A stretch of DNA of 29,253 nucleotides from a virus. The position numbers were made by a program, and so were the translations under genes. The notes under the pieces are model-generated. The model did not search any database. It worked only from the letters and a program-made list of their open reading frames with translations, and was not told where the DNA came from. Positions 1 to 29,253 of the stretch are shown here, piece by piece. The stretch spans positions 1 to 29,253 of the IMG/VR virus record IMGVR_UViG_3300005340_000070; one strand, given 5' to 3'. Numbering within the stretch: the first letter of the stretch is position 1; each line of letters starts with the position of its first letter.

Positions 1-54
1 AAGGATGACGATCCCCGCGCCACGCGAGCAATTGTGGAGAGCGAACCGACATGA
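1..54 (+). CDS. C-terminal end of an upstream gene (partial)
   Basis: Frame 1 is open from the first base and ends at a TGA at 52-54, giving 17 residues that end in VESEPT. The stop overlaps the ATG of the next gene (ATGA), the same coupling seen through the rest of the plus-strand block, so this is probably a real gene end. Nothing can be said about function from so few residues. Confidence 0.55.
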   Translation, partial: KDDDPRATRAIVESEPT

Positions 55-1154
55 CCATCACACATATACGCATGGTCCCGTACGCGGGACAGCAAGTCGA
101 GCGCAAGTTTGACAACACCAAGCTTGTCGCTCTCAACACATGTCCAACATGGGGCATCATCCGCTATGAACATCATCGAACTTATCTGTCAGGGAATAGA
201 GCAATGGCTCTTGAAGCGGGAGGCGCGGCGCATCAGGCGTTTGCAGCAGTCCGGCTCTGCGATCTACACTGGTCGGGTGGGGAGTTTTACTCCGGACGGT
301 ATTCCCCTTCGCTCGTCCAATCCATATGTGAGCAACGATCCCGTCAGCTCTTCGGAGAAGATCGAACAAATAGTATGCTGCGAGTACTGTGGGAAGGCGA
401 GGATAAAGAGCGTGCCATTACGCTCGCAGCCCTCGACATCCTCGGATCAAGCGGCTTCTACGACGATCCCGGAGACCGGAAGCGAACAATCGCCAACATC
501 GAAGAAAGTCTGATCGCGTATGTATCACGCTATCCACTCGGACAGACCTTACCCGTCATCCTACCAGACGACCGATATCCCGGCGGCTACTTCGTCGGTG
601 TCGAAATTCCGATCAACATGTATCTGGAAATCGACTCTGACGAAGGGCCGACGCACCGATACAACTTCACCGGTCGCGTTGACGGTGTACACTTCACTGA
701 CCGTAAACTGTCCGAGATAGCGGTCGAAGAGAACAAGACTGCGGCACGTCTCGATGATGCGTGGCGCAACGCATTCATCACCAGTCATCAGCCTACGGGA
801 TACTGCTTCGCCATCGGTGCGTTGCTCAATGTAGATGTCGAGCACGCGGTCATACGCGGCATGTCCATCCCGATCCCGAAATCGTTCGACTACGGCGGTA
901 TCGTCAACGAGCCAATCCTGCGCAATCAGGATCACTTTATTCGTTGGGCCAAGTGGGTTGTATATACGTGTGAGACGACGAAGGACTATCTTGAGACGCC
1001 TCACGACGCGCCGCAGTTCACTCACTCATGCAATCGGTACTTCCGTTCCTGCCCGCTGATCCCATTCTGCGATAGTCCGGATGATGAACGGATTGCAATG
1101 CTCAACGAGATGCAGGTACAGGAATGGTCACCACTAGAAGAAGGAAACGGTTAA
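51..1154 (+). CDS. Cas4/RecB-like PD-(D/E)XK nuclease with Fe-S-type cysteines
   Basis: This 367-residue protein has the pattern of a Cas4/AddB-like exonuclease. A single cysteine sits near the N-terminus (C31, TCPTW). A GAAH motif at 58-61 is followed by D211 (GRVDG), E227-N-K229 and Q247 (SHQPTGY), the usual order of PD-(D/E)XK catalytic residues. Three cysteines close the protein (C327, C334, C340). One early and three late cysteines is the 4Fe-4S layout of this family. In phages such enzymes trim DNA ends for recombination and replication, which fits the Sak4-type ATPase and SSB-like genes just downstream. The ATG follows GGAGAG and overlaps the previous stop as ATGA. The fold call is good; the cluster and the polarity of digestion are inferred. 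Confidence 0.8.
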   Translation: MTITHIRMVPYAGQQVERKFDNTKLVALNTCPTWGIIRYEHHRTYLSGNRAMALEAGGAAHQAFAAVRLCDLHWSGGEFYSGRYSPSLVQSICEQRSRQLFGEDRTNSMLRVLWEGEDKERAITLAALDILGSSGFYDDPGDRKRTIANIEESLIAYVSRYPLGQTLPVILPDDRYPGGYFVGVEIPINMYLEIDSDEGPTHRYNFTGRVDGVHFTDRKLSEIAVEENKTAARLDDAWRNAFITSHQPTGYCFAIGALLNVDVEHAVIRGMSIPIPKSFDYGGIVNEPILRNQDHFIRWAKWVVYTCETTKDYLETPHDAPQFTHSCNRYFRSCPLIPFCDSPDDERIAMLNEMQVQEWSPLEEGNG

Positions 1155-1373
1155 ATGGCGATCAAGAACGGCATCACCCTCAAGAACAACGACACGTATC
1201 TCATCGCGTATGATAACGGTCGGTATGCCGCGCTGGCGAAGGAGACACTAGACCATAAGTGGTTCTTCGACAGCTTCGACTTCGTTGTCGGCATCGATAA
1301 GGTCACGGTCCTCGCACATGTGAACTTCGGTGGTCTCGGCCCGCTGGATGGCCCAACTTTGGAGTTCGCGTGA
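1155..1373 (+). CDS. Small hypothetical protein, 72 aa
   Basis: The gene starts on the base after the nuclease stop, with AAGGAAACGG just upstream as a ribosome site. I do not recognise the protein. It begins with a short basic strand, then alternating hydrophobic and polar residues (TYLIAY, RYAAL, FDFVVGIDKVTVL), suggesting a small beta-rich domain. It has no cysteine pairs, signal peptide or membrane segment. It is the first of three tiny genes between the nuclease and the ATPase, all coupled by overlapping stops and starts, so it is probably made with the recombination genes. Phage early regions often hold such host-takeover or accessory proteins, but nothing here shows a specific role. 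Confidence 0.7.
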   Translation: MAIKNGITLKNNDTYLIAYDNGRYAALAKETLDHKWFFDSFDFVVGIDKVTVLAHVNFGGLGPLDGPTLEFA

Positions 1374-1579
1374 TGACGAAACTCGAAACTGATATCGTCG
1401 CGCCACCGAACACCGATCCCGATCTGGTCGCAGCGGTCAACGAGATACTGACTGCAAACACCCTCGTGATGGAGGAAATCGGCATTCAGGTCAACGATTA
1501 CAACTTCTTTGTGCTCGACGCAGAGTTGGTGAAGCGTTCAGCAGCACTCTTGAAGGCGAAGAGAGGAATAGCAAACTAA
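1373..1579 (+). CDS. Small hypothetical protein, 68 aa
   Basis: The preferred start is the ATG inside TGATG, which overlaps the previous stop by one base and lies 8 nt after GGAG. A GTG three bases earlier is the alternative and would add one residue. The protein is acidic at the N-terminus (KLETDIVAPPNTDPD), then mainly helical (LVAAVNEILTANTLVMEEIG), with a basic C-terminal helix (AALLKAKRG). I recognise no family. It has no transmembrane segment or zinc-binding pattern. Its place in the coupled early block is the only clue to timing. Confidence 0.65.
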   Translation: MTKLETDIVAPPNTDPDLVAAVNEILTANTLVMEEIGIQVNDYNFFVLDAELVKRSAALLKAKRGIAN

Positions 1580-1884
1580 TGGGCCTCTTCGTACAAGTCG
1601 AAGGTGAGGCTTGTGTCGTCGTGATCAACGGAGTATACAAACAGTGCGACGTGTACACACGCGACGGCTATTTGTACGCTAAGACTGCTGGTGGTTTCGT
1701 TCGTTTGTATGAAGACGGCGCGACAACCAAGCCTCACATGCGTCTTGACCACTTGACGTGGGAAGGGACGCTCTTGAAGGATGCGTACGGCCGATTGTGT
1801 ACGTCGGACGTGCGCGGTGCGATTGTACTCGACGCACCGAAGCAGCAACTCTTACTCGGAGCTGAGAAGAAGGACAATGACTGA
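1579..1884 (+). CDS. Small hypothetical protein, 101 aa
   Basis: The start overlaps the previous stop (TAATG). The protein looks like a compact beta-barrel: repeated short strands separated by turns (ACVVVINGVYKQCDVY, GYLYAKTAGGFVRLY), ending in a charged tail (EKKDND). I do not recognise a family. It overlaps the following ATPase gene by 8 nt (ATGACTGA), so expression of the two is probably coupled. It could be a small accessory factor for the recombination ATPase, but that rests on position alone. Confidence 0.65.
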   Translation: MGLFVQVEGEACVVVINGVYKQCDVYTRDGYLYAKTAGGFVRLYEDGATTKPHMRLDHLTWEGTLLKDAYGRLCTSDVRGAIVLDAPKQQLLLGAEKKDND

Positions 1885-2773
1885 GATAATCATCGCTGGA
1901 CAACCAGTTCAGAAGGTCACCGCAGCGGCCAAGCGCTTCAACGGAGCAATATGGGGTGATGCTGGCTGCGGTAAGACCACACTTGCGGGCACGGCACCGG
2001 GGCGGAAGCTCTGGTATCAGTTCGATCCTGATGGAGTAGACAGCATCTCTGACGAGGTGTGCGAGAAGGAGGGAATTATACGTGTTGACCTCTCACAAGC
2101 GTCCACTGACAAGCTCGCTGATGAGTGCAAGAACGAAGGCAACCCATTCGGGATCAAGAGCACGATCGAGGCAGTTGACACATATATATTTGACAGCATT
2201 ACTAATCTCACTGACAAGACCCTCACTCGCGGAATATCGACGAATACTGGAGCAACTGTCGAGCGACCTTCTCCGGGTGCGTACGGTACTCGAAACGCGC
2301 TTGCAATCCGAGCTATTAAGAACGTCGCCAAGATCACAGGAGTCCACAAGAAAAACGTCATCTGGATCGCGCACGAGGGAGCGCCCGACAAAGACGAAAA
2401 AACCGGAGCAATACTTCACATATCACTCGCGCTTGGCGGGCAGTTGCCATCGAACATCGGGATCGACTTCTCGGAACTCTGGGCGATGTACCAAGTAGAC
2501 AACCGAGCTGACCGCCGCATCATGATCCGTCCCGCACGTCTCCGTAAGCCCATGAAGACGCGCATGTTTCGGCAGGGTGATGAACCAGAGTTCGACTGGA
2601 AGTTTGATCCTGACGACTGGTTCAACAAGAAGAACCTTCCGTACCGTATCGACACTTGGTTGAAGTTGTGGGAGTTGACTGGCGACAAGCTGCCTCTTCC
2701 CGGTTCACAGGTGTACATGAACTTGGTGAAGCGGTTCGAGAAGGAACTTCCCGCGTATCCACTCTACTCGTAG
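1877..2773 (+). CDS. Sak4-like / AAA_24 P-loop ATPase (recombination)
   Basis: This 298-residue protein carries a clear Walker A, GDAGCGKTT at 27-35, after a strand (FNGAIW), and a Walker B-like DTYIFDS at 101-107. The early P-loop, the WYQFDPDG segment and the length match the phage AAA_24/Sak4 group, RecA-fold ATPases that act as single-strand annealing or recombinase proteins. The nearby Cas4-like nuclease and DUF669-like protein are the partners often found with Sak4. The chosen ATG at 1877 gives the family-typical N-terminus; a longer frame reaching 1781 would run through the preceding gene and looks like shadow sequence. ATPase fold is certain; the annealase role is inferred. Confidence 0.8.
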   Translation: MTEIIIAGQPVQKVTAAAKRFNGAIWGDAGCGKTTLAGTAPGRKLWYQFDPDGVDSISDEVCEKEGIIRVDLSQASTDKLADECKNEGNPFGIKSTIEAVDTYIFDSITNLTDKTLTRGISTNTGATVERPSPGAYGTRNALAIRAIKNVAKITGVHKKNVIWIAHEGAPDKDEKTGAILHISLALGGQLPSNIGIDFSELWAMYQVDNRADRRIMIRPARLRKPMKTRMFRQGDEPEFDWKFDPDDWFNKKNLPYRIDTWLKLWELTGDKLPLPGSQVYMNLVKRFEKELPAYPLYS

Positions 2774-2782
2774 GAGCGACAC

Positions 2783-3082
2783 ATGAGGACGGTTGAAGAA
2801 GCCGAAGATGTAGTCCGGCTGAACAAGAAGCTCAAAGACATCGATGTGGCAATGAAGACGCTCAAGCTCTACGAACAAGCCGATAATAACGATCCTCTTG
2901 TCGGCCCCTGCGTCATCGATCACATCAAGTTCAGAGACTACGGGCAAGGCAACGACATCTTACGCGCATTAGAAATGTCCGAGAAGACTATGCGGCTACA
3001 TCTACATGCGTGGATCGAACAGTGTCTCACCGAGAAATACAACGAGACCAAGGGTGAGATGACCGTAATCCTCTCCAAATAG
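2783..3082 (+). CDS. Hypothetical helical protein, 99 aa
   Basis: The ATG follows TAGGAGCGACAC, an SD made partly from the stop codon of the ATPase gene. The protein is charged and mostly helical: a first helix rich in E, K and L (RTVEEAEDVVRLNKKLKDID), a middle loop with DNNDPLVGP, and a C-terminal helical pair (DILRALEMSEKTMRLHLHAW). I do not recognise a family. It has no metal-binding or membrane motif. It is the last gene of the coupled upstream block before the first real intergenic gap, so it may mark the end of one transcription unit. Confidence 0.65.
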   Translation: MRTVEEAEDVVRLNKKLKDIDVAMKTLKLYEQADNNDPLVGPCVIDHIKFRDYGQGNDILRALEMSEKTMRLHLHAWIEQCLTEKYNETKGEMTVILSK

Positions 3083-3138
3083 CCACCACTAATAGTGTTG
3101 GCTGTCTTATGTGGACACAAGATGTCGTGGCTTGTGTC
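3083..3138. promoter_or_regulatory. Intergenic inverted repeats after the ATPase block
   Basis: Two inverted repeats sit in this gap. The first (3083-3101) is an imperfect 19-bp palindrome, CCACCACTA-a-TAGTGTTGG, that starts directly after the TAG stop, with 8 of 9 arm positions paired. The second is a perfect 8-bp repeat, GACACAAG (3114-3121) and CTTGTGTC (3131-3138), with a 9-nt loop. Neither is followed by a T-tract, so a strong intrinsic terminator is not supported. A weak terminator, an mRNA end-protecting structure or operator sites are all possible. The right arm overlaps a possible -35 box. Confidence 0.4.
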
Positions 3139-3160
3139 GCACATTCGTATGTAGTACAGT
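3132..3160 (+). promoter_or_regulatory. Possible promoter for the SSB-like gene
   Basis: TTGTGT (3132-3137) and TACAGT (3155-3160) are separated by 17 bp. The -10 box matches the sigma-70 consensus at 4 of 6 positions, the -35 at only 3 of 6. It lies 39 bp upstream of the ATG at 3199 in one of only three sizeable gaps in the plus-strand block. Weak evidence; position is the main support. Confidence 0.25.
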
Positions 3161-3198
3161 CCACGGCGTTCAACGTTGAAAACCTGAAAGGTCAATAC

Positions 3199-3621
3199 AT
3201 GTCCGATCTTCCGATTTTGGAATACAGCTCTGACATCACGTCGGCAGAGGCACCGCCGCCTCTGAAAGTCGGCGAATATCCGGCGGTCATCGAGGCGATC
3301 ACGCAGAAGCAGTCGCAGACTTCTGGCAAGGATTACTTGTCGGTGGACCTGCGTATCTCGCCCGACGACTTCCCGGCAGACTTCGATCCGAACAAGGAAC
3401 TGTACCCGGAGGGCGTCGTTCTCCAGTACAACCGTCTCGTTGTCGAGGACACCGCACGCAGCCGCTACAACATGCGGAAGTTCTGCGAGGCCATCGGCGC
3501 GAAGATGGGCAAGCGGGTTGATCCCTCCGAATGGATCGGTCTCGCCTGCAAGGTCGGCATCAAGCACGAGCGGTATGAGGGCGAACCCCGCGCTCAGATC
3601 GGTGCTCTCAAGTCGATCTAA
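3199..3621 (+). CDS. DUF669-like putative ssDNA-binding protein
   Basis: This 140-residue protein resembles the DUF669 group found next to phage recombination ATPases. After a short acidic leader comes GEYPAVIEAI, then SGKDYLSVDLRI, a strand-turn-strand layout fitting an OB-like fold, then a longer alpha/beta part with RYNMRKFCEAIG and the final strands WIGLACKVGI and AQIGALKSI. I infer single-strand DNA binding from this resemblance and from the Sak4, nuclease and helicase neighbours. It lacks the acidic tail typical of bacterial SSB. The ATG at 3199 was chosen because it follows AAAGGTCAATAC and begins a sensible domain; the upstream 30 codons of open frame run through the hairpins and look non-coding. 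Confidence 0.65.
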   Translation: MSDLPILEYSSDITSAEAPPPLKVGEYPAVIEAITQKQSQTSGKDYLSVDLRISPDDFPADFDPNKELYPEGVVLQYNRLVVEDTARSRYNMRKFCEAIGAKMGKRVDPSEWIGLACKVGIKHERYEGEPRAQIGALKSI

Positions 3622-3647
3622 CCACCGTTCACACGTATGAAGAATTC

Positions 3648-3675
3648 GTCAACGGGGGCCGAAATCCCCGTTGAC
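3648..3675 (+). terminator. Strong hairpin after the SSB-like gene
   Basis: A perfect 10-bp inverted repeat, GTCAACGGGG (3648-3657) and CCCCGTTGAC (3666-3675), encloses an 8-nt loop, 26 bp after the stop codon. It is GC-rich and followed by TTGTTCG, a weak T-run. It is the best terminator candidate on the plus strand. It could also act as an mRNA-stabilising structure. The right arm contains the TTGAC of a possible promoter. Confidence 0.5.
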
Positions 3676-3699
3676 TTGTTCGTAGGACTGTGTGACAAT
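3671..3699 (+). promoter_or_regulatory. Possible sigma-70-like promoter
   Basis: TTGACT (3671-3676, 5 of 6 to consensus) and GACAAT (3694-3699, 4 of 6) are spaced by 17 bp. The element ends about 60 bp upstream of the ATG at 3762. The -35 box is built into the right arm of the preceding hairpin, so termination of one unit and initiation of the next would share sequence. This is the best promoter-like match I noticed in the intergenic gaps. Confidence 0.4.
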
Positions 3700-3761
3700 C
3701 ACTTCGTTCAACCACTGTCATAGGGAACCGCCAGATGGCACCCCGTAAAGGAGCTACCTCA

Positions 3762-3980
3762 ATGCCCGCAGATGCCGCCACCACCACGACCGAGCCGAAG
3801 AAGCGCCGTGCCCCGCAGGGTCCGCGCAAGCCTTCGCCGCTGTATGCTTTCGTCAAGATCGATGAGAGCAACAAGGTTGCCCTGTCCGCCTCGTTCCGCG
3901 ATCCCCGCAAGATGGCCGAGTACTTCAGCACGGCGACCGCGAACGGCGAGCAGCTTCTGGTCATCTCTCCGGAAGCCTAA
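3762..3980 (+). CDS. Small basic hypothetical protein, 72 aa
   Basis: The start at 3762 is chosen for its strong ribosome site, AAAGGAG, 8 nt upstream; an ATG 27 bases earlier has no comparable site. The first 25 residues are disordered-looking, Ala/Thr-rich and then basic (EPKKRRAPQGPRKP). The remainder looks like one small alpha/beta domain (LYAFVKIDESNKVALSASF, then MAEYFSTA and QLLVIS). I do not recognise the family. The basic tail suggests nucleic acid contact, but that is only composition. It has its own flanking intergenic gaps, hairpins and promoter-like sequence, so it may be expressed separately and strongly. Confidence 0.7.
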   Translation: MPADAATTTTEPKKRRAPQGPRKPSPLYAFVKIDESNKVALSASFRDPRKMAEYFSTATANGEQLLVISPEA

Positions 3981-3981
3981 T

Positions 3982-4007
3982 CGACGCATCCGTGTCCTGA
4001 TGCGTTG
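3982..4007 (+). other. Hairpin following the small basic gene
   Basis: CGACGCATC (3982-3990) pairs with GATGCGTTG (3999-4007) across an 8-nt loop, with 8 Watson-Crick pairs and one G-U. It lies one base after the TAA stop. There is no T-tract; a palindrome follows directly. It may be a weak terminator or a 3'-end stabiliser of the preceding message. Confidence 0.4.
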
Positions 4008-4023
4008 ACGACAGCGCTGTCGT
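4008..4023. promoter_or_regulatory. 16-bp perfect palindrome, operator candidate
   Basis: ACGACAGC followed by GCTGTCGT is a perfect palindrome with no spacer, placed 48 bp before the start of the ribbon-helix-helix gene. A -35-like TTGACG (4005-4010) overlaps its left edge, and a weak -10-like TCCAGT (4028-4033) follows at 17 bp. A dimeric repressor bound here would cover the promoter spacer. The palindrome is certain; the operator role is inferred. Confidence 0.45.
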
Positions 4024-4071
4024 GGTGTCCAGTTGAGCCACGGCGGCGCTGTTCCATTTCGGAGCGGCAAC

Positions 4072-4389
4072 ATGTCTAACAAGCCCAAGCTTCCGAAGCT
4101 GCATCCCGACGCAAAGTGGGTGCAAATCCCCTTCCCACAGCCCACGCAGCATGTGAACCGTGGGTTCTTCGTCTCAGGTGCGGAACCGACGAAGCCTCGC
4201 AGTATTCGGTTTACTGATGAGGAATTCGTGCGCCTATGCCGCGTTAGTGAGAGTCTCGGAGTATCGTTCTCTGAGTTCGTTCGTTGGTGTGCAGCGTTCG
4301 CGGCAGTAGAGATCGCCAACGAGCAACACAGGCAGACCTTTCAGTCCGCCAAGACATCGAAGCCGGTTGACACAACAGGCTGGACTTAA
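4072..4389 (+). CDS. Ribbon-helix-helix (Arc/CopG-like) putative DNA-binding regulator
   Basis: This 105-residue protein has a basic N-terminal region, then an RHH-like core: a strand at about 44-48 (RSIRF), a first helix at about 49-61 (TDEEFVRLCRVSE), a turn (LGVS), and a second helix at about 65-80 (FSEFVRWCAAFAAVE). Arc/CopG/MetJ-type proteins form dimers that insert the two-stranded ribbon into the DNA major groove and usually repress their own promoter. A perfect palindrome lies 48 bp upstream. The ATG is preceded by GGAG (4061-4064). A longer frame from 4033 lacks such a site. The RHH call rests on helix and strand pattern, not a strict motif, so it is moderate. It could be a transcriptional switch between early and replication genes. 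Confidence 0.6.
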   Translation: MSNKPKLPKLHPDAKWVQIPFPQPTQHVNRGFFVSGAEPTKPRSIRFTDEEFVRLCRVSESLGVSFSEFVRWCAAFAAVEIANEQHRQTFQSAKTSKPVDTTGWT

Positions 4390-4410
4390 CACCCCCTCGT
4401 GGAGAATGAC

Positions 4411-5799
4411 ATGCAACTGTCTGCGCAACAGTTGTCATGTGCCGAAGCCTGTCTCGATACATCGCGGCGTTTGTTCGCGGTGACGGGACAGGCCGGTACT
4501 GGCAAAACAACCCTCATCAAACACATAGCTGAACAACTAGCGGCACAGCACGTCAACTTTGCCGTTGCGGCTCCGACTGGTAAGGCCGCGAAACGCATCC
4601 GTGAAGCTACGGGTCTGCGTGCGATAACCGTACACAAGTTGCTCGAATACGGGCGTCCCGGTGAACGCGACAAGACAACTGGCGAACCCCTCGACATCAC
4701 CACACCGAAGCGTGGACGGTTCAATCCGTTCGATCAGTCCGTGATCCTCATCGATGAGTACTCGATGATCAATCACGAGCTGAACCGCAACATCATTGAC
4801 GCACTACCTCCCAAAGGGCGTCTGATCATGTTTGGTGACCTCGCACAGCTCCCCCCAATTGAGAAGTACGTGATCCAGAACGCCAATGGATCGCCATTCA
4901 AGGAACACTGCTCACGTGTGAACTGCTTCTTCGAACTCACGGAGGTGTTCCGTCAGGCCGAAGGTTCAGACGTGCTCATTGCTGCTACAATGGTACGCAA
5001 AGGCGGGCTTCCACGTCGCGGCAACGACTTCAAGATGATCTTGAGCGACTATCCGGTAGATCGGTTGCGCGAACAGGTCATGGAGAGCCTAGAAGAAGGC
5101 ATCGACTATGCATCCATCGACAACCAAATCCTCACGCCGCTTCGAACGCGTTGGATCGGTACGGGGCCGCTCAATGTCATGCTTCAAGGCTTGCTCAACC
5201 CCGATGGTCGTGATCCTACTTCCCTCATGCGGTATGATTGGGACTCAAAGAACCCTGTCACCATCTCAGTTGGCGACAAAGTTGTCTGCACTGAGAACAC
5301 ATACGACATGCGTAATTATTCAGAGCGTTTTCACCAGTGGGATGCTGATGGACGCCCTGATTTCTCCAGCTTCATACCTACTCCGGAAACCAAGTACATG
5401 CTCAACGGCGAAACGGGCAAGGTTCTGGAGATATATCCAGATGGAGGATTTGAGATTGATTTCGGGGACCGAATTGTCGAGATACCTTCGATGTACGAAG
5501 AGTGGTGGGAGAAGAAAGGCATCATCATCGATCAGTATCCGCAGCGTCAGATCGAACTTGCGTACGCTCTCACCGTCCACAAGGCGCAAGGATCGGAGTA
5601 TCAACACGTCATCTACGTGATCAACAATTCCGTGTTCTACATGCTGTGTCGCGAGAACATGTATACAGCGCTCACTCGCGCACGGAAGCGTTGCACTCTA
5701 ATCACGGATCAACGAGCGCTGACAACCTCTATCCGCGTAACTCAAGAAGTCCTTGATAAGCGGCGGAAGACCGCTCCGAAGGAGAGCTTGATCAAGTGA
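4411..5799 (+). CDS. SF1B DNA helicase, RecD/Dda-like
   Basis: The full set of superfamily 1 helicase motifs is visible in 462 residues: Walker A GQAGTGKTT at 26-34, motif Ia APTGKAAKRI at 54-63, Walker B DEYSM at 115-119, motif III GDLAQLPP at 142-149, motif IV-like LTEVFRQ at 176-182, the UvrD_C_2-type ALTVHKAQGSEY near 387-398, and motif VI YTALTRARKR near 418-427. RecD2 and T4 Dda move 5' to 3' on ssDNA and help start or restart replication forks. The lack of a separate DnaB-type helicase in the window suggests it serves replication, possibly with the polymerase downstream. The ATG at 4411 follows GTGGAGA; a GTG at 4399 would add four residues but overlaps that site. Confidence 0.92.
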   Translation: MQLSAQQLSCAEACLDTSRRLFAVTGQAGTGKTTLIKHIAEQLAAQHVNFAVAAPTGKAAKRIREATGLRAITVHKLLEYGRPGERDKTTGEPLDITTPKRGRFNPFDQSVILIDEYSMINHELNRNIIDALPPKGRLIMFGDLAQLPPIEKYVIQNANGSPFKEHCSRVNCFFELTEVFRQAEGSDVLIAATMVRKGGLPRRGNDFKMILSDYPVDRLREQVMESLEEGIDYASIDNQILTPLRTRWIGTGPLNVMLQGLLNPDGRDPTSLMRYDWDSKNPVTISVGDKVVCTENTYDMRNYSERFHQWDADGRPDFSSFIPTPETKYMLNGETGKVLEIYPDGGFEIDFGDRIVEIPSMYEEWWEKKGIIIDQYPQRQIELAYALTVHKAQGSEYQHVIYVINNSVFYMLCRENMYTALTRARKRCTLITDQRALTTSIRVTQEVLDKRRKTAPKESLIK

Positions 5800-5987
5800 G
5801 TATACGTAAGTGTGAGAAGTGCGGTGGAGCTGCACGTGTGATCGACAGTCGTGAGCGACCTATAGGCTTCTCACGTCGTCGTAAGTGCTCGAACTGTGGG
5901 CACAGGTTCTCCACTGTCGAAGTGCGTACCGATCAGTTCAAGACTATCGCCAAACTATGGCTGTCTCTAAAGGAGGTAATGAAATGA
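5796..5987 (+). CDS. Stand-alone NrdR-type zinc ribbon protein, 63 aa
   Basis: The protein is nearly all zinc ribbon: C6-x2-C9 and C31-x2-C34 flank VIDSR (15-19), RRRKC (27-31) and HRFSTVE (36-42). These are the signature residues of the N-terminal domain of NrdR, the bacterial repressor of ribonucleotide reductase genes. The ATP-cone that makes up the rest of NrdR is absent; only about 20 residues follow the ribbon. The start is GTG, overlapping the helicase stop as GTGA. It sits between the helicase and the dNMP kinase in a nucleotide-supply neighbourhood. It may bind NrdR boxes without nucleotide control, or act as a general DNA- or RNAP-binding factor. Ribbon assignment is strong; role is inferred. 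Confidence 0.8.
   Translation: MSIRKCEKCGGAARVIDSRERPIGFSRRRKCSNCGHRFSTVEVRTDQFKTIAKLWLSLKEVMK
5969..5977 (+). promoter_or_regulatory. Very strong ribosome binding site of the dNMP kinase gene
   Basis: AAAGGAGGT is a near-complete match to the anti-SD sequence, placed 6 nt before the ATG at 5984 and inside the end of the zinc-ribbon gene. It decides the start and suggests a high translation rate compared with neighbours. Confidence 0.7.
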
Positions 5988-6610
5988 AGTATGTAGTCGC
6001 ATTCAACGGTCCTCCGGGATCAGGAAAGGACACAGCAGCCGCGATGGCGTACAGGTGGCTGACTGGTGAAGGGTACAACTGCTACGACTATAAGATGTCG
6101 AAGCCGTTGAAAGTCGCGATCAATGGGTTCTGCCGAGTTGAGAACCCGGAACAGCCACACGAAGAACTCAAGAAGAAGCTCACCCCTTGGTCAGGGCCGG
6201 CGAACGCTGTGACATTCCGGCAAGCATACATCGACTTCTCAGAGAGCTACGCCAAACCTCTGTGGGGCCATGATGTATTCACGAGATGGGCGATTGCGGA
6301 GTTTGAGGACTTCCTACGCGCCAATCAGCAGATTGTTCCGGCGACAGTATTCATCATCTCGGATGCGGGCTTCAAGGACGAGCAAGACAGTCTGATAGAT
6401 TGGGTGACACCAAACAACTATGCCATTGCGCGTATGGTCCGTCCCGGTCACACATTCGCTAATGACAGCCGCTCATACATATACCCGCCACAACGCATCT
6501 ACCAAGAGAACATCTACAACGACGGCGATCTTCGTCTATGTGAAGATCGCGTAATCCGCTTCCTCAAATCAGCCATCAAGGCAGGCCAATGGACACCAGT
6601 ACAGCCCTGA
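5984..6610 (+). CDS. Deoxynucleoside monophosphate kinase
   Basis: This 208-residue protein begins with strand KYVVAFN and P-loop GPPGSGKDT at 9-17. The KD after the loop lysine, the WGHDVFTRWA segment at about 94-103 and the IISDAGFKDE block at about 124-133 are the marks of the phage dNMP kinase family (T4 gp1-like). The enzyme would phosphorylate dNMPs to dNDPs, feeding host-derived nucleotides into phage DNA. The ATG overlaps the previous stop as ATGA and has an excellent ribosome site. The MazG-like enzyme downstream is a second nucleotide-pool gene. Length is a little below T4 gp1 (241). The substrate range, including any modified base, cannot be read from the sequence. Confidence 0.85.
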   Translation: MKYVVAFNGPPGSGKDTAAAMAYRWLTGEGYNCYDYKMSKPLKVAINGFCRVENPEQPHEELKKKLTPWSGPANAVTFRQAYIDFSESYAKPLWGHDVFTRWAIAEFEDFLRANQQIVPATVFIISDAGFKDEQDSLIDWVTPNNYAIARMVRPGHTFANDSRSYIYPPQRIYQENIYNDGDLRLCEDRVIRFLKSAIKAGQWTPVQP

Positions 6611-9114
6611 TCAGTAACCTGTCCACCATGCGCGCTGCATTCACCGAGCGCGCAGTCAACTCCCGTCTTGAGGTCGAGTGTCCGATGGACGGGACTTTCT
6701 TTTCGGACAAGGTAATCATCGCGGAAGCTCCGGGTGAACGCGAGGTGCAGCAGAAGTTGCCTCTAGTTGGTGGATCAGGGTCACTGCTCTGGAACATCAT
6801 GCTCAAGCGCAACAAGCTGTCGCGTAAGGACTTCTACATCACTAACGTCATCAAGCGGCAAGTCTCGCTCGCTGATCGGAAGAAGGGAGTGAACAAACAT
6901 GAGCTTGGTCTTTGGACTGAGTTGCTTCGTTGGGAGCTTGGTCATCTTCCTAACGTGCATTACATTCTCGCGATGGGTAATTACGCACTTGAGGCGCTTA
7001 CAGGCCACACAGGGATCACTAGTTGGCGAGGCAGTGTTGTTAGTGTTGATATTCCTGATTTTATCCGGGGCGGTACTCGCTCTGTTCGTGTTGTTGTATG
7101 TAACAATGCCGCCGCAGCCATCCACGATCCTCGGCTAGAAGTAGTTCTGAACCGCGACATCGCCTGTCTTGGGAGAGTACTCAATGGTTCGCATACGCCG
7201 TACGAAATCTCGACAGAAATATATCCCTCGATACAGCGCATTGATAATTTCCTCGATGACGCAATTCGGTCAGGTGATACAATTGGACATGATATCGAGA
7301 GTATCAGTGGCGAAACTGCATGTTTTGGCTTCGCGGATACACCCACAACAGCGATCTGTATTGCACTGCGTACCCAGACCGATCAAGTCTACTCCATCGA
7401 GGAAGAGCGCCACATTCGGCGTCGGCTACAAAGGTTCTACGATCACCAAGCCGAGAAGCCGCAGCTCCTAGCACAGAACGGCATGTTCGATATGACGTGG
7501 CAGTGGTACAAGGATAAACTACGCATCCCGAGACTACTGCGCGACACCATGCTCGGACATCATACCTTGTATCCCGTCTTGCCACACAACTTGGGCTTCC
7601 TTACCACGCAGTACACCGACAATCCCTATTACAAGGGAGAGAAGGATGAATGGCGTGACGATGGTGACATCGATGACTTCTGGAGGTACAATGGCAAGGA
7701 CAGTGCTAACCTGATCGCCATCGACAATCGAATGGTAGGCGAACTCAAGGATCAGGGACTATGGGACTTCTTCATGAACCACGTCATGCGTCTGCAACCA
7801 CACCTCGTACGTATGTGTGTAGGCGGCTTGAAGATGGACATGAAGATGAAGGAGGAATTGAACCTAACAGTCGGTGAGACAGTCGCCAAACTGCTCATGG
7901 AGTTCCAGCACAAGATCGTTGATACACTCGGTGAGGAGCTGTGGTACAATCCCGCCTCACCGAAGCAGATGTCGGAACTCTACTTCTCGAAACTGAAGCT
8001 CGTCGGTCGCGGAACATCGACTGACAAAGAGAACCGCGATCGGATGTTCAAACATCCACGCACATCGGAGGCTGCGCGTGAAATCATCAACCTCCACAAC
8101 CGATGGGCAGAAGAGAGTAAGTTCTATGGAACCTATGTCAAAGCCGCAGCCGACGAGGATGGTCGTTTTCGCTGTACATACAACCAGACCGGAACTCAAG
8201 AGGCTCCGGGCCGACTATCTAGTAGCCAAACTCTATGGGGTAGCGGCGGCAATCTACAAAACCAGCCTCAGCGAGCGTATCCTATGTACGTTGCTGATGC
8301 TGGTTACGGGTTCGGATACTTTGATCTTAGTCAAGCGGAGGCCCGATACGTGGGATGGGCTGCAAACATCGAGAAGTGGATCGAACAGTTCGAGCGGGCG
8401 CGCCTCGTAGGTGGTTACGACGCGCACCGCGCTCTAGCATCCGATCTCTTCAAGATCCCGTACGACGAGGTTCCGTCCTTCGACCACTACGACAGTTCCA
8501 AGCCCGGTAAGCTCCCGCCGGAAGGGAAACGAGACGGGGACGTTACTATTCGCTACATCGCGAAACGGTGCCGCCATGGACTGAACTATCGAATGGGTCC
8601 GGACCGTCTCGCCACCACAGCGAAACTCTCCCTCATAGTCGCGGACAAGGCTTACAGAGACTATCATCGGCTCACTCCTGAGTTGCGTGTTTGGTGGGCC
8701 TCCCTCGAAACGGAACTCAAGAGGAACGGTTGCCTCTACAACGCGTACGGTCGCCGTTTTATCCTAATGGAGCGCCCAAGTCCAGAGGCTCTTGAAAGTA
8801 TTGTGGCCTTCAAGCCGCAATCTACCATTGGTGATAAGGTGTGCCGCGTCATCTACATGTCGGAGGATCACCCACGCTGGCCTCGTAGGGCGCGGGTTGC
8901 ACTCAACATCCACGATGCGGTGATCTGTCTCGCACCGCTGGTAGACTTGGAGCAGTGCTTGAGTATCCTCAAGTATTACGCCGAGGAACCGCTCATGGTC
9001 GGGGGGCGAGAGTTGATTATCCCGGCCGACTGTAAGATCAGCTACCCCGATGACCAAGGAGTTCACAGATGGTCGCAGCTCAAACCGATCCAAGTCGAAA
9101 GCGTGAGTATGTAA
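6589..9114 (+). CDS. Family A DNA polymerase with N-terminal UDG-like domain
   Basis: Three regions are visible in 841 residues. Residues 1-200 resemble family 4/5 uracil-DNA glycosylases: VIIAEAPGER (42-51), PLVGGSGSLL (58-67), YITNVIKR (83-90), ILAMGN (126-131). A 3'-5' exonuclease follows, with D235-x-E237, D301 (QNGMFD) and Y367-x3-D371. The polymerase part has motif A DLSQAEAR (579-586), motif B R655-x3-K659-x3-H663-x3-Y667, and motif C IHDAV (774-778), where D776 is the catalytic aspartate. This should be the replicative polymerase with proofreading. The UDG-like part lacks the usual HPS/HPA motif (NNAAA at 172-176) and the four Fe-S cysteines, so it is probably a non-catalytic or sensing domain. 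The start overlaps the kinase gene by 22 nt, behind a modest AGGCAGG site. Confidence 0.92.
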   Translation: MDTSTALISNLSTMRAAFTERAVNSRLEVECPMDGTFFSDKVIIAEAPGEREVQQKLPLVGGSGSLLWNIMLKRNKLSRKDFYITNVIKRQVSLADRKKGVNKHELGLWTELLRWELGHLPNVHYILAMGNYALEALTGHTGITSWRGSVVSVDIPDFIRGGTRSVRVVVCNNAAAAIHDPRLEVVLNRDIACLGRVLNGSHTPYEISTEIYPSIQRIDNFLDDAIRSGDTIGHDIESISGETACFGFADTPTTAICIALRTQTDQVYSIEEERHIRRRLQRFYDHQAEKPQLLAQNGMFDMTWQWYKDKLRIPRLLRDTMLGHHTLYPVLPHNLGFLTTQYTDNPYYKGEKDEWRDDGDIDDFWRYNGKDSANLIAIDNRMVGELKDQGLWDFFMNHVMRLQPHLVRMCVGGLKMDMKMKEELNLTVGETVAKLLMEFQHKIVDTLGEELWYNPASPKQMSELYFSKLKLVGRGTSTDKENRDRMFKHPRTSEAAREIINLHNRWAEESKFYGTYVKAAADEDGRFRCTYNQTGTQEAPGRLSSSQTLWGSGGNLQNQPQRAYPMYVADAGYGFGYFDLSQAEARYVGWAANIEKWIEQFERARLVGGYDAHRALASDLFKIPYDEVPSFDHYDSSKPGKLPPEGKRDGDVTIRYIAKRCRHGLNYRMGPDRLATTAKLSLIVADKAYRDYHRLTPELRVWWASLETELKRNGCLYNAYGRRFILMERPSPEALESIVAFKPQSTIGDKVCRVIYMSEDHPRWPRRARVALNIHDAVICLAPLVDLEQCLSILKYYAEEPLMVGGRELIIPADCKISYPDDQGVHRWSQLKPIQVESVSM

Positions 9115-9281
9115 TTGTGAAGCACGGCACGACGTTCTATTGGGCGCGTGCTTCACGAGAAGATGATGATACGTATGTCATCATGACCGACGTACAACAG
9201 AAGGAAGGGAAGGAGATAATCGCGAAGGCAAACGCGACCTCGAACTATCAGGAGTTCCTTGATGCTCGGAAAACGAAGTAG
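9069..9281 (+). CDS. Small hypothetical protein, 70 aa
   Basis: The gene begins 46 nt inside the end of the polymerase gene. Its ATG follows AAGGAG by 7 nt, which supports a real start. The protein starts with a basic segment (DPSRKREYVIVKHG), continues with short strands (TTFYWARAS, TYVIMTD), and ends in a charged helix. I do not recognise a family. It looks like a small alpha/beta protein without metal or membrane motifs. Its overlap with the polymerase suggests co-expression, perhaps as an accessory protein. Confidence 0.6.
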   Translation: MVAAQTDPSRKREYVIVKHGTTFYWARASREDDDTYVIMTDVQQKEGKEIIAKANATSNYQEFLDARKTK

Positions 9282-9477
9282 AGGTCTCAATCAGGACGTT
9301 GCTGAGTACACGCTCAACCTCATCAACGAAACTGATAAAGCAATCTTTGTTGAGCTAGAAGATGGAGGTGAACAGTGGATACCCAAAAGCGCACTCGTGG
9401 AGTACCGCGATCTGGAAGACGGAACGTGTCAGTTCATAATAACCGATCAGAAAGCAGCGGAGTTCGGCCTCGCGTAA
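9262..9477 (+). CDS. Small hypothetical protein, 71 aa
   Basis: The ATG at 9262 lies 7 nt after GGAG and overlaps the end of the previous gene by 20 nt. A TTG three bases earlier is possible but less likely. The core reads as beta strands with a conserved-looking IFVELEDGGEQWIPKSALVE stretch, a pattern seen in many small phage proteins with an SH3-like barrel. The C-terminus is CQFIITDQKAAEFGLA. No enzyme motif is present. Function unknown. Confidence 0.65.
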   Translation: MLGKRSRGLNQDVAEYTLNLINETDKAIFVELEDGGEQWIPKSALVEYRDLEDGTCQFIITDQKAAEFGLA

Positions 9478-9845
9478 AGATACACAAACTCTACGTGAGG
9501 CTCAACGAGCTGGCCGCTCTCTGCCACCACGACAACATGAAGTGGTGGACCCATCCGAAGACAGGCAAACCTCTCAAGCGCAACAAGGGCGAATTGATCG
9601 CTCTCATGCACTCGGAACTTTCCGAGATGCTTGAAGGCGTCCGCAAGGACAAGATGGATGAACACATTCCGCACCGCAGGAATGAAGATGTCGAAGCAGC
9701 CGACTTGTTGATCCGGTTGCTCGACTATTGCGGTGCGTATGGGATCGACATTGATGGAGCATTCAGGGACAAGCGCTTCTTCAATCTCACCCGTCCCGAT
9801 CACAGCCACGAAGCACGCCGCAAGGCTGGTGGCAAGAAGTTCTGA
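9375..9845 (+). CDS. MazG-like nucleotide pyrophosphohydrolase
   Basis: The conserved part begins near residue 35 and shows the MazG layout: a helix (KLYVRLNELAALC), a WWTHPKTGKPLKRN loop (57-70), then E81-x2-E84 (ELSEML) and E107-x2-D110 (EAAD), the metal-binding acidic set. Such enzymes hydrolyse NTPs or dNTPs to monophosphates, and phage members are thought to adjust nucleotide pools or alarmone signalling. It matches the dNMP kinase upstream in theme. The start is uncertain. A GTG at 9375 has GGAGGT 5 nt upstream but overlaps the previous gene by 103 nt, and its first 34 residues look like shadow sequence. GTGs at 9426 or 9495 are alternatives with poorer ribosome sites. Confidence 0.8.
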   Translation: MDTQKRTRGVPRSGRRNVSVHNNRSESSGVRPRVKIHKLYVRLNELAALCHHDNMKWWTHPKTGKPLKRNKGELIALMHSELSEMLEGVRKDKMDEHIPHRRNEDVEAADLLIRLLDYCGAYGIDIDGAFRDKRFFNLTRPDHSHEARRKAGGKKF

Positions 9846-9858
9846 AAGGAGAACTAGC

Positions 9859-10398
9859 ATGAGCTTGGTACTGAAATATAGCTGGATGTTTATCACGCAG
9901 CCGACTGCTGACAATCTCGTGGGTGTCGCATTCAGCATCAGGAGTGCAGCACGTCACATTGATGTGTTGACAGCCACTAGTCTGCACGCTCAATCGATTG
10001 AAGAAGAGGTCGACATTGACCTTGGTATCGATCGGTGTCGGAAGGAGTTGACTGAACACGAGACGCTATACGATCTGCTGCGTATACTCGTCCCTCTCAG
10101 CCCACGCGAGTATCAGGAATGGTGCTTCTCACAGGGACTACCTGCACCATACAAGGAAACAGAGAAGGTCGACACGTATCAGAATGCAGTGGGGCAGTCT
10201 GCACCCAACGCACCAGATGTGTCACGAGACAAAGAGGCCCAAACACGTCCCGCACTGTCTGCTGACGAGATGTTCAATGATGGTCTTGGTGGAATGAAGA
10301 GCACCATCAGCGGACGGATACCCGACGCGGAAGCGATCAAGCGTCGTCAGGAAACTGAGGCACGCCTCGGCGCGATGCGTGCCAGCCGTCAGCGGTAA
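9859..10398 (+). CDS. Hypothetical protein, 179 aa
   Basis: The ATG follows AAAGGAG, a strong site, and starts a better reading than the longer upstream frame. The N-terminal half is alpha/beta (SLVLKYSWMFITQPTADNL, VAFSIRSAARHIDVLTA), then acidic helices (IEEEVDIDLG, KELTEHETLYDLLRIL). The middle is a Pro/Ala/Asp-rich linker near 110-135. The C-terminal helix is basic (EAIKRRQETEARLGAMRASRQR). I recognise no family. It is the last gene of the plus block and its stop codon is part of the convergence hairpin. A DNA-binding tail is possible from composition only. Confidence 0.7.
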   Translation: MSLVLKYSWMFITQPTADNLVGVAFSIRSAARHIDVLTATSLHAQSIEEEVDIDLGIDRCRKELTEHETLYDLLRILVPLSPREYQEWCFSQGLPAPYKETEKVDTYQNAVGQSAPNAPDVSRDKEAQTRPALSADEMFNDGLGGMKSTISGRIPDAEAIKRRQETEARLGAMRASRQR

Positions 10399-10415
10399 CT
10401 ACTGCAAGTTACCGC
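10392..10415. terminator. Hairpin across the convergent stop codons
   Basis: GCGGTAACT (10392-10400) and AGTTACCGC (10407-10415) form a perfect 9-bp inverted repeat with a 6-nt loop (ACTGCA). The plus-strand TAA (10396-10398) and the minus-strand TAG (10399-10401) lie inside it. The two opposing operons have no spacer, so this is the only sequence that could separate them. No T-run follows on either strand, so factor-independent termination is not assured. A bidirectional weak terminator or an mRNA 3'-end cap is the likely role. Confidence 0.5.
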
Positions 10416-13400
10416 CGATGATATCGATTGCGTCGTCAATGCTGATACCGTGTTGACGACGCAGTTGATCCGTCAGGAGTTGAATGATCTCGTCCTGTGA
10501 CTTGTCCACAGCGTGTATGTCACGCATCACGTCATTGGATTTCGAGTGGTAGGCGTCTGGCTCAAGGTTCTCTTTGTTCTTGTCGAGGATCGCCAGACGC
10601 TTATTCAACTCACTGCGCTGCTCAATGAGCTTCTTCATCTTGCCCTTGCCCAACACAGTGTTGATCTGTTGAGCGAGCTGCTTCACCTTCGGATCGGCAA
10701 TCGTGTCGAAGGGATCAAGTCCCTGCTTCTTGGCCCACGCCGATGCTCCGGAACGATCTTTCTCCGTAGCGAGCTGACGACGCACAGCATCGAACTTCGT
10801 CATCGTCTCCACGACACGATCACGACGCTGTGTGCCGGCATAGTATCGACGCTGCCCGCCAGTGTAGAGGTACATACCTCCTTCACGCGTGCCGGGAAGC
10901 TCAGGGAAGCGGCGTTCGTCAGCGAGACCCTGATACTTCAGCGCCTTCTCTATCGCAGTACCGAAGTCATCACCACTAGACATGGCCTGTGCAGCTACGT
11001 CAGTTGAGCCGATGATGTTCCCTGCACTGATCCCCAACAGCGACGTGATCATATTCGAGAAGTCTCGTGAGAACGAGCTGTCCGAGTTGATCCCGCTGTC
11101 ATTGAACCCTTGATGAGGGTTCGCGATGTATCCTTCCTGCACGACAGGATCCCCCGTCGCCCATCCCGTCGCCAAGTTGCCAAGATCAAGCTTCGCGCCA
11201 CCGAGAGCCGCTGCAACAGGCGGTGGCGTTGCAACTGACGTGATCTGCCGCACACCTTCTGCGAATTCCTTCGCCCACGAAGTGTTGTCGGCCTGCTGTT
11301 CTCCGAATGCACCCAATCCACGCAACACCGTGATCACTGGATTTGTCAGGAATGACAGCTCCGGTGCTTCTGGCATCATGTACACGTCAGCCGGTGTGAG
11401 CGGGCGCTGTTTCCCGTTCACGAAGTCCATCCACCAGTCAGGACCGATCACAGGTATGCGCGAAAACCGCTGCCACGCAGGGATATCATTCCAGTACCAG
11501 TCCGCGACCTCTGGTGTCGATGACATAAGTGCGATTGCAGCGATCTTGGGGCCGAGATGACCCGTCAAGATGCGAGCACCGACGTTCTGCGGATCACGAT
11601 GTATCTCCGACGCCAGATGGTATGTCGAGTTGATGGCGATCTGTCCATACGGGAACGCACTCAACGTCTTGCCGAACGTTGTATTGCCTACGGAGCGCGT
11701 CATGTCACCAGAGAGAGTGCGCGTCTCGTGTACGAGCTTATTCAACTCAGGCTTCGGCACCTTCCCGTTGTACTTCCGCTCCAGTGCAGCGTAATTCTGT
11801 GCAAAGAACGCGTACTTACTCGTGTTGTGAACAGCATCGAGCATCGAGCGGTAGCGATCTACGAATTGGGATACGATACCCTTCCCCTTCGCAGCATACG
11901 CTACCGCATCGAAGCCCTGTCGCACGCCTTTCAGTGGATCGCCGAGCAAGTTGGGATGACGCACTCCTTCATTCACGAACACCGCATAGCGGCTCTCGTT
12001 ATAGGAACGCACCATCGCTTCACCCAACTTCTCAACTAGCTCCCGACCGCCGACGGAAGACGTAATTGAGGCGATGATGCCGCTGTCATTTGCCAACTGG
12101 TCCGCGATACCGACGCCCATGCGACGGAGTTCATCGTAGTGTACTTGCATGAATACACCTGCAAGCATCTGCAACCACGATGTGTTCAGCGGCGCGAACG
12201 GAGTGCCGCCAATCTTGTCTAGCGTTCTTGAGAGCGCTGTACTATTCGGGAAAGCGCGTCGGAGAGTCGCATCGAATACTCCATACGAGCGTCCCGGCCG
12301 TCGAGTGGAGCGAGCGATAGCGTCTTCGTAAAGTGCGGCGACGGGGGCGAATACGGGTGCGAACACGCCAGTTGTAAACTGAGTGTAGAACTTCCGCATA
12401 GCGTTCCAGAAGGTCGCTGTTGCGGGGGCGTTGTATCGCAGTGAGCGAGCGAGTTCCTTATCGGCGGCTTCATAGTAGTGTATCTTCCCGTCCTCTGTGT
12501 ACGCGAACACATCACTGCGGCCACGATACTTGCCGTCATGTCCAGCACGCTCGAAGTTGAGGACAGGTACTTCCTCCAGCTTGCGGATCACTCGTCCGTA
12601 ATCAGGCGTCTGCTTGATCGTGTTGACGAACGTACGCGTTGCGTCATTCATGATCGTGTACTGGATATGGTCGTAGATGTAGTGCTTCATCGCGTCGATG
12701 GGCGACATCGGATTGACGACATTGGTGTCCTTCGCACGCGCCATCAACGGACCACGCACGTTGCTGTACAGCGAGGCAGGCTCCGTACCTTTGAAACTCC
12801 TGAGCCAGCGCTGCCACCATGCTTCATCACTCTGCTCCTGCAAAGTCATGTAGTTGGGGTGCGCCTTCCGCATCTTGTCAGCAGCATCCTTTGTGAGCTG
12901 CCCATCTGCAACCTTGGCGTCGAGGATGTCATTGTTGATCTGACGGAACGCCTTCTCCATCATCGTGAGCTTGGGATTGGCGTCGAACTTCGCGATCAGC
13001 GTCTTGGCGTCAGCAACAGTCAGGTCTTCTTTGATGTTCGCAGTGTCCGCCTTCTCATCCTTGAGCTTCGTGCGTACAGCTTCGAGACGCGCCATCGTTC
13101 CCTGCGTCTTCGAACCCTTCACACCCATCGACGCCTCAAGCATCTCGTCTTCCAACGACTTGATCCGCAGTTGACGCTCATCCATCAACGTCTTGGCGGT
13201 CAATGCATCGCTGAATAGCTTCACGTCCTCTTCCGGAAGCTGCGACATGGCTGCTTGTAGACGTGAGAGTGGATACGTCTTGCGATCCAGTCCCGGCAAG
13301 TCACCGAATTCCATCGCATTAGCGTGGCGACCAGCGAGATTGACGTTCGCAGTCTCCGTGACTACGCGCTCGATGTTGTCGACATCGGCAATTGAGGCTC

Positions 13401-14460
13401 CAGCATTCGAAGCTGCATCACGCGCGGGGGCGGACTGGTCAACGAACTCTGATTTGATCCGCTGTCCCTTCGTGAGTGTCGGTGCGAGCTTCTGGTCAGG
13501 ATCGACAGCTCTCGAACCCGGAGTCGGGATTTCGAGTGACTCGATCACCTGCTTCGACATGGCCTTGTTGACCTTACCGGACAACACAGCAGTCGCTACA
13601 GCAGCAGCACCAACTCCCGACCACATTGCAGCCTTCTGCTCGCCGTTCATCCCTCCTTCGGGATCATCGGGAGCGGGAGTATAGGCAGGTCCGACACCAT
13701 TATCGGCTGCAAAGGCATCGCCGGTGAGAACGGAGGGCTGATCAGTGGCGGCTCGAAGCCCTTGTCCGAGAGCGGCTTGTGTTCCAACGTTGACGGCAAC
13801 GTTCTTGGCTGTGAGTTCGGGTACTCCGGGGAGAGCAGCTTCCGCAAAACGACGAATTGCCTTCGACCCAATACCCGCGCCAGCCTTCGCCTCGCCCAAG
13901 GCTCCGTAAGATACCAGTGAGCTACCGACAATCTGCGCGAGGTCGTCAGTCGTAGTCTCATCTTCCACCCTATTCAATCCGAGAGTTGAGTTGATAGCAT
14001 TCCCTGCTTTCATTCCCCAACGGGCGAGTGCAGGAGACTGCTCGATGATGATGTCGCGGACTTCATCGCTCGATCCGATTGTATCAGCGAGCGCACGGAA
14101 GTTATTCTCCGTCTGTCTCTCAGGCGGTAGACGATCGAACTCAGCCTTCGCACGCGTTGTGATGGCGTCCTGTATCTTCGCCATCCCCTCTTGTCCGTAC
14201 ATCTGCGTAGCCAAGTCAGGATCGTCAGTGATACCAAGACTGGAACCGACATTTCCAATAGCAGTAGCAGCAGCAGGAAGCGCCATACCGCCAAGAGTAA
14301 GCATATCAGTAAGAGAGCGAGGAATGCCTGCCACCGCATTCGTAACGAAGCGACGAACCGACCCCATCTCTGGGGGTTTCTCACCTGATTGTACAACACG
14401 ACGCTTCTGTTCCTCTGTGTACTGAGCGTCGAGTTGCTGCTGACGGCCGACTTGTGCCAT
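10399..14460 (-). CDS. Giant putative ejected virion protein with LPD38-like region
   Basis: At 1353 residues this is the largest gene, close to T7 gp16 in size. It follows the other ejection-type genes and ends the operon. The N-terminus is Gln-rich (MAQVGRQQQLDAQYTEEQ), followed by weakly hydrophobic stretches (LTLGGMALPAAATAIGNVG). A segment near 530-720 resembles LPD38 of large polyvalent phage proteins: AHPNYMTLQEQ, then GKIHYYEAADKELARSL, then FTTGVFAPVFAPVAALYEDA. The C-terminus is helical with coiled-coil character. I infer it is carried in the capsid and injected with the DNA. No transglycosylase or RNA polymerase motif was seen. The ATG at 14460 lies 2 nt after the previous stop; a TTG 45 bases earlier is unlikely. 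Confidence 0.75.
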   Translation of the reverse strand: MAQVGRQQQLDAQYTEEQKRRVVQSGEKPPEMGSVRRFVTNAVAGIPRSLTDMLTLGGMALPAAATAIGNVGSSLGITDDPDLATQMYGQEGMAKIQDAITTRAKAEFDRLPPERQTENNFRALADTIGSSDEVRDIIIEQSPALARWGMKAGNAINSTLGLNRVEDETTTDDLAQIVGSSLVSYGALGEAKAGAGIGSKAIRRFAEAALPGVPELTAKNVAVNVGTQAALGQGLRAATDQPSVLTGDAFAADNGVGPAYTPAPDDPEGGMNGEQKAAMWSGVGAAAVATAVLSGKVNKAMSKQVIESLEIPTPGSRAVDPDQKLAPTLTKGQRIKSEFVDQSAPARDAASNAGASIADVDNIERVVTETANVNLAGRHANAMEFGDLPGLDRKTYPLSRLQAAMSQLPEEDVKLFSDALTAKTLMDERQLRIKSLEDEMLEASMGVKGSKTQGTMARLEAVRTKLKDEKADTANIKEDLTVADAKTLIAKFDANPKLTMMEKAFRQINNDILDAKVADGQLTKDAADKMRKAHPNYMTLQEQSDEAWWQRWLRSFKGTEPASLYSNVRGPLMARAKDTNVVNPMSPIDAMKHYIYDHIQYTIMNDATRTFVNTIKQTPDYGRVIRKLEEVPVLNFERAGHDGKYRGRSDVFAYTEDGKIHYYEAADKELARSLRYNAPATATFWNAMRKFYTQFTTGVFAPVFAPVAALYEDAIARSTRRPGRSYGVFDATLRRAFPNSTALSRTLDKIGGTPFAPLNTSWLQMLAGVFMQVHYDELRRMGVGIADQLANDSGIIASITSSVGGRELVEKLGEAMVRSYNESRYAVFVNEGVRHPNLLGDPLKGVRQGFDAVAYAAKGKGIVSQFVDRYRSMLDAVHNTSKYAFFAQNYAALERKYNGKVPKPELNKLVHETRTLSGDMTRSVGNTTFGKTLSAFPYGQIAINSTYHLASEIHRDPQNVGARILTGHLGPKIAAIALMSSTPEVADWYWNDIPAWQRFSRIPVIGPDWWMDFVNGKQRPLTPADVYMMPEAPELSFLTNPVITVLRGLGAFGEQQADNTSWAKEFAEGVRQITSVATPPPVAAALGGAKLDLGNLATGWATGDPVVQEGYIANPHQGFNDSGINSDSSFSRDFSNMITSLLGISAGNIIGSTDVAAQAMSSGDDFGTAIEKALKYQGLADERRFPELPGTREGGMYLYTGGQRRYYAGTQRRDRVVETMTKFDAVRRQLATEKDRSGASAWAKKQGLDPFDTIADPKVKQLAQQINTVLGKGKMKKLIEQRSELNKRLAILDKNKENLEPDAYHSKSNDVMRDIHAVDKSQDEIIQLLTDQLRRQHGISIDDAIDIIGGNLQ

Positions 14461-14462
14461 GA

Positions 14463-15812
14463 TTAATCCGGTAGCTGTACTTCGGTTCCGTTCTTCATCA
14501 CCCAACGCCGTCCGTCCTTGAACACCGGACGTTCAGTGGTCTGGACTTTCAGCGGCGTAGCTTCCGTCGTTGCCGACTTGGGCTGTAGCGGTACTGCGGG
14601 TGGCTGTGTACCGTCCGCCTCCGCACGCGAGCGCACGACGATGTACGCAGTCTTCTTCTGCTTCCCGCTGTTGTCACCAGTGGTATCATACATATCCGGG
14701 ACGAGTTGGTTCTTCATCTCATCCGGCAGTAGGTCCAACTGTGCTTCTGTCAGAGGGATGCGTTGCACGGCCTCCATATTGTTGGCATCCAGCCATTCTT
14801 GGAACGGCTTGGAAACTGGTATATTCGTGCTGCCGTCGTCAACTGCTCCTGCCGAGGCCGAATTCTGCACCGCACCCGTACTGCTTGCGGTCGGATCAGG
14901 CACGTCACCGACGTATCTTCTGGTAGCCGCCCCAGTATCCGCAGAAGTGGACGCAGACGTATTACCTGCGCCTCCCATCTTGTTACTGAGCCACTGTTTG
15001 AAGTCTCCAACGGTCATGCTCCTGAGCTGTGGGTTGGCTTGGATCACTCCGGGACCAACGACATCGACCATTGCAGCTCCATCAGGGTTGCGAAGCGCTT
15101 GTACTGCTCCACCAGCACCGAGGAAGTGTGCCGCGTACGTGGTCGCGTCGTTGATCGGAACGCCATGCTTCGCGAGATACGATTGGTTGTCCTGCCGGAA
15201 CGCAACGAGCGCTCTCTTGGCCTGTTCCGGGTCTTTCTTCCCGTTGGGAGTCAGGTTGAGTTCCGGGTGCGCACGCATGACACTCGCCCACGTAGTGTCA
15301 GTGAACTGTGCGAGACCTCCCGCAGACGACAGTGGGTTCTGTGCATTGGGATTGCCGCCACTCTCGATCTGGATGATCTTGGCGTCGGTCGGAGTGAACG
15401 CACCGAAGCGGCGCATACCACCAGTGTTGTCGCCGTACTGCATCCCCGCGCGTTTGTTCGCCTGCTCCTGCTCGTACTTGAGGCGTTCCATCATCGCCGC
15501 ATCTTCGGAGCCTTGGACTTCGAGACGATTGCGCTGTGCGACACCTTGGTTCTCGACATCGTAGCCGTGAGTAATGGCACCGAGTTCCTTCTGCCGACCG
15601 AATGCAGTCGTATCCGCTTCCGTCGCGTACTCATTCCGCTTCGCAAGCGTGTCGAGCGCGTATCCCTGTCCAGTCGCAGCATCAGTGCGCGCAGCCTGCG
15701 TAGCAAACATGCGCAGCAACGCGGTATCCGCAGACGCGCGTGCTTGCTGTGCGGCTCCCGCCTGCTGTTGAATGAACGCGGAAGCCAAATCCCACGGTTC
15801 ACGCATCGGCAT
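14463..15812 (-). CDS. Ejection protein with lytic transglycosylase domain
   Basis: The 449-residue protein has an Ala/Gln-rich helical N-terminus (about 1-130), an SLT-like transglycosylase domain (about 140-275) and a Thr/Ser-rich low-complexity C-terminus. The domain shows IIQIESGGNPNA with E150 as catalytic acid, GGLAQFTDTTW at 165-175 and YAAHFLGAGGA at 226-236. It would cut the glycan strand locally so that the ejection apparatus can cross the peptidoglycan. It overlaps the previous stop by one base (TAATG). In T7 this activity is at the N-terminus of the large gp16; here it is a separate protein next to the giant one. Confidence 0.85.
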   Translation of the reverse strand: MPMREPWDLASAFIQQQAGAAQQARASADTALLRMFATQAARTDAATGQGYALDTLAKRNEYATEADTTAFGRQKELGAITHGYDVENQGVAQRNRLEVQGSEDAAMMERLKYEQEQANKRAGMQYGDNTGGMRRFGAFTPTDAKIIQIESGGNPNAQNPLSSAGGLAQFTDTTWASVMRAHPELNLTPNGKKDPEQAKRALVAFRQDNQSYLAKHGVPINDATTYAAHFLGAGGAVQALRNPDGAAMVDVVGPGVIQANPQLRSMTVGDFKQWLSNKMGGAGNTSASTSADTGAATRRYVGDVPDPTASSTGAVQNSASAGAVDDGSTNIPVSKPFQEWLDANNMEAVQRIPLTEAQLDLLPDEMKNQLVPDMYDTTGDNSGKQKKTAYIVVRSRAEADGTQPPAVPLQPKSATTEATPLKVQTTERPVFKDGRRWVMKNGTEVQLPD

Positions 15813-16819
15813 TAGAATGCTCCTGAGTTCAACTTGTACATGGACGGATCAAGTCCTGTGTACTTGCCGTAGTTCTCGAACGCAGCACGGCGTTGTGCGT
15901 CAGCATTGCTGCTATCGAACGCCTGTGCCAACGCATTGCCGCCAGTGATGAAGGCATTCGCGGGACCGTAGTTCGGTTCGACGGGCATCATGGTCCCGCC
16001 CTGCTTCGCGAATGCATTGAGTAGCGCTCCCGCAGCCTGATCAGCCGATCCCTTCGTCTGTCCGAGCTGCTGCGCTGCAAGTCCCTCGATGTTACGGGGA
16101 TTGTAGGCGACATCTGGCATGGCCGACGCACGAGACGCGAACATGTTGTACAGATTGGCGAGGTTGCTGCGTGCGGCGTCGTACTCCTGTGACGCTTGCC
16201 CCTGTGCATTGATCTTGTTGTTGAGGAACGCATCAACGAGAGCCTTCGACTTCTGTTCACCAATTGCAGCCGCCACTTTGCCGCTGTTGGAGGCTCCAGT
16301 TCTGATCGAACTGCGCATCGCGTCAGCAAGCGTGGTGTCGTAACCCTCATTGATCCCTCGAACCGAGGCCGCATTCATCAGCGCTTCGGTCTGCGCGGGA
16401 TCAGTGCGATGCAACCTCCCGAATGCATCACGTAGGGCAGACGCGTCAACATCTTCCCCACGCTGCCGCTTGACGTTGGCATTCAGTACGCCACGCTTCT
16501 TCGGAAGATCGTTGAGTAGCTGCTGCTCTTCTTCGCGCTGGTACGCGTCCTGCAACGTCTTCTGTTGAGGGGCAAGATCGGTGACCCAACCCACTCCCGG
16601 CTTGAAGTACGTCCGATTGCCCGCAGCATCCGTCGCTCCGAGCTTCGTGTCGTGCTCTTGGTGACGACCCTGCTGGATTGCGTCATTGCGCTCACGTTCC
16701 CGCTGATAGTAATTCAGCAGGTTGATGTCCCAATTGGTGTCATCAGCCTTCGAAGCAGCGGACGCACCGAGACCAGCGCCTACGACGTTGGCGAATGCAC
16801 CTAGCAGTGCAGGGAACAT
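15812..16819 (-). CDS. Putative internal virion (ejection) protein, 335 aa
   Basis: The N-terminus has a small hydrophobic, glycine-rich helix (FPALLGAFANVVGAGLGASAAS), followed by long Ala/Gln/Asn-rich helices, for example YQRERERNDAIQQGRH and LAAQQLGQTKGSADQAAGAL. No enzyme motif is present. The composition, the N-terminal amphipathic helix and the position beside the transglycosylase protein point to an internal core protein that could form part of a trans-envelope channel. It is coupled on both sides by TAATG overlaps. The family is not recognised beyond this general type. Confidence 0.65.
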   Translation of the reverse strand: MFPALLGAFANVVGAGLGASAASKADDTNWDINLLNYYQRERERNDAIQQGRHQEHDTKLGATDAAGNRTYFKPGVGWVTDLAPQQKTLQDAYQREEEQQLLNDLPKKRGVLNANVKRQRGEDVDASALRDAFGRLHRTDPAQTEALMNAASVRGINEGYDTTLADAMRSSIRTGASNSGKVAAAIGEQKSKALVDAFLNNKINAQGQASQEYDAARSNLANLYNMFASRASAMPDVAYNPRNIEGLAAQQLGQTKGSADQAAGALLNAFAKQGGTMMPVEPNYGPANAFITGGNALAQAFDSSNADAQRRAAFENYGKYTGLDPSMYKLNSGAF

Positions 16820-17766
16820 TAGAATACTCCCGTCGTGCCCGAAGTCCTCGTCGGATCGTTCACCAACTGGTCACGGAAGGCATTCGAGAGCGGAGCATTG
16901 GCTGTCCCACCCGCTGCATTACCCTTCGCGATGATCTTGTCGGTATTGAACAGCTCCGTGTCACCGAGAGCGCGGTAGATGTCGCCCTTGAGACGGCCAC
17001 GGTTGCTCTCAGCAGTACTATTGAACGCGTTGAGCATGTCGTGGAAGTCGAGCTTCTGGCCGAGCTTGTAGTTGGTGATGCGATCACTGTAACCGGACGC
17101 GATGTCATCGAGTGACTTACGGTATCCACCGAGAACAGTGTTACCGAGGTCGGTGAGTGTGGACATCGCAGTCTGCTTCTGGCCTTCGAGACCACGAAGT
17201 GACGCATCATACGCACCCTGAGACAACTGCCCGCGCGCGAGACCGGCATCCATCGTTCCTTTGGCAGTGTTGTACTGCTCGCCAAGGATCGCGTTGAGGA
17301 TCGCGTCGTCTGACGTGTCTGCGAAGTAGTTGTTCTCCCATCCCTGCGGAGTGTACTTCGAGTACGTGGTATCGAGACGGTTCCTCTGTGCGCCGGTAAC
17401 GTTGTTGACCGCCGTATCCCACAGATCATTGTAGTCGAAGTACTTCCCGACATCATCCGTCGAAGTCGGAACGCCTTGACGAGCTGCGGATAGCAGATTG
17501 TTGTAGGACTTCATCAGTCCATACGTATCAGCAAAGCCGAGGCTTCCTAGCTGCGCGCGACCGAATGAATGTCCAGCGTTGAGAGCATGAGACGCGTCAG
17601 CCGATGTACGCAAGCGTGCCTGCGCATCCTTCTGAGCTGCTTGTTTCGCTTCCCATTCGCGCTGCGCTTGATCACGTCGGGCCTGCGACTCTTCAACAGC
17701 AATCTGGCCCTGCGCCTGTTCCATCGGCGTCGGCTGAGGAGGAGGGGTATGATCACCACCGCCCAT
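16819..17766 (-). CDS. Putative internal virion protein, 315 aa
   Basis: The protein starts with a Pro/Gly leader (GGGDHTPPPQPTP) and a strongly predicted coiled coil (about 15-55, EESQARRDQAQREWEAKQAA). The rest is helical and Asn/Ala/Gly-rich. Segments such as ALNAGHSFGRAQLGSLGFAD and LARGQLSQGAYDASLRGLEG are typical of podovirus core or ejection proteins. No catalytic motif is visible. The ATG follows GGAG by 6 nt and comes one base after the GNAT gene stop. It is the first of four ejection-type genes that run to the end of the operon. Confidence 0.65.
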   Translation of the reverse strand: MGGGDHTPPPQPTPMEQAQGQIAVEESQARRDQAQREWEAKQAAQKDAQARLRTSADASHALNAGHSFGRAQLGSLGFADTYGLMKSYNNLLSAARQGVPTSTDDVGKYFDYNDLWDTAVNNVTGAQRNRLDTTYSKYTPQGWENNYFADTSDDAILNAILGEQYNTAKGTMDAGLARGQLSQGAYDASLRGLEGQKQTAMSTLTDLGNTVLGGYRKSLDDIASGYSDRITNYKLGQKLDFHDMLNAFNSTAESNRGRLKGDIYRALGDTELFNTDKIIAKGNAAGGTANAPLSNAFRDQLVNDPTRTSGTTGVF

Positions 17767-17767
17767 T

Positions 17768-18259
17768 TCACTCTCCTATTGGCTTGTAATAGAGTTCGCC
17801 TATGTGGACGTAACCACGCTTGACGAACATCTTGTTGATAACTTCCGGATCGCCGACAGACTTCGCGGCCCCAACTTCAATACGCAGCGCACCGAGTAGT
17901 TTGGCCCACTGTTCGTACGTGTGAAAGATACTGTACGCCATCCATGTTTTCCGAAAAGCTGGTTTCACGTACCAGAACTGTAGTGACGCAACCAACTTGT
18001 CGGAGAACATGAAGTCTCTCATTCGACCTACGCCAAAGGCGGAGATCACACCGTTGTAGCGCACGATCCAACAGTTCAACTGATCTCGTTTCAAGTCGTT
18101 CACGCAGTGGTACATGTGTGCATACATCTTCGCTTCGTTGAAATCGAGATGAGGCTCGCATTCCAACTGCATCTGATGTGTAAGCGCGACGAGTTCATCG
18201 AAGTCCTCTACGCGCAACAGTTCCTCTGCCTGAAAACGTACTCGAACGTGTTGGTTCAT
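17768..18259 (-). CDS. GNAT-fold acetyltransferase-like protein
   Basis: The 163-residue protein has a GNAT arrangement: N-terminal helices with a QLECEPHLDFNE segment, strands LNCWIVRYNGVISAFGVGRM (61-80) and ASLQFWYVKPAFRK (91-104), a helix (about 107-122), then ALRIEVGAAK and NKMFVKRGYVHIGELYYKP, the end strand pair of the fold. The acetyl-CoA pyrophosphate loop normally reads R/Q-x2-G-x-G/A; here R103-K-T-W-M-A108 lacks the glycine. Podoviruses often carry such a gene near virion or lysis genes with unknown purpose. It may modify a virion or host protein, or be a non-catalytic relative. ATGA overlap with the gene before it. Confidence 0.65.
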   Translation of the reverse strand: MNQHVRVRFQAEELLRVEDFDELVALTHQMQLECEPHLDFNEAKMYAHMYHCVNDLKRDQLNCWIVRYNGVISAFGVGRMRDFMFSDKLVASLQFWYVKPAFRKTWMAYSIFHTYEQWAKLLGALRIEVGAAKSVGDPEVINKMFVKRGYVHIGELYYKPIGE

Positions 18260-18636
18260 GGCAAGTTATTCAATCCTCCCTTGAGGAGGAAGTTCACGAA
18301 GGCAATGATGATTGCACCCCCAAACACAGTGCAGAACCACCACGCGAGTTTGTATATCGACGCGAGCTTGCTGTTGAACTCTTTGGTCTGGTCCCTGATC
18401 GATGTCTCGATCCTCTCCAGCCGCTCGCGCAGATTTTTATCGGCCTCGTCCTGCACTGCTTTATCTATCAGCAAACGATCGACGGCCTGCTTCACGTCCG
18501 AAACGTGGACTGTAATCGCAGAAAGCGATTGCGCGTGAGCAAGCACGTCTTTCTCCAGAAGAGAAAGACGATGAGCGTCCATCATTGCATCAGACCGCCG
18601 GGGAACCATTTGATGTGAGCCGTCCGTAGATGGCAT
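18256..18636 (-). CDS. XhlA-like membrane protein, lysis-associated (1 TM)
   Basis: The 126-residue protein has a long charged coiled coil (about 20-90, with KAVQDEADKNLRERLERIE) and a single hydrophobic segment near 96-117 (KLAWWFCTVFGGAIIIAFVNF), ending in a short tail. This layout matches the XhlA group of phage membrane proteins that work with holins, and also some single-TM holins. It lies next to a two-TM holin candidate and the amidase. Its start overlaps the holin gene by 47 nt but has AGGAG 6 nt upstream, supporting the long form. A regulator or antiholin role is possible. No lipobox spanin was found nearby. Confidence 0.6.
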   Translation of the reverse strand: MPSTDGSHQMVPRRSDAMMDAHRLSLLEKDVLAHAQSLSAITVHVSDVKQAVDRLLIDKAVQDEADKNLRERLERIETSIRDQTKEFNSKLASIYKLAWWFCTVFGGAIIIAFVNFLLKGGLNNLP

Positions 18637-18979
18637 ACGCTGCTCCTAAGACTGGACCTACGTACCCCAATACTGCATTCAGGTCCGGAGGCGTCCCATC
18701 CGTAAAGTCCTGAAATGCAGTCCACGCTGTAGTGGCGATCACTACAACCGACCCCCGTATGATCCGTGATTTATACCACGGCTCATTGTTTGTTTGGTTG
18801 TCAACGACAGGCTGCACCTGCACATTGACAGCATCCTTCACCGATTTGACGATATCGGGTGCGATCTTCTGAACATCCGACTGATCCATCTTGGTAGATG
18901 GCTTCGCGGCGTTCCGTTCGAGGACATCGACAATGATCTTCCCGATGTCCAAGATGTCATTGATTTTGATCTGCGGCAT
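18590..18979 (-). CDS. Putative holin (two TM segments)
   Basis: The 129-residue protein has a soluble N-terminal half (about 1-68), then two membrane segments: residues 73-91 (IIRGSVVVIATTAWTAF) and 101-118 (NAVLGYVGPVLGAAYAIY). The pair ends in the motif IYGRLTSNG. The WYKSR residues before TM1 and the IYGR end after TM2 are common in small phage holins that put two helices in the inner membrane. It sits directly after the endolysin gene in the transcript with a 6-nt gap, so it is the best candidate for the timing pore. It has GGAG 9 nt before the ATG. Confidence 0.65.
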   Translation of the reverse strand: MPQIKINDILDIGKIIVDVLERNAAKPSTKMDQSDVQKIAPDIVKSVKDAVNVQVQPVVDNQTNNEPWYKSRIIRGSVVVIATTAWTAFQDFTDGTPPDLNAVLGYVGPVLGAAYAIYGRLTSNGSPAV

Positions 18980-18985
18980 TGGCGG

Positions 18986-19507
18986 TTACTCCATGTACTC
19001 AACAATCTTGGAGCGCAGCATATCGCCTACAACATGCGCTCCAACAACACTCTTGTCCCACGGTAGGCGCGCGATGTCCCACTTCCCACGCTGACGAATG
19101 CCAAGAGTGGTCTGGACCTCCGCGTGCGACAACGCGTGCTGACGATCTGGCTTGATGTTGTAGAACTTGCACAAGTCAGCACCGACATGTGCAGCAACAT
19201 CGAACTGATGAATATTGATAGGGAACTTTCCCGCATCGAATGGGACTTCGACAGCTCCCGCCATGCCTGCGAGCGACACACCGATAGCACCAGTGTTGCA
19301 GCCGAGAGTATGTGCAGCATAGTCACCATCACCAGTGCGAACGTTGTCACTGATGTCGTGATCACCCCTCACGAGATGACCATCACCAGCGATGATGATG
19401 TGATAGTGCTCCCTGTCAATCTCGGAGACGTTGTTTCCACCGGCAGTCCAGTGGAATACAATACGCTGCATCTTGACGGGCTGCATCCAGTCAGCGGGAA
19501 CGATCAT
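18986..19507 (-). CDS. Endolysin: N-acetylmuramoyl-L-alanine amidase (Amidase_2)
   Basis: This 173-residue protein matches the T7 lysozyme/AmpD type. It has H19 (IVFHWTAGG), HYHIII at 34-39, YAAHTLGCNTGAIGVSLAG at 63-81, H128 (ALSHAEVQ) and GKWDIARLPW at 141-150, where D144 and K142 fit the zinc ligand and catalytic lysine positions. It would cleave the amide bond between muramic acid and L-alanine. There is no signal peptide, so export should depend on the holin candidate downstream. There is no separate cell-wall-binding domain. The start overlaps the previous gene as ATGA. T7 lysozyme also inhibits a phage RNA polymerase; nothing here shows that. Confidence 0.88.
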   Translation of the reverse strand: MIVPADWMQPVKMQRIVFHWTAGGNNVSEIDREHYHIIIAGDGHLVRGDHDISDNVRTGDGDYAAHTLGCNTGAIGVSLAGMAGAVEVPFDAGKFPINIHQFDVAAHVGADLCKFYNIKPDRQHALSHAEVQTTLGIRQRGKWDIARLPWDKSVVGAHVVGDMLRSKIVEYME

Positions 19508-19941
19508 TGCTTCTTCTCCTTCACTGCGGCAGCGACGGCTTCGTTGATCTGACGCTTTAGTTCAGCGGCCTGTGCGTCTGCCTGCGCCTGCTGTTCGGCA
19601 CGAGCTGCTTCCTGCTTCTTCCGCTCGTTGTCGCGATCCTTCTGTTCCTTGTCGCGACGTTCCTTGATAATCGGAAGTTTGTGCGCAGAGTTGCGTAGCC
19701 TCAGAGGCCAGTCGATTTCCTCGTCCCGGAGAGATGGATAGCCCATGCGATTGAGATGTTCGTTCACATCTGCGATCTGCGCTGCAATCTCGTCGTCCGA
19801 TACGAGTGTATCGATCGTGATCTGGTGCGGATGATCGATGACCGCCCCATCGTCTTGGATCGTCTGCTTCAACGCGGTGATGCGGATTGATCCAGCGGAG
19901 TTAATCTCCACCTGCTTCACGAATGTGTTGAACGTTGGCAT
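19504..19941 (-). CDS. Hypothetical protein with C-terminal coiled coil, 145 aa
   Basis: The N-terminal part (about 1-80) is mixed strand and helix, with VEINSAGSIRITALKQTI and DDGAVIDHPHQITIDTL. The C-terminal 60 residues are a charged coiled coil (KERRDKEQKDRDNERKKQE, then Ala/Gln-rich). The ATG at 19941 follows GGAG by 6 nt; a TTG 15 bases earlier is less likely. I do not recognise the family. It lies between the tail fibre and the endolysin, a place where fibre-associated or lysis-associated proteins occur. No membrane segment or lipobox was seen, so it is not an evident spanin. Confidence 0.6.
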   Translation of the reverse strand: MPTFNTFVKQVEINSAGSIRITALKQTIQDDGAVIDHPHQITIDTLVSDDEIAAQIADVNEHLNRMGYPSLRDEEIDWPLRLRNSAHKLPIIKERRDKEQKDRDNERKKQEAARAEQQAQADAQAAELKRQINEAVAAAVKEKKQ

Positions 19942-19952
19942 ATGTATCTCCG

Positions 19953-21017
19953 TCAAGCGGCTGGATAAGCGAAATTCACAACGAAGCGACGGCCATCCGC
20001 GCCCGGATACGTACCGTCGTAGAATGCGCCCTGAGTGATCGTCGTGGAAGCATTGTTCAGCATTCCGACGATCTGCTTCGCGGTCGCAGCAGTCTCAATT
20101 CCAGCGCAAGCCGATGTCGCGGTAGTCGAGAATGGTAGTCCCGACCAGTTGAGCTGCGTTGCTCCGGTTCCATTCGTCGTGATGGTACAGTCGATACTAC
20201 CGGCGACGAAGCCAGCGATCTTCCTATACCATCCCGTCCTCGTACCATTGGTTGTGATCGTTCCACCAACCGAAGTCTGACCGGGAGTGAACGTCCCTTC
20301 CTCGTAGTCATCGAAGGTGTTCGCACCAGCAGACGGGTTCTGCGTTCCGGGGAATACGATCTGTCCGCCAGTGAGCGTGAGTGGTGCAGCCGTCACCGTC
20401 GCAGTGCCAGTGACAATCAGATTGCCGCTGACAGTGAAGTTGCCGCTCGCAGTCAGGATGCCCGCTGCGTGCGTCAGTGTGTAGTTGCCAGCGTTGAAGT
20501 TGATGACAGCGGCATTGGCGAGGAACAAATCACCCCATGCCTTGCCAGACTTACCGAGACCGCCAACATCATTGGTGAACGGAGAGATATTCCCACTGTC
20601 ATCCAGCTCCACAAGGCTCGTCTGAATAACCTTGCCGGTCGCGAGGTCGAACCGCGCCACGGCATTGTCAGTTGCCGATCCCGAATTCGTCACCTGCTGC
20701 GATGTCAGCACCGCAGTCCAGAACGTCGGATTGGCTACACGATCAGCAGCGAACGTAGTCGGTGACGCTGCCGAGGTATGGTTGACGGCGCACTGGTAGA
20801 TAGCGAGTGACGTGCTGTCCACCACTCGCTGTCCAACCGTGTACGCCGTAGAATTCTGCCAGACACCGACGATCCCCGTCACACCGAGCAACGAGATGGA
20901 CGCATCGATGATCATCATGTTGTAGTTCGCGTCATCACCCCAATTGGGGTACGCGAAGTTCAACAGGCCGAGACCGATCGATGAAGTTCTGGACTTGACT
21001 GCGGCAGTCGAGGTCAT
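19953..21017 (-). CDS. Tail fibre / receptor-binding protein
   Basis: The 354-residue protein is Thr/Ser/Gly-rich and beta-rich. Residues 53-100 form a carbohydrate-binding-like module (WQNSTAYTVGQRVVD, then IYQCAVNHTS, then ANPTFW). Residues 150-205 read GGLGKSGKAWGDLFL and VINFNAGNYTLTHA, a repeat style common in phage fibre shafts. The C-terminal part (236-300) has DDYEEGTFTPG, GWYRKIAGFVAGSIDC and LNWSGLPF, which resembles the terminal domain of many phage tail fibres. It should mediate binding to a surface sugar. It follows the nozzle-like gene by TAATG overlap. No chaperone domain or protease triad is evident. Confidence 0.7.
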   Translation of the reverse strand: MTSTAAVKSRTSSIGLGLLNFAYPNWGDDANYNMMIIDASISLLGVTGIVGVWQNSTAYTVGQRVVDSTSLAIYQCAVNHTSAASPTTFAADRVANPTFWTAVLTSQQVTNSGSATDNAVARFDLATGKVIQTSLVELDDSGNISPFTNDVGGLGKSGKAWGDLFLANAAVINFNAGNYTLTHAAGILTASGNFTVSGNLIVTGTATVTAAPLTLTGGQIVFPGTQNPSAGANTFDDYEEGTFTPGQTSVGGTITTNGTRTGWYRKIAGFVAGSIDCTITTNGTGATQLNWSGLPFSTTATSACAGIETAATAKQIVGMLNNASTTITQGAFYDGTYPGADGRRFVVNFAYPAA

Positions 21018-23422
21018 TACGTCATCACCTTCGTCACATGGTAGTGTAGTGACACCGCATTCATTTGTAGCGGGTGGATTGACGAACCTTCGAACCGAAG
21101 TTTGAACAACTTACCTGTTACTGGCATCGAATGCAACAGTTCATACTTCGTATTACGACCACCAGCAAACACTTGATCACCTTGCCCCCAACCACCACCA
21201 TCTCGTGCCACGAAGTCCATCTGACGGTTCGGCGTGAGCAGCATTGTGACAGGATCACGGTAGAAGTCATTCGCGAAGATTGAGAACGTGAACGAGGCCG
21301 ATCCAATGGTATCGAAGCCTACCAACTCGATCTGCTTCTCACCACGACGCGTACCGAAATCCGACCACGCAGTCTCAAGAGCGAAACTGATAGCCTTGCC
21401 TTGGTACGGGAGCCAGTGATACGGATTGGCGTCTCGGAACTGCTCGAATGTGCTCGTAGCATCTGACGTGTGCGCGATCTGACACTCATAGATGGTGTTG
21501 TTGTTGACAGTATCCCAGATGCGGTAACCGACTGCATACGTGGTGCTGTTCGCCCACGTCTTCGTGTCGTAGTTGTCCACTTCATCGGCTGCAATGGGGA
21601 AGTTGGGGTTACCGTACTGGTAAATCTTCCCGTTACTGGCCCCGAAGTACACATGACCGAGCTGCGAGCGCGCACCCCACGCGAAGTTGAGGCCAGTGAA
21701 CCTCGTCCACCGCTTGATCTTCAGCTTCGGATTGTATTCATATATGTAACCGATCGATCCATCGTTGTACGGATCGAAGTGTACTGCGTTCGGAGGTCCG
21801 CCGAAGGATGCGTTGATACCGGGTTCGTACGGACCAACCTCGATTAGCATGTAGTCTTTGTCGGGCACAGCACGAATGCGCCGCAGTCCATTGAACGACG
21901 CGGCTGGAACTCCAGTGATGCCGGTGACATTGCTGATATATATGTAGTCACCCTCATCGAAGTAGTGATCACGGAAGAACACGAGAGCGAGGCCATACGG
22001 CTGCAACGCGCTCGTGACCAAGATCGGGTCATCGATGCTGGACAAGCTGATGTAGTTCGGATCACTCGGATCAGGGTTCGGTTCGTACTTCGGAAGGAAC
22101 AACATGTATGAACGAGAGGCGTTGTCCCACACTGCGAAGCACTTGTTCAGCAATGCAGATGTCGATAGCCTACGGAAGTGCTTCAACATCGCAGGATGGA
22201 TCAAATCCGAGATGGTCTGCGGTTGATACTCTGCTGACTGCGTGCTCTGCTGCAACGAGTTGACACCATTGTACCCCGGAGTGAACAAGTCATTCCCGAG
22301 AGAGATGGTGGCTGCGTGCGCGAACGATCCAAACTCAGCGATGTTGTCGTTGAAGTCTGGCTCGTGCAGTGATGCGTTGTAGATACCGAGTATCCCCAAC
22401 ATTGAGCGATCAGTGAAGGCGAGGAATATCTTCGACCGGATCACATTCGCTGCGTAGATCACAGGATCCACAGTCTGTGTCAACATTCCCACGTCAATCT
22501 CAACTGCGTCCGCAGGAGACACTTCACGTGAGGCAGTCATCACCGTATTCTTCGCACCAATCTCCAACTTTGTGGTGCCGTACTCCGTGCTGACGAGGAC
22601 GATGTAGTTGGATGCAGCAATCACGAAGTCTGCGCGCGGGATCGCACCATTCGACAACGTAGACGCGTCGATCATATAGTTGGTGACGAAGTTGGACTGA
22701 ATAGCGATTGGCTTGTCATTCGCTCGTCCATTCACAGCAATCATCTTGCCGCGCACAATCTCTGCCGATATTCGATCACATGATGTCCACGGAGCAAGTG
22801 TCAGCGCTGCTGCGAGCTTGTAACTCCAGATGATGACGCCAGTACCAATCGATCCACTGAAACCGGGAACACAGGCGACGACTTCACCACTATCGAAGAA
22901 CACGATGAAAGCGGTGCTGAAGTAACGACCGAAGATTGCGTTGCCACCGCCTACGTGGGTGTCGTGTATCCACCCAATGTTGAATGGACCACCACCAACG
23001 ACCGTCGCATCCGCTACAATACGCGTGTAGATCGTGAAGTTGTTCGCATCATTGACGACAATGCCGAAGGTCTTGCCGACCATTTCCTCCTGATCCCACT
23101 GATTAATGCTCGCGGGCCAGTCGGTGATTTTGATGTGCTGTCCGGACGTGTATCCGTGGGCAGCCTTCGTGATCTTGAATGTCGATTGTGCATTGGTGTA
23201 CGAGACGGTAACAGCCGCAGCAGGAACGACAGTCTCGACGCCTTGTTTGAGGTCGATTGCGAGACGCGTGCCGTACCGTTTGGCCCAATGACCATCAGTA
23301 CCCCGGATGATGTTGTCAGAGACAGTCTGGAAGCGTGCCGACAACGCCTTATCGCTGTCAGTCAAGTCCCAACCACCACCGAAGTCTCTCAGTGTGGTCT
23401 CTTGGAGCTGCGTCCTACTCAT
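21017..23422 (-). CDS. Tail tubular protein B-like (tail nozzle), 801 aa
   Basis: The length matches T7 gp12 (794 residues). The N-terminus, DFGGGWDLTDSDKALSARF and DGHWAKRYGTRL (43-54), has the layout of this family: a start peptide, an Asn-rich helix and a KR-x-G-T motif. The rest is beta-rich with Gly/Asn turns. A module near 620-670 (WANSTTYAVGYRIWD, IYECQIAHTS, ANPYHW) is shared with the fibre encoded next. The upstream gene is tail tubular A-like, giving the usual A-then-B order. The ATG at 23422 overlaps the previous stop by 8 nt; a start 54 bases earlier would sit within that gene. The match is by layout, not by strict motif. Confidence 0.75.
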   Translation of the reverse strand: MSRTQLQETTLRDFGGGWDLTDSDKALSARFQTVSDNIIRGTDGHWAKRYGTRLAIDLKQGVETVVPAAAVTVSYTNAQSTFKITKAAHGYTSGQHIKITDWPASINQWDQEEMVGKTFGIVVNDANNFTIYTRIVADATVVGGGPFNIGWIHDTHVGGGNAIFGRYFSTAFIVFFDSGEVVACVPGFSGSIGTGVIIWSYKLAAALTLAPWTSCDRISAEIVRGKMIAVNGRANDKPIAIQSNFVTNYMIDASTLSNGAIPRADFVIAASNYIVLVSTEYGTTKLEIGAKNTVMTASREVSPADAVEIDVGMLTQTVDPVIYAANVIRSKIFLAFTDRSMLGILGIYNASLHEPDFNDNIAEFGSFAHAATISLGNDLFTPGYNGVNSLQQSTQSAEYQPQTISDLIHPAMLKHFRRLSTSALLNKCFAVWDNASRSYMLFLPKYEPNPDPSDPNYISLSSIDDPILVTSALQPYGLALVFFRDHYFDEGDYIYISNVTGITGVPAASFNGLRRIRAVPDKDYMLIEVGPYEPGINASFGGPPNAVHFDPYNDGSIGYIYEYNPKLKIKRWTRFTGLNFAWGARSQLGHVYFGASNGKIYQYGNPNFPIAADEVDNYDTKTWANSTTYAVGYRIWDTVNNNTIYECQIAHTSDATSTFEQFRDANPYHWLPYQGKAISFALETAWSDFGTRRGEKQIELVGFDTIGSASFTFSIFANDFYRDPVTMLLTPNRQMDFVARDGGGWGQGDQVFAGGRNTKYELLHSMPVTGKLFKLRFEGSSIHPLQMNAVSLHYHVTKVMT

Positions 23423-24059
23423 CGACGTACCACTCAGTCGGGTATGAGGTGCGAGTAAGGTTCGTCGGGTACGCATCCTCCAACTGATCGAGTTTCAGCG
23501 TCTCGACAAGGTTCGCGAACTGCTTCTCCAGCGTATCGGTGAGCTTGTCGTTCAATCCCATCTTCGCAGACAGCATTGACGCAGCTCCGATAGCGAGAAC
23601 ATCGCGGTCGAAGGGTACATCTGTGGACAGGATGGTATAATCAGTGTCCGAGTACGTCTTGTTGATCACAACCACCGTGTCTGCGATGGCTGGCAACACT
23701 TTGAAGATGTGCGACTCGCCACTCGGATACACGGTGTACCTCCGACCCTTCGCTGAGTTGACAATACCAGCGGCGAAGGGGAGTGGAACGGTGTCGTTCT
23801 GCCGGAAGACCGCGACTAGCTTGCTGTACTTGTCAAGTGTCGCCGGTACGGCAGTTGTTGGGAGACCGGTGGTCCCGTCCAACAGAAATGAATTGTATGC
23901 GAGGTAATCCTTGAACAGGAACCTCTTATTCAACGTTCGATAGATGCGGTTGATGTTTGCGACGATGCTGTCTTGCAGATGTATCTGGACATCACTGCCC
24001 GACATCAGACGCAGCTCACGCGTTACGTCGTCCACGATGGTCTGCATCGGGAGTGCCAT
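23415..24059 (-). CDS. Tail tubular protein A-like adaptor, 214 aa
   Basis: The protein starts with an amphipathic helix (MQTIVDDVTRELRL) and continues with VANINRIYRTLNKRFLFKDY, then strands and the motif ILSTDVPFDRDVLAIGAASML (about 158-178) before a C-terminal helix. This helical-bundle plus strand layout and length (T7 gp11 is 196) fit the adaptor ring that joins the portal to the nozzle. Gene order supports it. The ATG follows AGGAGG by 6 nt; a GTG three bases earlier is possible. A hairpin in the message lies just before this ribosome site. Confidence 0.7.
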   Translation of the reverse strand: MALPMQTIVDDVTRELRLMSGSDVQIHLQDSIVANINRIYRTLNKRFLFKDYLAYNSFLLDGTTGLPTTAVPATLDKYSKLVAVFRQNDTVPLPFAAGIVNSAKGRRYTVYPSGESHIFKVLPAIADTVVVINKTYSDTDYTILSTDVPFDRDVLAIGAASMLSAKMGLNDKLTDTLEKQFANLVETLKLDQLEDAYPTNLTRTSYPTEWYVDE

Positions 24060-24072
24060 CACGTTCCTCCTA

Positions 24073-24123
24073 TGAGAACGGGATCGCGCAGGCTGCTAAC
24101 CCACACGATCCCGTCACTTCTCA
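24073..24123 (-). promoter_or_regulatory. Long hairpin before the tail adaptor gene
   Basis: A perfect 9-bp repeat, ACGGGATCG (24078-24086) and CGATCCCGT (24106-24114), with a 19-nt loop, is extended by TGAGA (24073-24077) and TCTCA (24119-24123) after a 4-nt bulge. It lies in the only sizeable gap (89 bp) of the structural operon, between a head-type gene and the adaptor gene. Its right end in the message is 11 bases or so from the AGGAGG site. It could attenuate transcription between abundant head proteins and tail proteins, or protect a processed 5' end. Confidence 0.5.
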
Positions 24124-24148
24124 CACAGCCACGATACCGGCCAAGAGT

Positions 24149-24817
24149 TCAGCTCGTGAAGTGCGGAAGTCCGTGAAAGTCGCCTTCGACGGCCACACCT
24201 TGCAGAATGTAGTCACGCGATCCGTTGGCAACGGAGGCGGGAACATACGTGCCGCGAGGATCACCACTCGTCGCAGTCTGCGCAGTGAGCACAGCAGCAA
24301 CGAAAGTTCCGGCAGACGCCACGACCTGATCCATGATCTCTTTGACCAGCGTGATCGTAGCGAACGGTAGACCAAGTTTGTCACCGTAACCGACGTTGAT
24401 CGTCGTTGCAGCCACAAGAGTCGAGGAAATCGCGGTGACTTCCTTGAACGCCTTGAGACCGACAACTGGCGTCGTGCCGTTACCAGTGAACTGCTCCGAC
24501 ATCGGTTGCCCGAGATAATCGAGACCGAAGATCGTGACAGTCGGCGTACCCGCACCCGAGAGAACGATGGTGACGTTACGACCGTAGCGCCCCATGTTGT
24601 CGCGGTTTGCGATCAGTGATGCCGACGACTTGGTGAGCGCCGTGTTGATGGACAGTGCCGACCAGATACCAGCCGCAGCCGCCGCCACTGGTGCTCCGAG
24701 TTCTGCACGGAACGTACCATTGGTGTCGACTTCGGAGTGGAACTTCATGTTCGGCACGCGCATATTCGCGCGGCGCGGGAAGTACTGTGCAACGTCGTGA
24801 GTGTTATGCGTCGTCAT
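24149..24817 (-). CDS. Virion-type structural protein, 222 aa
   Basis: The protein is Ala/Thr/Val/Gly-rich and beta-dominated. The block IFGLDYLGQPMSEQFTGNG, followed by VGLKAFKEVTAISSTLVA and VGYGDKLGLPFATI, is a pattern seen in many phage structural proteins of unknown detailed role. It lies two genes after the major capsid gene and before the tail adaptor, so it could be a head decoration or head-completion protein. No catalytic motif is visible. It follows the previous stop by one base. Medium confidence that it is structural; specific role unknown. Confidence 0.65.
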   Translation of the reverse strand: MTTHNTHDVAQYFPRRANMRVPNMKFHSEVDTNGTFRAELGAPVAAAAAGIWSALSINTALTKSSASLIANRDNMGRYGRNVTIVLSGAGTPTVTIFGLDYLGQPMSEQFTGNGTTPVVGLKAFKEVTAISSTLVAATTINVGYGDKLGLPFATITLVKEIMDQVVASAGTFVAAVLTAQTATSGDPRGTYVPASVANGSRDYILQGVAVEGDFHGLPHFTS

Positions 24818-24818
24818 A

Positions 24819-25190
24819 TTACTTGTCCTCTTCCTCGTCCACCATCATGCTGCGCGTGATGCTGGAATTGGGGATGGAGCCGACGACTTGACCGTCGTTG
24901 TTGATGATTGGCACAAGATCGAGACCGGCACCGATCTCTTTCAAGTGCGCCTCGTCACGGCACCGGATGGAGTGGCCCTTCGCGAAGGTCACAAGATAGC
25001 CTGCATCCTCCTCGATTTCCTTCTTGAGGATTTTGTTCTGCGACTTGTCGAACATGTGGATGAAGCGCTTCACAACGCCTTCCAACTTCTGCACGACGAA
25101 CGCCGGCTTGACCTTCTGTTGCGGAGCGAAAGCCGCATACGCGCCCATTGTGGCGGGAGCGGTCGCTGCGCTAACTGATGCACGCGGCAT
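24819..25190 (-). CDS. Small virion-type hypothetical protein, 123 aa
   Basis: The N-terminus is Ala/Pro-rich and flexible (MPRASVSAATAPATM). A middle segment (VKPAFVVQKLEGVVKRFIHMFD) is helical, then a Lys/Glu-rich strand-helix part (KKEIEEDAGYLVTFAKGHSI) and an acidic end (VDEEEDK). It follows GGAG by 6 nt and lies ten bases after the capsid gene. Position suggests a capsid-associated or head-tail connecting protein. I do not recognise the family. Confidence 0.65.
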   Translation of the reverse strand: MPRASVSAATAPATMGAYAAFAPQQKVKPAFVVQKLEGVVKRFIHMFDKSQNKILKKEIEEDAGYLVTFAKGHSIRCRDEAHLKEIGAGLDLVPIINNDGQVVGSIPNSSITRSMMVDEEEDK

Positions 25191-25200
25191 GTGTGTCTCC

Positions 25201-26154
25201 TTACATCTTCACGACGGCGTGCGTGCGGAACATCTTCCACATGCACCATTGGCCCTGCCACTGGATACGACGACCGATCGCATCCATGTTCCAAGGCGAG
25301 TTCAGCTCCTTGACCTTCATGTTCACACCCTTAAGGATGTGGAGACGCAGGTACTTGGAGTTGATGAAGTACGCCTTGTTGACAGCGCAGTTCTCGTCGT
25401 ACACGATGGGAATGCCGTCGTGTGCAACGCCACCGAAGCCGAGGTCAACCATGCCGTCAACGCCGTTCTTCTTCAGATCGGAGAGATTGACGACCAGCTT
25501 GTCACGGACTGCTGCACGGTACGCGCGGATGAAGTTGCGCCCCGCGAGGATGATGTCGGGCTTGTCGGTTCCCATCGTGAGGTCGAGAAGAACGTCATCG
25601 ATGGCTTCTTCGATGTTCGTCGCATCGAGTGTAGAGGCGAAGTCGTACGAGGACGTACGGAGCTGCGTCTCAGCGCGAGACAGGTTACCGATAGTACCCG
25701 TCGTCGGATCATCGGGGATCAGTGCAGCGAGTCCGAGCGGGTCCAGACCGGAGCCTGCACCGTACAGATACTCACCAAACTTGTCCTTGATGCTCTCTTC
25801 CAGAACTTCAAGCTTCGCCTTGAGCAGCTTGAAGATCATGTTGTCGCCCTTGTTCTCATCCTCTTCCTGATCGGAGATGATGACCGTACCGACGACGCGC
25901 GACCACGTATATTCCAACGTGTTGAACTCGTCAGTCTGAGCGACGGGGATCGTGTTGAAGTACTCAGTTGAAGTCACGTTCGGATTGCGACCGAGCGTGA
26001 TGGGGTTGGTGACGTTGCGGCCACCATCCTCCGTTTCGACGCGCTTCGTTGCAAATGCCCACGCCATCAAAGCGTGGGACTGCAACGAGGCCATGATCAG
26101 CTTCTTACGGCTCTGCGAAAGAACCGAGTGAAGCACCGTATTGAGAACGGCCAT
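25201..26154 (-). CDS. Major capsid protein
   Basis: The 317-residue protein fits a capsid subunit: a flexible N-terminal helix (SVLSQSRKKLIMASLQSHALM), an E-loop-like segment (TEYFNTIPVAQTDEF), a long spine-type helix (MIFKLLKAKLEVLEESIKDK), then the A-domain block KPDIILAGRNFIRAYRAAV and DGIPIVYDENC, closing with strands rich in W and R. The GIPIVYDE element is typical of capsid proteins with the HK97 fold. It follows a putative scaffold gene with an 8-nt gap, the usual order. No protease gene was seen, so processing is unlikely to need a phage protease here. Fold is inferred. Confidence 0.8.
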   Translation of the reverse strand: MAVLNTVLHSVLSQSRKKLIMASLQSHALMAWAFATKRVETEDGGRNVTNPITLGRNPNVTSTEYFNTIPVAQTDEFNTLEYTWSRVVGTVIISDQEEDENKGDNMIFKLLKAKLEVLEESIKDKFGEYLYGAGSGLDPLGLAALIPDDPTTGTIGNLSRAETQLRTSSYDFASTLDATNIEEAIDDVLLDLTMGTDKPDIILAGRNFIRAYRAAVRDKLVVNLSDLKKNGVDGMVDLGFGGVAHDGIPIVYDENCAVNKAYFINSKYLRLHILKGVNMKVKELNSPWNMDAIGRRIQWQGQWCMWKMFRTHAVVKM

Positions 26155-26162
26155 CTGAACCT

Positions 26163-27281
26163 CTATCCTTGGTCGCGCATCACCCGGTTGAGGATGTCAC
26201 CCCAACTATCTTGTGCGGATGCTTGCGCTGGTTGCGTTGTCATCTGCTGCTCACTTCCGCGACCATTACCATTCGCCATAGGACGGCGAGGCTGTTCGGT
26301 GGATCGTTGGGCAGGCTGCGCATTCAACGCGTCAATCTGCGGTCCAAGTGGTTGTGTGAAGTCCAGATTGTTCTGATATGCAAACCTCTGGAGATCAAAG
26401 TACGCACGCTCTGCGGTAGCACCTTTGCCCATCAAATGAGCGATAGCGTCGCCGTGTATCTCCGCGTGTTCGTGTGTACTCAGGAACTCATTCATCGCGC
26501 GTTCAGCAGCGGTGGTTCGTTCCGTGGCCGCAGCAGCTTCTTGTTGCTGCCGCGTAAGTGGAGCAGTTGCCCGATCCACCATCATCGACAAGGCGCGAGT
26601 ATCGACGCTTTCACCGACTTCCTTGCCGAGGATGTCGGTTACTTTATGCCCCAAACTCATCGCTCTTGCAACAACTTCTCGCGCCACCCACACAGGGTCG
26701 GAGCGCCACTTCGCCATTATCGTCATACCTTCATTGAAGTCTTGCTCATTGATGCCGAGGCGCTGTGGAATTTGTGCAATCTGCTGTGCTTGCGCGTGTG
26801 TACGCTCCAACTCTTGAATACGAGCCTGCGTGCGCTGGATTTGCTGGTTCAGGTTGTTGACCTGTGCAGTCGCGCGTGATGCTTCCTGCCAGAAGCGCGC
26901 TTCCGCACCGGACTTGGCAATGATCTTGCCGTCCTTGTCTACGATATTACCTTTGCCGTCAGCGAACTGAGAGCCGACGCGCTGACGCTGCCCCGGAATT
27001 CCCTGTTGAGCCTTGTTATTTGTTGGCGCAGTGCCTTGCTGCGCTTTTCCTCGTCCCTCATCACTCTGATTAGTCCGCGTTGCAGGAGGTGATGTATCGC
27101 CGCGCTTATCGGGATCAGCTCCGGTCCCTTTACCGACTGCATCAGTTCCATCGCCTCCTTCCCCCGCTTCTGTTCCACCAGTGTCATTATCACCTGCACC
27201 ACCGGAGGAAGTTCCATCTCCGTAGTCGGTGTCGTCGCCCTTGAGTGCGTCATCGATCAGGTCCATAGGATCACGAGGCAT
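26163..27281 (-). CDS. Scaffolding protein
   Basis: The 372-residue protein has a very acidic and Gly/Asp/Thr-rich N-terminal stretch (about 10-80), a basic Gln-rich linker (about 80-105), and a coiled coil at about 134-170 (VNNLNQQIQRTQARIQEL). The C-terminal region is helical and ends with a short basic helix (WGDILNRVMRDQG), as scaffolds often use to bind capsid protein. It lies between portal and major capsid genes, the classical place. There is no enzyme motif. The ATG follows GGAG by 8 nt. Confidence 0.75.
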   Translation of the reverse strand: MPRDPMDLIDDALKGDDTDYGDGTSSGGAGDNDTGGTEAGEGGDGTDAVGKGTGADPDKRGDTSPPATRTNQSDEGRGKAQQGTAPTNNKAQQGIPGQRQRVGSQFADGKGNIVDKDGKIIAKSGAEARFWQEASRATAQVNNLNQQIQRTQARIQELERTHAQAQQIAQIPQRLGINEQDFNEGMTIMAKWRSDPVWVAREVVARAMSLGHKVTDILGKEVGESVDTRALSMMVDRATAPLTRQQQEAAAATERTTAAERAMNEFLSTHEHAEIHGDAIAHLMGKGATAERAYFDLQRFAYQNNLDFTQPLGPQIDALNAQPAQRSTEQPRRPMANGNGRGSEQQMTTQPAQASAQDSWGDILNRVMRDQG

Positions 27282-27302
27282 TTTCAGTACTCCGAATGGG
27301 TG

Positions 27303-29253
27303 TTATTGAGGGCGCTGTTGCTGCTGCTGTTGCGCCGTCTGTTGAAGTTTACCAAGGATGTCCTTCACAGGGATACCCTTGGCTATGTCTGCACCAACGG
27401 CGTGTCGCACGTCAGGTGGCATCTTCGCAAACAGTTGATCGATAACTCCGACGACACTGCCTACGTCGATTGGTGCTCCCGGTTGTCCACCCGGAGCGGG
27501 TTGCTGCTGTCCAGCTTCCGGAGGTCTTCCACCTTCCGGAGTTGGTGCGCCTTGCGGCATAATCTGCTGCTGCAAGAACTGCATGATCATCTGCCAGTCC
27601 TGCGGCTCGATCACCATCTCATCGCTGTACGCACGTTGCAGCATCTTGAACAGAACGAGGATGACTGCGGGGTTGTTCGCACCGAATTGACCGAGGATTT
27701 GGCCGAGTTCCTTCGCTTGTTCCTTACGAACCTTCGAAGTCGGCTTGAGTGACGAACCACCGACGACAGTGAGCGAGAACTTCCGCTGCGCTTCACGCAT
27801 ATCCATCGGTCCCGGCCAGTACTGTACGTGTTCTGGCCCAATCAGCGCACCGACTTCCTCTGGTGTCATGTTCGTCAAGCACAAGAGTAGCATCATGTAT
27901 CCGACGCGTCCGATCGTCTCTTCGATCGCATCAATCTTCTCATCGAGACGCATACCTGTGCTACTCTCGTAGCTGTCGATAGCCTTGTTCGTAGTGTTCG
28001 TACGATATTCGACACCACGGAGGACTGACGACACACCTGATACACGATCCACAGCCTCGAAGAGGTTTCGCTTATCAAATAGCTGCGCGAAATCGACAGC
28101 CGGAATGGGCGGCGCATCGAGCATGTCTCCGAGTTTCATTCCTTCCGGAACTTTCACACCGATCAGTTTAGTATCCGATGATGGATTAACGAGTGATAGG
28201 ATGTCCTTCTCGTCTTCGACCGCTCGCTTGTTGTAGACGAGCTGGTTCGACACTCTGTACCGCATCTTTGCGACTTGTGAGTTGATCCGATTGATCTCAT
28301 CTTGTTGATCAAGGTAGTAGGAAGCTTCGCCACGCGCATACATGTCCTCCGGATCGGTGTGGAAGGCGAGCGGTGCAATCGGGAAGAAGTCTTCGAACCC
28401 ATATGGGTCATCCCATACCCAAATCGGCCACTTCCAGTCATTGTCAGCGTACCACAGCACACGACGAGTGATCTTGTCCCACACTTTCCACACTTTTGTG
28501 CGGCAAGCACGGTTGAATGTGTTCTCGTCCGAGTAACCATAGTCCGCGAAGTTGTACTCGCTACCCTGAACGATGCGGAAGTTGGTGATTTCCTCATCAT
28601 GGCCTGCGATGTCGCGCTTTCCGGTCCCATCGGCCTTCAAAACGTGCGTCGGCTTGTACAGCGACGTGTAATTTCCGTTCTCATCCTTCTTGCGGAACAC
28701 TGCATTGAGGAATGAGGTCTCGAAGATGTCAGCAATCATGATCCACTTGCTGTCAGTGCCGTCCACCAACATGCCATCAGGGTCCATGATGACATCTTTC
28801 GGGTGTAGAGCCTTCGTCCACGGTCCCGGAGCTGACAACAAGTCAACTTTCTCATCGAGAGCCTGCAATTGGCCCTCAAGATCACGGATTTCCTTCTGAG
28901 ACTTCGCGTTCGCAAGCTCTCCGGAGACACGAGTAATCTCGTCCATCACTGCGGCAGAGCTGGCTTCACGTTTGGTGTATCCGACCTCGATGTACGAGAT
29001 ATTCGTGAGTGTGGTACGCACCACTGACACACGCATCTTGGGCTTCAGATTGACACCGGGAGACGTACGCTTCTGCATCAACGTCCGCAGTAGCTTCTGC
29101 GCGCATGTAGTGAAGTACGCTTCCTCATCTCCGGACTTATTGCTGTGGACTGTGACATCGGGGTTCTTCGCGTAAATCGACGGCACGAGTGCGCTGACGT
29201 TCGCGAACACGATGTTCTCGGTGTTGGTGAACTCGCCACCAGTGATTTCGATC
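27303..29253 (-). CDS. Portal protein (N-terminus outside the window)
   Basis: The frame is open to the right edge, so the start is missing. About 650 residues are visible. Early blocks GGEFTNTENIVFANVSALV and SIYAKNPDVTVHSN, a helix (EITRVSGELANAKSQKEIRD), ALHPKDVIMDPDGM, then FFPIAPLAFHTDPEDMYARGE and a YLDQQDEINRINSQVAKMRY stem-type helix fit podovirus-type portal proteins. The portal is the dodecameric DNA gate of the head. The C-terminus is disordered and Gln/Pro/Gly-rich, ending in a run of six glutamines. The gene is followed by the scaffold gene with a 21-nt gap. Terminase genes presumably lie beyond the right edge. Confidence 0.85.
   Translation of the reverse strand, partial: IEITGGEFTNTENIVFANVSALVPSIYAKNPDVTVHSNKSGDEEAYFTTCAQKLLRTLMQKRTSPGVNLKPKMRVSVVRTTLTNISYIEVGYTKREASSAAVMDEITRVSGELANAKSQKEIRDLEGQLQALDEKVDLLSAPGPWTKALHPKDVIMDPDGMLVDGTDSKWIMIADIFETSFLNAVFRKKDENGNYTSLYKPTHVLKADGTGKRDIAGHDEEITNFRIVQGSEYNFADYGYSDENTFNRACRTKVWKVWDKITRRVLWYADNDWKWPIWVWDDPYGFEDFFPIAPLAFHTDPEDMYARGEASYYLDQQDEINRINSQVAKMRYRVSNQLVYNKRAVEDEKDILSLVNPSSDTKLIGVKVPEGMKLGDMLDAPPIPAVDFAQLFDKRNLFEAVDRVSGVSSVLRGVEYRTNTTNKAIDSYESSTGMRLDEKIDAIEETIGRVGYMMLLLCLTNMTPEEVGALIGPEHVQYWPGPMDMREAQRKFSLTVVGGSSLKPTSKVRKEQAKELGQILGQFGANNPAVILVLFKMLQRAYSDEMVIEPQDWQMIMQFLQQQIMPQGAPTPEGGRPPEAGQQQPAPGGQPGAPIDVGSVVGVIDQLFAKMPPDVRHAVGADIAKGIPVKDILGKLQQTAQQQQQQRPQ

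Follow-up and report, generated by a model that had tools for sequence, protein, structure and literature searches.

What does a uracil-DNA glycosylase (UDG)-like domain do on a viral replicase once its catalytic residue has been replaced? This question is raised by an open reading frame (ORF) in the window, by which we mean the whole 29,253-nucleotide stretch analyzed here (positions 1 to 29,253 of IMG/VR virus record IMGVR_UViG_3300005340_000070). An earlier note, made from the sequence alone, had described the ORF product as a UDG-like domain with a degraded active site, fused in-frame to an exonuclease-polymerase.

Domain layout of the fusion protein

The ORF (6589..9114, forward strand) translates into 841 residues without internal stops and matches the DNA polymerase family phrog_17 (E 1.4e-75). 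Both halves of the fusion are recognized by Pfam above the respective cut-offs, with PF03167 (UDG) covering residues 39-143 (E 1.7e-12, 48 bits versus 24.3) and PF00476 (DNA_pol_A) covering residues 429-797 (E 2.5e-23, 83.1 bits versus 34.3), which confirms the in-frame joining. The UDG-derived domain comprises approximately residues 30-200 (6676..7188, forward strand), as delimited by PF03167, the NCBIfam family 4 UDG model TIGR00758, and an AlphaFold2 model whose block means lie between 84 and 96 in this domain, except for a lower value of 61 at residues 91-100. When the domain is the sole query, TIGR00758 aligns to residues 32-195 (E 6.4e-14) at 52 bits, short of the cut-off of 125.3; the fused domain of ctfzr933 reaches 185.6 bits with the same model. 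A profile of 18 UDG domains, 15 of them from family A polymerases of the window type and the rest from others plus one stand-alone UDG, matches the family 4 structures 4zbx (E 2.3e-46) and 1ui0 (Tth UDGa; E 1.5e-44). By these sequence comparisons, the domain is a relative of the UDGs, as had been proposed.

The remainder of the chain has the hallmarks of a family A polymerase: PF00476, motifs A, B, and C, and the exonuclease carboxylates. In the 3'-5' exonuclease domain (approximately residues 205-385; 7201..7743, forward strand), D235, E237, N297, D301, Y367, and D371 are invariant among eight aligned sequences including the window's, and the exonuclease model PF01612 is present in two relatives (L026 and L028) but gives no match in the window protein itself. 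The polymerase domain (approximately residues 390-830; 7756..9078, forward strand), in which motif C reads HDA, shows the same invariance, again in eight aligned sequences including the window's, at D579, R655, K659, Y667, H775, and D776. Residues 205-832 of the model superpose in VIA-align on the Klenow fragment 1kfd with a Z score of 30.3 and an rmsd of 3.6 over 518 residues. Searches with the full-length model by Foldseek and VIA-align yielded only polymerases among the best 50 matches listed, and a viral structure library returned phage polymerases, the second match having a TM-score of 0.73 across 893 columns (reported without aligned ranges).

Two further IMG/VR contigs (L001 and L002) encode proteins 100% identical to that of the window over all 841 residues, and a third relative, L026, shares 71% identity. 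These proteins argue against an assembly chimera. A pattern scan of genome contigs gave 21 pattern matches, none of them a relative.

Active-site residues and their conservation

The sequence blocks on which the original UDG assignment relied lie at residues 45-51 (AEAPGER), 58-67 (PLVGGSGSLL), and 83-90 (YITNVIKR). Motif 1, EAPGERE at residues 46-52 (6724..6744, forward strand), aligns E46, A47, and E52 with E41, G42, and E47 of Tth UDGa, and N86 (6844..6846, forward strand) aligns with N80, the uracil-recognition Asn; E41, E47, and N80 are pocket residues of Tth UDGa according to the accessible part of PMC5387724. The general pattern of GE(A/G)PGxxE followed by the uracil Asn is thus recognizable as A-E46-A-P-G-E-R-E52 and N86, with Ala in place of the first Gly. 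The loop after N86, in which the motif 3 Asn (N89) would fall, has no confident alignment.

Other positions have changed. Motif 2, His155-Pro-Ala in Tth UDGa, is replaced by N173-A174-A175 (7105..7113, forward strand) in the alignment to relatives, so that the NNAAA at residues 172-176, correctly read in the earlier note as loss of the HPS/HPA motif, puts N173 at the His position and A174 at the Pro position and leaves the domain without its catalytic His. L59 (6763..6765, forward strand) occupies the site of F54, the uracil-facing, stacking Phe, and H179 (7123..7125, forward strand) that of UdgX R184, a DNA-contacting Arg as described in the available portion of PMC10359453. As also noted previously, a single cysteine, C31 (6679..6681, forward strand), corresponds to an Fe-S ligand position; the four-Cys set is absent from the window domain, with R90 at the C84 equivalent. 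Some fused homologues (ctfzr933, ctLwi270, and phiLo) retain an intact motif, a circumstance that might have pointed to misalignment, but the window aligns with them without a gap at this site, and the range of fused homologues, from intact to altered, rules out an alignment error behind the missing His.

To place these changes in context, 68 domains were extracted, 57 of them distinct over the first 230 residues. With L032, L034, and L035 excluded from both counts, 23 belong to the window's group and 31 to a neighboring clade collected by searching with Mel-JY34 and L047; L033, L052, L088, and L106 are not among the extracted domains, and near copies such as L036/L037 were retained. The 23 domains share a median pairwise identity of 44% and form a single lineage, so they are not independent observations. 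In an unrooted tree of 54 rows (41 being the window's protein and IMG/VR proteins with 700 or more residues, 13 from named phages, with long branches flagged and shorter rows such as L050, L055, L060, and L061 left outside), those 16 members of the window's group that are included fall on one side of a branch with an SH-aLRT of 100, and no fewer than 10 gains or losses of the His are required.

Within the window's group, the His site is Asn in 21 domains, Ser in one, and Ala in one, and the F54 site is Leu in 21/23. E46 and E52 are each kept in 22/23, N86 and the Arg at position 179 each in 20/23, and the trio of E46, E52, and N86 jointly in 20/23; Cys occurs at the C31 site in 19/23. The usual motif 2 is N-P-A. 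The window itself is further altered (Pro to Ala, Arg to His), having lost the Pro together with L026 alone and the Arg together with two other members. The neighboring clade behaves differently, in that its 15 His-less members keep E52 in 4 cases, N86 in 3, and the Arg in 4, compared with 13, 13, and 16 of the 16 members that keep the His. Fisher values computed for these counts take no account of relatedness and do not serve as tests here. This contrast between group-wide retention and the losses in His-less neighbors suggests that the active site has been re-tooled across the window's group rather than merely decaying, and it is this residue pattern behind the "degraded" site that is new. 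That description was apt for the His and the Fe-S ligands, which are gone, but not for E46, E52, and N86; likewise, the active-site loss is real in the window without being unique to it.

The domain is also under purifying selection, as judged from those pairs that allowed an estimate. Between the window and L026, dN/dS is 0.11 for the UDG domain and 0.10 for the polymerase, at a saturated dS of about 2.3. Constraint on the UDG domain is weaker than on the polymerase in L030-L031 (0.18 versus 0.07), L028-L030 (0.24 versus 0.16), and L044-L057 (0.21 versus 0.05); values computed for L041-L042, L038-L040, and L034-L035 involve too few changes or saturated dS. PF03167 has exactly one match in each of 25 relatives' records, which were retrieved via their polymerase, making domain presence a weak point.

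Possible roles of the domain

The explanation that we favor, giving it about an even chance of being right, is that the UDG-derived domain is a non-cutting DNA-binding module on the exonuclease-polymerase, perhaps with a pocket for a flipped base. The Fe-S ligands have been lost and His and Phe exchanged for Asn and Leu, while E46, E52, N86, and mostly the Arg have been retained under purifying selection. Such a domain would no longer excise bases efficiently and, tethered to the exonuclease-polymerase, would hold template DNA close to the enzyme. More tentatively, the kept pocket might still take a uracil, or another altered base, that has flipped out, whereupon the polymerase might pause or back into proofreading rather than copy it. 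In Tth UDGa, H155S lowers k2 over a thousandfold and barely alters Km (PMC5387724, accessible part), so loss of the motif 2 His can spare binding, and from its residues uracil reading by the window domain is plausible. The occurrence of UDG domains on family C replicases, His-less in all six cases examined, also fits the favored explanation. Several observations run against the favored explanation: Leu in place of F54 should weaken uracil stacking, the window itself also lacks the Pro and the Arg, three pairs have a UDG domain less constrained than the polymerase, and by conservation N86 is only 47th and N173 only 34th among the 171 sites of the domain.

A rival account is purely structural: the UDG fold would serve to dock or stabilize the exonuclease-polymerase, with the pocket residues surviving just as fold support. 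Across the 54 rows, which span several lineages and include Gordonia, Mycobacterium, and T5-like forms that lack motif 1 and N80, the most conserved positions are found chiefly in the second half of the domain (G130, I143, R147, G148, and D190). The N-terminus of T5-like polymerases is a shortened version of the UDG-derived domain (hhalign probability 95%, E 2.4e-8, 90 columns), in which both the His (Asn in pVp-1) and the N80 equivalent are gone; its top Foldseek matches are UdgX proteins, although at E 0.017 and with a model pLDDT of 65. In a 2004 study of T5 polymerase, removing a short N-terminal stretch reportedly had only mild effects on the polymerase and exonuclease activities. However, members of the neighboring clade have lost E52, N86, and the Arg and yet keep the domain, so the fold does not require these residues to persist in the window's group. 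We consider a purely structural role possible but less probable.

A bolder version of base reading would make the window lineage a glycosylase turned template reader, with a pocket that, disabled for cutting by the His-to-Asn exchange yet still gripping uracil via E46, E52, and N86, scans the template for uracil or another deaminated base and halts a family A replicase. UDG domains that no longer cut, on family A and, apparently separately, family C phage replicases, would then count as repeated inventions of DNA readers carried by replicases. Archaeal family B polymerases provide the precedent, as their N-terminal read-ahead pocket binds template uracil without cutting. The likeness is one of mechanism only and not of descent, given an unrelated fold and polymerase family, and we regard this scenario as doubtful.

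An abasic site in the template blocks a polymerase unless it is repaired, and a polymerase that made one in its own template would block itself. This weighs on the proposal that the domain is still a glycosylase, with the motif 2 Asn slowing or altering excision, which might then act on, for instance, a different base that is deaminated or modified. The near fixation of Asn at the His site with E46, E52, and N86 mostly kept fits such changed chemistry, as do families 2 and 6, which work without a motif 2 His (PMC5387724, accessible part). Against this, motif 1 reads EAPG and lacks the Asn of family 2, the region of motif 3 cannot be aligned with confidence, the Fe-S ligands and F54 are missing, the Pro is gone in the window and L026, and in family 4 the H155S exchange cost more than three orders of magnitude in k2 (same source), so that we consider this proposal improbable. 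Plain decay of a functionless relic is very improbable: the at least 10 His/not-His changes and the additional loss of Pro and Arg in the window would agree with it, but purifying selection, conservation within the group despite 44% median identity, and the domain's presence in 25/25 records (subject to their retrieval by polymerase) do not.

A uracil or modified-pyrimidine genome was also considered and rejected. Among the 25 relatives' records (9 from the window's group and 16 from the neighboring clade; IMG/VR, completeness unstated), the dUTPase model PF00692, which does not cover every dUTPase type, has a match in one, ThyX and ThyA in none, and dCMP deaminase in one, such absence being weak evidence. 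The sole record with a PF00692 dUTPase (L073, n=1) has D, S, and Y in place of E46, A47, and N86.

In the window's group, the cutting residue (changed in 23/23) is separated from the residues expected to hold uracil, which provides a clean test of what the domain does. If it reads bases, the protein would be a family A replicase with a uracil checkpoint; if not, it would exemplify an enzyme that has become a structural part of a polymerase.

Comparison with UDG folds and other fusions

Compared with family 4 UDGs (Tth UDGa, 1UI0; 4ZBX), the window domain shares the equivalents of E41, E47, and N80 but lacks His155, F54, and the full Fe-S ligand set and falls far under the NCBIfam cut-off. E. 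coli Mug, of family 2, has an Asn in motif 2. The Mug/TDG motif 1 is GINPG (PMC10359453, available portion), in place of which the window has AEAPG. The top PDB match of the single sequence is UdgX (8iir, E 2.1e-5), a UDG-fold protein that holds uracil-DNA. UdgX has a KRRIH loop with a cross-linking His and, in the available portion of PMC10359453, retains His178; the window has SLADRKKGVNKHEL as its loop, no such His, and a score of 33.8 bits with TIGR03914 (UdgX), far below the cut-off of 189.95. In the absence of a KRRIH loop, UdgX-like cross-linking by the window domain was rejected.

The UDG-PolA fusion itself is already known from SPO1 and many other phages, as the earlier note had mentioned for SPO1-type polymerases, and from phiLo; such fusions are annotated in phage genomes, and one structure has been deposited (PDB 9QHS). 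Aravind and Koonin are said to have treated UDG diversity in 2000. Our literature search, which left DnaE-UDG fusions aside, found nothing on the function of the UDG domain in UDG-polymerase fusions, and the available parts of PMC8307549, PMC2147016, and PMC3950489 make no mention of such fusions. As in SPO1 and phiLo, the UDG domain of the window's protein precedes the exonuclease and the polymerase within a single chain. Thermus phage phiLo (MH673673; PF03167 E 5.3e-21) differs in its length of 1175 residues and in keeping GEAPG, LTN, HPS, and several Cys, compared with N-A-A and C31 as the only ligand in the window. The chain of 9QHS (1142 residues), which is the phiLo version of the fusion, aligns over its full length to phiLo residues 34-1175 at 2587 bits and is identical within the printed portion of the alignment. 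Lysinibacillus phage LysYB1 likewise has a UDG domain ahead of exonuclease and polymerase, and this domain matches SPO1 gp31 (NC_011421) at 48.1% identity. Both keep HPN or HPD but no longer have the N80 equivalent, which is Ser in SPO1 and Gly in LysYB1; the window's group shows the opposite combination.

UDG domains are also found on family C (DnaE) phage replicases, namely those of phiK7B1, nickie, B1VFA, RHph_N1_15, SSU5, and ANB28. As in the window, a UDG domain is joined to a phage polymerase and its His is replaced (Asn in five of six, Ser in one); unlike in the window, the domain is C-terminal, the polymerase belongs to family C, and the N80 equivalent is gone in all six examined. Because the DnaE-fused and T5-like domains have lost both the His and the N80 equivalent, Asn at the His site alone is no argument for uracil reading. 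The family C fusions may have arisen separately from those of family A, and the presence of His-less UDG domains on DnaE polymerases makes a shared benefit in replication worth testing.

An N-terminal UDG domain on a family A polymerase

The open reading frame at 6589-9114 of the window is uninterrupted in translation over 841 residues, and the earlier note's proposal that it joins a UDG-like domain to a family A DNA polymerase is confirmed, with both UDG (PF03167, residues 39-143, E 1.7e-12) and DNA_pol_A (PF00476, residues 429-797, E 2.5e-23) over their Pfam cut-offs. Residues 43-784 match phrog_17, DNA polymerase, in PHROGs. An AlphaFold2 model from 24 aligned sequences has a mean pLDDT of 86.5 and a pTM of 0.83, with block means of 84 to 96 across residues 11-200 except at residues 91-100 (61). 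Its residues 205-832 superpose on the Klenow fragment (1kfd; Z 30.3, rmsd 3.6, 518 aligned), which, together with the domain matches, places the UDG domain immediately N-terminal to the 3'-5' exonuclease. Motif C reads HDA in the window (residues 775-777, positions 8911-8919) and in the relative L003; among eight aligned sequences it is HDS in five and HDD in one.

Other window genes match PHROG families for a Sak4-like protein, a single-strand binding protein, a Dda-like helicase, dNMP kinase, pyrophosphatase, portal and major head protein, and the 29,253-base IMG/VR virus record is therefore from a phage. The zinc ribbon found N-terminally in NrdR (PF22811, E 5.4e-9) is matched by a 63-residue protein at 5796-5987 whose length is insufficient for the remainder of NrdR. 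At the related loci L050, L054-L056, L061, L084-L087, L089-L092 and also L009/L013, polymerase ORFs stop after about 550-600 residues or are split. Similarity continues downstream of several truncated ORFs, and the split form consists of a UDG-exonuclease ORF and a polymerase ORF, with an intron, an intein or a frameshift as candidates.

The uracil pocket across the window's group

PMC5387724 places E41, G42, E47, F54, N80 and H155 in the uracil pocket of Tth UDGa, reports a more than thousandfold drop in k2 for H155S with Km almost unaltered, and describes families 2 and 6 as without the motif 2 His. The window equivalents are E46, A47, E52, L59, N86 and N173; both the His and the Fe-S cluster ligands have been lost. 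Window H179 lies at the position of UdgX R184, an Arg conserved across family 4 that contacts the DNA backbone (PMC10359453).

We obtained 57 distinct domains from 68 extracted, 23 of which form the window's group and 31 the neighbouring Mel-JY34-type clade. In the window's group the His site is Asn in 21 of 23 domains (Ser and Ala once each) and the F54 site is Leu in 21 (Met and Phe once each), while E46 and E52 are each retained in 22 and N86 in 20, all three together in 20. Pro174 is present in 21 (Ala in the window and in L026), Arg179 in 20 (His in two including the window, Lys in one) and C31 in 19. The Mel-JY34-type clade retains His in 16 of 31 domains, the other 15 having Pro (5), Ser (5), Ala (3), Asn (1) or Thr (1). 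Its domains with His keep E52 in 13/16, N86 in 13/16 and Arg in 16/16, against 4/15, 3/15 and 4/15 in those without. The pocket thus breaks down along with His in this clade and does not in the window's group, despite a median identity of 44% among the group's domains; the contrast is descriptive because the group is a single lineage. Among 171 sites N86 ranks 47th and N173 34th in conservation, good ranks short of extreme. The description of the active site as degraded holds for the lost His and Fe-S ligands, and the site is better described as re-tooled lineage-wide, with the window further along (Pro to Ala, Arg to His).

A PF00692 dUTPase (G004:C1:30093-30488) occurs in one of 25 relatives' records, that of L073, whose pocket has D, S and Y in place of E46, A47 and N86, a single case.

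Possible roles of the domain

The sequences establish that the domain descends from a UDG, that it is fused to the polymerase, and that His and the cluster ligands have gone and most binding residues are kept in the group. On this basis excision would be strongly reduced in the window-type domain, which may bind DNA and sit near the template; uracil-dependent pausing of the polymerase is a speculative further step. We give about even chances to a non-cutting DNA-binding module, with or without base reading.

Pure docking through the UDG fold is a tentative second possibility. UDG-related domains also occur C-terminally on DnaE-type family C polymerases of Pseudomonas, Rhizobium, Stenotrophomonas and Salmonella phages (L113 1130-4522, L114 1097-4465, L118 1058-4465, L119 1070-4462, L120 550-4068, L121 766-4074), with similar matches annotated as DNA polymerase III in Escherichia and Klebsiella phages among the 40 of 54 records listed. 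All six proteins examined match DNA_pol3_alpha (E 1e-69 or better) and five exceed the Pfam cut-off for UDG, SSU5 falling under it (14.9 bits vs 24.3). Motif 2 reads NPA, NPA, SPG, NPG, NPN and NPG, so that the His site is Asn or Ser in all six (phiK7B1 and nickie being near copies, 95.8% in the UDG-like domain). A His-less UDG domain at the opposite end of an unrelated polymerase suggests a benefit other than excision, and these fusions favour DNA binding or docking over uracil reading, because the N80 equivalent is absent from all six.

Within the domain, conservation across 54 rows is highest at positions such as G130 and D190 (52 each), R147 (49), G148 and Pro at 174 (48 each), and actinobacteriophage polymerases without motif 1 largely retain them. 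T5-like polymerases (L024 1848-4421; also L062-L068) begin with what looks by hhalign like a shortened UDG-type domain (probability 95%, E 2.4e-8, 90 columns); Foldseek weakly places UdgX in the top rows (E 0.017, model pLDDT 65), and Pfam UDG was found in 0/6 T5-like sequences scanned. The shared core and this shortened form speak for a structural role that stays constant, with base handling as an addition that may be gained and lost.

That the domain reads uracil specifically is unlikely, and altered glycosylase activity, to which the retained pocket and the His-less families 2 and 6 are relevant, is less likely still. Decay is very improbable: dN/dS for UDG domain and polymerase is 0.11 and 0.10 (window-L026, dS saturated near 2.3), 0.18 and 0.07 (L030-L031), 0.24 and 0.16 (L028-L030), 0.04 and 0.03 (L036-L037) and 0.21 and 0.05 (L044-L057), three additional pairs being too near or too distant for use. 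Purifying selection thus acts on the domain, in some pairs less strongly than on the polymerase.

Known fusions and the probable order of loss

That the fusion might not be new, as had been suspected, is borne out by SPO1 gp31, phiLo and many phage records. In tblastn, the window domain matched 51 phage records (E up to 1), that of Lysinibacillus phage LysYB1 52 (E up to 1e-3, including SPO1 gp31, within which an intron is annotated) and that of ctfzr933 106 (E up to 1e-5). Among 60 of the latter listed, 36 are annotated as polymerase (family A or family C), 4 as uracil-DNA glycosylase and 7 as hypothetical; 13 are unannotated records. Several UdgX PDB entries are titled 'Phage SPO1 DNA polymerase-related protein'. 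At L116 (Pseudomonas PMBT14) and L117 (Serratia Serbin), thymidylate synthase, dCMP or cytidine deaminase, and dUTPase or pyrophosphohydrolase genes adjoin UDG-PolA genes whose domains retain HPA and have Pro at the N80 position.

On the tree of 54 exonuclease-polymerase sequences (quick method, unrooted, long branches flagged for several rows), the 16 window-group rows present all fall to one side of a branch whose SH-aLRT is 100, and no fewer than 10 switches between His and another residue are required. The ctfzr933 fusion (L011 2842-5256, MW202455) retains the Cys ligands, GEAPGxxE, Phe, Asn and HPA, matches 1UI0 (E 8.9e-44) and exceeds the NCBIfam family 4 cut-off; it is a predicted active bifunctional enzyme. 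Since intact fused forms exist, the glycosylase was probably active when first joined to the polymerase, with catalysis lost afterwards in several lines, an order we infer on an unrooted tree. In Thermus phage phiLo, the polymerase (residues 34-1175 corresponding to PDB chain 9QHS end to end, the printed part of the alignment being identical) begins with a UDG domain (PF03167, E 5.3e-21) that retains GEAPG, LTN and HPS, and HPS is likewise retained in ctLwi270.
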